Part shown: positions 1-64,000 of the stretch, in pieces | Position numbering within the stretch: position 1 is the first letter of the stretch | How the letters are laid out: each line of letters begins with the position of its first letter | Source of the DNA: Methanocaldococcus fervens AG86 | Lineage (GTDB): Archaea; AGJL01; Methanococci; Methanococcales; Methanocaldococcaceae | Assembly (NCBI RefSeq): GCF_000023985.1 | Contig: NC_013156.1 | Location: 422,363 to 486,362 of the forward strand | Direction: 5' to 3' | Length of the DNA stretch: 64,000 nucleotides | The notes under the pieces: model-generated | Database searches by the model: none | Seen by the model: the letters and a program-made list of their open reading frames with translations, nothing else | Told to the model about the DNA's origin: nothing | Program-made: the position numbers and the translations under genes

Positions 1-151
1 TTAACTCTTTAGCTAATCTAAAACAAATATTTACGGAGTAATCTCCCAACTCCAAGTTTGGTGTTTTATCCAATTTTATCTCAACACCTTTCCCAATCTC
101 TTCATAAATCACTTTTTTTAATGCATTAATAATATTGTTTTTGACATCCAT
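1..151 (-). CDS. argS: arginyl-tRNA synthetase, N-terminal 50 codons (runs off window)
   Basis: The minus strand from ATG 151-149 is open to the window edge and encodes 50 residues. The stretch LGDYSVNICFRLAK is the N-terminal additional (Add-1) domain signature of class I arginyl-tRNA synthetases, which contacts the tRNA D loop. A GAGG ribosome binding site lies about 8 bases before the start. The catalytic HIGH and KMSKS parts lie outside the window. The enzyme charges tRNA-Arg in the cytoplasm. The neighbour to the right is tRNA-Ala on the opposite strand, so the 136-base gap holds divergent promoters. The family call rests on a short fragment and is good but not certain. Confidence 0.8.
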   Translation of the reverse strand, partial: MDVKNNIINALKKVIYEEIGKGVEIKLDKTPNLELGDYSVNICFRLAKEL

Positions 152-245
152 ACTACTTCCCTCACGCGTTTTATTTTAATTAAAATTGGGTATTTTCTTT
201 AAATACTTTCTTTTTAATTTATTAATTTAGATGAATGATAGAAAA

Positions 246-256
246 GTTTATATATT
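246..256 (+). promoter_or_regulatory. TATA-like promoter of tRNA-Ala
   Basis: The sequence gtttatatatt lies 32-42 bases upstream of the first base of tRNA-Ala, the usual place of an archaeal TATA box (box A) for TBP/TFB. Inferred from position and composition only. Confidence 0.5.
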
Positions 257-287
257 AGAATGATATATAAAAGCACTGCTATTTTGT

Positions 288-364
288 GGGCTGGTAGCTC
301 AGACTGGGAGAGCGCCGCATTGGCTGTGCGGAGGCCGCGGGTTCAAATCCCGCCCAGTCCACCA
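288..364 (+). tRNA. tRNA-Ala (anticodon GGC)
   Basis: A full cloverleaf is visible: acceptor GGGCTGG/CCAGTCC, D arm GCTC/GAGC, anticodon stem CCGCA/TGCGG with loop TTGGCTG giving anticodon GGC, and T arm GCGGG-TTCAAAT-CCCGC. Discriminator A and an encoded CCA follow. The third acceptor pair is G3-U70, the identity element for alanyl-tRNA synthetase, which supports the anticodon assignment independently. No intron is seen. Confidence 0.97.
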
Positions 365-373
365 TTTCTCTTT

Positions 374-437
374 CAACCTTTTAGTAAAAGGTTGATCAAA
401 ACGGATATATTAAGGAGGGCTAAAGTCCCCCATAATG
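374..437 (+). repeat. dispersed hairpin repeat, type I copy (A)
   Basis: A 64-base element between tRNA-Ala and the end of thiDN. It has a hairpin CAACCTTTTA-gt-AAAAGGTTG, a linker gatcaaaacggatatattaa, and a second hairpin GGAGGgctaaagtCCCCC ending in cataatg. It is about 85-90% identical by eye to the reverse complement of 19481-19545 after atpC. The first hairpin and the gatcaaaac linker also occur at 2010-2040. The convergent position suggests it could also end transcripts, but the duplicated linker makes a mobile or repeated element more likely than a simple terminator. Confidence 0.75.
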
Positions 438-462
438 CCTCTTCTTATGAAGATTTGAATAT

Positions 463-1716
463 TTACATTAAATCATTATATGTCTTTTGGATAATCTCAA
501 CTTTTTTAACAACTTCAACGGCATCTCTACCCAAAACTCTAATCATTGGCTCCTTCCCTACTCCTCCTTTATCATATATAATATCAGGAACTCCACCAAA
601 TCTTTCACAGGCTATTTTTGTCCCCCACTCCATAGTTGAGACGTTTGGCGGCTCTTCTTTCCTATCAAATGAAGAAACGGTAAATTTATCCTTTACCAGT
701 TTTATTAACTCCTCATCGTATTTTATATTCATACAAGCCCTAATCTCTGGATTAAATTTATTTGCAGACAAAATTATCTTTGCTATATGTTCAGACGCTC
801 CAAATTCTACATCTCCAACAATATAAAAACCTCCAAGCTTATTTTTTATTATCCTTCCAGTTAATGCAGCGACATCCTTAAAATCTTTTGGGCATGGAAG
901 AGATTCGGCTATATTACTTCCCACTTCTGGAATTAAAGTAAATTTCATCTTTTTTAACAAATATATGGCATAACTGAGATTTTTTATTACTATTTCTTTG
1001 TTGATGTATGTAGGATTTGAATTATAGCCAAGCTTTGTTTTTTTGGCATAGATAACTGAAGATATAATAAATCTTTTTGCCTCTTTAATTGCCTCCTCTA
1101 ATTCATAACCTTTAGATAAAAATGCAGTTATTGCTGTTGAATAAACACATCCAGTTCCATGAACTTCCTTATCAACTCTAAACCCTTCAAACACATTTAT
1201 AACTTTGCTACTTCTTTTTAAAATATCATCAACACCAGTAATTAAAATGTATAACTCATCTTTAATCTTTAAATCTCTACTTTTTATAAATTCCATTATT
1301 TTTTCATACTCCTCTTTATTTGGAGTGATTAAATAGCTTTTATTGAAAAGCTCAACATATTTTTCCATCAATTCCTCATCAACAAAAGAAAATTTTGTTG
1401 TAGATGCAAGGACTGGGTCGCATATAACTTTTAAATCATACTTATCAATGTATTTTAATAAAACATTAATAGTTGGCTTTGTTAAAACTCCAGTTTTTAC
1501 ATATTCTATATCAAACTCTTCAAAAACTGCCTTAAACTGATTTTTTATATTTTCCGCTGGCAAATCAAATTTTTCATAAACTATTTTGTTATTTTGAGGG
1601 ATTATTGAGGTTATTACCGTAGGGCAATAAACTCCCAGCGTGTGAGCTGTTTTTACATCTGCAGAGATGCCTGCCCCTCCTGTTGGATCGTATCCTCCAA
1701 TAGCTAAAATACTCAT
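463..1716 (-). CDS. thiDN: bifunctional HMP kinase/HMP-P kinase and thiamine-phosphate synthase ThiDN
   Basis: 417 residues. The N-terminal ~240 residues are a ribokinase-fold ThiD domain, with GGYDPTGGAGISAD near the start for substrate binding and an HGTGCVYSTA anion-hole/catalytic motif near residue 187. The last ~170 residues match archaeal ThiN, which couples HMP-PP with thiazole phosphate to make thiamine phosphate and replaces ThiE. The start has GGTGA five bases upstream. The downstream neighbour in the same direction is a small coiled-coil gene and then trpD, the arrangement I recall from M. jannaschii. No regulatory thiamine riboswitch is evident upstream. The length fits the fused family. 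Confidence 0.93.
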   Translation of the reverse strand: MSILAIGGYDPTGGAGISADVKTAHTLGVYCPTVITSIIPQNNKIVYEKFDLPAENIKNQFKAVFEEFDIEYVKTGVLTKPTINVLLKYIDKYDLKVICDPVLASTTKFSFVDEELMEKYVELFNKSYLITPNKEEYEKIMEFIKSRDLKIKDELYILITGVDDILKRSSKVINVFEGFRVDKEVHGTGCVYSTAITAFLSKGYELEEAIKEAKRFIISSVIYAKKTKLGYNSNPTYINKEIVIKNLSYAIYLLKKMKFTLIPEVGSNIAESLPCPKDFKDVAALTGRIIKNKLGGFYIVGDVEFGASEHIAKIILSANKFNPEIRACMNIKYDEELIKLVKDKFTVSSFDRKEEPPNVSTMEWGTKIACERFGGVPDIIYDKGGVGKEPMIRVLGRDAVEVVKKVEIIQKTYNDLM

Positions 1717-1728
1717 AAACTCACCAAA

Positions 1729-1977
1729 TTATAAAGATTTTACATTTATTTCTCTTAAGCACTTCATAATTTTGTTTATATTTTCCTCTAAAACTTTAAT
1801 TTTTTCTAAATCTTCTTCAACTTCTTTACCTTTAATCTCACCGTTGGAAATTTTATTTTTAAACTCATCTATAGTTTTGGCGTTATATTTTTTTAATATT
1901 TCATTCAATTCATTTTCAAGTTCATTCAATTCCTCTAAAAATACTTTTTTCATTGATTTTATTATCATCTTTTCCAT
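1729..1977 (-). CDS. small coiled-coil protein, function unknown
   Basis: 82 residues from ATG 1977-1975, preceded by GAGGG. A longer reading from 2010 would begin inside a repeat element and lacks a ribosome binding site. The protein is almost entirely charged helix, rich in Glu, Lys and Leu with heptad-like spacing (residues ~12-75), so a coiled coil is likely. It lies between trpD and thiDN on the same strand. Its ribosome binding site sits within a duplicated copy of the trpD 3' end (1977-1991), so before the repeat element inserted the gene probably began directly after the trpD stop. Conserved in Methanocaldococcus as far as I recall; no function known to me. Confidence 0.75.
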   Translation of the reverse strand: MEKMIIKSMKKVFLEELNELENELNEILKKYNAKTIDEFKNKISNGEIKGKEVEEDLEKIKVLEENINKIMKCLREINVKSL

Positions 1978-1991
1978 AATCAGCCCTCTTT
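1977..1991. repeat. direct repeat, distal copy of trpD 3' end
   Basis: taatcagccctcttt matches 2101-2115 with one mismatch. On the minus strand both copies read Lys-Glu-Gly-stop, the real end of trpD; the single difference is silent (GGC/GGT). Together they flank the hairpin element at 1992-2100 like a target-site duplication. Confidence 0.75.
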
Positions 1992-2100
1992 CTGAAACTT
2001 TTAGCAACAACCTTTTAGTAAAAGGTTGATCAAAACTAAAGTGGGGTTGCCAAAGGCAACCCCGCTCTGGGGTATACCAATAGGGGCGTAGCCCCTATGG
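1992..2100 (-). repeat. double-hairpin element, type II copy (B) after trpD
   Basis: A 109-base non-coding element. Read on the minus strand it has hairpin CATAGGGGC-tac-GCCCCTATtG, the palindrome ggtatacc, hairpin GGGGTTGCC-ttt-GGCAACCCC, and then a third hairpin CAACCTTTTA/TAAAAGGTTG shared with element A at 374-437. Its first two hairpins recur at 30960-31054 and 35214-35282. It is bounded by the direct repeats 1977-1991 and 2101-2115. No reading frame of note. Confidence 0.8.
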
Positions 2101-2115
2101 TAATCAACCCTCTTT
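2101..2115. repeat. direct repeat, trpD-proximal copy
   Basis: taatcaaccctcttt, the partner of 1977-1991 (14 of 15 bases identical). It covers the last codons and TGA stop of trpD, so insertion of the intervening element left trpD intact. Confidence 0.75.
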
Positions 2116-3114
2116 ATAAAATTCAATTAATTCCTCTAACTTTTTTAATGCTTTACCTTTATCAATTGATTTTTCAGCTAATTTTATCCCTTCTTCAACA
2201 TCTTTAGCCTCTTCAGCAATATACAACGCAAAAGCTGAATTTAAGACAACTATATCTCTCTTAGCCCCAACTTCCTCTCCTTCAAATATATCTCTAATTA
2301 TTTTTGCATTTTCTTCAGGAGACCCTCCTCTAATGTCCTCTAATTTAGCCCTTTTTATTCCAAAATCTTCTGGTTCAATGTAATAGTTCCTTATATCTCC
2401 GTTTCTTAGCTCAGAAATCTTTGTTTTTCCAATGGTTGTTATCTCATCCATTCCACTACCGTGCACTACCAAAGCTCCCTTTAAACCCAAATTTTTTAAA
2501 ACATAGGCTAATTTTTCTGTTAATTTTTCATCATAAACCCCCATTAATTGATAGTTGGCATTTGCTGGATTTGTTAGAGGTCCTAAAACATTAAATACAG
2601 TTCTAATTCCTAACTCTCTCCTAACTGGTGTAGCATACTTCATTGCTGGATGGAAATGAGGAGCAAATAAAAACCCTATTCCGATTTTTTCAATTGATTC
2701 TTTAACTCTCTCAATAGGAACGTTTAAATTAACTCCCAACGCTTCTAAAACATCTGCACTACCGCTTCTACTACTAACTGCTTTATTTCCATGCTTTGCT
2801 ACTGGAACATATACAGAGACAACAAAGGCAGTGGCAGTGCTTATATTGAATGTGTTTAAATTATCTCCACCAGTTCCACAAGTATCTAACAATTTGGGAA
2901 CATTTGGATTTATTTTTAATGAGAAGTCCCTCATAACTTTTGCAAATGAGGTTATTTCCTGTATTGTCTCCCCTTTCATTCTTAAAGCTGTTAATATGGC
3001 CGCCATTTGTGCTGATTTTGCGTTTCCACTCATGATTTCTTTCATAACTTCTTCTGCTTCTTTTTCATTTAAATCTTTGAATTCTATAACCTTTTTTAAT
3101 GCCTCAGTAATCAT
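2104..3114 (-). CDS. trpD: anthranilate phosphoribosyltransferase
   Basis: 336 residues, normal for the family. It transfers phosphoribose from PRPP to anthranilate in tryptophan synthesis. Visible motifs are the PRPP-binding [17 protein letters not shown] (about residues 77-93), [21 protein letters not shown] (about 107-127) and the anthranilate site [17 protein letters not shown]. The start overlaps the upstream membrane-protein gene by 4 bases (ATGA), indicating co-transcription and translational coupling. trpE lies far away at 57526 and trpG is not in the window, so the pathway is scattered. The 3' end is duplicated beyond a repeat element (see 1977-2115). Confidence 0.96.
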
Positions 3115-3942
3115 TCTATCCCCTTCCTATCTTTATAATATAATGCAACTGCCCTTATTGAAAATACTGCCAAATAGAAATTACAAATGTTGATAACACA
3201 TAAGACAATATTCTTTATTGCTATATAGAGGGCTGTAATATTTTTGTTAGTATATGCCAATACTAATAAAAATGTTCCAATTGTATCAAGTGGCACTACA
3301 ACTATTAAACTTATAACAAGTTCAATAATCGCTATAACAATTAGCAAAATAATGTATTTTAAACTTATCATTTCAAATATTTTTCCAAACTCAAAGAATC
3401 CAAGAAATCCTCTAACTGAATAATTAACCTCTGCCAACTTAGAATAAAACCACAAGATAATTATTGAAAGGATGAAGAATAAAGTTGTCAATAATATAAA
3501 AATCAAACCAGCAGTTTCATTAATGGAAGCTAAAATACTTGAGAATAGATATAAAGCAATTGGAATGATTAGAAATATAAATGCCAATAAAATAAGTCCG
3601 ATAATATAACACAGCCCTTTAATAAACAAATCGTCAATTTTATCCCAATCAGGAGCTTTATTTAATCCTTCAACAGTGGTTTTCATCACTCTAACATAAT
3701 AACTAGATATAAATATTGAGGCAATCACCCATATAACAAAAATTATCCAAAATGATTCAATAAATGACATTATAAAATGAAAAATGTCATGACTATTTCT
3801 TTCTATAAATAGTTGCATAAATCCAACCGATGCTCCACTCATCGCCCCAACTATAGCACTTATTAATCCCAACACATAACTTTTTAAAGTTAGAAACAAT
3901 ATAGTTGTATGAGTTCATTAAATAACTTTCAATACTTTCCAT
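3111..3942 (-). CDS. multi-pass membrane protein with apparent N-terminal frameshift
   Basis: The main frame (from ~3880 down) encodes about 256 residues with six or so hydrophobic segments, starting with [14 protein letters not shown]; no family recognised with confidence. The only start in that frame is TTG at 3899 with no ribosome binding site. A different frame has GGGTGAAGTT then ATG at 3942 and reads [20 protein letters not shown] before running out of phase at an A5 run on the minus strand (T5 at 3881-3885). Removing one base there joins the two into about 276 residues. This is either a +1 frameshift, a sequencing error or a recent lesion. It overlaps trpD by 4 bases. Membrane location is clear; role unknown. 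Confidence 0.65.
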
Positions 3943-4013
3943 AACTTCACCCAAAAAGTTTATTATAAAAATCTTATTATTAAAGTATTTAAAAACTTCT
4001 ATTAGGTGAGATT

Positions 4014-5297
4014 TTGTTATATAATATGGATGAGAGATTTGAAATTAAAGATGTTATTGCAAGAGAGGTTATTGACTCAAGAGGGAATCCAACAGTTGAA
4101 GTAGAGGTTATAACGAAAGGAAACGGTTATGGTTCAGCTATTGTTCCAAGCGGTGCATCAACTGGGACACATGAGGCATTAGAGTTAAGAGATAAGGAAA
4201 AGAGATTTGGTGGAAAAGGGGTCTTAATAGCTGTTGAGAATGTAAATTCAATAATTAGACCTGAAATTGTTGGATATGATGCAAGGATGCAAAGAGAAAT
4301 AGATAATATAATGATTCAGTTGGATGGAACACCAAACAAATCAAAGTTGGGAGCTAATGCAATATTGGCTGTTTCTTTGGCAGTTGCTAAGGCAGCAGCA
4401 GCAACAGGTAAAATTCCTCTTTATAAATACTTGGGGGGCTTTAATTCCTATATCATGCCCGTCCCAATGATGAATGTTATAAATGGAGGAAAACATGCTG
4501 GGAATGATTTGGACTTACAAGAGTTTATGATAATGCCTGTTGGAGCCACATCAATAGCTGAGGCAGTAAGAATGGGTTCAGAGGTTTATCACGTCTTAAA
4601 AAATGTTATCATGGATAAATATGGAAAAAATGCTGTAAATGTTGGAGATGAGGGAGGTTTTGCTCCACCATTAAAAACTTCAAGAGAGGCGTTGGACTTA
4701 TTAACTGAGAGTGTTAAAAAGGCAGGTTATGACGATGAAATTGTATTTGCATTGGATGCTGCTGCCTCAGAGTTTTACAAAGATGGATATTATTATGTTG
4801 AAGGTAAAAAAATGACAAGAGAGGAGCTTTTAGATTATTATAAGGCATTGGTTGATGAATATCCAATTGTTTCAATTGAAGACCCATTCCATGAGGAAGA
4901 TTTTGAGGGCTTTGCAATGATAACTAAAGAGCTTGATATACAGATAGTTGGTGATGACTTGTTTGTTACAAATGTTGAAAGATTGAGAAAAGGTATTGAG
5001 ATAAAGGCTGCTAACGCTTTATTGCTAAAAGTTAATCAGATCGGAACTTTAAGTGAGGCAGTTGATGCCGCTCAATTGGCATTTAGAAATGGTTATGCGG
5101 TTGTTGTCTCACACAGAAGTGGAGAAACAGAGGATACAACAATAGCTGATTTGGCAGTTGCTTTAAACTCCGGGCAGATAAAAACAGGGGCACCAGCAAG
5201 AGGGGAGAGGACAGCCAAATACAACCAATTAATTAGAATTGAACAGGAATTAGGATTAAGTAAATATGCTGGAAGAAAGTTTAGATGTCCATTTTAA
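4014..5297 (+). CDS. eno: enolase (phosphopyruvate hydratase)
   Basis: Converts 2-phosphoglycerate and phosphoenolpyruvate in glycolysis/gluconeogenesis; cytoplasmic, Mg-dependent. Motifs: [12 protein letters not shown] near the N-terminus, PSGASTG flexible loop, GGKHAGN with the catalytic His, Mg ligands in [20 protein letters not shown] and VGDDLFVTN, the catalytic Lys in [10 protein letters not shown] and SHRSGETED. 427 residues from TTG 4014, which lies four bases after GGTGA; the ATG at 4026 gives the 423-residue length I recall for M. jannaschii but is 16 bases from the ribosome binding site. The sequence favours TTG; family comparison favours ATG. A degenerate paralogue is at 34195-35139. 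Confidence 0.97.
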
Positions 5298-5403
5298 TTT
5301 TAAAAACTAAAAATATATTTTCATTTTTTGTTTTATTTTTGCATATATTCAATTTGATTATATTCAATTTACTATTTTTTGAGTTTTTTAAGTTGGTGAA
5401 ACT

Positions 5404-6654
5404 ATGGAGTTAGAGAAATTAATAAAAATTGGAGAAAAAGAGGGATTTGAGACAGAAGTTTTGTTTATTAAATCTTATGATGTGAGTGTTGATTTAGATG
5501 GAAAAAGTTTGGATAGTTTTCAAATAACCACATCCTATGGTATTGGGGTTAGGGTTATAAAAGATGGAAAGGTTGGCTTTGCCTATGCAAATAAATTTGA
5601 TGAAAATATTGTTTATAAGGCAATGAAAAATTTGGTTGAGGATAAATATACTAAATTTGCTGAACCGCAAAAATATAAAGAGCCAAAAGGGATGTTTTAT
5701 AAAGAAATTTTAGATTTGGATGAAGAAAAATTGTTAGAAGACCTAATAACTATGCGAGACATTGCCTTAGAGAATAATGCAATTGTTTTAAGCGGAGGAA
5801 TTTCTAAAGAAGTTGGATATGCAAGGTTGATAAATTCAAACGGCGTAGATGTTGAGGAGGAAGATACTTATTTTTCTGCATCAATATCTATAATGTATGA
5901 TGGAGAAACCTCCTATGAAAGTAAAACTCAGCATAATATTTTTGATGTTGAAGAAATTAGCTACAAAGCATTAGATTTGGCTAAAAAGTCAGCAAATGGA
6001 AAGTCCCTTTCATATAAAGGAAATATCATCTTATCACCAAGAGCGTTGTATGAGTTGTTACCCTATACTTTAATGCCGGCATTCAGTGCTGAAAATGTCC
6101 AGAGAGATAGAAGTGTTTTAAAGGGAAAGATTGGAGAGCAGATTTTTGGGGAGAATATAACAATAATTGATGATGGAACTTTGGATTATGCATTATACTC
6201 TTCAAAATGTGATGGTGAGGGAACAGCTACGCAAAGGACTGTTTTAGTTAAAGATGGGGTTTTAAAAAACTATTTGTATGATATAAAAAGAGCAAATAAG
6301 GAAGGAAAAATCTCAACAGGAAATGCTTCAAGAGGTTATAATTCATTACCTTATATCTCACCAACAAACTTTATTATTGAAGGGACAAAAAATAGCTTAG
6401 ATGATTTTGATGAGTATGTTTATGTTAATGGGGTTATTGGCTCCCACACATCAAATCCAATAACTGGGGATTTTGCAGTGGAAATACAAAACTCCTATTT
6501 GTATAAAAACGGAGAGATAATCCCAATTAAAAAGGGAATGTTTAGTGGAAATATATTTGAGATGTTTAAAGAAGCTATTCCATTAAATGATGTTGAGCAA
6601 AGAGGGAAGTTGATTTCTCCATCAGTGGTGTTTAATGGAGAAATAATTAATTAA
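5404..6654 (+). CDS. TldD/PmbA family protein, TldE (PmbA) type
   Basis: 416 residues with GGTGAAACT before the ATG. N-terminal domain to about residue 190, then the C-terminal TldD/PmbA fold with ENVQRDRS, DDGTLDYALYSSKCDGEGTATQRT and IGSHTSNPITGDFAVEIQN. In bacteria TldD and TldE form a heterodimeric metalloprotease in which only TldD has HExxxH; no such motif is seen here, so this is the TldE-like partner. No TldD gene is nearby in the window. It may have roles in peptide degradation or maturation; substrate in methanogens unknown to me. Confidence 0.88.
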   Translation: MELEKLIKIGEKEGFETEVLFIKSYDVSVDLDGKSLDSFQITTSYGIGVRVIKDGKVGFAYANKFDENIVYKAMKNLVEDKYTKFAEPQKYKEPKGMFYKEILDLDEEKLLEDLITMRDIALENNAIVLSGGISKEVGYARLINSNGVDVEEEDTYFSASISIMYDGETSYESKTQHNIFDVEEISYKALDLAKKSANGKSLSYKGNIILSPRALYELLPYTLMPAFSAENVQRDRSVLKGKIGEQIFGENITIIDDGTLDYALYSSKCDGEGTATQRTVLVKDGVLKNYLYDIKRANKEGKISTGNASRGYNSLPYISPTNFIIEGTKNSLDDFDEYVYVNGVIGSHTSNPITGDFAVEIQNSYLYKNGEIIPIKKGMFSGNIFEMFKEAIPLNDVEQRGKLISPSVVFNGEIIN

Positions 6655-6863
6655 CTCCCTTCAACATTTTGATGAAACTTTTTCCAAAATTTTAAAAAAG
6701 CTTTTATTATTTCCATTAAAGAAAAGGTTAATTATAAAATCTGTGTGTTTATATGTTGAGATATATGATTAATATATAACTATATATATCATTAATGGTA
6801 TATATGTAGCCATAGGTATTCACATTGCATTGTTAAATAAAAATCTTTTTGTGGGTGGAAATA

Positions 6864-6881
6864 ATGCCTTCCGAAACTGTC
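6864..6881 (+). pseudogene. 5' part of a tiny ORF split by the IS607 element
   Basis: GGGTGGAAATA then ATG encodes Met-Pro-Ser-Glu-Thr-Val before the insertion-sequence sequence. Joined at the shared GTC to 8844-8897 it gives an in-frame 23-residue ORF that ends with an ATGA overlap into the next gene. The strong ribosome binding site and clean rejoining argue that it was translated before the insertion; it may be a leader peptide of the membrane/ArsR genes downstream. No homologue known to me. Confidence 0.4.
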
Positions 6882-6910
6882 ATATATTAGATAGACAAAT
6901 ATAGACATTG

Positions 6911-7549
6911 ATGGTTATGGAGCGACATTATACTCTAAAAGAGGCATCAAAAATCTTAGGAGTTTCGATTAAAACGTTGCAACGATGGGATAAAGCAGGG
7001 AAGATTAAATGTATCAGAACCTTAGGAGGGAAAAGAAGAGTTCCAGAAAGTGAGATAAAACGAATCTTAGGAATTAAGGACAAAGAGCAAAGGAAAATCA
7101 TCGGTTATGCGAGAGTATCATCAAACACTCAAAAGAACGATTTAGAAAGGCAAATACTACTAATAAAATCCTATGCAGAAGAAAACGGCTGTAATATACA
7201 AATACTAAAAGACATTGGTAGTGGATTAAACGAAAAGAGGAAAAATTACAAAAAACTTTTAAAAATGGTTATGAATCGAGAGGTTGAGAAGGTAATTATT
7301 GCCTATCCAGATAGATTAACGAGATTTGGCTTTGAAACGTTAAAAGAGTTTTTTAAATCTTATGGAACGGAAATTGTAATTATAAACAAACGATATAAAA
7401 CACCACAAGAGGAGCTAATAAAAGATTTAATAACTATTGTTTCACACTTTGCTGGAAAACTTTATGGAATGCGTTCTCACAAGTATAAAAATCTCACAAA
7501 AACAGTTAAAGAAATCGTAAGGGAGGATAATGCCAAAGAAAAAGAATAA
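6911..7549 (+). CDS. tnpA: IS607 family serine recombinase/transposase TnpA
   Basis: About 212 residues. An N-terminal MerR-like helix-turn-helix ([27 protein letters not shown]) binds the ends; a small serine-recombinase domain follows with the nucleophile Ser in [10 protein letters not shown], then YPDRLTRFG and a C-terminal segment typical of IS607 TnpA. It cuts and rejoins DNA through a phosphoserine link. Start options are TTG 6908, ATG 6911 or ATG 6917 ([11 protein letters not shown]); none has a strong ribosome binding site, so the exact start is open. It overlaps tnpB by 20 bases. Confidence 0.9.
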
Positions 7550-8897
7550 ACTCCCAACCGAAATTGTATTGACTTACAAGGTTAAACACAATTACGATTT
7601 AAAAAACTTACCAGATGATTTTATAAAAACTTCTCAAAAAGCAGTCGATATTATTTGGAATAATATTAACTGGAAGGAAAAGACAGTTAAACATCGATAC
7701 AAAATAGGAAAGAAGAAATACAAATATTATACAACTACTCGACTAATCCCTGAAATTCCAAAGGACAAGGATTTTAAAAGAGAGTTAAGAAATCGTTTAT
7801 TAAAAGGTTGGGAGTTTGCTTCCCACTATGTCGATGGAGCTATTAAAGTTGCCTATTCAGCAATAGAGAGTTGGAAGTCGAATTATTTAAATGGAAAAAG
7901 AGGGAGAAACAAGCCAATATTCAAAAGACCTTTTGTTAGGGTTAAAACTACTTTAATGAAATACGATAAAGAAAAGGGAGTAATAAGAATTACAATAAAA
8001 CCGAGAAAAGAGTATTTAATTTTAAACATTAAAAATGAATGGTTTTTCGATAGGGTTGAGGATTTTAATATTGGAGAGGTTATCTTAAAGGATAACGAGG
8101 CATTAATAACCTTTAAAAAACCGTTGGATTTATCCGATAGAAAAGTTGTTATTGGTGTTGATAGTAATTTGAAATCGTTAGATTTGTATCATCCGATAGA
8201 AGGTTGGATTAGGATTGATTTGTCTGAATTGCATAGGATAAAGAGGGTTTATGATGTTATTATCGATAAGTTAAAGTCAATCTACAAAAAAGCTCCGAAG
8301 AGGATTGGTAAATTATTAAAAAAATACTGGAATAGGAGAAGAAATAGGGTTGAGGACTTTATTAACAAGCTAACGTCCCAATTACCTAAACTCTTTCCAG
8401 ATGCGATTTTCATCTTTGAAGATTTGGATAAGTTTAATATGTATAAGAATTCGGATTTTAATAGGGATTTGAATAGAACTAACTGGAGAAAAATAGCGAA
8501 AAAGTTGGAGTATAAGAGTGTTGTCCTATACGTTAATCCTCACTATACTTCAAAAACCTGCCCCGTATGCGGGAGTAAAATGAAGTCCCAAGAGGGGCAG
8601 GTTGTTAAATGCGATAAGTGTGGAGTTTTTGATAGGCAGTTTGTCGGATGTTTTAATATCTTTAAAAGAGGAGTTGAATTAACTAAAAAACTCTTAGGCG
8701 GAGTTGGGGTCCCCGTGGCTGGGGTTGAGAGCGATGATTTACTCTCCAATGAACCCAGAGGGGAGTTGAGACCGATGAAGCCCAATCCCAACGTGGAAGC
8801 GAAGCTTCCAGTAAGGGAAATCTTTGATTTCCCTCTGATGGTCTATACAGTAGATTTAAATGGAAAAGTTTTAAAATCTATAATTGTCCATGAATGA
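7530..8897 (+). CDS. tnpB: TnpB, RNA-guided endonuclease of the IS607 element
   Basis: 455 residues, GGGAGG before the ATG. RuvC-like catalytic residues are present: D211 in [10 protein letters not shown]297 in [10 protein letters not shown] and D368 in [11 protein letters not shown] zinc ribbon has C344/C347 (CPVCG) and C361/C364 (CDKC). TnpB proteins are the ancestors of Cas12 and cut DNA guided by a transposon-end RNA, helping the element persist. The natural C-terminus appears to be near KLPVREI; the last ~20 residues are read from host DNA past the element end (~8843), so the terminal tail is specific to this insertion. All key residues present suggests an active protein. Confidence 0.92.
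8795..8833 (+). ncRNA. paired triloop hairpins at tnpB right end (possible guide-RNA scaffold)
   Basis: Hairpins GGAAGC-gaa-GCTTCC and GGGAAATC-ttt-GATTTCCC lie five bases apart inside the tnpB 3' coding end. The same pair in the same order recurs at 59510-59545. TnpB elements transcribe a guide RNA from this end; that these hairpins belong to it is inference. Confidence 0.45.
8844..8897 (+). pseudogene. 3' part of the tiny ORF split by the IS607 element
   Basis: Host-derived sequence in the same frame as tnpB, encoding [17 protein letters not shown] and a TGA that overlaps the next ATG (ATGA). It rejoins in frame with 6864-6881. Now it is read as the tail of TnpB. Confidence 0.4.
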
Positions 8898-9142
8898 CCA
8901 CGGTTGGGAAGACCCCTCCTATTGGAATGTATCCAGCAGGGTTTATTAGTCCATTTTATAACCTCCTCTGGATGATTATCTGGGTTATAATTATTGCAGT
9001 AATATTGTATATATTAATCTCCCCATTAAAAAAGCAAACAAATTCAATAGACAATGAAAAACTTACAAAGATTGAGAAAGATGTTGAGGAAATAAAAGAA
9101 ATAGTTAAGGAACTAAAAAAGAAATGGGACGAGATAGAGTGA
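8894..9142 (+). CDS. small membrane protein with cytoplasmic coiled coil
   Basis: 82 residues from ATG 8894. One strong transmembrane segment (about residues 23-45, NLLWMIIWVIIIAVILYILI) is followed by a charged helix KLTKIEKDVEEIKEIVKELKKKW. The start overlaps the stop of the ORF interrupted by the IS607 element, and the ArsR regulator gene follows after four bases, so the two form an operon whose leader has been separated from its promoter region by the insertion. A later ATG at 8927 (MYPAGFIS) is possible. Similar short membrane/coiled-coil proteins occur in methanogens; no function known. Confidence 0.7.
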   Translation: MTTVGKTPPIGMYPAGFISPFYNLLWMIIWVIIIAVILYILISPLKKQTNSIDNEKLTKIEKDVEEIKEIVKELKKKWDEIE

Positions 9143-9146
9143 TTTT

Positions 9147-9431
9147 ATGAAGTTGATAGATGTTGTTAAAATGGGAGAAGCATTGTCCAACCCCATTAGG
9201 GTTAAGATATTATATATTTTAAATAAACAGCCAAAAAATATTTATGAATTAGCCAAAGAGCTAAATTTATCAAGACCTGTTGTCTATGCCCATTTAAGAA
9301 AATTAGAAAATGCAGGATTAGTTGAAAGCGATTTAGTTTTAGAAGGTAGTAGGGCGAAGAGAATTTATAAAGCGAATGACTTCAAATTTTACATTGATAA
9401 TGAGGTTATAAAAAAATTATTTGAAGATTAA
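9147..9431 (+). CDS. ArsR family winged-helix transcription regulator
   Basis: 94 residues, GTGATTTT then ATG. A winged helix-turn-helix covers most of the protein: ALSNPIRVKILYIL, the recognition helix LSRPVVYAHLRKLENAGLV and a wing through RAKRIYKAND. No metal-sensing cysteines are visible, so it is not a classical metal sensor. It is co-directional and almost abutting with the small membrane protein gene, suggesting the pair work together, perhaps in sensing at the membrane. Target genes are unknown. Confidence 0.88.
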   Translation: MKLIDVVKMGEALSNPIRVKILYILNKQPKNIYELAKELNLSRPVVYAHLRKLENAGLVESDLVLEGSRAKRIYKANDFKFYIDNEVIKKLFED

Positions 9432-9432
9432 G

Positions 9433-11166
9433 TCATTCTTTTAACTTCTCTTTTAGGTAATCAACCAACTCGTCTATTTTAACCCTAATCTGCTCTCTTG
9501 TATTTCTCTCTCTAACAGTTACAGTTTTATCTTTTAAAGTTTGTCCATCCACTGTTATACAAAATGGAACTCCAATTTCATCAGCCCTCATGTATCTCCT
9601 CCCAATTGCTCCACTGTCATCATACTCAGCTATAATACTACTTTCTCTCAACATCTGATTAATCTCCTTAGCTATCTTTGGCATGTCATCTTTATTAACC
9701 AAAGGCAAAACATAAGCTTTTATAGGAGCAATTGATGGCTTTAAATCTAAATAAACCCTATCCTCTTCCTCCCTATATGAGTGCTCTAAAAGGCAGTAGG
9801 TAATTCTATCAATTCCGTAAGATGGTTCAATAACATGTGGAATAACTTTCTCTCCTTTAATAACTTTTTTAACCTTTTTAATTTCAACGTAGTCCTTTAA
9901 AATCTCAAATTCCTTTCCATCAATGTTTATTATTACTTTTCCATTATTTTCAATGTTTTTAACAAACTCTTCTTTCTCTTTTTCACTTAGGTTGTTTATA
10001 TATGCTTCAATTGCCTTTGTGTCTTTCTTAAATATCTTTCCAACAACTTTGTAGTTTAAATTTATTTCGTAGGTCTCTATCTCTCTTTCTTCATCAAGCT
10101 CAACAAAGATAGATAACTCAACTCCACTATGGGCTGAGTGGCTTCTTAAATCGTAATCGGTTCTATCAGCTATACCAACGCACTCAATCCATCCAAACCT
10201 CTCAGTGTATATTTCAGCATCCCAACAGTCAATGGCATAGTGGGCCATCTCATTTGGTAAGTGTTGCCTAAATCTAATTTTGTCTTTATCAATTCCTATT
10301 GCCTCTAAAAACCTCTTTGTTAAGGCAATAAAGTAGGCAATTGTTTGATGCCTTATAATTCCTTTCTCAACTGCCTCCCCAATACTTATTTTAATTACCT
10401 TTTCATCTTCTTTTAGATTTTCATCCATCTGTCTCTCAGCAGGTAATAAAGGAACTACTTCATCCTTAACTAAATCAAATTTTTCATGCTCTTTTTTCTC
10501 TGGATGAACAAAGTATTCAATCTCTGCCTGGGTAAATTCTCTCAACCTAATAACTCCCTGTCTTGGGGAAATCTCATTTCTATAACTTTTACCAATTTGA
10601 ACAACACCAAAAGGTAACTTGTTCCTAAAAAATTGGGCTAATCTTCTAAATTGAATAAATATTCCCTGTGCTGTTTCAGGTCTCATATAACCAGTTCTCT
10701 TTCCTCCTGGACCTATGGAGGTGACAAACATTAAATTAAATTTTTTAACTTCTCCAAGCTCTCCTCCACACTTTGGACATCTTACATTATACTTTTTTAT
10801 AAGTTCATCCAACTCCTTTAATGTTTTCCCCTCTGTATCTACATCCACAAACTCCTCAATTAAATGGTCAGCTCTAAATGATTCTAAGCAGTTTTTACAT
10901 TCAACAATTGGGTCTGTAAAGTTATCAACGTGCCCAGATGCCTTTAAAACTTCGTAAGGTGTTACTGTTGGGCTCTCAATCTCATAAAATCCTTCTTTAA
11001 CAATATATTGCTCTCTAAACTTTGATATGATGTTATTTTTTAATAAACATCCTAATGGACCGTAATCAACAAATCCAGCAATTCCTCCATAGATTTCAAA
11101 TGAACTCCATAAATAACCTCTTCTTCTTGCCAAATCCATAATCTTTTCATAGACATCTTTTTCCAT
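9433..11166 (-). CDS. glyS: glycyl-tRNA synthetase (homodimeric class II)
   Basis: 577 residues, the normal archaeal/eukaryal alpha2 length, with GGTGAGAGA before the ATG. It shows a class II core: motif 1 around GFYEIESPTVTPYEVLKASGH, a CxxC...CPKCGG insertion (likely zinc, residues ~92-140), motif 2 FRNEISPRQGVIRLREFTQAE, motif 3 EPSYGIDRITYCLLEH, then the C-terminal anticodon-binding domain (IAPIKAYVLPLV to the end). It attaches glycine to tRNA-Gly in the cytoplasm. The downstream end of this gene converges with the ArsR gene one base away. It is followed upstream on the same strand by the CitG-like gene, four bases away. Confidence 0.97.
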   Translation of the reverse strand: MEKDVYEKIMDLARRRGYLWSSFEIYGGIAGFVDYGPLGCLLKNNIISKFREQYIVKEGFYEIESPTVTPYEVLKASGHVDNFTDPIVECKNCLESFRADHLIEEFVDVDTEGKTLKELDELIKKYNVRCPKCGGELGEVKKFNLMFVTSIGPGGKRTGYMRPETAQGIFIQFRRLAQFFRNKLPFGVVQIGKSYRNEISPRQGVIRLREFTQAEIEYFVHPEKKEHEKFDLVKDEVVPLLPAERQMDENLKEDEKVIKISIGEAVEKGIIRHQTIAYFIALTKRFLEAIGIDKDKIRFRQHLPNEMAHYAIDCWDAEIYTERFGWIECVGIADRTDYDLRSHSAHSGVELSIFVELDEEREIETYEINLNYKVVGKIFKKDTKAIEAYINNLSEKEKEEFVKNIENNGKVIINIDGKEFEILKDYVEIKKVKKVIKGEKVIPHVIEPSYGIDRITYCLLEHSYREEEDRVYLDLKPSIAPIKAYVLPLVNKDDMPKIAKEINQMLRESSIIAEYDDSGAIGRRYMRADEIGVPFCITVDGQTLKDKTVTVRERNTREQIRVKIDELVDYLKEKLKE

Positions 11167-11170
11167 TCTC

Positions 11171-12052
11171 TCACCAAAGTATTGTATCTCCCTTATCTAT
11201 CCTATCTAATATAAATATCATCAATGATGAAGCAATTAAATCAGCAGTAGTTCCAGGATTTAATTTATTTCCTTCTTTTGATAAGTATTTATCAAACTCT
11301 TTAACTTTATCTTCGGTGAAATTATTTAAAACTTTTTCAGCCATTTTAGAAACTTTTAAAGCAGTTTCAAAACCTTTCTTTCTTGCAATCAATGTATCAG
11401 GATATTTAGCCAATAGGTTTAAAAATGTTTTTGTTACGGCTAAGTTGATATTGTTAAATTCTTTATAATACTCTTTTAATAAATTATAGCCCTCAAATGA
11501 GATTTTAAAGTTATCAACCCACTCTTTACTTATATTATCCCATTCTGCAGATATTTTATAAACATCCAAAAGAGTTAGTTTTTTTTCAATAAGCTCCTTT
11601 TTTGCCTCTTTTGATGTAACGTCTGGACCTTTTTTTGGCTTATCAACATAAGCCATCGCTATATTTATAGCATCATAAACATTTAAAGCATCTTCAACGG
11701 TTGTATTTTCAACAATCTTCTTTAAATTGTTTTTTAATTCATTTTCATCAAAATTTTCTAATTTTCCAGCAGCCATGGCTATAGGGATATGTAGCATTAT
11801 AATCCCTAAATTTGCATTAGTTGGAGACCATTTTCTGCTTTCAATAACCGCCTTTTTAATGTATAAACCAACATCCCTATCTTTTTGAGCCGCTTCATAA
11901 ACAACGTTTCCAAACGCAATTCCAGAGTTTATAAAGTGGTGGTATTTAATATCCTTATAATCCCTATTTCTATGAACATTTCCAGGTTTAAAAGAGCTAA
12001 CCTCCAAACAACATGCAATTTGAGAGGCTTTCATTATGTCAAAAGGATTCAT
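11171..12052 (-). CDS. CitG/MdcB-like triphosphoribosyl-dephospho-CoA synthase family protein
   Basis: 293 residues, GGTGAAAGC then ATG. Family features are [26 protein letters not shown] at the N-terminus, [26 protein letters not shown] and [17 protein letters not shown] at the C-terminus. Bacterial CitG makes the citrate-lyase prosthetic-group precursor from ATP and dephospho-CoA. Methanogens lack citrate lyase, so the archaeal members probably act on another substrate with the same triphosphate chemistry; I know of no proven role. Its ATG overlaps the stop of the ITPase gene by 4 bases, so the two are translationally coupled. Confidence 0.8.
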
Positions 12053-12612
12053 GCTTTCACCAAAGTTAATAAAAACTTTTTAAATTCTTCAAAAGCCTTT
12101 TTTCTATGAGATATTTCACTTTTTTCTTCTGTAGTCATCTCTGCAAAAGTCCTCTCCTCTCCTTCTGGGATAAATATGCTATCATAAGCAAATCCATAAC
12201 CCTTACTTCTAATCTCTTCTGAAACTCTTCCTCTAACAATTCCTTTAAATAATTTAACTCCATTTTCGTCGCAGTAGCCAATAACTGTTTTAAAATAGGC
12301 ATTTCTGTTATCTTTATCTTCCAATAATTTCAAAATTCCTTCATTTCCTATTGTTTCTTGAACAAATCTTGAATAAGTGCCAGGAAAACCATTCAACGCC
12401 TCAACAAAAAAACCACTATCTTCAACAATAACTGGTTTTTTTAATATATTATAAACCCACTTTGCTCCAAATTCAGCAACCTCCTCCAAAGTTCCCTGAA
12501 TTTCAGGATATTCAATCTTTATTTGCTCAATTTCCACATTTTTTAAATCTTTTAAAATAATGTTTGCTTCTTTAATTTTGTTTATATTTCCTGTGGCAAA
12601 ATAGATTTTCAT
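12049..12612 (-). CDS. non-canonical purine NTP pyrophosphatase (ITPase/XTPase, Ham1 family)
   Basis: 187 residues from ATG 12612, which has GGTGA four bases before it; a longer frame to 12654 would run into a structured RNA and is rejected. The protein opens with the family signature [16 protein letters not shown], and has VIEDSGFF-type motif [29 protein letters not shown] and the C-terminal SHRKKAFE. It hydrolyses ITP, XTP and dITP to monophosphates to keep damaged purines out of nucleic acids. It is very close to the structurally characterised M. jannaschii MJ0226. Overlaps the CitG-like gene by 4 bases. Confidence 0.96.
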
Positions 12613-12635
12613 AATCTCACCAAATTTATAGGGAA

Positions 12636-12706
12636 TGTCTCCCCAGTTTAACACCCTCTATCATCCTTTAGCTCTGCTATGTCAAGAGGGCTAACCCACT
12701 GGGGAG
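12636..12706 (-). ncRNA. probable H/ACA guide RNA
   Basis: Read on the minus strand from 12706: lower stem CTCCCCAGT pairs perfectly with ACTGGGGAG (9 bp); an internal loop GGGTTAG / TGTTAA forms a pocket; upper stem CCCTCT pairs with AGAGGG (6 bp); above it a kink-turn-like TTGAC / GGATGA and a small hairpin TAGC-aga-GCTA. The trinucleotide ACA follows the lower stem directly at 12638-12636. The distance from pocket top to ACA is 15 nucleotides, matching the 14-16 rule for archaeal H/ACA pseudouridylation guides, and the kink-turn would bind L7Ae. The region is GC-rich in an AT-rich genome. Target not assigned. Confidence 0.8.
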
Positions 12707-12772
12707 TATAAACCTATTAGTTATATAGTTTATTTAAAATTTTTTACTGGTTTAAATATAGGGTTTACCTTT

Positions 12773-13552
12773 CTATAGCCATTCATCTAAAATTGCCACC
12801 CTTTTAGATTTTATATTTAGTTTTGAATCTTTTTTATTGCCTTTTGGTGGATTAAGTTTTTTAAATTCTAAGTTTTCCTCTTTTAACAGTTTTTCAGCTC
12901 CTGTAGTCAAAGAAGGAGCTACTAAAATCCCTCTAATTTCATCTTCACCATATTTATTTTTAAAATATTCTACATACCTTTTTAATTGGGAAACTGCCTG
13001 CAAATCGGCTCTTCTCCTTTTTAACTCTAAAATAACTCATTTATCATTTTTATCCTTACCTAAAATATCAATAATTCCCGTAGGAATTTGGTATTCCCTT
13101 GATAGAGGTTTAAAACCCTCTTCAATTAAATTAGGATTTTTAAAAAATTAACTCAGCCATTTCAGCCTCACTACCCGTTAGATTTAACTCCTCACAATCA
13201 TCGCATTTAAATGCACATGCATGATAAACATTTGAGATAACAACCTTCAACTCCTCTTTTGGCTTTTGCCTAATACTTTTTAAAATAAAATTATCACCTT
13301 CAATGCTCAAAAATATTTTGCTCCCTGGAGGTTGCCAATTCACTGGCTCTCTCTTTTTATCCTTGTGAATTAAAAAAGTTCCATCAGGTTTTATTATAAT
13401 AACCCTATCTCCTTCTTCTAACTGGCTTTTAGCCCTGCCATCATAAAAAACTCTACATCTCGCCAATAATATCAAAATATGACTAGGTATGAGCTTATAA
13501 AATCTTCTAAATCTTTGTTGGCAGGGTTTGTTATGTGCAAAACCCTTTCCAA
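12773..13552 (-). pseudogene. nucS: endonuclease NucS (DUF91), disrupted
   Basis: Pieces of NucS lie in order in several frames: MERVLHITNPANKDLEDFISSYL from TTG 13552 (GGTGA three bases before), then ILILLARCRVFYDGRAKSQLEEGDRVIIIKPDGTFLIH and NWQPPGS to about 13150, then a segment with [16 protein letters not shown], and finally ELKRRRADLQAVSQLKRYVEYF to the end. Lesions: a frame change near 13480-13490, an extra base in the A6 run at 13142-13147, and a TGA at 13037-13039 where a Trp codon is likely, just before the VILELKRRR catalytic strand. Three lesions make a sequencing error unlikely. NucS acts on mismatches and branched DNA; its loss would matter for repair. Confidence 0.8.
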
Positions 13553-13617
13553 CTATCACCACCTAAAAATAGAATCATAATTTTAAATTAATGGATATAG
13601 TGTTCCAAAATAAAAAA

Positions 13618-13705
13618 TGGTGCAGGGGAGGGGATTTGAACCCCCGAACCCCTTCGGGACCGGATCTTAAGTCCGGCGCCTTTGGCCAGGCTTGGCGACC
13701 CCTGC
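13618..13705 (-). tRNA. tRNA-Leu (anticodon TAA)
   Basis: Minus-strand cloverleaf with acceptor GCAGGGG/CCCCTGC, anticodon stem CCGGA/TCCGG, loop CTTAAGA giving TAA, a long variable arm (CCCGAAGGGGTTCGGG region) as in class II tRNAs, T arm with GGGTTCAAATCCCC, discriminator A and encoded CCA. 88 nucleotides, no intron. It lies between the broken nucS and the DUF531 gene. Confidence 0.96.
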
Positions 13706-13838
13706 ACCGCAAGCGAATTATAGAATAGATGAACTCATATATATACTTTTCGGTTCTATGCCAAATATAAACTAAAATATACAAATAACTTAGATACATA
13801 ATGAAATCTGTTTTATGGAAATTTAATTGAGGTAAAGT

Positions 13839-14348
13839 ATGAAAAAGTTAAAGAGGATGACCTTAATCTTATACAACTCTTACGACAAAACGAGGTGGCA
13901 TGAAGCCCATAAAAGGGCTATAGCAAGAGCAGCTCCAATATGTTATGCCTTTGATTGCAACTTGGCAATAATGGACTTTCCATGCGAGATGGAGGATATT
14001 TTAAATATAAAAACAACCATTGGTAATTCTGGAGAATACTTGGAGAAATTAATTGAAAAAAATAGATTTTTTATCGTTGATAAGTTCCTACCCCAATTTG
14101 GGATTCCAATAGCTTCAACATCCAAACCAGATGAGAAAAAGGCTATAACCCCATTAGACACTGCCTATTTATTGAAGAAAAAGCCTGTTGGAATATATGT
14201 TGGTCTAGGGAGGCACGGGCTTCCAAAGGATATAGTTGAATCTTGTAGCTACCATTTGGATATAACCGAAAAGAGGGTGTCTTTGGAAACTTGCACAGCC
14301 ATTGGTTGTATTCCAGCTGTTATATATACTTATACCAAATATCTTTGA
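13839..14348 (+). CDS. DUF531 family protein, SPOUT-like
   Basis: 169 residues, GAGGTAAAGT before the ATG. It matches the archaeal DUF531 family of uncharacterised proteins. The C-terminal part has PVGIYVGLGRHGLPKDIVESCSYHLDITEKRVSLETCTAIGCIPAVIY, reminiscent of the knotted SPOUT RNA methyltransferase fold, with glycine loops where S-adenosylmethionine would bind. An RNA modification role is inference. It sits just upstream of the ATP synthase operon in the same direction, but a TATA-like site at 14383-14393 suggests the operon has its own promoter. Confidence 0.8.
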   Translation: MKKLKRMTLILYNSYDKTRWHEAHKRAIARAAPICYAFDCNLAIMDFPCEMEDILNIKTTIGNSGEYLEKLIEKNRFFIVDKFLPQFGIPIASTSKPDEKKAITPLDTAYLLKKKPVGIYVGLGRHGLPKDIVESCSYHLDITEKRVSLETCTAIGCIPAVIYTYTKYL

Positions 14349-14382
14349 TATCTAAAAATAGCAATAAACTCAAGAATAAAAA

Positions 14383-14393
14383 ATTTTATATAC
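14383..14393 (+). promoter_or_regulatory. TATA-like promoter of the ATP synthase operon
   Basis: attttatatac lies about 44-54 bases before the atpH start codon in the gap after the DUF531 gene, consistent with an archaeal TATA box for the atp operon. Inferred from sequence only. Confidence 0.5.
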
Positions 14394-14436
14394 TTGCTTC
14401 ATTTTTAAAATATTACCAATAATTGCAGGTGGAAGT

Positions 14437-14751
14437 ATGAGCGTTAGTGTTATGGAGGCAATAAAAGAAGTAAAGTTAACTGAAGAACAGGCAGTTAAAG
14501 AAATAGAGGAGGCAAAAAATAAAGCTGAGCAGATAAAGGCAGGGGCTATTGAAGAAGCAAAAAAACTCATTGCTGAAGCTGAAGAAGAGGCAGAAAAACT
14601 TGTTGAAGAAATGATTAAAAAAGCTGAGGAAGAGGCAAAGAAAGAAGCTGAAAAGATTATGGAAGAAAATGAAAACGAGATTAAAGAGATTATATCAATT
14701 GCCAAAGTTAAGATACTTTCATTGAAGCTGTCAGAGATTCTTGAAATCTAA
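14437..14751 (+). CDS. atpH: A-type ATP synthase subunit H (peripheral stalk)
   Basis: 104 residues, GGTGGAAGT then ATG. Nearly all is a charged Ala/Glu/Lys helix with the right-handed coiled-coil pattern of the peripheral stalk (residues ~10-90). In A1AO ATP synthases subunit H pairs with subunit E to form the stator stalks that hold the A3B3 head against rotation. First gene of the cluster atpH-I-K-E-C-F-A-B, followed after 18 bases by atpI. Confidence 0.9.
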
Positions 14752-14769
14752 ATTAACAAGGTGATTTTA

Positions 14770-16800
14770 GTGAGACCCGTAAGAATGAAGAAGTTAAAAG
14801 CGGTGATATTGGATGAAAAAATTGATAATGTTGTAAGAAGTTTGCATGAAGCAGGGATCGTTGAACTCTGCGATTTATCTGAAAAATTAGAAGATATGGA
14901 ATGGAAAGCATTACTATCTTCTTCATCATCAGCCGACTATGTTAGAAATGTTACATCATTGATGATAAGGGCAAGCAGAATATTAGATATGTTTTCAAGT
15001 GTTAGTCAGAAAGAGACAAGCATAAAAGATATTTTAAATCCAAAACCTGTTGAAAAGAAGAAAGTTTCATTCAGTTCTTATGAGGAGGTTATAGAATACG
15101 CTGAAAAAGTATTAAGCGATATTAGTAAAGAAGTTGATGAGCCTGCTGAGAGATTATCAGAGCTTGACAACAAAAAATCTAAGTTATTACAGATGAAAGA
15201 GCAAATAACTTACTTAAAAGGTTTAGAGTTTGACTTAAAATATCTCGGCTCTGGAGAGTTTGTATTTATTGGAGTTGGAAGCGTTCCTAAAGAAAAAATT
15301 GATGAATTGAAAGCAGAACTTGAAAAAGCTGCAGAAGGATATGTTGATGTATTCGCTGGAAACGAATTTGAAAAAGATAAAAAGATTAGAGTACCAATTG
15401 TATTTGTCACATTGAAAGAGAAACTTGAAGACGTTTTATCAGAGCTTAGAAAGTTTGAATTCGAAAGATACGATATAAGCGATGTTGAAGGAACCCCAAG
15501 TGAAGCTTTATCAAAGATAGAGAATGAATTAGCATCAATAGAGTCAGAGAGAAACAGCTTGGTAGAGAAATTAAGAGCTTTAGCAAACAAGTGGGAAAAA
15601 GAGTTGTTAGTTGTTTATGAATTGTTATCAATAGAGAAGGCTAGGGGAGATGCATATTCACAATTTGGTAAGACCGATAGAACCTACTACATAGAAGCAT
15701 GGGTTCCTGCAAGAGATGCTGAAAAAGCTAAGAGTTTAATTGAAAACTCAGCTGAAGGTTTTGCATTTGTTGAAATAGCTGAGCCAGATGAGCCAGAAGA
15801 GAAGATACCTGTTTTACTAAACAATCCTAAAGCAATTAAACCATTCGAAATGCTCACAGAGATGTACGCATTACCAAAATACAATGAAGTTGATCCAACA
15901 TTGTTGTTAGTTCCAGGCTTCCTGTTATTCTACGGTATTATGCTGACAGATGCTGTTTACGGTTTGCTGTTGACAATTACTGGTTTATGGATTTGGAAAA
16001 AGATGGGTAAAGTAAGTGAAGGAGCTGGAAAACTTGGTTATATATTGACATTGGCAGGGATTGCAACAACAATAATGGGTATTATAACCGGAGGATACTT
16101 AGGAGACTTCTTGTTGCAGTTCTTAGGTATTGATTTGTATGAAGCTGGATTAGCATTCATTAACCCACTGGGAGAAAGTAAGTTTGTTCCAAACGGTCCA
16201 ATTGCAATATTAGAATTCTCCATAGCTGTTGGTGTCCTACACTTATTAATTGGATTGGTAGTTGGATTTGTAGAGAATATGAAAAAAGGAAATAAAGAAG
16301 ATGCTATATTCAACCAAGGAATATGGATACTTCTAATATTGGCTTTAATCATTGGGTTGATATGCCCAATAAGTCCAATATATGGAGTATCAGCAATAAT
16401 ATGGGGAGCTTTGGTAATTGTTATAGTAATGTGTGCAATTAAAGGGTTCAAAGAAAACGGTGCTATGGGAGCAATGCTGGGAGCTATGGATATAACTGGA
16501 TTCTTAGGAAACGTTTTATCATACGCAAGGCTTTTAGCTCTCTGTTTAGCTACTGGAGGTTTAGCAATGGCAGTAAACATTATGGCTAAGTTGGTTGGAG
16601 ATGCTATCCCAGTAGTTGGAATAATATTGGCCATAATCGTGCTCTTGTTTGGGCATGCATTCAACTTCGTAATGAACGGTTTAGGTAGCTTTATCCACTC
16701 CCTAAGGTTGCACTATGTAGAGTTCTTCAGTCAGTTCTATGAAGGTGGAGGTAAGAAATTCATACCATTCAAAGCAAATAGGGAATACACAACTGCTTAA
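14770..16800 (+). CDS. atpI: A-type ATP synthase subunit I (membrane stator, a-subunit homologue)
   Basis: 676 residues from GTG 14770, five bases after GGTGA at 14760; a reading from 14761 would place the ribosome binding site inside the start. The N-terminal ~370 residues are soluble with coiled coils; the C-terminal half has about seven or eight transmembrane helices, starting at LLLVPGFLLFYGIMLTDAVYGLL. The essential arginine that faces the rotor glutamates is in NVLSYARLLALCLATGG. It forms the ion path with the K ring and anchors the peripheral stalks. Confidence 0.95.
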   Translation: MRPVRMKKLKAVILDEKIDNVVRSLHEAGIVELCDLSEKLEDMEWKALLSSSSSADYVRNVTSLMIRASRILDMFSSVSQKETSIKDILNPKPVEKKKVSFSSYEEVIEYAEKVLSDISKEVDEPAERLSELDNKKSKLLQMKEQITYLKGLEFDLKYLGSGEFVFIGVGSVPKEKIDELKAELEKAAEGYVDVFAGNEFEKDKKIRVPIVFVTLKEKLEDVLSELRKFEFERYDISDVEGTPSEALSKIENELASIESERNSLVEKLRALANKWEKELLVVYELLSIEKARGDAYSQFGKTDRTYYIEAWVPARDAEKAKSLIENSAEGFAFVEIAEPDEPEEKIPVLLNNPKAIKPFEMLTEMYALPKYNEVDPTLLLVPGFLLFYGIMLTDAVYGLLLTITGLWIWKKMGKVSEGAGKLGYILTLAGIATTIMGIITGGYLGDFLLQFLGIDLYEAGLAFINPLGESKFVPNGPIAILEFSIAVGVLHLLIGLVVGFVENMKKGNKEDAIFNQGIWILLILALIIGLICPISPIYGVSAIIWGALVIVIVMCAIKGFKENGAMGAMLGAMDITGFLGNVLSYARLLALCLATGGLAMAVNIMAKLVGDAIPVVGIILAIIVLLFGHAFNFVMNGLGSFIHSLRLHYVEFFSQFYEGGGKKFIPFKANREYTTA

Positions 16801-16910
16801 TTCCCTCTAATATTATTCCAAACCTTTCTAACATCCAATATGGCCTTAAAACAATAAAATATAAAAATAAAAAATACAACTTAAAACTTAATAAAACTGA
16901 GGTGATATGT

Positions 16911-17567
16911 ATGGTAGATCCTTTAATCTTAGGAGCTATTGGAGCTGGTTTAGCTGTCGGTATTGCTGGTTTAGGTTCAGGGATTGGAGCAGGAATTACT
17001 GGAGCTAGCGGAGCAGGAGTTGTCGCAGAAGATCCTAACAAGTTCGGTACCGCTATAGTCTTCCAGGCATTACCACAGACCCAGGGTTTATATGGATTTT
17101 TAGTTGCAATCCTTATTTTGTTCGTCTTTAAAACAGCTTCACCATGGGCAATGTTCGCAGCTGGTTTAGCAGCTGGTTTAGCAGGTTTATCAGCTATTGG
17201 TCAGGGGATTGCTGCTTCAGCTGGTTTAGGAGCTGTTGCTGAAGACAACAGCATATTCGGTAAGGCAATGGTCTTCTCCGTCCTTCCAGAGACCCAGGCA
17301 ATCTACGGTTTATTAGTTGCTATCTTGCTATTAGTTGGAGTCTTTAACGGAGCTGGTGCAACAGAGATAGCTGCTTTAGGGGCAGGGTTTGCAGTTGGTT
17401 TCGCTGGTCTCTCTGGTATTGGGCAAGGTATTACAGCTGCTGGAGCTATTGGAGCTACAGCAAGAGACCCAGATGCTATGGGTAAAGGTTTGGTTTTAGC
17501 TGTTATGCCAGAGACATTCGCTATCTTTGGTTTGTTGATTGCAATCTTGATCATGCTCATGGTCTAA
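16911..17567 (+). CDS. atpK: A-type ATP synthase subunit K, triplicated proteolipid
   Basis: 218 residues from ATG 16911 (GGTGA five bases upstream). It is three fused hairpins, six transmembrane helices. Hairpins 2 and 3 carry the ion-carrying Glu in VLPETQAIYG and VMPETFAIFG, paired with a Gln in GIGQGI on the preceding helix, the sodium-type ligand set. Hairpin 1 has LPQTQGLYG, with Gln in place of Glu. A six-helix proteolipid with only two carboxylates was reported for M. jannaschii, so this is a conserved design: fewer ions per rotation than a simple ring. Forms the rotor ring with subunit I. Confidence 0.95.
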   Translation: MVDPLILGAIGAGLAVGIAGLGSGIGAGITGASGAGVVAEDPNKFGTAIVFQALPQTQGLYGFLVAILILFVFKTASPWAMFAAGLAAGLAGLSAIGQGIAASAGLGAVAEDNSIFGKAMVFSVLPETQAIYGLLVAILLLVGVFNGAGATEIAALGAGFAVGFAGLSGIGQGITAAGAIGATARDPDAMGKGLVLAVMPETFAIFGLLIAILIMLMV

Positions 17568-17633
17568 ATTAACCCTTTTGAATTTTTAAAAAATTTTGAA
17601 ATCTTCTAAACTTAATTTTGATAGGTGAAATTG

Positions 17634-18245
17634 ATGGGAGTTGATAAAATAAAATCAAAAATATTAGAAGATGCTAAAGCTGAAGCTAACAAAATAATCT
17701 CACAGGCAGAGGAAGAAAAAGCTAAAATCTTAGAGAAAGCAAAAGAAGAAGCAGAGAAGAGAAAGGCTGAGATATTAAAGAAAGGGGAAAAAGAAGCCGA
17801 AATGACCAAGAGTAGAATAATCTCAGAGGCAAAATTAGAAGCAAAGAAGAAGTTATTGGAAGCTAAAGAAGAAATTATAAACATGGCAATAGAAAAATTA
17901 AGAGAAGAATTAGCTAAATTACCTGAACAGTCAGAATATAAAGATAAGTTAATAAACTTAATAAAAGATGGAGCTGTTTCATTAGGAGGAGGAGAATTAG
18001 TTGTAAGGCTAAACAAGAGAGATATGGATATCATTGACGATTCAGTATTATGGAATTTAGAAAAAGAAGTAGAAGAAATGACAAAGAAAGTAACCGTATT
18101 GAAGAAAGGAAAACCAGTAGATATAATAGGAGGATGTATAATAGAAACTGCTGATGGATTGAAGTCATTGGATAACAGCTTAGAAGCGATATTTAACAGA
18201 AACTTGGATGTAGTTAGAGCGAGAATTACAGAGAAGTTGTTCTAA
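17634..18245 (+). CDS. atpE: A-type ATP synthase subunit E (peripheral stalk)
   Basis: 203 residues from ATG 17634, five bases after GGTGA; GTG 17625 overlaps the ribosome binding site and is unlikely. Residues ~5-90 are an Ala/Glu/Lys coiled coil ([22 protein letters not shown]), followed by a globular domain with [14 protein letters not shown] and [24 protein letters not shown] typical of subunit E. It pairs with subunit H as the stator stalk and binds the top of the catalytic head. Confidence 0.94.
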
Positions 18246-18257
18246 AGGTGATGCCTG

Positions 18258-19457
18258 ATGGCGATAGACATTGAAACGTTATTGAACTTAGAAAAATTAT
18301 ATTCAACATTAATGACATATTTCGACAACCCTTTAACATTGCTCATTGTTATTGCAACCATTATCATTGTTCTTATTGTGATTGTATGGATTACAAAGAT
18401 GGTAATTAATTTAGCTCCTTATGCGTATGTAAATGCAAGAATAAGAAGTAGAGAGGCCAAATTGCTTGATAATGCTAAATTAAACGAATTGATTGAGTCT
18501 GGTAGCTTAGAGGAATTGGTCGGAATGTTAGAAGATACCGACTATGGACAGTACATTGTGGAGGTCATGAACGAATTAAAAGACCCTATTGCCGTTGAAA
18601 AAGCGTTAGATATGTATTTAGCTGATTTATACGATTTAATATACAGAATATCTCCAGACAGTGCTAAGAAAGTTTTGAGAGTATTTGCCAAAAAATTCGA
18701 CATTAAAAATATAAAAACATTAATTAGAACTAAATTTGTAGGATTAGGGGCTGAAGAAACTTATTCTCTATTAATTCCATTAGGAAACATCCCAGTTGAG
18801 AAATTGAAAGAATTATCTGAAGTAAAAACAGTAGAAGAAGTTGTTAGAGGATTAGATGGAACAGAATACTTTAAAGTATTGCAAGAAGAGTTATCAAATT
18901 ATGAACAGATGAGTAATATAATAGGGTTTGAATTAGCCTTAGATAAATATTACTTAGAAAGTCTAAGAAAAACAATAATGACTGAAGGTAAAGAAGAGGA
19001 TTTATTCAGAGAGTTCGTTGGAACATTGATTGATGTAGAAAACTTAAAAGTTATATTGAAAGGTAAAGCTGATGGATTATCAGCAGATGAGATTGGTAAA
19101 TATGTCTCATTAGCTGGTTATGAATTAGCTGAATGGAAGTTAAAAGATTTAATGAGTACTGGAGGAATTGAAGGAATTTTAAGTGGTTTAGAAGGAACAA
19201 GTTATGCTGAAGTTTTAGCTGAAGCTATGGAAGAATTTGAAAAAACAAAATCAATATATGCATTTGAAAAGGCTTTAGATAAATTTGTATTGGAAAAGGG
19301 TAAAAAGTTATCAACAAGAAAACCATTTGGTGTTGGACCAATTATTGGTTTAATTGTTAGCAAAGAGCTTGAAGTTAAAAACCTTAAGGCAATAATAAAA
19401 GGCAAAATAGAAAACTTAAAGCCAGAAGAAATCAGGGGTTTGCTCATAAACCTTTAA
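18258..19457 (+). CDS. atpC: A-type ATP synthase subunit C (rotor-to-ring adaptor)
   Basis: 399 residues, GGTGA before the ATG. The V/A-type subunit C fold is a three-fold repeat of a helical unit, visible as recurring segments such as SLEELVGMLEDTDYGQ, TVEEVVRGLDGTEYFK and GIEGILSGLEGTSYAE. It links the rotating DF shaft to the K ring. Unusually, residues ~25-50 (LTLLIVIATIIIVLIVIVWITKMVI) form a strong hydrophobic helix before the usual start, so this subunit may be membrane-anchored. Followed by a 112-base gap holding a dispersed repeat, which splits the otherwise tight operon. Confidence 0.93.
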   Translation: MAIDIETLLNLEKLYSTLMTYFDNPLTLLIVIATIIIVLIVIVWITKMVINLAPYAYVNARIRSREAKLLDNAKLNELIESGSLEELVGMLEDTDYGQYIVEVMNELKDPIAVEKALDMYLADLYDLIYRISPDSAKKVLRVFAKKFDIKNIKTLIRTKFVGLGAEETYSLLIPLGNIPVEKLKELSEVKTVEEVVRGLDGTEYFKVLQEELSNYEQMSNIIGFELALDKYYLESLRKTIMTEGKEEDLFREFVGTLIDVENLKVILKGKADGLSADEIGKYVSLAGYELAEWKLKDLMSTGGIEGILSGLEGTSYAEVLAEAMEEFEKTKSIYAFEKALDKFVLEKGKKLSTRKPFGVGPIIGLIVSKELEVKNLKAIIKGKIENLKPEEIRGLLINL

Positions 19458-19480
19458 TAAAGCTGAAAATTATTAAGGGA

Positions 19481-19545
19481 CATTATGAGGGGCTTTAGCC
19501 CCTCCTTAATACATCCGTTTTGGTCAAGCTTTTACAAAAGGTTGG
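19481..19545 (-). repeat. dispersed hairpin repeat, type I copy (C)
   Basis: Reverse complement is nearly the same as 374-437: hairpin CCTTTTgtAAAAGcTTG, linker gaccaaaacggatgtattaa, hairpin GGAGGGGCTAAAGCCCCTC, end cataatg. It separates atpC from atpF. Both hairpins keep pairing, while changes fall in loops and linker. No clear flanking direct repeats were found. Confidence 0.8.
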
Positions 19546-19569
19546 CTTATATCTTTATAGGTGAGATAA

Positions 19570-19866
19570 ATGAAAATTGGTGTTGTTGGAGATAGAGAAA
19601 CAGCCATTGGCTTTAGATTGGCTGGTTTAACTGATGTTTATGAAGTTAAAAATACTGAAGATGCAGTTAAAGTCATTAACGAACTATCAAACAACGATAA
19701 TATTGCCTTCATCATTATAACAGAAAGGATTGCTGAAAGTATAAAAGACAAGATAAAAAATATAAATAAGGTCGTTGTTGAAATTCCAGATAAACATGGC
19801 AAGCTTGAAAGAGTAGACCCAATCAAAGAATTAATAAGAAAAGCAATTGGAGTCTCAATGAAATAA
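19570..19866 (+). CDS. atpF: A-type ATP synthase subunit F
   Basis: 98 residues, GGTGAGATAA then ATG. The N-terminal MKIGVVGDRETAIGFRLAGL is the signature of V/A-type subunit F, a Rossmann-like domain; a C-terminal helix follows. It joins subunit D in the central rotor shaft and influences catalysis. Subunit D itself is not encoded after atpB in this window and must lie elsewhere. Confidence 0.95.
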   Translation: MKIGVVGDRETAIGFRLAGLTDVYEVKNTEDAVKVINELSNNDNIAFIIITERIAESIKDKIKNINKVVVEIPDKHGKLERVDPIKELIRKAIGVSMK

Positions 19867-19895
19867 ATTAAAAATTATTTGGTGAGGTAGAGAGT

Positions 19896-21659
19896 ATGCC
19901 TGTTGTTGGTAAAATTATTAAAATTGCTGGTCCAGTTGTTGTTGCAGAAGGAATGAAAGGAGCTCAAATGTATGAGGTCGTTAAAGTAGGAGAAGAAAAA
20001 TTGACTGGAGAAATTATCCAGTTGCAAGATGATAAGGCAGTTATTCAGGTATATGAAGAAACTTCTGGAATTAAGCCAGGAGAACCAGTTGTTGGTACTG
20101 GAGCTCCATTATCAGTTGAATTGGGGCCAGGGATGTTAAGAGCTATGTACGATGGTATTCAAAGACCTTTAACAGCAATTGAAGAGAAAACAGGCTCTAT
20201 CTTCATCCCAAGAGGAGTTGATGTTCCAGCATTACCAAGAGATATAAAATGGGAATTCAAACCAACAGTAAGTGAAGGAGACTACGTTGAAGAAGGAGAT
20301 ATCATTGGAACTGTTGATGAAACTCCTTCAATAGTTCACAAAATCTTAGTTCCTGTTGGAGTTAAAGGAAAAATTGTTGAAATAAAAGAAGGTAAATTTA
20401 CAGTTGAGGAAACAGTTGCAGTTGTTGAATTAGAAAATGGAGAGAGAAAAGAATTAACAATGATGCAAAAGTGGCCAGTAAGAAAAGGAAGACCATACAA
20501 AGAGAAGTTGCCACCAAAAATCCCAATGATTACAGGGCAAAGAGTAGAAGATACATTCTTCACATTAGCTAAGGGAGGAACAGCAGCAATTCCAGGTCCA
20601 TTCGGTTCTGGAAAAACAGTTACACAACATCAATTAGCAAAATGGTCAGATGCTGACGTCGTTGTTTATATCGGATGTGGAGAAAGAGGAAACGAGATGA
20701 CAGAGGTTACTGAAGAATTCCCACACTTGGAGGATATTAAGACAGGAAACAAGTTAATGGATAGAACAGTTTTAATAGCCAACACATCAAACATGCCTGT
20801 CGCTGCAAGGGAAGCTTCTGTTTATACAGGAATTACAATTGCTGAGTACTTCAGAGATATGGGATACGGGGTTTTATTAACAGCAGATTCAACATCAAGA
20901 TGGGCAGAGGCAATGAGGGAAATTTCAGGTAGGTTAGAGGAGATGCCAGGAGAAGAAGGGTATCCAGCATACTTAGCTTCAAGATTGGCTCAGTTCTACG
21001 AAAGAGCTGGAAGAGTCATCTGTTTAGGAAAAGACAACAGAGAAGGATTCGTCTCAATTGTCGGAGCAGTTTCACCACCAGGAGGGGACTTCTCAGAGCC
21101 AGTCACCTCAAACACACTAAGAATTGTTAAGGTATTCTGGGCGTTAGATGCTAACTTAGCAAGAAGAAGACACTTCCCAGCAATCAACTGGTTGCAAAGT
21201 TACTCATTATACGTTGACGATGTCACAGATTGGTGGAATGCAAATACAGGGCCAGATTGGAGGCAGTTAAGAGATGAAGCAATGGGATTATTACAGAAAG
21301 AGGCAGAGTTACAAGAGATCGTTCAGTTAGTTGGTCCAGATGCTTTGCCAGACAGAGAGAGGGTTATCTTAGAAGTTGCAAGAATGTTGAGAGAGGATTT
21401 CTTACAGCAAGATGCATTTGATGAAGTAGACACATACTGTCCACCAATGAAACAATATTTAATGTTGAAGATAATTATGAACTTCTACTACGAAGCTTTA
21501 AAAGCTGTTGAAAGAGGAGTTGAGCCAGCTAAGATATTGAAGGTTTCAGTTAAGCAGGATATTGCAAGAATGAAATACATTCCACACGATGAATTCATAA
21601 ATGTTAAATCAAAAGAAATTATGGAGAAAATTAAGAATGAATTAGGCTCATTAAACTAA
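19896..21659 (+). CDS. atpA: A-type ATP synthase catalytic subunit A
   Basis: 587 residues. Walker A loop [17 protein letters not shown], the arginine-rich [12 protein letters not shown], Walker B-like [21 protein letters not shown] and the non-homologous insertion (residues ~115-190) specific to A/V-type A subunits are all present. Three A subunits alternate with three B subunits and make ATP. No intein interrupts the P-loop, as checked by continuity of the frame. Codon use is richer in C-ending codons than in neighbours, as for highly expressed genes. Confidence 0.97.
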
Positions 21660-21706
21660 ATTAATACTTTAAAAACCTTATATAAACTTTTTATAGAGGT
21701 GATTAC

Positions 21707-23101
21707 ATGGCAACATCATCAGCAATTGAATACTCATCAGTTAAGAGTATTGCAGGGCCATTGTTAATTGTTGAGGGAGTTGAAGGAGCAGCATATGGGG
21801 AGATTGTTGAAGTTATCTGCCCAGATGGAGAAAAGAGAATGGGACAAGTATTAGAGGCAAGAGAAGGTTTGGCTGTTGTTCAGGTATTCGAGGGGACAAC
21901 TGGATTAAACACAAACCAAACAAAAGTAAGATTTACAGGAAAAACAGCTAAGATTGGAGTTTCAATGGAGATGTTAGGAAGAATCTTTAACGGAAGAGGT
22001 GTACCAATTGACGGTGGACCGGAAATAGTTCCTGAGAAAGAGTTGGATATTAACGGTTACCCATTAAACCCTATTTCAAGAAAAGTTCCAAGTGACTTCA
22101 TCCAAACTGGTATTTCAACAATTGATGGAATGAACACATTAGTTAGAGGGCAGAAGTTACCAATATTCTCTGGTTCTGGTTTACCACACAACCAGTTAGC
22201 AGCTCAGATTGCAAGACAGGCAAAGGTTAGAGGTGAAGGGGAGAAGTTCGCGGTCGTTTTCGCAGCAATGGGTATTACATCAGAGGAAGCAAACTTCTTC
22301 ATGGAAGAGTTTAGAAAGACAGGAGCTTTAGAAAGAGCAGTTGTCTTCATCAACTTAGCAAACGACCCAGCAATTGAAAGAATTTTAACACCAAGAATTG
22401 CTTTAACAGTCGCTGAGTACTTAGCTTATGAAAAAGACATGCATGTTCTCGTTATCTTAACAGATATGACAAACTACTGTGAGGCTTTAAGGGAGATTTC
22501 AGCAGCAAGAAACGAGGTTCCTGGAAGAAGAGGTTACCCAGGTTACATGTATACAGACTTGGCAACTTTGTATGAAAGAGCTGGTAGAGTTAAAGGAAGA
22601 GTTGGAACAATCACCCAGATTCCAATCTTAACAATGCCAGATGACGATATAACCCACCCAATTCCTGACTTAACTGGATATATTACAGAGGGACAGATTG
22701 TCTTATCAAGAGAGTTGCACAGAAAGGGTATATATCCACCAGTTGATGTCTTGCCATCATTGTCAAGATTGGCTGGAAATGGTCAAGGAGAAGGAAAAAC
22801 AAGAGAAGACCACAAGAAGGTTATCAACCAGGCATATGCTGCATATGCAGAAGGTAGAAGTTTAAGAGATTTAGTTGCTGTTGTTGGGGAAGAGGCATTG
22901 ACAGATAGAGATAGGGCATACTTAAGATTTGCAGATGAGTTTGAAGACAAGTTTGTCAGACAAGGAAAAGATGAAGACAGAAGTATCGAAGAAACACTTG
23001 ACTTATTGTGGGAGTTGTTAGCTATATTACCAGAAGAAGAATTGAAGAGAGTTGATAGAGAATTAATTGAGAAATACCATCCAAAATACAGAAAAAAGTA
23101 A
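21707..23101 (+). CDS. atpB: A-type ATP synthase subunit B (non-catalytic)
   Basis: 464 residues, GAGGTGATTAC then ATG. It resembles subunit A but its P-loop is degenerate, [17 protein letters not shown] in place of GxGKT, as expected for the regulatory B subunit. [27 protein letters not shown] and [26 protein letters not shown] are characteristic. Last gene of the cluster; the usual following atpD is missing and hypA lies convergently. Confidence 0.97.
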
Positions 23102-23131
23102 ATAACTAACTAAAATTTTTTATTTTTTATT

Positions 23132-23515
23132 TTATTTATATTCATCTTCGTATTCAACAGTCGCATTTTTTATATTAAATTCTTTTCCACCAGATAGCTT
23201 TAACCTCATACCTTTACACTTTGGACAGTAAACTTCAAACTCATCCACTATCTCTGCCTCTCCCTCATACCCACAATCCAAGCATTTACATTTTGGTTTT
23301 ATAAATTCAACATTAATCTTAGCCCCTTCACACACAGTTCCTTCTGCAATCACTTCAAATGCAAATTTTAACTGCTCAACATTGATAAAAGTTAGCTCTC
23401 CAACCTCTAAGTTGATTTCACTAACTTTCTTTATTTTTCTTCCTTTTTCTTCCTCTTTTTTTATACTATTTAAAATTGCCTCAAGCATTGCTGTTGCATA
23501 AGACAGTTCATGCAT
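23132..23515 (-). CDS. hypA: hydrogenase/urease nickel incorporation protein HypA
   Basis: 127 residues starting MHELSYATAML, where His2 is the nickel ligand after the initiator Met. A zinc domain has CKCLDCGYEGEA and VYCPKCKGM (two CxxC). HypA delivers Ni to [NiFe]-hydrogenases, needed by this hydrogenotrophic methanogen. Directly follows a COG1325 gene with one base between, implying an operon. hypC is at 33614. Confidence 0.95.
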   Translation of the reverse strand: MHELSYATAMLEAILNSIKKEEEKGRKIKKVSEINLEVGELTFINVEQLKFAFEVIAEGTVCEGAKINVEFIKPKCKCLDCGYEGEAEIVDEFEVYCPKCKGMRLKLSGGKEFNIKNATVEYEDEYK

Positions 23516-23516
23516 T

Positions 23517-23975
23517 TTATCCCATCTCCAATCCTAATTCTTTAGCAACAATTTCCTTAACCTTTTCTTCCTTATTTTTTGGAGTAAATATTTTGAAGTT
23601 GAAAACAGTCCTTATAACATCATCTCCATCAACAACCTTACACTCTCCCAAATAAGCCCTCTGCTTATCAAATCTAACGTAAAATTTGTTATCCTCTACT
23701 CTTAAACGTAAGTCTTTTTTTAATTTGTTTAAATTTCTTTCATTTGATTTTATTAAATCCATGATATGCTTAAATATTTTTTTAGCCTCTTTTCCTTCAA
23801 CACTTACATTTATAATTTTTATTGGATTTCCAAAGTACCCCTGTGTTTCAACAACCTCTAAGTTTATTTTCTCTTCATCAACATCTTCAGGTATAAAAAA
23901 CTCTATGGCCTCTAAAACCTTATCTTCATCCTCTGTAGCATGCACTATAGCACTAATTTTTATAGAGTTTAGCAT
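23517..23975 (-). CDS. RNA-binding protein, COG1325 (DUF54) family
   Basis: 152 residues, GGTGTTATT then ATG. It matches the archaeal COG1325 family predicted to bind RNA and linked in the literature to exosome/translation genes; key segments are ISAIVHATEDEDKVLEAI, ETQGYFGNPI and RVEDNKFYVRFDKQRAYLGE. One base upstream of hypA in the same direction, so co-transcribed. Precise function unknown. Confidence 0.85.
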   Translation of the reverse strand: MLNSIKISAIVHATEDEDKVLEAIEFFIPEDVDEEKINLEVVETQGYFGNPIKIINVSVEGKEAKKIFKHIMDLIKSNERNLNKLKKDLRLRVEDNKFYVRFDKQRAYLGECKVVDGDDVIRTVFNFKIFTPKNKEEKVKEIVAKELGLEMG

Positions 23976-24046
23976 AATAACACCTTTAAAAATTTTAAAT
24001 AAAATAATAAAATAAAAAATGCAAATAAAAAAGTTTAAGCTAAAAA

Positions 24047-24310
24047 TTATTTAGCTAAAACAATCTCAATTGTTGAAACATTAACCTCTTTTCCATCAGG
24101 ATTCTTTACTTTGTCGGTTCCTATCTCTATCTTCTTAATTTTTATATCCTTTATGAATCTATTCCTTATCATCTCTGCAACATCCACTGCCTTATTAATT
24201 GCCTTCCCTCTTGCCTTTATAATCACTTCATCGTTACTTGTTAGCTGTGTCAAAACTGCTACAACGTAGTTCATCACTGGTTTCTTCCCTATCAATACTA
24301 CATTATCCAT
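24047..24310 (-). CDS. albA: Alba, archaeal DNA/RNA-binding chromatin protein
   Basis: 87 residues. NVVLIGKKPVMNYVVAVLTQL carries the paired lysines (GKK) and helix that contact nucleic acid; EVIIKARGKAINKAVDVAEMIRN and the C-terminal strands complete the fold. Alba dimers coat DNA and RNA and are abundant in hyperthermophiles. Transcribed alone or with the COG1325/hypA pair 71 bases downstream. Confidence 0.95.
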   Translation of the reverse strand: MDNVVLIGKKPVMNYVVAVLTQLTSNDEVIIKARGKAINKAVDVAEMIRNRFIKDIKIKKIEIGTDKVKNPDGKEVNVSTIEIVLAK

Positions 24311-24357
24311 ACTCTCAACCTTTAGAAGTTATTGAAACATAAATTAGAGATAGCTCA

Positions 24358-25272
24358 TTACCTATTTATATTTTTCATCCAATCAACTACCCTCTTTATT
24401 CCTTCTTTTAAATCAACTTCCGGCCTCCAACCTAATGATTTAGCTTTTTTTATATCTAAATAAATCCTATAAACCTCTCCCTCTCTTGCTCTACCATATA
24501 TTGCATTTCCTTTAAATCCAATCTCATTTTTTATTATGTTGAATAGCTCATTAACTGATGTTTCCTTTTCAGTTCCAATATTAACTATCTCATTCTTCCA
24601 ATTTAATGCCATTAAATTAGCTTTTGCAACATCTCCAACATAGACAAAATCCCTTGTTTGATTGCCATCTCCAAATATAACAGGACTTTCATTTTTTAAC
24701 ATCCTATCTATAAATATGCTAATAACCCCTGCCTCTCCTTTTGGGTCTTGCCTCTCTCCATAAACATTTGCATATCTTAAAATTGCATACTCCAATCCAT
24801 AAAGACGGTTATATAGCTTTATATACTCCTCTCCAACGTATTTACTTAAACCATAAGGAGAAAGTGGATTTATAGTGTGAGATTCATCTACTGGCAGATA
24901 ATTTGGTTCTCCGTAAACCGCTCCTCCAGAAGAAGCAAATATGATTTTATCTATATCGTATTTCCTCATCATTTCTAAGATGTTTATTGTTCCTAAGATG
25001 TTTACATCTCCATCGTACATTGGATTCTCAACAGAGTTTCTAACGTTTATCTGAGCTGCTTGATGAAAAACAACATCAACGTCTTTAAAGTTAATTTTTT
25101 CATCCAAAGTTTTATCTCTTATATCTGCATTTACAAACTCTGCCTTTGGATTTACATTAGCTTTATTACCAGTTGTTAAATTATCTAGAATAATTACATC
25201 ATAGTTGTTTTCTATTAACTTATCAACAATATGACTTCCAATAAAACCTGCTCCCCCTGTAACTAACATCAT
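24358..25272 (-). CDS. NAD-dependent sugar epimerase (UDP-glucose 4-epimerase-like)
   Basis: 304 residues of the extended short-chain dehydrogenase family. NAD-binding TGGAGFIGSHIVDKL at the N-terminus, catalytic Ser/Thr region FASSGGAVYG, and the YGLSKYVGEEY YxxxK pair. ILRYANVYGERQDPKGEAGVISIF and GDGNQTRDFVYVGDVA are typical of UDP-sugar epimerases. Substrate cannot be told from sequence; likely makes galactose- or related nucleotide sugars for surface glycans or glycolipids. Preceded by GGTGAAAAA; follows sucC by 22 bases. Confidence 0.88.
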   Translation of the reverse strand: MMLVTGGAGFIGSHIVDKLIENNYDVIILDNLTTGNKANVNPKAEFVNADIRDKTLDEKINFKDVDVVFHQAAQINVRNSVENPMYDGDVNILGTINILEMMRKYDIDKIIFASSGGAVYGEPNYLPVDESHTINPLSPYGLSKYVGEEYIKLYNRLYGLEYAILRYANVYGERQDPKGEAGVISIFIDRMLKNESPVIFGDGNQTRDFVYVGDVAKANLMALNWKNEIVNIGTEKETSVNELFNIIKNEIGFKGNAIYGRAREGEVYRIYLDIKKAKSLGWRPEVDLKEGIKRVVDWMKNINR

Positions 25273-25294
25273 TTTTTCACCAAAAAATTTAAAA

Positions 25295-26392
25295 TTAGCT
25301 CAACAACTCAATAAGTTTCTTTCCAGCCTCTTCCATTGAGGTTTCATAAGGAATTCCATGCTCTTCCAATACTTTCCTTCCAATATCTTCATTTGTTCCC
25401 ATCATCCTAACTGCAAATTTTATATTTGGATGCTCCTTTAAAACCTCAACAATTCCCTTTGCTACTTCATCACACCTTGTTATTCCCCCCAATATGTTTA
25501 TAAATATCCCTTTAACATTTTTGTTTTCTAAAACCTTTCTTAAAGCCAATTTTACAGTTTCAGCATCTGCTCCTCCACCAATATCTAAAAAACATGCTGG
25601 CTTTCTTCCAAGGTTGTTTATGACATCCATACTTGCCAACGTTAAACCTGCCCCATTACCTATAACGGCTATATCTCCATCCAATTCAACATATGCAAAC
25701 GGCAGTTTTTCTTTATTTTTAAATTCTTCAAATTCTTCATATCTATGTCTAAACGCTGCATCGTCGTCTAAGTGTATAACGGCATCAGCTGCATAGACAT
25801 TTTTATCTTTGGTTATAACTAAAGGGTTTATCTCGACCATTGTAGCATCCCAATCTTTAAATATCTTGTATAACTTGTAGATGATGTCTGCAACCTTTCC
25901 TATCTCCTCACTTGGCACTTTTGCCTCTTTAACTATCCACCTTGCAACATAAGGTAAAAATGGCTTCTTAACATCTACATGGTATTTTACAATTTTTTCT
26001 GGCTCTTTTTCAGCAATTTCTTCAATATCCACCCCACCTTTTGTAGAGAAAATAATCAATGGCTTTTTAGCATCTCTATCAACAATGATGGAAACATAAT
26101 ATTCCTTCTCTATTGGTAATTTTTCCTCAACTAAAATTTTCTCTACTTTTTCTCCTTTAACCTCTTTATTAAAAAGCTCCTCAGCCTTTTTTATAAACTC
26201 CTCCTTATTTGATGCAAATAAAATTCCTCCAGCTTTTCCCCTACCGCCAACCAAAACCTGAGCTTTTAAAACAACCTCTTTATCTATATCTATGTTGCTT
26301 AAGTCATCTTCCTTTGATATTAAAAAGCTCTCGGGTACTGGGATACCATACTCTTTAAATATATTTTTTGCTTCATATTCATGTAACTTCAT
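25295..26392 (-). CDS. sucC: succinate-CoA ligase (ADP-forming) beta subunit
   Basis: 365 residues with N-terminal ATP-grasp (MKLHEYEAKNIFKEYGIPVPES, LVGGRGKAGGI), metal ligands in MVEINPLVITKD, and the C-terminal CoA-ligase domain GNGAGLTLASMDVINNLG and GGITRCDEVAKGIVE. It couples succinyl-CoA cleavage to nucleotide triphosphate; in methanogens it works in the incomplete reductive citric acid cycle. The alpha subunit gene sucD is not adjacent. GGTGATAAG precedes the ATG. Confidence 0.96.
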   Translation of the reverse strand: MKLHEYEAKNIFKEYGIPVPESFLISKEDDLSNIDIDKEVVLKAQVLVGGRGKAGGILFASNKEEFIKKAEELFNKEVKGEKVEKILVEEKLPIEKEYYVSIIVDRDAKKPLIIFSTKGGVDIEEIAEKEPEKIVKYHVDVKKPFLPYVARWIVKEAKVPSEEIGKVADIIYKLYKIFKDWDATMVEINPLVITKDKNVYAADAVIHLDDDAAFRHRYEEFEEFKNKEKLPFAYVELDGDIAVIGNGAGLTLASMDVINNLGRKPACFLDIGGGADAETVKLALRKVLENKNVKGIFINILGGITRCDEVAKGIVEVLKEHPNIKFAVRMMGTNEDIGRKVLEEHGIPYETSMEEAGKKLIELLS

Positions 26393-26462
26393 CTTATCAC
26401 CTTTAAATAGTGAGCTAATTTAAATAATTACAAAATAATTATATAAAAAATTTGGTGATGTT

Positions 26463-27245
26463 ATGGAAATTCCAAAAACACATCCAAGATATGAATCTTT
26501 GATAAAGAGGGAAAAGGTTGTTGAGGCATTGGATAAAGGTATTTTAGCAAAAGCTGGACTTATAGCTCATGGCAGAGGGGAGATGTTTGATTATTTAATT
26601 GGTGAAAAGACAGTTCCAACAGCTTTAGAGGCTATAAAGGCAGCTTCAGCTTTGTTAGTTTTGGCTAAAAATCCAGTGATAAGTGTTAATGGAAATACTG
26701 TGGCTTTGGCTATAGATGAGGTTGTTGAATTAGCTAAAGAGCTGAATGGAAAGATTGAGGTTAATCTATTTTACAGAACTAAAGAGAGGGAATTAGCTAT
26801 AAAAAGAGCTTTTGAAGAAAAATTTAAAGATGATATTGAAAAAGGAAGGATAAAGATTTTAGGTATTGACGATGCAAATAAGCAGATTCCAAATTTAGAC
26901 AGTTTGAGGGGGAAGGTTTCTGAAGAAGGGATATATACTGCCGATGTAGTTTTAGTCCCATTAGAGGATGGAGATAGGGCTGAGGCATTGGTTAAGATGG
27001 GAAAAAAGGTTATAGCTATTGATTTAAATCCATTATCAAGAACTGCAAGGAAATCAACGATAACGATAGTTGATGAACTAACGAGGGCTTTACCTTTATT
27101 AATAAAATACGTTAGGGAATTTAAAAATAAGGATAGGGAGGAGCTTTTAAAGATTGTTGAAAACTTTGATAACAAAAAAAATTTGAAGGAAATGATTGAT
27201 TATATTGCTGATAGGTTGAAAAGCTTAGATTTAGATGAATTATAA
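26463..27245 (+). CDS. 4-phosphopantoate--beta-alanine ligase (archaeal phosphopantothenate synthetase)
   Basis: 260 residues, GGTGATGTT then ATG. It belongs to COG1701, which in archaea joins 4-phosphopantoate and beta-alanine with ATP, replacing the bacterial PanC/PanK order in coenzyme A synthesis. Recognisable parts: [44 protein letters not shown] and [27 protein letters not shown]. Followed directly by the flavoprotein gene. Confidence 0.9.
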
Positions 27246-27258
27246 ATTTGTGATAGCT

Positions 27259-27978
27259 ATGAAGATAGTTTGGTGCATTACTGGAGCTGGGCATTTGTTA
27301 AGGGAGAGCTTTGAAGTAATGAAAATATTGAAGGAAGAGATTGAAGATTTAAAGGTAACAACTTTAGTTTCAAGGGCTGGGGAGGAAGTAGTTAAGATGT
27401 ATGGTTTGTTTGGGGAGCTTTACAATATATCAAATGGAAATTACTATGAAGAGCTTATATTGGAGAGAGAACATCCTTACTCCTCCCCAATAACTGGAAG
27501 GTTGAGCTTAGGGAAGTATGATTATTTAATATCATCCCCAACAAGTGGGAATACAGTTGCTAAGGTTGTCAATGGAATAGCAGATAGCTTGGTGACAAAT
27601 GCAATAGCTCAGGCAGGGAAGGGGTTTGTTAAATCCTTAATTGTACCTGTTGATTATAAAGAAGGGATTGTTAAAACAAAACTTCCATATTCAGTTGATA
27701 AAAGTAAGTGTAAGCTTTGCTTAAAATGTATTGATGCATGTCCAAATGGTGCTATAATTAAAAGAGATGGATTCGTTGAGATATCCATACATAAATGCTT
27801 AGGATGTGGAAATTGCAAAAAAATCTGCCCATATAATGCAATAGTTGAAGGAAAGGAGATTAAGATGAGAGTTAGAAAAATAGATGCTGAAAATACGAGA
27901 AGATTGAAGGAATTGGAAGATGTTATAGTATTAAAGCACCCTTACGAAATCTTAGAATTTTTTAATACAAAAAAGTAA
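27259..27978 (+). CDS. archaeoflavoprotein with 4Fe-4S domain (MJ0208/DmrX family)
   Basis: 239 residues from ATG 27259 (GTGATAGCT upstream, 14 bases after the previous stop). An N-terminal flavodoxin-like domain (IVWCITGAGHLL, SSPTSGNTVAKVVNG) resembles Cys-decarboxylase-fold flavoproteins. Residues ~150-195 hold two 4Fe-4S motifs, CKLCLKCIDACP and CLGCGNCKKICP. Members include DmrX of Methanosarcina, a dihydromethanopterin reductase; assignment of that exact reaction here is inference, but a role in redox chemistry fed by ferredoxin is well supported. Confidence 0.85.
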   Translation: MKIVWCITGAGHLLRESFEVMKILKEEIEDLKVTTLVSRAGEEVVKMYGLFGELYNISNGNYYEELILEREHPYSSPITGRLSLGKYDYLISSPTSGNTVAKVVNGIADSLVTNAIAQAGKGFVKSLIVPVDYKEGIVKTKLPYSVDKSKCKLCLKCIDACPNGAIIKRDGFVEISIHKCLGCGNCKKICPYNAIVEGKEIKMRVRKIDAENTRRLKELEDVIVLKHPYEILEFFNTKK

Positions 27979-27990
27979 GAGAGGATTGTT

Positions 27991-28398
27991 ATGGAGTTTA
28001 TTATAAAAGCTAAAGGGCATAAGAATGTCTCAGCTACCCATAAAACTACATTGGAAATTACAAAAGAAAATTATCTAACTCCAACTGGGCACTGCATTAT
28101 TGGGATAAATGCAGATAAATCGATGGCCGATTTTAGTGAAGAGTTTAAAGAGAAGCTGAGAAATGCTAAAAAAATAGTAGTTGAGATTGAGGTTGAAGGA
28201 ATAAAGGATGTAATAGTTGGAGAAGGACATAAAGATTTGATTTTAAATCATCCTACAGATATTGTTATTAGAAAAAGTAATTATATCTGCCCAAGGACGT
28301 TGATGATTAAAGCCAACAAAGCAGCAAAAGATATTAATAGAGAGATAGTAAAAAAATTAAAAGAAGGGAAAGATTTGATTTTTAAGATAATTATTTAG
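27991..28398 (+). CDS. DUF371 family protein
   Basis: 135 residues. The pattern [40 protein letters not shown] is that of archaeal DUF371 proteins. No catalytic function is established that I know of; conserved His, Thr and Cys in the N-terminal half could form a site. Twelve bases after the flavoprotein gene and ten before asd, all in one direction, so likely one transcript. Confidence 0.85.
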
Positions 28399-28408
28399 AG
28401 GTGAAACT

Positions 28409-29455
28409 ATGAAGATAAAAGTTGGTGTATTGGGAGCTACAGGTAGCGTTGGGCAGAGATTTATTCAATTGTTGGCAAATCACCCAATGTTTGAATTAAC
28501 TGCTTTAGCAGCATCTGAAAGAAGTGCAGGTAAAAAGTATAAGGATGCATGCTACTGGTTCCAAGATAAGGATATTCCAGAAAATATAAAAGATATGGTT
28601 GTTATTCCAACAGACCCTAAGCATAAGGAGTTTGAGGATGTTGATATTGTTTTCTCAGCCCTTCCAGCAGATTTAGCTAAGAAGTATGAGCCAGAATTTG
28701 CTAAAGAAGGGAAGTTGGTTTTCTCAAATGCATCAGCTTATAGGATGGAAGAAGATGTCCCATTGGTAATTCCAGAGGTTAATGGGGATCATTTAGAGTT
28801 GATAGAGATTCAGAGGGAGAAGAGAGGTTGGGATGGAGCTATTATAACAAACCCAAACTGCTCAACTATCTGTGCTGTCATAACCTTAAAACCAATAATG
28901 GATAAATTTGGATTAGAGGCTGTTTTTATAGCAACAATGCAGGCAGTTAGTGGAGCTGGCTACAATGGAGTTCCATCAATGGGGATATTGGACAACTTAA
29001 TCCCGTATATAAAAAATGAAGAAGAAAAAATGCAAACAGAAAGCTTAAAGTTGTTAGGAACATTAAAGGATGGTAAAGTTGAGTTGGCTAAATTTAAGTT
29101 AAGTGCTTCATGTAATAGAGTGGCTGTTATAGATGGGCATACTGAAAGCATATTTGTTAAAACAGAGGACGGGGCTGAACCAGAGGAAATTAAAGAAGCT
29201 ATGGATAAATTTGACCCATTAAAGGATTTAAACCTCCCAACATACGCTAAACCAATTGTTATTAGGGAAGAGGTTGACAGACCACAACCAAGATTGGATA
29301 GAAATACAGGAAATGGAATGAGTATTGTTGTTGGTAGAATTAGGAAGGATCCAATATTTGATGTTAAATATACTGCATTGGAGCATAACACAATTAGGGG
29401 AGCTGCAGGGGCTAGTGTTTTAAACGCTGAGTACTTTGTTAAAAAATATCTCTAA
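28409..29455 (+). CDS. asd: aspartate-semialdehyde dehydrogenase
   Basis: 348 residues, GGTGAAACT then ATG. NADP-binding [17 protein letters not shown] at the N-terminus, catalytic Cys in [13 protein letters not shown] (about residue 152), [14 protein letters not shown], and the catalytic His region [14 protein letters not shown]. Makes aspartate semialdehyde for lysine, threonine, methionine and, in methanogens, the aromatic-precursor pathway. Archaeal/fungal subgroup by length. Confidence 0.97.
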
Positions 29456-29456
29456 G

Positions 29457-30872
29457 CTATTCTCTATTTAATATCTTCTCAAAATTAATTTCAGTTGGAT
29501 ATTTTCCAGTTAAACAGGCTAAGCATAAATCCTTCCTACCAATAGCTTTAACCAATCCCTCTAACGATATGTATCCAACAGAATCAGCTCCAATATCTTT
29601 TGCTATCTCTTCCTCTGTTTTGTTTGAGGCAATAAGCTCTTTTTTTGTAGCCATATCTATTCCATAATAGCAGGGAGATATAATTTTAGGACATCCTATC
29701 CTTAAATGAACTTCCTTAGCTCCAGCCTTTCTAACCATATTTACAATTCTTTTTGAGGTGGTTCCTCTAACAATGCTATCATCAACTAAAACAACTCTCT
29801 TCCCTTCCAATACACTTTTTATTGGGCTTAATTTTAACCTAACAGCTAATTCCCGCTCAGTCTGTGAAGGCAGAATAAACGTTCTACCAACATACTTGTT
29901 TTTCATCAAACCTACACAATATGGAATTCCCGACTCTTTAGAGAATCCTAAGGCAAATGCAACACCTGAATCTGGAATTGGAGACACTACATCAGCATCT
30001 ACAGGATGTTCTTTAGCTAAAATCTCCCCAATCCTTTTCCTAACTTTATATACGCTGATTCCATCAATTGTTGAATCAGGCCTTGCAAAGTAAACGTATT
30101 CAAACATGCATGTAGTGGCTTTATTGTATATAGCTGGTATGTCAACATCTACAGGGCTATACTCTACAACATCATAATCTAATTTGTGGGAGATTAGCTC
30201 TCCATTTTTAATCTCAATAATCTCTCCTGGCTCTACATCCCTAATAAACTCAGCATCTAATGTTGTTAGTGCACAGTCTTCTGATGATATGTAGATATTG
30301 CTATCATCTCTTCCAATACACAATGGTTTAAAGCCCCAAGGGTCTCTAACTGCTATTAAAGAGTCGTTAAACATTATTAAGAGTGAATAAGCCCCTACAA
30401 GCTTTTTTAATGTATTTTTTATTGCTTCAATCCTATCAGATGTTTTTAAAAGCTCCCTAACTAAAAGCTGTGCTATAACTTCAGAATCTGTTGAAGATGT
30501 GAACATATGCCCTTTTCTTTCCAACTCTCTCCTTAATTCATTTGAATTTACTAAATCTCCATTATGGGCTATAGCAATACTACCAAACGAACTTTTAACA
30601 ACAAACGGCTGGCAGTTCTCGACAGCCTTTCCTCCAGTTGTTGAATACCTCACATGTCCAATTCCTATATAACCCAATAAATTCTGCAAGGTTTCATTTC
30701 TAAAAACTTCTGTAACCAATCCAATATTTTTATAGTAATAGATGTTTTTTCCATCACTTGTGGCAATTCCAGCTCCTTCCTGCCCCCTATGCTGTAAAGC
30801 AAACAATCCGTAATAAATGCTCTTAGCCACGTTTATTTCATCGTAAGAGTAAGCTCCAAATATCCCGCACAT
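29457..30872 (-). CDS. purF: amidophosphoribosyltransferase
   Basis: 471 residues. Begins MCGIFGAYS, so removal of Met exposes the catalytic Cys of the Ntn glutaminase domain without a propeptide. [25 protein letters not shown] and [11 protein letters not shown] follow. The C-terminal phosphoribosyltransferase domain has the PRPP motif [19 protein letters not shown], and Cys pairs near the end (DLCLACLTG) could bind an iron-sulfur cluster as in some PurF. First step of purine synthesis. Divergently placed to asd end; purM follows upstream on the same strand. Confidence 0.97.
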
Positions 30873-30943
30873 GTTGAATACCCTTTTTGATTTTTATTAT
30901 AAAAATCAAAAATAGATTAAAATTAAAATTAAATTTTAGTTAA

Positions 30944-30959
30944 TTATTCAAGTATAATA
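30944..30959. repeat. direct repeat, distal copy of purM 3' end
   Basis: ttattcaagtataata is identical to 31055-31070 over 16 bases. On the minus strand both read Ile-Ile-Leu-Glu-stop in frame, the end of purM. They flank the hairpin element 30960-31054. Confidence 0.8.
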
Positions 30960-31054
30960 CACCATAGGAGCAAAGCCCCTATTGGTATACCAGGATGCAT
31001 CGCCTCGCTAACGCTTGGCAATGCCTCTTAAAAGGTACCTATCTCTTTACTACT
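30960..31054 (+). repeat. double-hairpin element, type II copy (D) after purM
   Basis: 95 bases in the purF-purM gap. ccataggagcaaagcccctattggtatacc matches the start of element B (1992-2100, minus strand), including the ggtatacc palindrome. The second hairpin, GCATcGCC / GGCaATGC, has different bases but the same place. Flanked by the perfect 16-base direct repeat. Diverged relative to B. Confidence 0.78.
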
Positions 31055-31070
31055 TTATTCAAGTATAATA
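31055..31070. repeat. direct repeat, purM-proximal copy
   Basis: Partner of 30944-30959, 16 of 16 bases identical. It begins exactly at the purM TAA stop and covers its last codons, so purM is intact. Confidence 0.8.
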
Positions 31071-32107
31071 AACTTCTCGTTATATTTTACAACAGATTTT
31101 CCAACGATTTTATTTCCGTTAACTTCTAAGCCATCTACAACCCTACCTATTACCTGAGCTGGGATATTGTATTTATTAGCTATTCTTATAACCTTATCTG
31201 CATCTTCCTCCTCAACAATTACGCAGAATCCAATACCCATGTTGAAAGTTCTAAACATCTCTTCATCTGGAACATTTCCTAATCTTTGAATCTCTTTAAA
31301 TATCGGCAGAGGTTCTGGGATGTTGTCTATATAGTAGGTTACCTTGTCATTTAACCTCTTAAGCTTTCTAAAACTACCTCCAGTTATGTGGGCTAAGCCC
31401 TTAACCTTTATCTCTTCATCTCTAACCATCTCTAAAATTGGCTTTACATAAATCCTTGTTGGTGTTAAAAGTTCTTCAGCAACAGTCTTTCCATAAGAGA
31501 GCTTATCATGAACATCTAATTTGGCTATATCGAAAAATACCTTCCTTGCTAAAGACAACCCATTGCTGTGTATTCCAGAGCTCCTTAAACCAACAATCAC
31601 ATCTCCTGGCTTTACATCCTTTCCAGTTATAACTTCATCTTTTTTAACAACTGCTAAAACAGTTCCAGCCAAATCAATGCCTTTAATCATATCTGGTAGT
31701 GTGGCAGTTTCTCCACCAACAATATTTATATTCGCCTCTTTAGCCCCTTCATTCAATCCTTTCCCAATTTGCTCAGCTATCTCTTCGGTTATATGTCCAA
31801 CTGCCAAGTAATCAACCAAAGCAATTGGCTCTGCTCCAATACAAATTGCATCATTTACATTCATAGCAATCATATCAATTCCAACTGTATCAAATTTATT
31901 AGCCATCTCTGCAACTATCATCTTACTTCCAACACCATCAGTAGATAAAACTAAATAATAATCTCCAAATTCAACAGCTCCTGCATAATGCAATCCTAAT
32001 TCAGCTGGTTTTATATCACTTCTTTTAAACTTTATTTGTGAGACTATGGCTTTAATTATCCTATCTTCATGTGATATATCTACTCCAGTATCTTTGTAAG
32101 TAACCAT
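31055..32107 (-). CDS. purM: phosphoribosylformylglycinamidine cyclo-ligase
   Basis: 350 residues, GGAGGTAGTT then ATG. ATP-binding LSTDGVGSKMIVAEMANKFDTVGIDMIAMNVNDAICIGAEP, GGETATLPDMI and the C-terminal half with GLAHITGGSFRKL match PurM (AIR synthetase). Closes the imidazole ring in purine synthesis. Same strand as purF but separated by the repeat element; the last four codons are duplicated beyond it. Starts 15 bases after the DUF89 gene. Confidence 0.97.
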   Translation of the reverse strand: MVTYKDTGVDISHEDRIIKAIVSQIKFKRSDIKPAELGLHYAGAVEFGDYYLVLSTDGVGSKMIVAEMANKFDTVGIDMIAMNVNDAICIGAEPIALVDYLAVGHITEEIAEQIGKGLNEGAKEANINIVGGETATLPDMIKGIDLAGTVLAVVKKDEVITGKDVKPGDVIVGLRSSGIHSNGLSLARKVFFDIAKLDVHDKLSYGKTVAEELLTPTRIYVKPILEMVRDEEIKVKGLAHITGGSFRKLKRLNDKVTYYIDNIPEPLPIFKEIQRLGNVPDEEMFRTFNMGIGFCVIVEEEDADKVIRIANKYNIPAQVIGRVVDGLEVNGNKIVGKSVVKYNEKFIILE

Positions 32108-32122
32108 AACTACCTCCTCAAA

Positions 32123-32995
32123 TTATCTTTTCAATAAAACGTTTTCTCCAACTTCTACACCAATGTTAATAGCTACTGGCCTACATTTAGCTTTTAATAT
32201 ATGGTAGATTGGCTTATCTATCTTATACTCTGTTAAACTCTCATAATTACCCATTCCCTTAGCTATAATTAAATCAGCACTCTCAAATTCTTTTAAAAAC
32301 TCTTCCGAACATTCCTCTAAAATAATCCCTATAACGTCTGAGCCAGTTGTTATTACCTTAGCTACCTCATCAATCTTTGCTATCTTCGCATCTTCTAATG
32401 TGGCATCGTTTAGAATTGGTTTTCCTTTAACAACTGCAACAACATCTTTACCATATTTTTTAATCTCTTCTATTAAAACTTTATCAAATATGATCTCTCC
32501 AGCGTTATCACATATGTACAAAATCTTTTTTATATCTTTATTCTTTAAATCATTTAAAAGCTCTTTGCTATTATCTATCTTTAAATCTCCATTTAATGTA
32601 TCTTCAATTAACTTTTCAACATTTATTCCAGTGCTGTAAGCTCCAAAATCAATAACATTTCCTGCTATTGTTGCTAAAACCTTCTTTCTCAATCTCTCAA
32701 GCTCATCATCTACACTACACATTTCCCTAACTTTATCCAAATACTGTAAAGCTATTTTATTAGCATTGTCTTTTAATTTTTTATAAGGATCGTTATTTCC
32801 GCTAATTCTTTTTAAATATCTATGAACTACAGTTCCCATCCATGCTGGAACTGCATTTTCCCCATAAACATCCTTAATAACGTCCATAGTACTTTTTATT
32901 AATTTAAATTGCTCTTTCTCATCTTCTGTTATTTCATTAGTGGCATCAACCACCTGCCTTATTATACAGATTGCACACTCTGGTTTTATCTTCAT
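32123..32995 (-). CDS. DUF89 (ARMT1-like) metal-dependent phosphatase family protein
   Basis: 290 residues. N-terminal CAICIIRQVVDAT with two cysteines is usual for archaeal members; the core has YICDNAGEIIFDKVLIEEIKKYG (Asp/Asn metal ligands), VVKGKPILNDATLEDA, GSDVIGIILEECSEEF and ADLIIAKGMGNYESL. DUF89 proteins are proposed metabolite damage-control phosphatases acting on phosphosugars or nucleotide by-products. Substrate here unknown. Fifteen bases before purM on the same strand. Confidence 0.88.
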   Translation of the reverse strand: MKIKPECAICIIRQVVDATNEITEDEKEQFKLIKSTMDVIKDVYGENAVPAWMGTVVHRYLKRISGNNDPYKKLKDNANKIALQYLDKVREMCSVDDELERLRKKVLATIAGNVIDFGAYSTGINVEKLIEDTLNGDLKIDNSKELLNDLKNKDIKKILYICDNAGEIIFDKVLIEEIKKYGKDVVAVVKGKPILNDATLEDAKIAKIDEVAKVITTGSDVIGIILEECSEEFLKEFESADLIIAKGMGNYESLTEYKIDKPIYHILKAKCRPVAINIGVEVGENVLLKR

Positions 32996-33057
32996 AGTAT
33001 CACCGTAAAAAATAAATTATAAATAATGCTAAAACTTTAAAATATTTGGAGATAAAT

Positions 33058-33549
33058 ATGATCAACTTTGAAGTATTTAAAGAATTCTTATTAAATCTTA
33101 TAAAAGATTATGGGTATTTTGGAATATTCTTAGCAGGATTTTCTGAGCCAATATTCCAGCCGTTTCCAACAGAGATATTTATTGTTTCAGGTATTTTATT
33201 GGGATTGGACTGGGTTTTAGTTTTAATTGTCTCAACAGTTGCATGCAATGTTGGAGCGGCAATTACATATTATCTTGCAAAAAATTATGGAGAATGGTTA
33301 ATGCTAAAATTATTTGATGAAGAAAAAATAAGAAAAGGGACTATTCATTTCAAAAAATGGGGAGTCTTAGGGATTATAATTGCAAGTTTTACTCCAATTC
33401 CTTTTGAAGTCATATGCTGGATTTGCGGTAGTTTTGAAATGCCTTTTGAAAGATACATGTTTGCAGTATTTTTAAGTAGGTTAATTAGGCATGGAATGGT
33501 TATTTTACCATTTGCTTTGAAAAATCATATAATTTTGATTAATACTTGA
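33058..33549 (+). CDS. DedA/VTT (SNARE-associated) family membrane protein
   Basis: 163 residues from ATG 33058. GYFGIFLAGFSEPIFQPFPTEIFIVSGILLG and GAAITYYLAKNYGEWL followed by FKKWGVLGIIIASFTPIPFEVICWICGSF fit the DedA/VTT domain, with the usual re-entrant loop motifs and a proline-rich acidic site. Members are lipid-scramblase or proton-linked transporters in other organisms; role in archaea uncertain. Four to five hydrophobic helices. The TTG at 33046 is an unlikely alternative. Confidence 0.8.
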   Translation: MINFEVFKEFLLNLIKDYGYFGIFLAGFSEPIFQPFPTEIFIVSGILLGLDWVLVLIVSTVACNVGAAITYYLAKNYGEWLMLKLFDEEKIRKGTIHFKKWGVLGIIIASFTPIPFEVICWICGSFEMPFERYMFAVFLSRLIRHGMVILPFALKNHIILINT

Positions 33550-33613
33550 CATAAAAATTTTAATAAACACAGATTTATACTAAAAAAGGGTAATTATGGT
33601 TTGGTGATAAAAT

Positions 33614-33862
33614 ATGTGTTTGGCAATTCCATGTAAAGTCGTTGAAATTATAGAAGAGGATGGAGAAAAATACGCGATAGCTGAGTATAAAGGAGTTAAG
33701 CAAAAGGCAAAATTAACACTCTTAGATAAAGAGGTTAAAATAGGAGATTACATATTAATACACACAGGTTATGCTTTAGAGGTTTTAAGCGAAGAAGATG
33801 CTAAATTAAGTTTAGACGCTTGGGAAGAATTATTTAAAGCATTAGAAGAGATGGAACAATAG
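33614..33862 (+). CDS. hypC: hydrogenase maturation chaperone HypC
   Basis: 82 residues, GGTGATAAA then [15 protein letters not shown] is the diagnostic N-terminus; Cys2 binds the Fe(CN)2CO precursor carried to HypD and the large hydrogenase subunit. [19 protein letters not shown] completes the family pattern. Acts in [NiFe]-hydrogenase maturation with HypA (23132). Confidence 0.96.
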
Positions 33863-33906
33863 ATTTTAATTTATTTAAATAAAATTTAAAAAAGAGATTT
33901 CTCTTT

Positions 33907-34095
33907 TTATTCTGGTTCAACCTTTACAGCTCCTGTTGGGCAAACATCTTCACAAACTCCACAGTAACTGCAATCTTCAGGTCTTGCAACAACTACTTTG
34001 TCTCCTTCAATTTCAAAAACTTCCATTGGGCAGTTGTTTGCACACTCTGCACATTCAGCTCCCTTACATAAGTTGTAATCTATTGTTACAGCCAT
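33907..34095 (-). CDS. 2x[4Fe-4S] ferredoxin
   Basis: 62 residues from ATG 34095, preceded by GAGGTGGTAATA; a longer frame from 34155 lacks a ribosome binding site. Two cluster motifs: CKGAECAECANNCP, with one extra residue spacing, and the standard CSYCGVCEDVCP. A small soluble electron carrier. It lies downstream of the enolase-like gene of the ribosomal region; its partner enzyme is unknown. Confidence 0.93.
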   Translation of the reverse strand: MAVTIDYNLCKGAECAECANNCPMEVFEIEGDKVVVARPEDCSYCGVCEDVCPTGAVKVEPE

Positions 34096-34194
34096 TATTA
34101 CCACCTCTAAGGTTTTAGTTAATTTTAAAATTAAAACTATAATTCCCATTTTCATTATAAATAATTATCGGAAAAATAAAAAATAGACAAAAAC

Positions 34195-35139
34195 CTAAAA
34201 CCTCCTTATATTTGGATTAACTGTCGCTCTTTCTATATTCCAAACTTCATTCAGCACATTTGAGGAGAGAGAAGGTCTTAAGAAAGGCACTTTAAAGCTA
34301 ACTGCTATGTGGGCAAATGATGAGTTATTTCCAAATATTACAGGATAAGGCCCCTTATCCATAATGTAATTTATATAGTAATACATCTCAGTTATTGTCC
34401 CCATCTCATAAGGAAAAACCTTAACAAAATCGCTCTCTTCATAAATACTCTCAGTGCATAAAAATCCATCAAATTCTACAGGCTCCTCAACCTCTAAATA
34501 ATCAATTTGGGATAAATCTTTATCTTTAACAATATCTTTTTTGGTGCTAAGCCCCAATAATATATCTAAATCCTCATCCTCTTTAATCTCATCTATCAGC
34601 TCTCTAATTTTTGGAATCTCATTAAAAACATCTTTGCATACATAGGCCCCATTGATATTTACAACATCATAATCCTCTGACAAAATATCTGAAAGCTTTA
34701 GATTCAAATTAACGATATCCTCTATAGATTCAGCCATAACTATTGGAAATAATTCATTGTTATTTTTATCAGCCAATATTCCAGATGCTACTATAGGCAA
34801 ATCTGTAGTTAAAGCCCCTCCTAAAAATTTAAATAATGGGATGTCTAAGCTGTTTGAAGCTGCCCTCGCTACACTAATAGAAATCCCCATTGTCACATTT
34901 GGGTTGTTGGCTGAGGTCTCACAAATCAATGTATCTATAAAATCAATATCTGTTGCAGGATATCCAATAAGTTCTGGGGCTATAACATTTTCAACATCAG
35001 CTATTGCCTCTTCTGGATTATCTACCTCAATGATATCATACCCAATGGAGACATTTGTCATTGTTGTGATCATTACCTTAATTTTAGCTCCTTTAAAAAC
35101 TTCTTTTGCACTTATTTTTTCAATAATAACATTTGTCAA
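34195..35139 (-). CDS. enolase-like protein lacking catalytic residues
   Basis: 314 residues, start TTG 35139 with GGTGG upstream. It resembles enolase over its length (SANNPNVTMGISISVARAASNSLDIPLFKFLGG, VNINGAYVCKDVF) but is about 100 residues shorter than enolase and lacks the GGKHAGN, SIEDPF and SHRSGE active-site motifs present in the true enolase at 4014. It is therefore probably not an enzyme of glycolysis. Its position with RNA polymerase and ribosomal genes is conserved in methanococci as far as I recall. Function unknown. Confidence 0.82.
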   Translation of the reverse strand: MTNVIIEKISAKEVFKGAKIKVMITTMTNVSIGYDIIEVDNPEEAIADVENVIAPELIGYPATDIDFIDTLICETSANNPNVTMGISISVARAASNSLDIPLFKFLGGALTTDLPIVASGILADKNNNELFPIVMAESIEDIVNLNLKLSDILSEDYDVVNINGAYVCKDVFNEIPKIRELIDEIKEDEDLDILLGLSTKKDIVKDKDLSQIDYLEVEEPVEFDGFLCTESIYEESDFVKVFPYEMGTITEMYYYINYIMDKGPYPVIFGNNSSFAHIAVSFKVPFLRPSLSSNVLNEVWNIERATVNPNIRRF

Positions 35140-35178
35140 TTACATCCACCTCAATTAAAAAATTTGAAAAAATAAGAT

Positions 35179-35213
35179 GGTTATGCTTTTACAGGTCTTA
35201 TTGGCTTTAATGG
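35179..35213. repeat. direct repeat, distal copy of rpoK 3' end
   Basis: 35 bases matching 35283-35317 with three differences. On the minus strand it reads PLKPIRPVKA-stop, the exact C-terminus of RpoK; all three differences fall in third codon positions and are silent. Flanks the hairpin element 35214-35282. Confidence 0.85.
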
Positions 35214-35282
35214 CATAGGGCTTACACCCTATTGCTATATCTCAGAGCGAGGTTACCTTTGGCAATCCCACTATAATTACGC
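35214..35282 (+). repeat. double-hairpin element, type II copy (E) after rpoK
   Basis: 69 bases. catagggcttacaccctattgctata then cagagcgaggttacctttggcaatccca align base for base with element B read from the minus strand (ccataggggctacgcccctattggtata, cagagcggggttgcctttggcaacccca). Pairing in both hairpins is partly decayed, so this is an older copy. Bounded by a 35-base direct repeat of the rpoK end. Confidence 0.78.
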
Positions 35283-35317
35283 GGTTATGCCTTTACAGGT
35301 CTTATCGGTTTTAATGG
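35283..35317. repeat. direct repeat, rpoK-proximal copy
   Basis: Partner of 35179-35213; encodes the functional last codons and stop of rpoK on the minus strand. Confidence 0.85.
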
Positions 35318-35458
35318 GACTTTTCCTTGCTCAATCTCTTCATAAGCTATTTTTAATGAGCTGTCTTGTTTTGTTTCAATGGTTGCATAGGCTCCATTTG
35401 ATATCTGCAAACTTCTCGCTCCAAGTATTCTTGCAATCTCAAATTTTGTTAATCTCAA
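35285..35458 (-). CDS. rpoK: DNA-directed RNA polymerase subunit K
   Basis: 57 residues, MLRLTKFEIARILGARSLQISNGAYATIE to PLKPIRPVKA, the archaeal RpoK (eukaryal RPB6) core. The GGTGA site lies one base before this ATG and four bases before an in-frame TTG one codon on, so either could start; a start at an ATG three codons upstream is also possible. Lies between tRNA-Pro and the enolase-like gene. Its last ten codons are duplicated beyond element E. Confidence 0.95.
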   Translation of the reverse strand: MRLTKFEIARILGARSLQISNGAYATIETKQDSSLKIAYEEIEQGKVPLKPIRPVKA

Positions 35459-35495
35459 CATATCACCCATAAAAAATAATAATTTTGGTAAAAAA

Positions 35496-35572
35496 TGGTG
35501 GGGCCGCCGGGACTTGAACCCGGGTCGCACGCCCCCCAAGCGCACAGGATGTCCAGGCTACCCCACGGCCCC
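35496..35572 (-). tRNA. tRNA-Pro (anticodon GGG)
   Basis: Minus strand: acceptor GGGGCCG/CGGCCCC, D arm GGGT..TCCT region, anticodon stem TGCGC/GCGTG with loop TTGGGGG giving GGG, T arm CCGGGTTCAAGTCCCGG, discriminator A and encoded CCA. 77 nucleotides. It sits between rpoN and rpoK in the same direction, so it may be processed from the operon transcript. Confidence 0.95.
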
Positions 35573-35588
35573 TAAAAATTTAAAATAT

Positions 35589-35810
35589 TTATAAAAGCTT
35601 TTCATCGTGAGCTATCATCTCATCTATAATCTCCTTTCCATCTTCACTTATTCTGTAAGAGATAAACATTCTTCTACAGCAGTACTTTTTAATTCCTAAA
35701 TCATCTAAAACATCTTTTGGATTTTCTCCTTTTAAAACTCTTTCTTTATACTCTTCAAAAACTTCAGCAATAACATTACCACAGGAAAAACATCTGATAG
35801 GAAACATCAT
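35589..35810 (-). CDS. rpoN: DNA-directed RNA polymerase subunit N
   Basis: 73 residues from ATG 35810, five bases after GGTGA. MFPIRCFSCGNVI and KKYCCRRMF supply the four zinc cysteines (CxxC ... CC) of RpoN/RPB10. Follows rps9 on the same strand. The order rps9-rpoN-tRNA-rpoK is usual for archaea. Confidence 0.96.
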   Translation of the reverse strand: MMFPIRCFSCGNVIAEVFEEYKERVLKGENPKDVLDDLGIKKYCCRRMFISYRISEDGKEIIDEMIAHDEKLL

Positions 35811-35867
35811 GTTTCTCACCCAAATAAAAAGAAAAAAATAATATTTTTTCCAAAGATGTAGAAGGGT

Positions 35868-36278
35868 TTATCTGTATGACTTCTGTCTCTTTGCTCTTGG
35901 ACCCTTTGTAGATCTGCTTGGTTTGTGTGGCTCGGTTCTTCTTGCATCGCTAACCAACAATGTTCTATCGTAAGCTAAGAATTTATCTCTCAACTCTTTA
36001 CTACCTGTAAATTCAACAATTGCCTTACCAATAGCTGTTCTGGCAGCATCCATTTGTCCCATTACTCCTCCTCCCTTAACTGTAACGTCAATGTCCATTT
36101 GGCTAATGACTTCTTCTCCAGCTAATAAAATTGGCTCCATTAACTTCATTCTTTTGTATTTAGGCTCAATTAATTCGATTGGTATCTTGTTTATTCTTAT
36201 CCTTCCTTTCCCTTCTCTTGCAACTGCTCTCGCAATAGCCCTTTTTCTCTTACCAACTGTTATGACAATTTTCCCCAT
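35868..36278 (-). CDS. rps9: 30S ribosomal protein S9 (uS9)
   Basis: 136 residues, GGTGATTAA then [30 protein letters not shown] at the N-terminus, [22 protein letters not shown] in the middle and the basic tail [22 protein letters not shown], whose last residues reach the decoding site. Member of the ribosomal/polymerase operon. Confidence 0.98.
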
Positions 36279-36287
36279 TTAATCACC

Positions 36288-36701
36288 TCAGAATTTCGCT
36301 CCTAAGTGTTTGCTTAACTCAGCCAATGTAATGTATTTTGTTGTGTTTAACTTGTGGCTTATTTTTTCATCAACTGTTAAGTTTTTAGGGTTTCCAACAA
36401 ATACCTTAACCCTTTTAAATGCCTCTCTTCCTTTTGCCTTTTTGTATGGAAGCATTTTTCTTATTGTTCTTCTTAATATATCATCTGGTCTTCTTGGGAA
36501 TTTTGGGCCAAATCTTCTTGGGTTAGCGACGTTTTTCTTTTCTCTCTCTTCTTGGTAGGTTTTTATAATCCAATCCCTATTACCTGTAATAACTACCTTC
36601 TCAGCATTTACAATGATAATTTCTTCTCCTCTCAAAGCTCTTTTTGCTACTTCTGAAGCCAATCTTCCCAATATTGCTCCTTCAGCATCGATTACTGTCA
36701 T
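36288..36701 (-). CDS. rpl13: 50S ribosomal protein L13 (uL13)
   Basis: 137 residues from ATG 36701 with GGTGATAATA just upstream; a GTG nine bases earlier overlaps that site. DAEGAILGRLASEVAKRALRGEEIIIVNAEKVVITG and MLPYKKAKGREAFKRVKVFVGNP are L13 signatures. Nine bases before rps9. Confidence 0.98.
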   Translation of the reverse strand: MTVIDAEGAILGRLASEVAKRALRGEEIIIVNAEKVVITGNRDWIIKTYQEEREKKNVANPRRFGPKFPRRPDDILRRTIRKMLPYKKAKGREAFKRVKVFVGNPKNLTVDEKISHKLNTTKYITLAELSKHLGAKF

Positions 36702-36716
36702 TATTATCACCGTGTT

Positions 36717-37079
36717 TTATGCCATAATTTTAACATTTGATCCTTTTGGATTTTTCTTTATTAATTCTTCAATTGTTATTGCCTCTCCACCAGCTTCTTT
36801 TATCAATTTTTTAGCTGTTTCTGAAAACGCAAATGCTGCAACAACAACTTTATGCTCTAATTTTCCAGCACCTAAAACCTTACCAGGAACTAAGACAACA
36901 TCTCCATCTTTTGTGTATCTATTTATCTTACTTAAGTTTACTTCAGCTCTTCTCCTTCTTGGTTTTGCTAACCTTCTTGCTACATCTTTCCAAATCTTTG
37001 CCTGGTTTTTGTAACTTTCTTCCTTCAACATCTCAATTAACTTAACCAATCTTGGGTTTGTAGCTGTTATCTTTTTCAT
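36717..37079 (-). CDS. rpl18e: 50S ribosomal protein L18e (eL18)
   Basis: 120 residues, CGGTGAGATT then [32 protein letters not shown] and [32 protein letters not shown] match archaeal/eukaryal eL18. Between rpoD and rpl13 in the operon. Confidence 0.98.
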
Positions 37080-37135
37080 AATCTCACCGTGTTTTCAAAC
37101 CTTTCAAAATTTTTAAGGTTTGATAAAAAATATTT

Positions 37136-37711
37136 TTATTGTTCAAGTAATTCTAGCTGTTGTAAGAAACTTTCAGCTTTATTTTTTAGTATTTTAACAG
37201 CTTCTTCTAAGATTTCTTCTGCTTCCATTTGTCCAAATGTTTCAACGAAGAATTCTACTTCATCTTCAGAAATTTGCTTATAAACTGCATTGCATGGTTG
37301 CCATTTTGCATGAACCTTTCCAATGCCAGGAACAGCTTCACATTCAATCTGTATTTTTTGCCCATTACCTAATTTAACAATTGGAATGTTTTTAAAGGCA
37401 ACTTCCCCATTTTCTGATTTCAAGTCTGATGAATAAACTGTGCATGGCCCTTCTTTTTCTAAGGTGAATGTTATAATCTCATTTTCCAATAAAGGCTTTC
37501 CTTTAATTGGAATTAAACCTAACCTATGGGCTATAATCTCATCATCCATTGATGATGAGTTCTCAAATATATAAACATCCTCTATTGCATAAGTAGGAAC
37601 TTCTGAAATCATTATCCTTCTAATAGCATTGGAAAATGAAATTGGGGCTTTTAAAGAAAAAATAAACTCCTCCCCAATTCTTGTTTTTCTTTTCTCTTTG
37701 ATTGTAATCAA
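37136..37711 (-). CDS. rpoD: DNA-directed RNA polymerase subunit D
   Basis: 191 residues, TTG start (GGTGG six bases before). FSLKAPISFSNAIRRIMISEVPTYAIEDVYIFENSSSMDDEIIAHRLGLIPI is the alpha-like dimerisation domain shared with bacterial alpha and RPB3. It is the short form: the ferredoxin-like 4Fe-4S insert seen in some archaea is missing, with only three scattered cysteines left. Assembles with RpoL, N and P as the polymerase platform. Confidence 0.97.
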   Translation of the reverse strand: MITIKEKRKTRIGEEFIFSLKAPISFSNAIRRIMISEVPTYAIEDVYIFENSSSMDDEIIAHRLGLIPIKGKPLLENEIITFTLEKEGPCTVYSSDLKSENGEVAFKNIPIVKLGNGQKIQIECEAVPGIGKVHAKWQPCNAVYKQISEDEVEFFVETFGQMEAEEILEEAVKILKNKAESFLQQLELLEQ

Positions 37712-37723
37712 AGATTACCACCT

Positions 37724-38113
37724 TTACTTTTTGAAAGCCTTCTTAGGTGTTGTTCCATCGTGTGGAACTGGTGTGACATCTTCAATTCTTCCAATTCTTA
37801 ATCCAGCTCTTGCTAAAGCTCTAATTGCAGCTTGAGCTCCAGGTCCTGGGTTTTTCTGTCCACTTCCCCCTGGAGCTCTAACTTTTATGTGAATGTTTTC
37901 AATTCCCCTCTCCTTTAACATTTCTGCCAATTTAAATGCTGCCTGCATTGCCGCGTAAGGTGAACCCTCATCTCTCTGGTTTCTTGTAACCATCCCACCA
38001 GAGATTCTTGCAATTGTCTCAGCTCCTGTAATATCTGTTGCATGAATTATTGTGTTGTTGTATGATGAATAAATGTGGACAATCCCCCATTTTTCTTTTT
38101 TCTGTTCTGCCAT
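37724..38113 (-). CDS. rps11: 30S ribosomal protein S11 (uS11)
   Basis: 129 residues, GGTGAAACACT then [54 protein letters not shown] and [33 protein letters not shown] leave no doubt. Binds 16S rRNA on the platform. Operon order rps13-rps4-rps11-rpoD as in other archaea. Confidence 0.98.
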
Positions 38114-38136
38114 AGTGTTTCACCTTATTATAATTT

Positions 38137-38691
38137 TTATTCGGTCTCTTGTGTTTCCTCTACTAATCCAACGATTTTAGCTCTTTCTGGATGGTTTTCA
38201 TCATTGAATGGGGAGTTTTTAGCATAAGTAATTTTGTCCTCTTCTTCAACTGTTACCAAGTAGCTTGGAGCAGTAACAACTCTCCCGTTAACTGCTATAT
38301 GTCCATGGACTATTAACTGTCTTGCTTGTCTTGGTGTCCTTGCCAATCCCTTTCTAAATACAAGTGTTTGTAATCTTCTCTCTAAAATGTCTTCAACTGT
38401 TAATGATAAAACGTCATCCAATGTTGGGTTTTCAACTTTTAATATGTTGTATTTTTTCAATACGTTGAAGAGCTGAACTGCCTCTTTAGCCCCTTGCTCT
38501 GTTCTGTCGCTAATCAATCTTCTTGCCTGCCTTCTGTATTTTCTCAAAATTGTTTCTGCTTTCCAAACTTCTCTCTTTCTTCTTAAACCATACTTTCTAC
38601 ATAACTCTTTTTCTCTCTCAATTCTTTCCTTAATCCATGGATGGTTTGGTGTTTCGTATGTCTTTTTAAATCTTCTCCTTGGATCTCCCAT
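38137..38691 (-). CDS. rps4: 30S ribosomal protein S4 (uS4)
   Basis: 184 residues, GGTGATTAG then ATG. The S4 RNA-binding domain is seen in [50 protein letters not shown]; the basic N-terminus is archaeal. A nucleator of 30S assembly. Confidence 0.98.
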
Positions 38692-38730
38692 CTAATCACC
38701 TTCAGAAATTTTTTAAGTGTTTTAATTAGT

Positions 38731-39195
38731 TTATTTCTTTCTTCTTGAAACTCCAACTGTTTGTCCTCTTCTAAATGTACTCTTTGTTCTTTGTCCTCTA
38801 CATGGCAATCCAAGCTCGTGTCTGATACCTCTGTAACATCTGACTCTCTTCAATCTGTTTATATCTTCCTGTTTTACAACCATTAAATCACTTTCAATAA
38901 CGTGTTTGTCTTCTCCAGTAACGTAATCCTTTCTTCTGTTAAACATCCATGATGGGATTCCAAATTTAGCAGGGTCTGCCAATATTTCTTCAATTTTCTT
39001 AACTTCTTCATCTGTTAAGTAACCAGCTAATTTATCAGGATCTAATTTAGCAACTCTTACAATAGCTCTTGCCATTGCCTCTCCAACACCGTAGATGTCC
39101 TGGAGAGCCATTATTAACTTCTTGTTTCCATCTAAATCTGTCCTTGAAACTCTAATTAAGTATTTAAATTCAGGATTTTGCATATTCTCGGTCAA
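38731..39195 (-). CDS. rps13: 30S ribosomal protein S13 (uS13)
   Basis: 154 residues from TTG 39195, five bases after GGAGGTG; an ATG four codons on is an alternative. [37 protein letters not shown] and [29 protein letters not shown] are S13. First gene of the operon running left through rpoK. Confidence 0.97.
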
Positions 39196-39250
39196 GGTTG
39201 CACCTCCATAATTCGTGTTTTATAGTAAATAATTAAAAAATAAAAAGAAG

Positions 39251-39339
39251 TGGCGCGGAGGGGGGGATTTGAACCCCCGCGGGGCAAAGCCCCATGGGAT
39301 CTCCAGTCCCACGCCTTGGCCGGGCTAGGCTACCTCCGC
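39251..39339 (-). tRNA. tRNA-Ser (anticodon GGA)
   Basis: Minus strand: acceptor GCGGAGG/CCTCCGC, anticodon stem-loop GGGA-CTGGAGA-TCCC giving GGA, a long variable arm GGGGCTTTGCCCC, T arm GGGGGTTCAAATCCCCC, discriminator G (serine identity) and CCA. 89 nucleotides, class II. Upstream of the S13 operon on the same strand, with its own upstream AT-rich promoter region. Confidence 0.96.
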
Positions 39340-39505
39340 TCTAAACGTGTTTCATTTTTATATAAATGGTCATGTTTATGATAATGTACGTATAGTTATA
39401 TAATATTTTCGGTTTTTAATGATTGGTTTATAATTGGATGCTTTGGTATATATACCTAATCCTCAAAAATAAATTATAATCAAAAATTTAAAAATTTTGC
39501 TTACT

Positions 39506-40543
39506 TCATTTACCACTAATTTCCATTATTTTCTTTTTCATTGGCAGAGTTATGATTGGTTTTTCAGGGATTAAACCAGATGGCTTATAATACAGGATGA
39601 GAAGCATTAAAACTCCAAATAACATATAGGAGAGCCAAACAGGCTCAAATGGAATATTCAGGGAATATTTTAAGTTGTATTTATAAACGTCCAATAACAC
39701 CTTAACTATAACATAGCATAAAACTCCCAGAGCCACACCTTTATTATTCCCCTTTCCTCCCAATAAAATCATCAAAAATGGGAAAAATGTCCATTCAACC
39801 CTTGTAAATGCATTAGCTACAATATTTACAGTATATAATGAATATAAAGCCCCAGCAATTGCCCCTACCGCAGAGCCAATGGCAACTGTTTTTATTCTCA
39901 ACCTCATTATGTCTCTACCAAAAGCTTTAACAGTATCTTCATTTTCCCTCATCGCCCTCAATATCCTACCAAATGGTGTATTTAACAACCTCTCAAAGAA
40001 CAAATAAGCTAAAAATGCAATGAATAAAACTATTCCCGTGAATACCCAGCCCCTATACTCCCCAGATACAAACGCTAAGATGTCAGGTGTTGAAACCCCA
40101 TAATAACCTCCAATTATATTTAGGTTGTAAGTACAAACTAAAAACACAGTTTCGCTTATAGCTAATAATGTAACACCCAAATAATCTTCTTTTAACTTAG
40201 CGCTTGGGAGGATAAAAATTGCTCCAACTATAAATCCAAGGATTGAAGCTAATATTATGGTCAATATTAAAATCCCAATCCCTACTATTGGATTTGAGGC
40301 AATTAAATCATTTATCATAGATGTTGCATAAGTACTTCCCTCAATTAACCCTCCTCCAACACCATAATATAGCATTAACAACCTATTTAAAATCCCTCCA
40401 ACTGCGATAGCTCCAACCAATACTGATAAAGCTTTTCCAAAGTTAGGGATTCCAGCATAACCAAATTCCATGTTTAAAGATAATGAAACAATGTAATATA
40501 TCCCAAACCATAATAAAATCAGTGAAATTAGTTCAATAATCAT
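39506..40543 (-). CDS. livM: branched-chain amino-acid type ABC transporter permease LivM
   Basis: 345 residues with about eight to ten hydrophobic helices. LNMEFGYAGIPNFGKALSVLVGAI and GRILRAMRENEDTVKAFGRDIMRLRIKTVAIGSAVGAIAGALYSLY are LivM motifs; the latter is the coupling-loop region that touches the ATPases. Last gene of an operon livK-G-F-H-M. Substrate may be branched-chain amino acids or related compounds; inferred from family. Confidence 0.93.
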   Translation of the reverse strand: MIIELISLILLWFGIYYIVSLSLNMEFGYAGIPNFGKALSVLVGAIAVGGILNRLLMLYYGVGGGLIEGSTYATSMINDLIASNPIVGIGILILTIILASILGFIVGAIFILPSAKLKEDYLGVTLLAISETVFLVCTYNLNIIGGYYGVSTPDILAFVSGEYRGWVFTGIVLFIAFLAYLFFERLLNTPFGRILRAMRENEDTVKAFGRDIMRLRIKTVAIGSAVGAIAGALYSLYTVNIVANAFTRVEWTFFPFLMILLGGKGNNKGVALGVLCYVIVKVLLDVYKYNLKYSLNIPFEPVWLSYMLFGVLMLLILYYKPSGLIPEKPIITLPMKKKIMEISGK

Positions 40544-40560
40544 AATTTTTCACCTCAAAA

Positions 40561-41475
40561 TTAAATTATGGAAAGGTATTTTTTCCTAACTTTCTTCCAA
40601 TCAACTCCTGTAATCCCATAAGGAGCTACTAAAAGCGTTATTATCATCATAATTAATGAAATGACCTTTCCATAAACTAAAAATCCAGTTCCAAATGCCA
40701 GTGATAAATAATAAGTTATTAAACTCTCAGATATTCCAATGATATAGCCCCCAATTAAAGCTCCACTTATATGCCTCAATCCTCCAACAATACTTGCAGC
40801 AAATATTGAAATTATAATTAAATCTCCAGTAGCCGGAACAATTTCCTGCATGAATGGTAAAAGTCCTCCAGCAACTCCTGCCAAAGCTCCAGAAAGAATC
40901 CATGAAAACAACCTTGTTCTCTCTACATTAATTCCCATTGTTTGAGCTAAGGAAGGATTTTCCATTGAAGCTCTTAAAGCAATACCAAACTTCGTTTTAT
41001 ATAATAAGATGTAAAGCCCAATCAATAATATTACAATAACCAGTGTTGAAACAAACAGAATTCCTTTAAGCCCAAATATTGTAAAATCCAGATTTGCAAA
41101 AACGAATTTTGCCTGGGTGGAGCCAACAATCACACTTAATATTTCAGAATATGCCCCAATAATTCCCAACAATACTAAATCAATTGCCAATGTAGCAATC
41201 ATCAAAATCTCTACTGAAGCTTCCCTCTTTATCAACGGTTTTAAAGCCAAATAAGTTATTAGACCAACTATCGCTCCAACTATAAACAGAACTGGCAGGG
41301 AAAGATAAGGGCTTATATCAAACAACTTTAACATGGTTAAAGCCACATAACTTCCAACTATTGCATAACTACCCTGAGCAAAATTTGGAACATTTGTTGT
41401 TATATAAGTTAAAGTTAATCCTAAAGCCAATAAAACCAAAAGGTTGGAATATATAATCGCCCCTTCTAAAATCAT
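40561..41475 (-). CDS. livH: branched-chain amino-acid type ABC transporter permease LivH
   Basis: 304 residues from ATG 41475 (GGTGATAGTT before it). About eight hydrophobic helices; LLALGLTLTYITTNVPNFAQGSYAIVGSYVAL and GIALRASMENPSLAQTMGINVERTRLFSWILSGALAGVAGGLL are LivH signatures including the EAA-like loop. Forms the channel with LivM. Upstream livF carries a nonsense codon. Confidence 0.93.
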   Translation of the reverse strand: MILEGAIIYSNLLVLLALGLTLTYITTNVPNFAQGSYAIVGSYVALTMLKLFDISPYLSLPVLFIVGAIVGLITYLALKPLIKREASVEILMIATLAIDLVLLGIIGAYSEILSVIVGSTQAKFVFANLDFTIFGLKGILFVSTLVIVILLIGLYILLYKTKFGIALRASMENPSLAQTMGINVERTRLFSWILSGALAGVAGGLLPFMQEIVPATGDLIIISIFAASIVGGLRHISGALIGGYIIGISESLITYYLSLAFGTGFLVYGKVISLIMMIITLLVAPYGITGVDWKKVRKKYLSII

Positions 41476-41500
41476 AACTATCACCAATCTTTAAATTATG

Positions 41501-42214
41501 TTAAATGGCAGTTATTCCCAATGAATACTCCTTAAATTTCTCATGATTCAATAACTCTTCAGCGGTTCCTTCAAAAGCCACTCTACCACTAACAAACATA
41601 TAACCATTATCGCTAATTTCTAAAGCTCTTTTAGCATTTTGCTCAACTAATAAAATTGTTAAGCCAAATTTATCTCTCATCTCAACGATTTTTCCAAAAA
41701 TCACTTCTGCAAGTTTTGGAGATAGCTGAGCTGTCGGCTCATCTAACATTAAAACCTCCGCATCCCTAACCAATGCCATTCCCATAGCTAAGAACTGTCT
41801 CTACCCTCCGCTTAACGTTCCAGCCTTTCTCTTTAAAATATCCTTAAGCTCCGGGAATACATTTAAAGCTATCTCAATCCTTTCTTTAACTTTATCTTTA
41901 TCTAACACATAGCCGGCGATCTTTAAGTTTTCTTCAACAGTTAAATTAGTGAATACGTTGTTTGTTTGTGGCAAATAAGCTATTCTCATCCTCGCTTTTT
42001 GATATGGAGGAACTTTTGCTATATCCCTATCTTTAAAGATAATCTCTCCAGAGTATATCTTTGTTAGACCAAACAGAGTTTTTAGAAATGTGGATTTTCC
42101 ACTCCCATTTGGTCCTACAACAGTTGTAATCTTTCCCTTTTCTATTTTTGCATTTACATCAAATAAAATTTGTAATTTTCCATAACCAGCGTTCAAGTTT
42201 TTTACTTTTATCAT
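41501..42214 (-). pseudogene. livF: ABC transporter ATP-binding protein LivF with an in-frame TAG
   Basis: An otherwise full LivF of 237 codons. Walker [18 protein letters not shown], then AGTLSGG immediately followed by TAG (41803-41801), then [28 protein letters not shown] (Walker B) in the same frame to SLGITAI. The stop sits inside the LSGGxRQ signature, one base from codons such as AAG, GAG or CAG. If not read through, both products are inactive. The downstream half stays free of other lesions, so the change is recent, or it is suppressed, or it is a sequence error. Two codons after livG's partner reading; same operon. Confidence 0.85.
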
Positions 42215-42216
42215 AA

Positions 42217-42975
42217 CTACTCACCAATGTAAATTTCTACAACCTTTGGATCTGATAAAACCTTTTCAATCTCCTCTCCTCTACCTTCAGCAATAATCTT
42301 CCCATTGAACATAACATACAGATGATCTATATAATTTAAAACGATATCCAGCCTGTGTTCAATAATTAGAAAAGTTATTCCCTTATCTTTCAATTCAAGG
42401 ACGTGGTTAAATATATCGTGAGCTAAACCAGGAGCTACCCCAGCTATAGGTTCATCCATAACAATGAGCTTTGGATTTGTCATCAAAGCCCTTCCAATCT
42501 CTACAAGCTTCATCTGACCTCCACTAAGCTCTCCAGCCTTTCTATCATAAAGATGAGATAATTTTAAAAAATCCAATATTTTAAAAGCCTTTTCGACCAT
42601 CTCTTCTTCTTTTGGAATCCATTTTTTGTATAAAAGGGCGTTTAAAGGTTTTTCTCCTGGGTTAATCTCCCCTATTAACAAATTTTCAAGAACAGTCATT
42701 TCCTTTAATGGTTGTGGTGTTTGAAACGTTCTAACAATTCCGTGATGGTAGAGCTCAGCTGGTTCTTTATTTGTTATATCCTTATTTTCAAAATAAACCT
42801 TCCCTTCATCTGCTTTCAAAAATCCTGTAATCACATTTATCAACGTAGATTTTCCACTCCCATTTGGCCCAATAATTAAGGTAACATCTCCTTTATTCAC
42901 ACTTATTGACACCCTATCTAAAGCTTTAAATTCACCAAAATACTTCACAATGCCCTCTGTCTTCAAAATTTCCAT
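42217..42975 (-). CDS. livG: ABC transporter ATP-binding protein LivG
   Basis: 252 residues from ATG 42975 with GAGGGATAAA upstream. Walker [24 protein letters not shown], signature [18 protein letters not shown], Walker [16 protein letters not shown] and switch His EHRLDIV. Very close to M. jannaschii MJ1267, whose structure is known. Pairs with LivF to power the transporter; intact here while livF is not. Confidence 0.96.
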
Positions 42976-43081
42976 TTTATCCCTCAAAAATAAATATAAA
43001 CAGAACAAAAAATTAGATATTGAAACATGACAGCCATATTAAAAATTCAAAAAGAAGTATATAAATCTTTTGAATATCGAA

Positions 43082-44329
43082 TTATTCATTAATCCAATTA
43101 ACTTTTTTAGTTGTTGAGTCCCAAATTCCTGCTAACTTCCAACCCTCTTCTGTTACAACATAAATTCCATAGTTTCCACTTACCCTATCGTTCCATTCAT
43201 TTAATTTTATGTAACCTGTTACTGGAGTAATGCCAAATTGCCCTTCTGAATATTTAATTGCGTTTTCTTTTATCTTCTTAGCCAATATATCAGCATTGTA
43301 TTTTCCACCAGTTTCATTTAACATCTCAACATATGAGATAGCCCCAACCCAGAATGCATCATAGGCGTTTAATGCATATTGATCTGGCTCTCCAAGTCCT
43401 CTCTTCTTAAATTCTTCTTTTATCTTTTCTGCCTCTTCAGTTTCTGATTTGAACATTGTTGAATAGAACTTAACCTTTATAGCTTTCTCTTTAACTTCTT
43501 CCAAGATCTTTTCACTGTTTGCAGTTCCATCACATCCAATCCATACATGAGCTAATAACGGTGAATCATCCTTTATTTGAGCTAATAGAGTAGCAGCTTC
43601 TTCATAACCAATAAATATTATCCCGGTATCTGCTCCTTTTCCAGCAATTTTATCTGTTGCAGTTTGGATGATTGGGCTCCAATCTCCGATGTTAGGGTCG
43701 TAAGGGATTTCATCAATAACATTTATTCTATTAGCTTTTAATTTTTTGACAGTTGCTTTTTCTAATCCATCTCCCCAAGCATCCTTTCTATATATAACAA
43801 TAACGTTCTTTAAACCAAGTTCTTTAGCGACATCTCCAATAGCGTTTCCTTGGAAGTCATCTGTTGGTGTGAATCTGAAGATGTATTTTTTCTCTTCTGG
43901 TGTAGTGCATCCAATTATTTCTGGTGGTGCAGTTGAAGCTGATGATATAATTACAAGTTTGTTTGAATTTACGAAGTTTTTAGCATTCTTAACTTCTGCA
44001 CTTGACCTTGGACCTAAGTAAAAGTTTATACCTTGGGCGTGAAGAGCTTGCATTTTATCTAAACAAACCTTTGGGTCTGATTTTGTATCTTCGACGTAGA
44101 TCTTAACTCTGTAAGGTATTCCTCTCTCTTCAAAGTATTTATTTATCTTTTCTTCACCAATTTCACAAACAATTTTCTTGTTAAGCCCATAACTTGCTAA
44201 GCTACCTGATAAGTCTGTTAAAACTCCAACTTTGATAACATTTTCCTCTTCCTGCTTTTGAGTGCATCCTGATAAAAATACTCCTGATATGAGAATAGCC
44301 CCTAATAGTAGAGCAATGACCTTTCTAAT
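43082..44329 (-). CDS. livK: periplasmic-type amino-acid binding lipoprotein LivK/LivJ, no standard start codon
   Basis: The frame is open for 415 codons from ATT 44329-44327. It encodes a lipoprotein signal IRKVIALLLGAILISGVFLSGC (Cys22 lipid site), then VIKVGVLTDLSGSLASYG and the type I periplasmic-binding fold to WDSTTKKVNWINE. No ATG, GTG or TTG lies in frame before the signal; GGGTGG sits just upstream of ATT-AGA, where an ATG would be expected. The first ATG (44053) would cut away the signal and first lobe. Either an ATT start or a mutated start. First gene of the transporter operon; extracellular ligand capture. Confidence 0.82.
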   Translation of the reverse strand: MRKVIALLLGAILISGVFLSGCTQKQEEENVIKVGVLTDLSGSLASYGLNKKIVCEIGEEKINKYFEERGIPYRVKIYVEDTKSDPKVCLDKMQALHAQGINFYLGPRSSAEVKNAKNFVNSNKLVIISSASTAPPEIIGCTTPEEKKYIFRFTPTDDFQGNAIGDVAKELGLKNVIVIYRKDAWGDGLEKATVKKLKANRINVIDEIPYDPNIGDWSPIIQTATDKIAGKGADTGIIFIGYEEAATLLAQIKDDSPLLAHVWIGCDGTANSEKILEEVKEKAIKVKFYSTMFKSETEEAEKIKEEFKKRGLGEPDQYALNAYDAFWVGAISYVEMLNETGGKYNADILAKKIKENAIKYSEGQFGITPVTGYIKLNEWNDRVSGNYGIYVVTEEGWKLAGIWDSTTKKVNWINE

Positions 44330-44547
44330 AATCCCACCCCATAGACTTATAACCGTCCACTTTTTATGAATTAAACAATATTTAAGTTTTTCGAGATTGT
44401 TTGAAGAAAAATTATCATATTAATTTAATAGAAAGTAATAAATTATAAAAACTAATGAATATTTAACAAGCTTTTACATTAAGTTGTTAATGACAACCAA
44501 TTTTTATGCTAATTAAAACAATTCATCAAAAAACAGACAGGGAGAGA

Positions 44548-45720
44548 ATGATAATATTAAAAGCCGATTATAAAAAATACAACGTTTCTGAATTGGAGAA
44601 TATTAGGGTGGACGAAGAAGAATTTTATGGGACGTTTTATAATGCGATATTGCTGCAAACATGCAACAGAGTTGAGATAATCTTCGATGCAGATAAATTA
44701 GAAGATATTAAAGGAATTGAAAACATAAAACTAGAGAAGTTTGATATATTAGTTGGGGATGAAGCTATAGAGCATTTATTTAGGGTTGCATGCGGTTTAG
44801 AGTCGATGATCGTTGGGGAAGACCAGATACTTGGACAGTTAAAAAATGCCTATCTAAAAGCTAAAGAGAAAGGGAAAATATCAAAAAAATTGGAGAAAAT
44901 TATTTTAAAGGCAATACATACTGGGCAGAGGGCGAGGGTTGAAACGAAAATTAATGAAGGAGGGGTTTCAATTGGTTCTGCTGCAGTTGAATTGGCCGAG
45001 AAGGTTTTTGGATTGGAAGGAAAAAACGTCCTCCTTATCGGAGCTGGAGAAATGGCTAATTTGGTTATAAAGGCATTAAAAGAGAAGAATATTAAGGCGA
45101 TTATTGTAGCAAATAGAACGTATGAAAAAGCTGAAAGATTAGCTAAAGAGCTTGGAGGCATAGCTGTAAAATTTGATAAATTGGAAGAGGCTTTAAGATA
45201 TGCAGATATAGTTATCTCAGCAACGGGAGCTCCACATCCGATTTTAACTAAAGAGAGACTAAAAAATGCTGGAAAAACATTTATAATAGATATAGCAAAC
45301 CCAAGAGACACAACAGATGATATTAAAGAACTTCCAGGTGTTTTTTTATTTACAATTGATGATTTGAGATTGGTAGCTGAAGAAAATTTAAAAAAGAGGA
45401 AAAAGGAGATTCCAAAGGTTGAGAAAATTATTTACGAAGAGTTGGAAAATCTAAAAGAACTCCTTGATAAAATGAAGTTGGAGGTTGCAGTCAAAGAGCT
45501 TGGGCAATATATTGAAAATATAAGAAAGAGGGAAGTTGAAAAAGCTTTAAAAATATTGAAGAATAAAAATAAACCTGCTGAAGAAGTTTTAGATGATTTC
45601 TCAAAGGCTTTATGTAAAAAGATAATATACGATATGATAAAGATATTTGAAAATGTGGAGAGTAGAGAGTTTTTTGAGTGTTTAGCAAAAGAGTTTAAAA
45701 AACATGGAAACAACAATTAA
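44548..45720 (+). CDS. hemA: glutamyl-tRNA reductase
   Basis: 390 residues from ATG 44548 (GGGAGAGA upstream); an ATG at 44506 has none. LQTCNRVEIIF carries the catalytic Cys, GLESMIVGEDQILGQLK is the tRNA-Glu/active-site motif, GAGEMANLVIKAL binds NADPH, and the C-terminal coiled-coil dimerisation helix follows. First step of tetrapyrrole synthesis, leading in methanogens to coenzyme F430, cobamide and siroheme. Converges with the Dus-like gene, overlapping by 4 bases. Confidence 0.97.
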   Translation: MIILKADYKKYNVSELENIRVDEEEFYGTFYNAILLQTCNRVEIIFDADKLEDIKGIENIKLEKFDILVGDEAIEHLFRVACGLESMIVGEDQILGQLKNAYLKAKEKGKISKKLEKIILKAIHTGQRARVETKINEGGVSIGSAAVELAEKVFGLEGKNVLLIGAGEMANLVIKALKEKNIKAIIVANRTYEKAERLAKELGGIAVKFDKLEEALRYADIVISATGAPHPILTKERLKNAGKTFIIDIANPRDTTDDIKELPGVFLFTIDDLRLVAEENLKKRKKEIPKVEKIIYEELENLKELLDKMKLEVAVKELGQYIENIRKREVEKALKILKNKNKPAEEVLDDFSKALCKKIIYDMIKIFENVESREFFECLAKEFKKHGNNN

Positions 45721-46481
45721 ATAGTATTTAGCTTTTTTATCCACTCAATATTGCCTTTCAAAACAGCCCTTGCAACTGATATAAAATCAGCGTATTTTAA
45801 CATTTCTTTAGCTTTTTCCAAAGAATCAACTGAGTTATTTCCAATTATTATTTTATCTTTAAACTCCTCTGCTAAAATTTTTAATGAGTTTAAATCGGCA
45901 TAAGGTTTTCCAGGATAAAAGCAATCAACATGCAATCCATCAAAGTAATCTCTAACGTAGTTTAAATTATTTATCAACTCCTCTATTGGTATATAATTCA
46001 ACCTTATCTTTAAAAATACTGGCTTATTTATCCCTCTCATTTTATATAAAAATTCTTTTAGAAGGTTTTTGTTTTTCATTAACTCCTGCCCTATGCCTAA
46101 TGAAGTTATCTCCTGCTGCCTACAATGGCAGTTAAGCTCTATTATATCAGCATGTTTCGCAATAACCAATAATTTGTCGTAAGCTTCATCTATATTAACA
46201 AATCTAACATTAACTGAAACTAAAGCTCCACTTTCCCTTGCTTTTTTTATTTGCTCAACTATATAGTTGTTAAATTCGTCTAAATTTATGGAAAATTCCT
46301 TTCTCCCTCTTTTCTCTATATCTTTACTAGCTTTATGAGTTAAGGTATCCAAATTATAGCCACCAATTGTAACAATGGCAAACAGATCTTTAAATTTTTT
46401 GCAGAAATCTCCATCCGTAATGCCTGCCATTGGAGCTAAGACAACTTTTTTATCCAATTTATCTAATTTGCTAATTTTCAA
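45717..46481 (-). CDS. Dus-like TIM-barrel oxidoreductase
   Basis: 254 residues from TTG 46481, after GGTGA at the end of the upstream gene. VVLAPMAGITDGDFCKKF is the dihydrouridine-synthase FMN-binding start; IIELNCHCRQQEITSLGIGQELMKN resembles the catalytic Cys loop, and KPVFLKIRLNY and IIGNNSV continue the barrel. It is shorter than true Dus and lacks the tRNA-binding helical domain, so it may act on another substrate. Seven bases after the GTP cyclohydrolase III gene. Confidence 0.82.
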   Translation of the reverse strand: MKISKLDKLDKKVVLAPMAGITDGDFCKKFKDLFAIVTIGGYNLDTLTHKASKDIEKRGRKEFSINLDEFNNYIVEQIKKARESGALVSVNVRFVNIDEAYDKLLVIAKHADIIELNCHCRQQEITSLGIGQELMKNKNLLKEFLYKMRGINKPVFLKIRLNYIPIEELINNLNYVRDYFDGLHVDCFYPGKPYADLNSLKILAEEFKDKIIIGNNSVDSLEKAKEMLKYADFISVARAVLKGNIEWIKKLNTI

Positions 46482-46488
46482 TGTTCAA

Positions 46489-47295
46489 TCACCTTTGCAA
46501 TCCATACAATCTACCAGTTGATACATTTTGCCCTAAAAAGTCATCCTGCTTTAAAGTACATACATTTTTATCAACCAACTTCCCCCTAATTTTTTCTAAA
46601 CCAATATCTGCTAAGTTTGAAGCATCTTCAGCAGTTCTTCCAATCCCTATCCCAGCCTTAAGCTCTATATTGTACTTTTCATTGATTCTGTTGAAAATAT
46701 CTAAGAAATCTTCTTCACTCATTCCATTTGATGGAGACATAAAATTATCTCCACCTATGAAAAACAATAAAGCATTATGTTTTAAAAGCTCCTCCATCAA
46801 AGCCAATTTAATCTTATTTACATTTAAATAAGTGTCATAAGCACTTACAATGTCAGTAAGAGTTCCAGTGATGTTATTTATATCTATATGGGCAATTTGA
46901 ACGTAGCCATCAACAACTAACTCATTGGCAACATCTAAAACCTCTTTTCTATTTTCATCTTGAGCACTTCCATGCTCTTGGAGAGTTTCAGTAGCTAATT
47001 TTTGAGCTTCATAAGGTGTTTCAGCTGAAGCAATAGCCATACTAACTGTAAATGGATATCTATTCCTTATACCCTCCTGAATTCTTTTGTGGGTGATTAA
47101 ATCAATGCCGTTTGTTATAGCTATCAAGTTGTCAAATCTTGTGTAAAACACCAGCCCCTTGTGAGCTCCAAACATTAGGTTTAAATCACCATACAACCTG
47201 CTCTGCAGAGCTTGTAAATCACTTTCTCTTCTTGGATTTGGTGTAACCGTCCATGGTCCGTAATTGTCTATTTGAATTACTGTTATTTGGATCAT
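46489..47295 (-). CDS. gch3: GTP cyclohydrolase III (ArfA type)
   Basis: 268 residues. [38 protein letters not shown] is the family N-terminus; the fold is two nucleotide-cyclase-like domains, with metal Asp in QIDNYG and [13 protein letters not shown]. Converts GTP to a formylamino-pyrimidine, the first step towards F420 and riboflavin in these archaea. Its stop overlaps the ribosome binding site of the Dus-like gene, so they are coupled. Confidence 0.95.
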
Positions 47296-47409
47296 CTTCC
47301 CATCTCTTCTATAATTTATCTAATTGTGGTAGCAATTAATTAGCTTAATGTTAGTTTTATTTATTATTATTCATTAAAAAGTTTGTGTATGGGGCATTTA
47401 AGATTTTAA

Positions 47410-47607
47410 TTATTCTACTGATATAGCCTGATCTGGACATTGTAATATGCAGAGACTACATTTTGTACATTTTTCAGCATTTACTGGAATTGGCGGATAA
47501 ACTCCTCTTTTATTCAATTTTTTTGATTTTTCAAATACTCCCCTTGGACATACAACAATACAGATATCGCATCCCTTGCAGAAGTTTTCATTTATCTCTA
47601 TTTTCAT
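47410..47607 (-). CDS. 2x[4Fe-4S] ferredoxin, oxidoreductase delta-subunit-like
   Basis: 65 residues, GGAGGGATAGAA then ATG. CKGCDICIVVCPRGVF and CTKCSLCILQCPDQAI are two CxxCxxCxxxCP motifs. The layout FCKGCDICIVVCP ... RGVYPPIP resembles the delta subunit (KorD/PorD) of 2-oxoacid:ferredoxin oxidoreductases, but no other subunits are nearby. Could be a free ferredoxin. Confidence 0.88.
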   Translation of the reverse strand: MKIEINENFCKGCDICIVVCPRGVFEKSKKLNKRGVYPPIPVNAEKCTKCSLCILQCPDQAISVE

Positions 47608-47784
47608 TTCTATCCCTCCTTTAATCTTAGCATTTAAAGATTAAAATTTAACTTTTAATAACTAATTAAATTATTTATTTTTTACTGAATACTTTGAGCA
47701 CGAAGCGTTAATAAATTTTAAATATATTGCAATTATTAATAATTAAATATTTGACAATACTTGGATAACTCTTGAGGTGAGGTT

Positions 47785-49599
47785 ATGGAAATCAAACATA
47801 AAATACCAATTTTATTATTGGTTTTGTATATTATTCTTGGGGTGTATGTTCAATACAATGGGATATCACAGTTTAAATCCCTACCTTCTCCGTTATACGG
47901 TGGAGATTACTATTACCAGATGGGTGTTATTTGGCATATAAGAGAGGGAGGTAATCCTTTGGAAAGTTCTTCAATGCTTGGAGGTATGCCTGGTTACCTT
48001 CCAGTTTATGGTTATCTATGTGCCAAATTTTGTGATTTGTTTAATTTAGACACAATGAAGGGGATGTTTTATTTTTCATTAGTTATATTTGTTGTAGCAA
48101 GTGTAATATGGTTTTATTTGTTTAGAGTATTATTTAAAGATGATTGGATTGCTCTAATTGGAGTCGTCTTAGCAAATGGGATAAATGCGTATCCAATATT
48201 GAAATACACCCCATTCACTCATCAGATTATGATTCCATTGTTTATCCTTGCTTTATATTTGGCATTTAAAGAGAGGAAAATTATTTATTATGCCTTGTTA
48301 GGTTTAATTTATGGTTTATTGACTTTATCTCACATGGTGGCATTTGTTGGAGCAACTTTGATAATATTAACATTCCTTATTTATGAGATTTATAAAAATA
48401 AGGATGATATATTGAGTTATTTAAAAGAAAATGTAAAAAATTGGGGAATTTTTGGAGTTGTTGCATTGCCTATATTAATGCTCTATTGGTATAAGCCGAT
48501 ATTTATTTATCATCTACATAGACCTTATGATAGGTTGCATATGGATGTTATTGACTTTGGAAGGTTAGATGTGCAAATAAGTTTTTTAATTGAGATGATA
48601 AAAACATATTTATTGAATTTCAGCTCTATTGGGGGGTTTATAAATACTATATTGGTATGGATGGGACTATACGCATTTTATAATTCAAAAGAAGATGCAT
48701 TAAAAGAATTTATAAAAGTGTTTGGAATTGGTTCAATATTTGCCACATTTTGTTATTTTATAACTGAACCATTGTTAAAAATGCATTTTGTCCCAACTTA
48801 TATGCATAATTTTTATTTATGGGCTACTGCAATAATTATTGGATTGTATGGTTTGAATTATATAATGGAGAGGTACAACTTAAATGAGTTAAATAAAAAA
48901 GTTGTAATATTTGGTTTATTATTCATTGTATTATTTGCAAACTCTACCTACGCATTTGTTAATTATGTAAATAATGATAGATGGGCAAATGTTGGAAAAC
49001 ATCCAATGCCTGAAATGTATGTATCTTTACAACATTATTTGTTAAAAAATACTGATGTAAATGATGTAATTTTATCAACAAAGGAGTTAAGCTTTGCTAT
49101 AAACTCTATAAGTGGAAGGAAGGTTATGGTTAATAGATGGGCTCACCAAAACGACCCTTACATCAACTTACCTCAGAGGGATATGGACGCGGCAATAATT
49201 TTGTATGGGAATGATACAAAGAAAAAATTGGAGTTAATAAAAAAATATAATGTATCTTATTTGTATTGGGATTATTATTGGATTAATTCAGAGTTTCAAT
49301 TTGATAAATATGGTAGGTTGGTGGGAATGTACGACCCTTTAATGACCTATGACACAGAGGAAAATAGGAGGTATTTGGATAAATATGGAGTGAAATACAT
49401 TCCAATGTATTTTTGGGTTGACCCTTCTACAAGGTATGATAATGTTAGAAAGTTCCACATACTTGTAATTTCACCACAAAACTATTATAACTTTACAAAT
49501 CCATGGAAGCCAGATTTAAATAAATATCTGGTAGAGGTTTGGAATTATACATACAATGGAAAGAAAATAGCCGCTCTATATAAGATAAATATCAAATAA
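47785..49599 (+). CDS. large multi-pass membrane protein, GT-C-like
   Basis: 604 residues, GAGGTGAGGTT then ATG. About twelve hydrophobic helices in the first ~410 residues, then an outside-facing soluble part to the end. An early loop, YGGDYYYQMGVIWHI, places an acidic pair just after the first helix, the pattern of GT-C glycosyltransferases that use lipid-linked sugars. No close family recognised; oligosaccharyl- or mannosyltransferase-like role is inference. Followed by a GT9 glycosyltransferase gene after a few bases, supporting surface-glycan work. Confidence 0.72.
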   Translation: MEIKHKIPILLLVLYIILGVYVQYNGISQFKSLPSPLYGGDYYYQMGVIWHIREGGNPLESSSMLGGMPGYLPVYGYLCAKFCDLFNLDTMKGMFYFSLVIFVVASVIWFYLFRVLFKDDWIALIGVVLANGINAYPILKYTPFTHQIMIPLFILALYLAFKERKIIYYALLGLIYGLLTLSHMVAFVGATLIILTFLIYEIYKNKDDILSYLKENVKNWGIFGVVALPILMLYWYKPIFIYHLHRPYDRLHMDVIDFGRLDVQISFLIEMIKTYLLNFSSIGGFINTILVWMGLYAFYNSKEDALKEFIKVFGIGSIFATFCYFITEPLLKMHFVPTYMHNFYLWATAIIIGLYGLNYIMERYNLNELNKKVVIFGLLFIVLFANSTYAFVNYVNNDRWANVGKHPMPEMYVSLQHYLLKNTDVNDVILSTKELSFAINSISGRKVMVNRWAHQNDPYINLPQRDMDAAIILYGNDTKKKLELIKKYNVSYLYWDYYWINSEFQFDKYGRLVGMYDPLMTYDTEENRRYLDKYGVKYIPMYFWVDPSTRYDNVRKFHILVISPQNYYNFTNPWKPDLNKYLVEVWNYTYNGKKIAALYKINIK

Positions 49600-49615
49600 T
49601 TTTTTGGTGTTAGTA

Positions 49616-50761
49616 ATGGATATTGATAAAATCAGAATAATTGACTATTATATTGGAATTCCTATAATTCAATTTCTTAGATTATTTAAGATTAAAAAAA
49701 AGGAATTAAAAAATAAACCAAAAAAAATTTTACTTATAAAATTTTTTGGTATTGGCAATTTAGTAATGTCTTCCCCAGTTTTTTATCATATAAAAAATAA
49801 ATATCCAAATGCAGAAATACACTACTTAACATTAAAAAACAATGAGGATGTTTTAAAGTGTTATAAAAAATATGTTGATAAGATTAAATACATTGACATA
49901 AAAGACAACATTATTTTAGCTACTTTAAAATTAATCAATGACTTGAGAAAAGAAAACTATGATGTTATCATAGATTTAGACCAATTTTCGAGATATTCGG
50001 CAATAATTTCCTTCCTAATAAATAAAAACTTTTCGATAGGATTCAAAACAAGAGGAGCTTATAGGCATTATCTTTATGACCATATAATTGAATATATGGG
50101 TAATAAGCATATAGTTGAAGAATTTTTAGATTTACTTGAACCTTTAGGTATAAAACCAAATAAAAATATAAAATTAATCCCATTAGAAACAGACAATACT
50201 TCAAAAAAGAAAGTAGATGAATTTTTAACTAAACATGGATTCATTGATAAGAAAATCATCGGGATACACACTGGCACAAGTGAAAATGCCCCACAAAGAA
50301 AATGGCCTTATTTTAAGGAGTTAATAGAAAAAATATTATTAGAAACTGATTGCTATATTGTTTTAACTGCTGGACCAAAAGAATATAGTGAATGTGATAA
50401 TTTAATAAATTCTTTAAATGTTGATGAAAAATATAAAGAAAGAATTATAGTATCAAAAGGGATATCCTTAAAAGAATTACCAGAGTTAATTAAAAGATTT
50501 GTTTTATATATAAGTAATGACACGGGACCTTTGCACATAGCTGCAGCACAGGGTGTTTTTGTGATTGGACTTTATGGACCTAACACTCCGAAACTTTACG
50601 GACCATATACAAAAAATTGTTATGTCTTTTACAAAAATCTTCCATGTTCTCCATGCATAACTAACTTTAATAATAAAAAGACCACATGTAAAAATCCAAT
50701 TTGTATGAAAAAAATTAGTGTAGATGAAGTATTTAATAAGATTTTGGAGTATTTAAAATAG
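49616..50761 (+). CDS. glycosyltransferase family 9 (heptosyltransferase-like)
   Basis: 381 residues from ATG 49616 (GGTGTTAGTA). GIGNLVMSSPVFYHIKNKYPNAEIHYL and the nucleotide-sugar part GIHTGTSENAPQRKWP, VLTAGPKEYSECD, ISNDTGPLHIAAAQGVFVIGLYGPNTP with the acidic base of GT-B enzymes. Cysteines near the end (CSPC, CKNPIC) match GT9 proteins with a metal or disulfide. Probably adds a sugar to a surface glycan or lipid. Two more GT9 genes are at 62290 and 63399. Confidence 0.92.
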   Translation: MDIDKIRIIDYYIGIPIIQFLRLFKIKKKELKNKPKKILLIKFFGIGNLVMSSPVFYHIKNKYPNAEIHYLTLKNNEDVLKCYKKYVDKIKYIDIKDNIILATLKLINDLRKENYDVIIDLDQFSRYSAIISFLINKNFSIGFKTRGAYRHYLYDHIIEYMGNKHIVEEFLDLLEPLGIKPNKNIKLIPLETDNTSKKKVDEFLTKHGFIDKKIIGIHTGTSENAPQRKWPYFKELIEKILLETDCYIVLTAGPKEYSECDNLINSLNVDEKYKERIIVSKGISLKELPELIKRFVLYISNDTGPLHIAAAQGVFVIGLYGPNTPKLYGPYTKNCYVFYKNLPCSPCITNFNNKKTTCKNPICMKKISVDEVFNKILEYLK

Positions 50762-50764
50762 AAT

Positions 50765-52573
50765 TTATTTTATTTTCAAAATTGATATGTTATTTTTGTT
50801 ATACATTATTTCAAAGTATCCTTTATTTTTGAAAAAAGTTCTATTTATTTTTATATTCTTTGATATGAATATATGACTTATATTGTTTTCTTTGCAAAAA
50901 TTAATAAATTTTTCATAATCTCCACGCCAAGTATAGTTAATTATTTCCTCTGCTGTAATATTATTGAATTTATTGCCATTTCCCTAGCAAAAAACACATT
51001 TATTATTTGTGAATATTGGGATAAACTGCCCACTATCTTGACCAAAATTTAAAAATATCTTGTTAGATATGTTATTTTCATTTATAAAATTAAATGCATC
51101 TATTTCATCATCCCCCACTAAATAAAATCTCCAATAGAATTTTGGATGATAGGAATAAGTTGTATAAGCATTACTTAATAAAGTAATAATAATTGTAGTA
51201 ACGATAAGTTTTCTTTTTGTGGGAATTATTTTGCCTATGTAATATAAACCACAACCATAAAATACAGGCATTAAAATCTGAAAATTATAGATCCATCTTA
51301 TAGAATTATATAACGCAGAGAAAAATGGTATTTTAAAACCAATAAGTTGATTGTTTAATAACCAAAGTATCATAAGCAAAATATAAAATACAAAATATCC
51401 TTTTTTGTTTTTTATTAAAAAAATCGTTCCAAAAATAAATAATACTATATATAAAGTCATAGCTAACAGACGTTTCATAAATAGAATAAATGGAATCTGA
51501 TGACTAAATAATAAACCTATAGCTACAGTAGTAGAGCAACATGTCCCTATGCCGTCTAATATTGAGATAATAACATCGTATATAGTATAGGGATGTATAT
51601 TATGTATGACATAGGAAGTATTGGAGTATGATATCACACTATTAATAAATTTAGGATATATGATTATAAAGGAGCAAAGTATTGGAATGGTGAAAAATTT
51701 AATATGGTTTAATATATCTCCATATTTTTTATACATAACATCCCACAACATTAATGAAGCTAAAAACAAAGTTAGCATTAAAAATGGAAAAGTATGTGTA
51801 AATATTAAGCTAAATACTCCAAAACTAAATAAGTAAAGGTAAATGTTATTTTTTGTGCTTTTGTATCTCAATAAAAATGCAATCAATATTAAAAATATGC
51901 AATATCCCAATGTATTTGGATATATTGCCTTTAATAATATTCTATAAAACTCATAGTTTAATGGGACAAATAAAGCAGTATAAATTCCAGTCCCTTCTTT
52001 TATGCTCTCCCCTATGTAATAGTGAGAAAGAACAAACAACATTACCATAAAAATCTCTATAAAATATATAGTGTTTGGTATATCTCTAACATTAGAAGCT
52101 AAGAAATATGTAAAGGAGTGAAATCCCGAGGGATATGCCCAATATCTCATGTATTCTTGATTTTTATAAAATATGGTTTTCTCTAAAATTATCGCCTTTA
52201 TTTTAAACATGTGATATTGAGAATCCCATTTTTCACAGGGGTATTTTGGAAATAATGAGTATGCAACAAATAACGAGCATATTAGTATTGAAATTATGGC
52301 GATAAATTTCCATTTTAGTTTAAAATTTTGTATTTTAAATAAATTTAAATTTAAGAATGAATTTTGTTTTATTCGCTGGATTATAAATAAAAACAACAAT
52401 GTGATAACATATAAAATTTTATACATTGGAATTCCAACAAAAGACAATAAATAGGAAATACTAATTATGTAAAACACTGAGAGGAATAGTGTGGTGATAA
52501 CTTTTTCTTCCCCTTTTAATGGATTTAGTAAATAAATTAGTAATAAAATTACAATAAACAGGAATATTTCCAT
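50765..52573 (-). pseudogene. large membrane protein gene with in-frame TAG
   Basis: From ATG 52573 (GGTGATTATT upstream) the frame runs 529 codons to TAG at 50986-50984, then stays open for 72 more codons without another stop, reading GNGNKFNNITAEEIINYTW ... FINFCKENNISHIFISKN to TAA at 50765. The continuation is protein-like and ends just before the GT9 gene, so a 602-codon gene was interrupted by a single TAG. The product has about twelve hydrophobic helices and a soluble C-terminus, comparable in size and layout to the GT-C-like protein at 47785. Function not recognised. Confidence 0.75.
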
Positions 52574-52641
52574 AATAATCACCAAAAATTTATATAATAA
52601 AAATAATAACCAATAGAAATAAAGAAATGTAATGTGGAACA

Positions 52642-53835
52642 ATGTTAAACTTACCATATTTAATCTTAGGCATAATTTGCGGAACTATAACCGGCTTATT
52701 CCCAGGCATTCATCCAAATAACATTGTTGCATTATCTTTTTTAATTTTGCCTTATTTTGGAGTAAATAATTATGTTCCATTTTTAATTGGTTTAGTTATT
52801 GCTCACTACTTTATAAATTTTATTCCATCTGCTTTTTTAGGAGTTCCAGATGATGAAACTGCTGTTTCCGTTCTACCAATGCATAAATTAACTTTAAGTG
52901 GAAATGGTTATGAGGCAGTTGTATTGGCAGGATTTGGCAGTTATTTAGGAGTTGTTTTTTCAATAATCATAAGTTTATTTTTAATATCAATTTTGCATTT
53001 TGATGTTAAAGCATTTTACTGCCATATTAAAATATTTATCCCGTTTATTTTAATTGCTTTTGTTTTATATCAAATTTTTACATCAAAATCAATTTGGGAG
53101 GTTTTAGTTATATTTCTATCAGGAATTTTTGGAATTGCAGTTTTATATTGCAGTGAGGCATTTAATATAACTTTGACAGCAATGTTTACTGGAATGTTTG
53201 GAATTCCACTGCTTATAAACAACCTAAAAACTTACAAAATAAAAAATCAAATAATAACCTTCCCTAATTTTGAGTTAAAGTTTTTAGAATCATCATTTTT
53301 TGCATCTGTGGCTGGGTTTTTTAGAATATTTTTGCCTGGAATAAGTGGAGCTCAGTTAAACTACATTCTAAGTAAAATTTTAAGTGAAAGAGATTTAAAA
53401 AACTTTATTGTTTCTCAGGGAGCTATTATTTTATCTAATGAAATTTTTTCCCTATTGGCAGTTATTTTTATTGGAACAGGGAGGAGCGGGGTTGCCAAAG
53501 CAATACAATATTTAAATGTTAATATTGATTTAACTTATACGATTTTTTATATTTTATTGGCTTCAACAGTATCTTTAATTGTTTTGTTAAAGTTATCTAA
53601 ATATATCCTCATTTTTATTAGAAAGGTTAATTTTAAGATTTTATCAATGTTTTTCATTGTTTTTTGCACAGTTATTATAATAATAGGAAGTTATAACAAC
53701 TATTTAACTTATCATCTCGTTGTTTATTTAACTTCGATTTGTATTGGGCTTTTAGCATTAAAAAGTAAATCAAATCTATCAAATATGATGAACGTCTTAA
53801 TATTCCCAACAATATTGTATTTTTTAAGGGGATAA
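52642..53835 (+). CDS. TctA-like (DUF112/PF01970) membrane transporter
   Basis: 397 residues with ten or more hydrophobic helices. GTITGLFPGIHPNNIVAL, an AFLGVPDDETAVSVLPMHKLTLSGNGYEAV block and GFFRIFLPGISGAQLNYILSKI are the paired glycine/proline motifs of the archaeal TctA family. Bacterial TctA carries tricarboxylates with TctB and TctC; none is nearby, so substrate and mechanism are open. The last codon is followed after one base by the next membrane gene. Confidence 0.85.
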   Translation: MLNLPYLILGIICGTITGLFPGIHPNNIVALSFLILPYFGVNNYVPFLIGLVIAHYFINFIPSAFLGVPDDETAVSVLPMHKLTLSGNGYEAVVLAGFGSYLGVVFSIIISLFLISILHFDVKAFYCHIKIFIPFILIAFVLYQIFTSKSIWEVLVIFLSGIFGIAVLYCSEAFNITLTAMFTGMFGIPLLINNLKTYKIKNQIITFPNFELKFLESSFFASVAGFFRIFLPGISGAQLNYILSKILSERDLKNFIVSQGAIILSNEIFSLLAVIFIGTGRSGVAKAIQYLNVNIDLTYTIFYILLASTVSLIVLLKLSKYILIFIRKVNFKILSMFFIVFCTVIIIIGSYNNYLTYHLVVYLTSICIGLLALKSKSNLSNMMNVLIFPTILYFLRG

Positions 53836-53836
53836 G

Positions 53837-54805
53837 ATGAATTTAAAAGGGCAGTTGTTAAATAAAAGGACGATAATTTCATTCATTATCTCGTTTGGGA
53901 TAATTTTATACATCCTTTTAAAAATAGATTTAAATAAATTAATTATAATTTTAAAAAATGCAAATATTTTTTATTATTTTCTTGCAATAACCATGTTTTA
54001 TCTTTCAATATTAATTAAAAGCTACCGTTGGAAAATTTTCCTAAAAAATATTAATATTAATCTAAATTTAAAAAATGCATTTGTAATATACTATTTATCC
54101 ATGTTTGTGAATTCTTTGGTTCCAGCCAAATTAGGAGATGTTTATAGGGGTTATTTATTAAAAAAGAAGACAAATAAATCAATATCATTAGGATTTGGGA
54201 CTGTTTTTATTGAGAGAGTTTTTGATTTAGTAGCTATGATTATTTTATTGTTTATATCTGCCTATATTTCATTTAAATCAAAAATTCCAAGGGAAATAAT
54301 CTACTCAATGAAATGGGGAGTTGTTGTTATATTAATTTTAATCTTACTAATCTTTATCTTCATAATATTAAATAACAAAATAAATTTAAAAAATGAAAGA
54401 TTGGAAAGAATATTAATGAATTTTGAAAAAGGTTTAAAGGCAATACAAATAAATACCCTCCCTCTGATAATTATTTTATCATTTATTGGATGGTTTATTG
54501 AGGGTTTAACCATTTATTTTATATTTCTATCGTTGAATTTAAATTTAGATGTATTATTTGGCGTCTTTTCTGATTTAGCATCTTCATTATTAACAGCAAT
54601 TCCAATAACGCCCTCTGGGTTGGGAATTGTGGAGTATGCCTTAATTTACATATTAAAATTAAAAGGTTTAGATTATAATAGTAGTTTCGCGGTTCTTATT
54701 CTATATCGTTCAATATCGTATCTTTCAATCGTTTTATTTGGAGCGATAATGTTTTATATCGTTGAGGGAAATGTTCTAAAAGAATCTAAAAATAGGAAAT
54801 CCTAA
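53837..54805 (+). CDS. LPG synthase TM-like (UPF0104) membrane protein
   Basis: 322 residues, GGGGATAAG then ATG. Eight or so helices. KSYRWKIFLKN, MFVNSLVPAKLGDVYRGYLLKKK with GTVFIERVFDLVAM, and LLTAIPITPSGLGIVEYALIYIL are the hallmark of PF03706, the membrane half of lysyl-phosphatidylglycerol synthase and archaeal relatives. Archaeal members likely move or modify lipids or glycolipids; no aminoacyl-transferase half is present. Coupled to the TctA-like gene. Confidence 0.88.
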   Translation: MNLKGQLLNKRTIISFIISFGIILYILLKIDLNKLIIILKNANIFYYFLAITMFYLSILIKSYRWKIFLKNININLNLKNAFVIYYLSMFVNSLVPAKLGDVYRGYLLKKKTNKSISLGFGTVFIERVFDLVAMIILLFISAYISFKSKIPREIIYSMKWGVVVILILILLIFIFIILNNKINLKNERLERILMNFEKGLKAIQINTLPLIIILSFIGWFIEGLTIYFIFLSLNLNLDVLFGVFSDLASSLLTAIPITPSGLGIVEYALIYILKLKGLDYNSSFAVLILYRSISYLSIVLFGAIMFYIVEGNVLKESKNRKS

Positions 54806-54894
54806 ATTAAATTACATTTTTAAAAACACAATAAAAACATAAATACCTAATTATATTACCAATAAAACAATAAAGGAATATAATTGGTGATAGG

Positions 54895-56460
54895 ATGAAG
54901 CTAACATTTGATTTAGATGGGAAGATTATATTTAGCAAAGAATTAGATGATGAGGCAAAAAAAGCAGTAGAGGAGATTTTAAAAAACGCAGATAGTATTT
55001 TTTTAAGGGGAGTTCCAAAAGGCAAAGAAGATGAGGCATCAAAAATAAAAAGTTATGAGTTTGAAGGCAACACTTTAAAATTAAAGATTGTCTCTGGAAC
55101 TTACACAAGAGCCCACGAAGGTTTAATTAGATTAAGAAAGCCATTAGCTGAAAAATTGGGGAGGAATTTTAGGATTGGAGTTAGAGGGATTGAGATAAAC
55201 AATTATGTAATAACAATTGAAACAGATGAAGATAAAGCTAAAAAATTAGATGGCATTAAAGTTCCAGAGTGTGAGGCAAAAGTTGAAGGAAACAAAATTA
55301 TATTGGCATTTAAGAATATTGGGGAGGGTGAATTAAAGAGGAATATTATTGATAGGGCAATAAAATTTGTAAAAATGGAATTGGAGAAGGAAGAAGAGGA
55401 CTTAACATTCAAAGTTTGTAAAATACCTCCCGGGACAGTAGTTAGCGAATACAAAGCAAAGAGAAAGATAACGTTTGACAAAGACCCAACAGATGTGGCT
55501 GAAAAACTTGGATGGGTTAAAAAATTTCCTGGAAGAGGGCAATGGTTTTATACTCCACCAATTACTGCCTTGTTTAGAGCTTTGGAAGAGTTGATAGTTG
55601 AAGAGGTTGTTAAAAAGATTGGATTTCAAGAGTGCTTATTCCCAAAGCTCATTCCATTGGAGATTATGTATAAGATGAGATACTTGGAGGGATTACCAGA
55701 GGGAATGTATTATGTTTGCCCACCAAAGAGAGAGCCAGAGTTATTTAAAGAGTTTGTAAATGAGATGATGATTAAAAAAGAAATTCCAATTGAAAAATTA
55801 AAAAATTTGTTAAGGGAGCCAAGTTATGTTTTAGCCCCAGCCCAATGTGAGCCGTTCTATCAATTCTTTGAAGGGGAGGTTATAGATGTTGATAGACCGG
55901 TTATGTTCTTTGATAGAAGTGGATGGACATACAGATGGGAAGGAGGGGGAGCGAGAGGTTTAGATAGAGTTAATGAGTTTTTAAGGGTAGAGTGTGTTTG
56001 GATTGGAAGCCCAGAGTTTGTTGAAGAAACAAGGGACAAAACATTAAAATATGCTGAAAAGTTAGCTCAAAAACTTGATTTAGAGTATTGGGTTGAGGTT
56101 GGAGATGACCCATTTTATTTGGAGGGAAGGAAGAAGGAAGATAGAGGAATTGAATTCCCAGAAGTTCCAAAGTATGAGATGAGGTTGTGGCTACCACATA
56201 TAAAAGATGAAAGGAAAGGGGTTGCTGTTACATCAGCAAATGTGCATGGAACACACTTCGTTGAAGGATTTAGAATTAAGGACTATAAAGGAAGAAAGGT
56301 TTGGACTGGTTGCACTGGATATGGAATAACAAGGTGGGTTGTTGGTTATTTAGCTCAATATGGGTTTGATTTTGATGACTGGCATCCAATAATAAAGAAA
56401 AAAATTGAGAAGTTGCCAGAAGTTCCTCAATTAATAACTTGGCCTAAGAAGGATGAATAA
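54895..56460 (+). CDS. serS: seryl-tRNA synthetase, methanogen (type 2) form
   Basis: 521 residues, GGTGATAGG then ATG. The N-terminal domain (to ~170) is unlike bacterial SerRS; the class II core has [59 protein letters not shown] and [20 protein letters not shown]. Active-site zinc is expected from C in CEPF, an E, and C in WTGC, as in Methanosarcina SerRS. Charges tRNA-Ser, Cys- and Sec-related pathways downstream. Full length. Confidence 0.96.
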
Positions 56461-56495
56461 ATTTTCTTTAATTTTTTTAACCCTTTGGTGATAAT

Positions 56496-57521
56496 ATGAG
56501 ATTTTATGATAGGGAGAAAGAACTTAACTATTTAAAAACCTATGTCCAATTAGAACCAAACTCTATTTTATTCGTTTATGGTCCTAAGTCATCTGGTAAA
56601 ACAACAGTAATGCTTAGGGTTATTGAAGAATTATCCAATAATGATGATTTAGTATTTTTCTATTATGATTTGAGGAGGTATGCTACTCCAACAAAAGAAG
56701 AGTTTTTAAATATATTTTTTGAAAAAGGAGATAAAAAATACTTATTAAACAAATTAGAAATTAACTTAAAGATATTTAAGTTTGGTGTTGAGGAGAAGTT
56801 TGATTTTAATAATATAAAGTTAAATGACGTATTTGATAGGATTTATGAAGGAATTGAAGCAGTTATTAAAGATAATAAAAAGCCAGTTTTAGTTATAGAC
56901 GAATTACAAAAATTAAAAAATATTTACTTCAACGAAGGAAAATCTTTATTAAATGAATTATTCAACCTCTTTGTTCATCTAACCAAAGTAAGACATTTCT
57001 GCCATGTAATTTGTTTAACTTCTGATACTTTATTTATTGAAGAAATATACAAAAACTCAACATTAAAAAATGCTTCTGAGTATTATTTAATTGACTGGTT
57101 AAGTAAGGAAACTATAAAAAATATTTTAAAAGAGGAAGGATTTAGTGAGGAGGAAATAAGTTATTGTTTAAATTATTTATCCTTACCTTATGAAATCTCC
57201 CAACTGATAAATAATAAAAAACTTGGCTTGTCAGATGAAGAGACCATAAAAAAATGGGTTAATGTTGAAGCAGATGGGTTGAGGTTTTTAATAGCAAATA
57301 TGCCAGATGATTTAGATGAAAATAAAATATATGAAATTTTAATTAAATTTAGAGATAAGATTAAAGTCAATGACTATGAGATTATTAAGAGGGAGTTAAT
57401 AAAAGAATTTAAGTTTTTAGTAGAAAATGAAATATTATTTTATGACGTAATAAATGGAATAATAAAACCCACATCCATTATAGAATGGCATGCCATAAAA
57501 GAGATTTTAGATAATAGGTGA
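56496..57521 (+). CDS. archaeal ATPase (PF01637, AAA/STAND-like)
   Basis: 341 residues, GGTGATAAT then [21 protein letters not shown] and Walker [21 protein letters not shown], Walker [12 protein letters not shown], then a winged-helix C-terminal part ([25 protein letters not shown]). This family is expanded in Methanocaldococcus and often sits by mobile or variable DNA; role unknown. Thirty-five bases after serS and 4 before trpE. Confidence 0.9.
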
Positions 57522-57525
57522 TTTA

Positions 57526-58962
57526 ATGATAATTAAAAGAATAAAAATGGATGTTTCCCCATTGGATGTTTATGAGCAAATTAGAGGGGAAAATACCTTC
57601 TTATTAGAATCAGCCGAAGGGGTTCCAAAGGTTGCGAGATATTCAATCTTAGGAAAGGCGGAAGGGAAAGTAATATTTAAAAAAAATGAGCTAAAAGTCG
57701 AAAGCTTTACAGAATTTGGAGATAAAGCCAAAGATTTAGAAGGGAAATATGAATGTCCATTAGATGCTTTAAGAGAAGTTAGAAATGAATATCTTAAATA
57801 TATTGATATATCCAATATTCAACCAATACCAAGATTTAAAGGAGGTTTAGTAGGATATTTAAGTTATGATATTATTAGATACTGGATTGACTTGTCAAAT
57901 ATCTACCCAAAACCAATAAATGATTTAAAATTTCCAGATGCAGAGTTTTTTATTGTTAAGGACTTTATATCATTTGATTTAAAGGAAAAGATTATTAATT
58001 TAATAGCTGAAAGTAAGGAGAAAATTAAAGAATTTGAAGAAATCATTAGGACAGCAAAGATAAAGAAAAATGAAAAAGAAAGAAAAAATAATAATGTGAA
58101 TTTTAACAAGGATTCAAAAATAAAATCCAACATGAGCAAGGAGGAGTTTATTGAGGCAGTTAAAAAAGCTAAGGAGTATATTTTTGCTGGGGACATTTTC
58201 CAAGTGGTTTTATCAAGAAGAATTGAGATTGACTTAGATAATTTAGACAAATTAGAAATTTACAAAAAGGTTAGGGAAATAAATCCCTCTCCATATATGT
58301 ATTATTTAGATTTTGGAGAGAGGAAGATTATTGGCTCATCACCAGAGATTTTGGTTAGAACTGATTATATAAACAATAAAAAGATGGTTATAACAAGACC
58401 CATAGCTGGAACAATTAGGAGGGGTAAAACAGAAGAAGAAGATAAAGAGTTGGAGAGAAAGCTATTAAGTGATGAAAAAGAGAGAGCTGAGCACGTTATG
58501 CTTGTAGATTTGGCAAGAAATGATATTGGAAAGATATCAAAGTTTGGAACTGTTGAAGTTACCGACTTTATGACAATAGAAAAATACTCCCATGTTCAAC
58601 ATATAGTAAGTAATGTCGTTGGGGAGTTAAAAGATAATTACGATTCGTTCTTAGCTGTAAAAGCCACATTTCCAGCTGGAACTTTGAGTGGGGCTCCAAA
58701 GGTTAGGGCGATGGAGATTATTGAAGAGTTGGAAAAAACTTGGAGAGGACCTTATGGCGGGGGAGTTGGCTATTTTGGATGGGATGATTTAATGGATTTA
58801 GCTATAACTATCAGAACATTTGTAATTAAAAAGAATAAGGGGTATATACAAGTTGGTGCTGGAATAGTGGCTGATTCAATCCCAGAAAATGAATGGGAAG
58901 AGACGGAGAGGAAAGGAATGGCTAATGTTAAGACGATTGAGAGTTTGGTTAGGAAAATTTAA
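57526..58962 (+). CDS. trpE: anthranilate synthase component I
   Basis: 478 residues, GGTGATTTA then ATG. N-terminal FLLESAEG is the LLES feedback tryptophan-binding motif; the chorismate core has [66 protein letters not shown] and [20 protein letters not shown]. Uses chorismate with glutamine-derived ammonia from TrpG, which is not adjacent. Partner trpD is at 2104. Confidence 0.96.
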
Positions 58963-59036
58963 AAACAATTTATATTAAAAATATTTAAATAACAAAAAAT
59001 TAGATTTTATGAGGTTTTATAAACTTTGGTGATTTT

Positions 59037-59810
59037 ATGGCAGTTGCCTATGCTAAGTTATATGAGATTAATTTATAAAAATGTTAAGGATGAGAAAAAA
59101 GCGGAGGAGTTATATAAGGCAGTTGAGGAGTTCATTAAACAAAATGAGATAATAGAATATGTTTAAAGAAGAAAAAATAATTATTAAAAATGAACTAAAA
59201 GATGAGTTAAGGAAAGAATTGGCTACAAAAGATGATATTTTATTAGTGGAAGAGAGATTAAGGGGAGAAATGAAGGCGATGAAGGAAGAAATATTAAGAT
59301 ATGTTGATAATAGATTTAACCAATTAGACAAAAAAAATGACAGTTGGATTTATGACGGCTCTCCGAGCTAAAGCTCGGAGTTTCGGGAGAGCAGAGGTTT
59401 AAAACCTCACCCTCCCCGGCTCCGCCAAAGCCACTACCCCTATCCCTTACGGGACTCGGGGCTACCTTCTCCCAACCATTAGCCCCCAGCGGCAGGATTT
59501 TCGAGACCGAAGCGAAGCTTTGGGTAGCGAAATCCTTGATTTCGCCTGAATCCCATCCATAATAACGTGGACTAGGGGCAATAGTTAGTATTCTGTTTCG
59601 AGTATATAAAACTAATGCTTGTCCCACCCGCCTCTCCTATCTCCGAGCGTAGCGAGGAGGGATTAAAAATCTCTGATTTTTAAGAATTCATCACCGCCCT
59701 AAAGGTCGGTGCTTTCTTAGCGACAACTAATGGTAATTTTAATATTGCTCTATATATTAACAAATCCAAATGCTATTGAGTTGATAAAACTATTATTTAA
59801 TTTAAAATAA
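59037..59810 (+). pseudogene. coiled-coil/membrane-tail protein, frameshifted and interrupted by an IS relic
   Basis: GGTGATTTT then ATG 59037 reads MAVAYAKLYE, then in the next frame LIYKNVKDEKKAEELYKAVEEFIKQNE, then in a third frame FKEEKIIIKNELKDELRKELATKDDILLVEERLRGEMKAMKEEILRYVDNRFNQLDKK up to ~59340. After the GC-rich insertion, 59724-59810 encodes LMVILILLYILTNPNAIELIKLLFNLK-stop, the C-terminal membrane helix. MAVAYAKLYE-type coiled-coil proteins with a hydrophobic tail are common in Methanocaldococcus as I recall. At least two frameshifts plus the insertion: a pseudogene. Confidence 0.75.
59345..59720 (+). mobile_element. GC-rich insertion-sequence relic without a transposase gene
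   Basis: About 375 bases of high GC inside an AT-rich pseudogene. Left end has GCTCTCCGAGC-taaa-GCTCGGAG. At 59510-59545 are hairpins AAGC-gaa-GCTT and GCGAAATC-ctt-GATTTCGC, the same pair in the same order as at the end of the intact tnpB (8795-8833). A second pair at 59641-59683 has CTCcGaGC/GCgAGGAG and TTAAAAATC-tct-GATTTTTAA. It ends gaattcatcaccgccctaaaggtcggtgctttc (59684 on), with the CACCG/CGGTG hairpin typical of IS200/IS605 right ends. No tnpA or tnpB frame remains. No reading frame on either strand convinced me. Confidence 0.75.
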
Positions 59811-59840
59811 ATTAAAAAATTCAATAAGGAGGGGATAATC

Positions 59841-60749
59841 ATAATTAAAAAACTAATTGAAGCATTAAGACAGGCACAAGATGATGACTTTAAAATATTA
59901 AAAATTATAGAAATATCAATGAGACATCACGAGTGGGTGCCATTGGATGAGATTGTTAGAAAGGCGAAGATGCCAGAAAAGGATGTGTTGTATAGATTAA
60001 AGAGATTGAACAAATTTGGATTTGTTGTGAGAAGCACTTATGGTTATGCTGTTTCAATGGGGGGTTATGATGCTCTTGCAATAAATGCATTTGTTAAAAA
60101 GGGTATCTTGAAAGCCATAGGTAATAAGTTGGGGGTTGGTAAGGAGGGGGATGTTTATACCGTCTTACTGGGTGATGGGAGAGAGGCAGTTTTAAAATTC
60201 CACAAGCATGGGAGGACTTGCTTTACAAGAGGGAAGAGATACAGGGAGTATTTAGCTGATAAGCATCATATAAGTTGGCTCTATGTTTCAAGATTAACGG
60301 CTGAGAGAGAGTTTGAGATTTTAAACGAGTTATTTCCAATAGTTAAAGTTCCTGAGCCAATAGCGTGGAATAGACATGCCATTATTATGGGTAAGGTTGT
60401 TGGAGAAGAGTTAAAGAGATTGGACTTATCAGAATTTATGAGTAAGGATGAGATTAAGGACTTGTTTTGGAAAATTATTGAGGAGATTAAAAAAGCTTAT
60501 GAAATTGGCTACATACATGGGGATTTAAGTGAGTTCAACATTTTATTAGATGAGAGTGAGGATTTCGTTATTATTGATTGGCCTCAGGCAGTGCCTAAAT
60601 ATCATCCAGACGCTGAGTTTTATTTAAAGAGAGATATTTGGAATGTAATAAGGTATTTTAAAAAATATAAGATTGATAAAGAGGATGAGAGGATTGATGT
60701 TGATAAAATCTTTGAGTATATAACTGGAAAAGGACTTTCACAGGGATAG
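59841..60749 (+). CDS. rio2: RIO2-type protein kinase/ATPase, no standard start codon
   Basis: The N-terminal winged helix of RIO2 begins upstream of the first ATG (59919): the frame from ATA 59841 reads IIKKLIEALRQAQDDDFKILKIIEISM and continues RHHEWVPLDEIV. AAGGAGGGG lies six bases before ATA; no ATG, GTG or TTG is there. The kinase core has GVGKEGDVYTVLL, VLKFHKHGRTCF, catalytic YIHGDLSEFNILL and IIDWPQAV. RIO2 acts in late 40S/30S small-subunit maturation and is essential in eukaryotes, so a dead gene is unlikely; a non-standard start is more probable. 302 residues. Confidence 0.88.
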   Translation: MIKKLIEALRQAQDDDFKILKIIEISMRHHEWVPLDEIVRKAKMPEKDVLYRLKRLNKFGFVVRSTYGYAVSMGGYDALAINAFVKKGILKAIGNKLGVGKEGDVYTVLLGDGREAVLKFHKHGRTCFTRGKRYREYLADKHHISWLYVSRLTAEREFEILNELFPIVKVPEPIAWNRHAIIMGKVVGEELKRLDLSEFMSKDEIKDLFWKIIEEIKKAYEIGYIHGDLSEFNILLDESEDFVIIDWPQAVPKYHPDAEFYLKRDIWNVIRYFKKYKIDKEDERIDVDKIFEYITGKGLSQG

Positions 60750-60860
60750 ATATTTTATTGCACACTGGTGTCTTTTGACATCAAAAAGTCCTTTTGAAAA
60801 GAGCCAATTCATAAATTTAAAGAGATAGGGCTTACAGAAGGTTAAGATTAAGTGGATTTT

Positions 60861-61799
60861 ATGGCATTTGATGAACTTTGTGATGAGGTTATATTAAATT
60901 GTGAAGATGGCAAAGATTTTGCTTATATCTTAAAATTAACTTATTTAAATGAGTTTGAGAAAATTAAAAATTTAGATTTTAAAAAATTTGGCATTATTGA
61001 GAAAGATGATTTATTGTTTTATGGGAAAAACTATCCATTATTTAAAAGTTTATTATTTTTTAATGAAATTCCTGTATTTAGGAGAGAGAAGGAGAGCATT
61101 TTATTTTTAAAAAGCATTAAAATAAATCCAAGAGATACATTAAACTCTCTAAGTTATAAAGAAAAAATAAAATTAGGCAATGAATTTCTAAAAAGATGTT
61201 TAAAATTCGTTCCTAAGGAATATATAAGCTATATTCCCTATTTAATCTTTGGGAAGGAATATTATTTTAAAGGAGTTTGTTTAAAAGAGTATGTCTCTGC
61301 TTTAAATGGGCTGTATAAAATCGGCAAGAAAAATAAAGTTAAAAAACTAATAATCAATAGAGAATTGCCCAATGAAGGAGATGTTAAAAAGTATAAGAAA
61401 AAATTAGCAAAGAAAATAATCTTATTTAAGAAAAAATTAAATATTTATGAGATAAATTACTTTAACCTAAAATTTAATGATAAAAACTTTGAATGTCAGT
61501 ATATTTATATTAAACAATCATTTTGGGATAAAATCAGTGGCTTATTTGGGGAAGGAATTGAATTAAAGTATTATCCAACATTGGTTAATATTGCCTATTC
61601 TTCTGAAAAAGTTGATTTTATGAAGCCGTTATTTATATTTGTAGATGGGGGAGATATTTCCGTCTATGCAAAAGTCCCTAAGCTTATTTATTTGAAAGAT
61701 GAATTAACATTAAATCATTTAAATTTAAAAGGTAAGTATGTATATTTTGGTAACTGGAAAAAAGATAAATTTTGGGAAATAGTGGGGGAGGGAAGATGA
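60861..61799 (+). CDS. hypothetical protein
   Basis: 312 residues from ATG 60861 (GTGGATTTT upstream). Lys- and Phe-rich, soluble, no signal peptide or membrane helix. I see no catalytic motif: segments such as KKLIINRELPNEGDVKKYKKKLAKKIILFKKKL and FIFVDGGDISVYAKVPKLIYLKDELTLNHL suggest a mixed fold. ATGA overlap with the next gene shows co-expression with a membrane-anchored protein and two GT9 enzymes, so a role in surface glycan assembly or its regulation is possible but unproven. Confidence 0.72.
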   Translation: MAFDELCDEVILNCEDGKDFAYILKLTYLNEFEKIKNLDFKKFGIIEKDDLLFYGKNYPLFKSLLFFNEIPVFRREKESILFLKSIKINPRDTLNSLSYKEKIKLGNEFLKRCLKFVPKEYISYIPYLIFGKEYYFKGVCLKEYVSALNGLYKIGKKNKVKKLIINRELPNEGDVKKYKKKLAKKIILFKKKLNIYEINYFNLKFNDKNFECQYIYIKQSFWDKISGLFGEGIELKYYPTLVNIAYSSEKVDFMKPLFIFVDGGDISVYAKVPKLIYLKDELTLNHLNLKGKYVYFGNWKKDKFWEIVGEGR

Positions 61800-62293
61800 A
61801 AAAATATAAATATTTGATACTAACAATTTTTCTTTTATTTCTTTTATTTTTAAGTAGTAGTTTTGGTTATTATTTTGATTATATAAAAGTTAATGAAAAT
61901 ACCCCTGTGAAAACAGTAACGTTTAAAATTAATAAAGCTGATAACTATTCATATAAACTTAGTTTTGTCCATTACGGTAATATAAATAAAGATATGAAAA
62001 TAAATATCTATTTAAATGGAAATTTGATATATACAATTGACGATTCCAATGACGCCTCTCCCGCATATAAGAAAAATGTCACAATAGATATAACAAATTA
62101 TTTAAAGGATGGAAAAAACATTTTAAAAGTTGAAGCTGTAAATCTAATTGGAAATGAGAGTTATCATCCCTATTATACCTTAAAAGATGTTTATATAAAT
62201 GAGCCACAAACTAAAACTCCAATAAGTTTTGGGTTAATAGTTATTACTTTGTTAATTATGAGTTTTTTAATATACAAACGTGGGATATCATGA
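61796..62293 (+). CDS. membrane-anchored extracellular protein
   Basis: 165 residues from ATG 61796 (GGGAGG upstream, ATGA overlap with the previous gene). N-terminal signal or anchor KYLILTIFLLFLLFLSSSFG, a beta-rich outside domain of ~110 residues with many Asn and Tyr (candidate N-glycosylation sites such as NKT-like and NYS), and a C-terminal membrane helix ISFGLIVITLLIMSFLIYKRG. The IDITNYLKDGKNILKVEAVN stretch recalls jelly-roll or CARDB-like folds. Ends with ATGA overlap into the GT9 gene. Confidence 0.75.
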   Translation: MKKYKYLILTIFLLFLLFLSSSFGYYFDYIKVNENTPVKTVTFKINKADNYSYKLSFVHYGNINKDMKINIYLNGNLIYTIDDSNDASPAYKKNVTIDITNYLKDGKNILKVEAVNLIGNESYHPYYTLKDVYINEPQTKTPISFGLIVITLLIMSFLIYKRGIS

Positions 62294-63402
62294 ATAAAAT
62301 TTCAATTCTAAGGAATATTGATAGGTATTTTGGAAATCTTATAATAACCTTTTTATCTATTTTTAATAAAATCTATAAAAAAGAAGAAAAAAATCCAAAA
62401 AATATTTTAATTATTAGATTATGGACATTGGGGGAAAGTTTATTAACACTCCCAATGATAAAAAGATTAAAAAAAGAAGGCTACAATATCTCTGTTTTAG
62501 TAACTAAAAGAAGCAAAGGAGTTTTTGAAAATGTTGATTTTGTTGATGAAATTGTTGATTTAGAAGATTTTATTAGCGTAATTAAAAAATTTAAAAAATA
62601 CGATGTTGTTATTGATACAGAGCCGTATCTTAATATATCAGCTATATTGGGTTGGTTTTTAGGAAAAAAAGTTATTGGATTTAAAGGACTTTTTAGAGAT
62701 AAGTTGTATGATTTCAAAATTGAATATAACGACAAAATTCATGCCGTTTATAATTTTTGTAATATGTTAAAACCATTTGGCATTAATTATAAACCAGAAA
62801 AATTGATTCCTTTAAAATATACAGAAAAAGATGAGGAAAACGTTAATAAGCTGTTGAAAGAATATAACTTGGATAATAAAAAATTAATTGGTATCCATTG
62901 CGGAACTGCTGAAACAGCACCGTGGAGAAGTTGGAAAAAAGAGAAGTTTGCTAAATTAATTGAAAAATTAGTTGAAGATGGATTTTATATTATTTTAACT
63001 GGAAGTAAAGGAGATTATGAAGTAAATGAGAAAGTTTTAAATTTGGTTGATAAAAAATTTAAAGATAAAGTATTTAACTTTGCAGGTAAAACTAATTTAA
63101 GAGAGTTTGCTTATTTATTGACTAAGTTTGAAGTGTTTATTTCCAATGACACTGGACCTATGCATTTTAGTGCTGCTATGGGAACCAAAACAATTGGCTT
63201 GTTTGGGCCAAATTTACCTGAAAGATTTGCTCCTTTTGGTAAAGGGAATATTGCCATATATAAAGCGAGGAATTTAGAATGTTCTCCATGTATAAATGTC
63301 CATAAAGGTGAATTTAAAGAGTGTAAGTTAAATGGAAAATGTATGGATTTGATTGAAGTAGATGATGTTTATAATGTTGTTCTAAATATGGTGAAAAAAT
63401 GA
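62290..63402 (+). CDS. glycosyltransferase family 9 (second copy)
   Basis: 370 residues, ATGA overlap with the gene before and after. ILIIRLWTLGESLLTLPMIKRLKKEGYNISVL, GIHCGTAETAPWRSWKKEKF, ILTGSKGDYEVNEK and ISNDTGPMHFSAAMGTKTIGLFGPNLPERFAPFGKG are GT9 (heptosyltransferase-like) motifs; CSPC ... CKLNGKC near the end as in the copy at 49616. Likely adds a sugar in the same surface polymer pathway. Confidence 0.92.
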   Translation: MNKISILRNIDRYFGNLIITFLSIFNKIYKKEEKNPKNILIIRLWTLGESLLTLPMIKRLKKEGYNISVLVTKRSKGVFENVDFVDEIVDLEDFISVIKKFKKYDVVIDTEPYLNISAILGWFLGKKVIGFKGLFRDKLYDFKIEYNDKIHAVYNFCNMLKPFGINYKPEKLIPLKYTEKDEENVNKLLKEYNLDNKKLIGIHCGTAETAPWRSWKKEKFAKLIEKLVEDGFYIILTGSKGDYEVNEKVLNLVDKKFKDKVFNFAGKTNLREFAYLLTKFEVFISNDTGPMHFSAAMGTKTIGLFGPNLPERFAPFGKGNIAIYKARNLECSPCINVHKGEFKECKLNGKCMDLIEVDDVYNVVLNMVKK

Positions 63403-64000
63403 AAGTCCTATTATTTAAAATCGGAGCTATAGGAGACACTTTAATGACAACACCTTTAATAAGACAACTAAGAAAAAATTTTAAAAATGCTACTATTGAT
63501 TATTTAATCGGGAAACATTCTTATAGAGTTTTAGAAGGAAACAAACATTTAGATAATATAATTAAATTTGATGAAAAGATATTTTTTGAAAAGGACTTTA
63601 AAGAATGGATAAAATTGATTTTTAAAATTAGAAAAAGAGATTATGATGTGATTTTTGTTTTGGATAAACATTGGATTTTTAATTTAACTGCTTTTTTATT
63701 TGGAATTGAAAAAAGAATAGGCTTTGATAGATGTGGTGAGGGAAAGTTTTTGACATATAAAGTCCCTTACTTCGGAAGGAAGCATGAAATTTTTTATTAT
63801 TTGGATTTATTGAGAGGATTAGGAATTGAACCAAATTATGAAGATTGGGAGATGGAAATATTTTTAAATGAGAAAGATTTAGAATTTGCAGAAAGATTTT
63901 GGAATGAGAATAATTTAAATGACAAAGTTGTTGTGGGGATATGTCCAGGAGGAGCAAGAAATATTGGAGTTGGAGATGATGATTTAAGAAGATGGGATAT
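63399..64000 (+). CDS. glycosyltransferase family 9 (third copy, runs off window)
   Basis: About 200 codons from ATG 63399, overlapping the previous stop by four bases. KVLLFKIGAIGDTLMTTPLIRQLRKNFKNATIDYLIG at the start and GICPGGARNIG at the edge are GT9 features; the C-terminal nucleotide-sugar half lies beyond the window. Third GT9 in the region and second in this operon. Confidence 0.88.
   Translation, partial: MKVLLFKIGAIGDTLMTTPLIRQLRKNFKNATIDYLIGKHSYRVLEGNKHLDNIIKFDEKIFFEKDFKEWIKLIFKIRKRDYDVIFVLDKHWIFNLTAFLFGIEKRIGFDRCGEGKFLTYKVPYFGRKHEIFYYLDLLRGLGIEPNYEDWEMEIFLNEKDLEFAERFWNENNLNDKVVVGICPGGARNIGVGDDDLRRWD

Follow-up and report, generated by a model that had tools for sequence, protein, structure and literature searches.

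The YPAL/RU-2 elements of Yersinia are small, carry internal inverted repeats and lack a terminal inverted repeat; their target duplications measure anywhere from 3 to 26 bp, empty sites are known, and their mobiliser is unknown (PMC2229807). On integration at a tRNA 3' end, casposons duplicate 14-15 bp and the gene is spared (PMC6614799). In Methanocaldococcus jannaschii, palindromic repeats have been described under the name MJRE (Suyama, Lathe and Bork 2005, FEBS Lett 579:5281, as cited in PMC2229807).

Here we analyzed a stretch of 64,000 nucleotides of the Methanocaldococcus fervens AG86 genome (the window), in which the end of rpoK is present on both sides of a palindromic element. The MJRE are reportedly short palindromic extragenic repeats, some of which lie within open reading frames without breaking them. 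To our knowledge, no target duplications, empty sites or association with gene ends have been reported for MJRE. A literature search confined largely to papers outside subscription journals found no report of target duplications of Methanocaldococcus repeats, which is weak evidence of novelty. We consider it probable that a small palindromic mobile element, itself non-autonomous, inserted at the rpoK end long ago and gave rise to a long target-site duplication.

Results

The end of rpoK is duplicated around a decayed element

The two 35-bp copies of the rpoK end differ at three positions, and both read PLKPIRPVKA-stop on the minus strand (Table 1). All three mismatches are silent third positions; re-reading both copies confirmed the original prediction on each of these points, and while three of three means little at rpoK alone, the excess of silent differences is significant across all pairs of copies (see below). 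The direct-repeat score at this site was 26; when the flanks were shuffled 60 times, it never exceeded 11. The element between the copies is made up of a CATAGGG...CCCTAT hairpin module followed by a GGTTACC/GGCAATC stem remnant, and positions 35213-35279 are 84% identical to four better-preserved composite palindromic elements on the same chromosome. Its folding is on a par with that of shuffled sequence (z -0.48), and the earlier description of its hairpins as decayed is therefore fair. Both copies in M. fervens (G000) use the codons CCA/GCA and both copies in G011 use CCT/GCG, for which concerted evolution of the copies was considered as a possible reading.

Table 1. Features of the window, and classes of duplication sites in the genomes compared
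Feature	Position in window, or sites	Strand	Remarks
Gene-proximal 35-bp copy, rpoK end (PLKPIRPVKA-stop plus CC)	35283..35317	-	
Distal 35-bp copy, outside any gene	35179..35213	-	missing in G001 and outgroups, whose rpoK site is empty
Decayed palindromic mosaic element, 69 bp, separating the rpoK copies	35214..35282	.	
rpoK (RNA polymerase subunit K, Rpb6-like), CDS intact	35285..35470	-	orthologues in 13/14 genus genomes
Enolase-like gene, next downstream of rpoK	34195..35139	-	putative name, from the sequence
Gene-proximal 15-bp copy, trpD end (AAAGAGGGTTGATTA)	2101..2115	-	
Distal 15-bp copy, trpD end (AAAGAGGGCTGATTA)	1977..1991	-	abuts start of next gene
Palindromic element at trpD end, one terminus CCATAGGGG	1992..2100	.	
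Gene-proximal 16-bp copy, purM end (TATTATACTTGAATAA)	31055..31070	-	exact
Distal 16-bp copy, purM end	30944..30959	-	exact
Palindromic element at purM end, one terminus CCTATGGTG	30960..31054	.	
Family element, end of the gene directly preceding V/A-type ATPase subunit genes	19474..19541	.	empty in G001, G003, G006
Family element directly after tRNA-Ala (288-364)	373..450	.	
Stop or near-stop ends of protein genes, 15 sites	rpoK, trpD, purM, L025-2, L037, L047, L034, pyrC; in G003: L201, L203, L204, L207, L208, L211, L226		
tRNA 3' ends, six sites	L007, L054/G001, L200, L206, L216, L224		
sRNA 3' end	L222		weak C/D-box sRNA match, below Rfam's cut-off
Gene starts, 3 sites	L041, L045, L033		
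Stop/start junction, 1 site	L025-1		
In frame within an ORF, 1 site	L212		element and 24-bp repeats inside one 400-aa ORF

Two further gene ends in the window, those of trpD and purM, behave like that of rpoK, bearing out the description of rpoK as the third of three such duplications. The trpD copies have a single, silent difference. Both sites are empty and single-copy in relatives with a readable flank, a comparison that leaves out genomes with contig ends or rearranged flanks there, and among the readable genomes both insertions were found in M. fervens only. These two are the cleanest target duplications of the set. Ancestrally, about 4 bp separate trpD from its neighbor; after the duplication the trpD end and the start region of the next gene are both intact.

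For the family elements after tRNA-Ala and upstream of the ATPase genes, a clear gene-end repeat was not found in M. fervens. The latter may have a diverged gene-end repeat (LLINL-stop / LISL-stop); L027 and L039 (window 19474-19541) were dropped as gene-end repeats and left out of the site count because the element itself may make up their proximal ends. At the tRNA-Ala gene of G001, a different element is flanked by duplicates of about 30 bp of the tRNA 3' end. Elsewhere in the window, G+C-rich palindromes at 59355-59990 and 8790-8840 (GAAGCGAAGCTT, CTCCGAGCTAAAGCTCGGAG) are unlike the main element modules, and imperfect direct repeats at 16943-17411 (GCTGGTTTAGC units) are probably a repetitive protein segment.

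The element family and its modules

The M. fervens chromosome (G000; 1,485,061 plus about 22,000 bases) holds 57 matches to the full composite element, and G003 (1,664,970 bp) holds 40. Matches to the family were found in 11 of the 14 genus genomes searched, with none in G002, G008 and G012, and, outside the genus, in two genomes from a single further genus of the order. Inserts range from 69 to 300 bp. At one end, adjoining the duplication, (C)CATAGGG is frequent; this hairpin terminus itself provides the TAG stop at L208. The opposite end is irregular or a AAAGGTTG/AAAGTTTC hairpin. A constant terminal inverted repeat was not found at the compared sites.

Module content at the same junction differs from species to species, pointing to exchange of hairpin modules over time. 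At one gene end (L040/L117/L173), arrays of alternating hairpins vary in number and content among G000, G001 and G006, apparently showing fast module turnover at a fixed site. Three M. fervens elements (L026, L027 and L028) are mutually 96-98% identical and have no visible target duplications, which suggests homogenisation between copies and not recent insertion. Another element of G003 (L142 and L158), with terminal inverted repeats TAGGACTTTCGCAG...CTGCGAAAGTCCTA, lies at convergent gene ends and looks like an ordinary MITE.

Gene-boundary duplications in five genomes

Thirty-one element sites of G000 were mapped to G001, G003, G006 and G004, and stretches from G001, G003 and G006 were compared; in addition, 30 element matches of G003 were sampled regardless of any repeat, and long direct repeats flank about half of these. 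A flanking direct-repeat score of at least 16 was obtained for 14 of 60 elements (G000 and G003 together) as against 1 of 219 displaced control positions. By hand count, about 27 distinct gene-boundary sites in five genomes carry a duplication (Table 1), and none among them is purely intergenic. The duplications are 14-50 bp long (median 29, from 26 sites with boundaries set by eye). Sparing of the gene end, as originally predicted for rpoK, holds at many sites.

The prediction had offered two reasons for this pattern, a preference for stop codons as targets or survival only where the gene end is restored. As worded, the first fails: strict stop-codon targeting is contradicted by the gene-start sites (L041 and L045 among them), the tRNA and sRNA sites, the duplication inside an ORF (L212), and three G003 sites (L203, L207 and L211) at which the proximal copy ends before the stop and the element provides the last residues. 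Random insertions that break no gene would be expected to be purely intergenic in 38-69% of cases, with stops about as frequent as starts, on a crude gene map of the window. The observed 15 stops against 3 starts depart from this (P=0.008), as do 6 tRNA ends among 22 sites (P about 5e-6, with 37 tRNA genes assumed). Survival of gene-sparing insertions accounts for much of the placement, and the stop-to-start ratio together with about seven RNA-gene 3' ends suggests some real 3'-end bias. We read the placement as survival where the gene stays usable, plus a possible bias of this kind, because detection favors conserved ends and insertions close to gene starts harm promoters.

At some sites the reading frame itself involves the element. 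In L036 (1698-1770, a dihydroorotase-like gene) and L025 (750-790) the frame enters the element and acquires a new C-terminal tail (e.g. ...GKVYERWPYVHLHCN). In L168 of G003 (about 920-1070), the duplicated gene start opens a short ORF that continues in frame across the element (MRYVAYHRAPPYWDTRRPSSW...) and terminates at a TGA overlapping the true start codon. CRISPR arrays with 30-bp repeats adjoin two mapped sites, L113 (1560-2000, G001) and L151 (613-711, G003).

Age, empty sites and apparent element loss

G011 carries an element and a clear distal copy at the rpoK junction occupied in G000. In G003 the junction holds a related element and a deletion leaves AAGGCATAA of the distal copy, and G006 retains remnants only. 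Among the genomes compared there, the site is empty in G001 and in the outgroups G004, G005, G009, G010, G012 and G013. In a three-locus tree, G003 and G006 are sisters (bootstrap 96-99), and G001 is placed within the rpoK-occupied group with 66-73% support. The insertion is older than the split of G000, G011, G003 and G006, because it is common to all four (decayed in G003 and G006), in agreement with the age that the earlier reading had drawn from the decayed hairpins. The G001 lineage would have either lost the element or branched earlier.

At several sites, relatives were compared and the empty sites were found to carry a single copy of the gene end. At the gene end of L047, G000, G001 and G006 have an element, but G003, which is sister to G006, is cleanly empty. 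G003, G006 and the distant G004 share the junction of their L203 element; G001 is empty there, and its gene end matches the distal-type end of G006. At L201, the lone copy of G006 mixes codons unique to the proximal and codons unique to the distal copy of G003. These three sites would be best explained by deletion through recombination between the copies. Insertions are old, and some appear to have been cleanly lost. Some of the losses could be separate gains, because the deeper branching is weakly supported (66-73).

Both copies change almost only at silent sites

Proximal and distal copies were compared in 22 pairs from 16 sites, using hand-chosen codon alignments in which some pairs share history. 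There were 59.5 silent differences at 124 silent sites and 20.5 replacement differences at 500 replacement sites (pS 0.48, pN 0.041), giving a dN/dS of 0.055 (site bootstrap 0.021-0.095). A neutral distal copy would give roughly 0.5; neutral decay of the distal copy is rejected by this value, and the distal copies therefore did not drift freely. Third positions account for 37 of 56 differences, weakly above the 50% expected for a neutral distal copy (P=0.011). Silent divergence between copies is about equal to that between species. Measured against orthologues, the distal copies have a pN of 0.00-0.03 and are no more harshly changed than the proximal ones. Some distal copies (G004 L203, G006 L047, G006 L037 and G000 L025-2) are nonetheless frameshifted by deletions, replaced in part or decayed at their ends. 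The question of which copy is ancestral has no single answer: the distal copy is nearer to the relatives at several sites, L207 and L025-2 among them, and others are mixed.

Redundant gene ends that lie past a stop codon and change almost only at silent sites are a puzzle. Our preferred explanation is that distal copies, being joined to the downstream flank, are replaced by recombination with the functional ends of empty-site alleles.

Search for a mobiliser

No transposase or other mobiliser could be tied to the element in a search of 14 genus genomes for reverse transcriptase, Y1 transposase and Cas1. Reverse transcriptase (PF00078) was found in 0 of 14 genomes, with controls detected, and a target-primed reverse-transcription model was rejected on this basis. 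Y1 transposase (PF01797) was found in 2 of 14 genomes, M. fervens not being among these; mobilisation of the REP/RAYT kind was rejected since the Y1 (RAYT-like) transposase is absent from M. fervens. We know of no target duplication made by IS200/IS605-type insertion. Cas1 is ordinary-looking and mostly present once per genome. Unlike in a MITE of a DDE transposon, the termini differ ((C)CATAGGG at one end, the hairpin or irregular end at the other) and the duplication, at 14-50 bp, is not of a fixed short length.

Discussion

For an old insertion of a palindromic element, we envision that a break with two nicks 14-50 bp apart is made at the target, and that fill-in of the gaps after this staggered break would duplicate the target. 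Insertions within genes would be purged by selection, and survivors would be those in which the duplication covers a gene boundary or the element sequence provides an acceptable end. Later, the element may decay, exchange hairpin modules with other copies, or be deleted by recombination between the duplicates, which would leave a normal gene. Distal copies may look recently coding-selected because they are refreshed from, or returned to, functional ends through recombination with empty-site alleles. Several observations count against a mobile element: the search above tied no transposase or other mobiliser to it, some near-identical elements show no visible duplication, and the low dN/dS is not expected of a simply dead distal copy.

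Machinery that targets gene 3' ends, including the T-loop to CCA ends of tRNAs, in the manner of casposases or tyrosine integrases would account directly for the site counts in Table 1, for the lack of intergenic sites and for the departures from random survival. We consider such directed insertion unlikely, since intergenic duplications are under-detected (repeats stay recognisable for longer where they cover conserved RNA or coding ends), selection acts against start-proximal insertions that separate promoters, inspection by eye showed no target motif shared by the sites, and the tRNA probability rests on the assumed denominator of 37 genes. The coding-like divergence of the distal copies would also follow if these were functional, as spare or alternative gene ends used in some cells after excision, with the element acting as a reversible cassette and not as debris. 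The dN/dS, the mild divergence of distal copies from orthologues and the likeness of empty-site relatives' gene ends to the distal copy all agree with this. We nevertheless hold it to be distinctly doubtful, given that several distal copies are frameshifted or replaced, that a stop codon stands before each of them, and that excision frequent enough for selection should wipe out one of the two, elements or silent differences. A broader proposal, which we regard as quite unlikely, is a new mechanism of hyperthermophilic archaea that makes cuts staggered by 14-50 bp, prefers the 3' ends of protein, tRNA and sRNA genes, and builds reversible gene-end cassettes in which both copies stay protein-selected beyond species divergence and either can become the real end after the element leaves.

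Direct repeats together with hairpins generally promote replication slippage, which favors a scenario in which gene ends were duplicated in tandem and elements or hairpins arose or inserted between the copies afterwards. This is very improbable here: the exact 16-bp purM and the 15-bp trpD duplications match the element boundaries and the empty sites, and no gene-end duplication without an element was seen in the genomes examined. Relatives with such a duplication had been named in advance as evidence for simple tandem duplication; what was found instead, together with the single-copy empty sites, disfavors it and ties the duplication to the element. Off-target integration by Cas1-Cas2 or a casposase-like enzyme, with a repeat-sized target being duplicated, would fit the median duplication length, which is near the 30-bp CRISPR repeat of G001 and G003, as well as the duplications that casposases make at a tRNA 3' end (PMC6614799); G008 and G012, which lack elements, also lack a Cas1 match. 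The inserts are, however, family repeats of 69-300 bp and not spacers, the duplication length varies, and G002 has Cas1 and no element match, so that this origin is barely credible.

If the elements are indeed old insertions, then what were taken as old palindromic repeats become elements with demonstrable insertion and loss, and the tolerance of a compact genome for them would lie in the target duplication, which saves the gene. The gene still works and a spare end lies beyond the element because the insertion would have copied the last 14-50 bases of the gene. This raises the question of which enzyme makes such long and variable staggered cuts.

Judged by genus and anatomy, the element family of the window is probably MJRE. 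Both are from the same genus and are palindromic and multi-copy, in the numbers given above, and a copy lies in frame inside a coding region here as well (L212). The mosaic arrays of short palindromes between genes also resemble REP/BIME repeats, which are mobilised by a RAYT Y1 transposase, but M. fervens is without one. Casposons are large and autonomous and carry cas1, polB and terminal inverted repeats; no such features were seen in the elements here, and their fixed duplication of 14-15 bp does not fit the varying length at these sites. Closest in behavior is YPAL/RU-2, for which, as here, target duplications of variable length are shown by empty sites; the likeness is one of behavior only, and common descent is not claimed. 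YPAL/RU-2 is a bacterial, single-unit element of about 168 bp, whereas the elements described here form an archaeal mosaic of exchangeable hairpin modules, with longer duplications that are strongly placed at gene boundaries.
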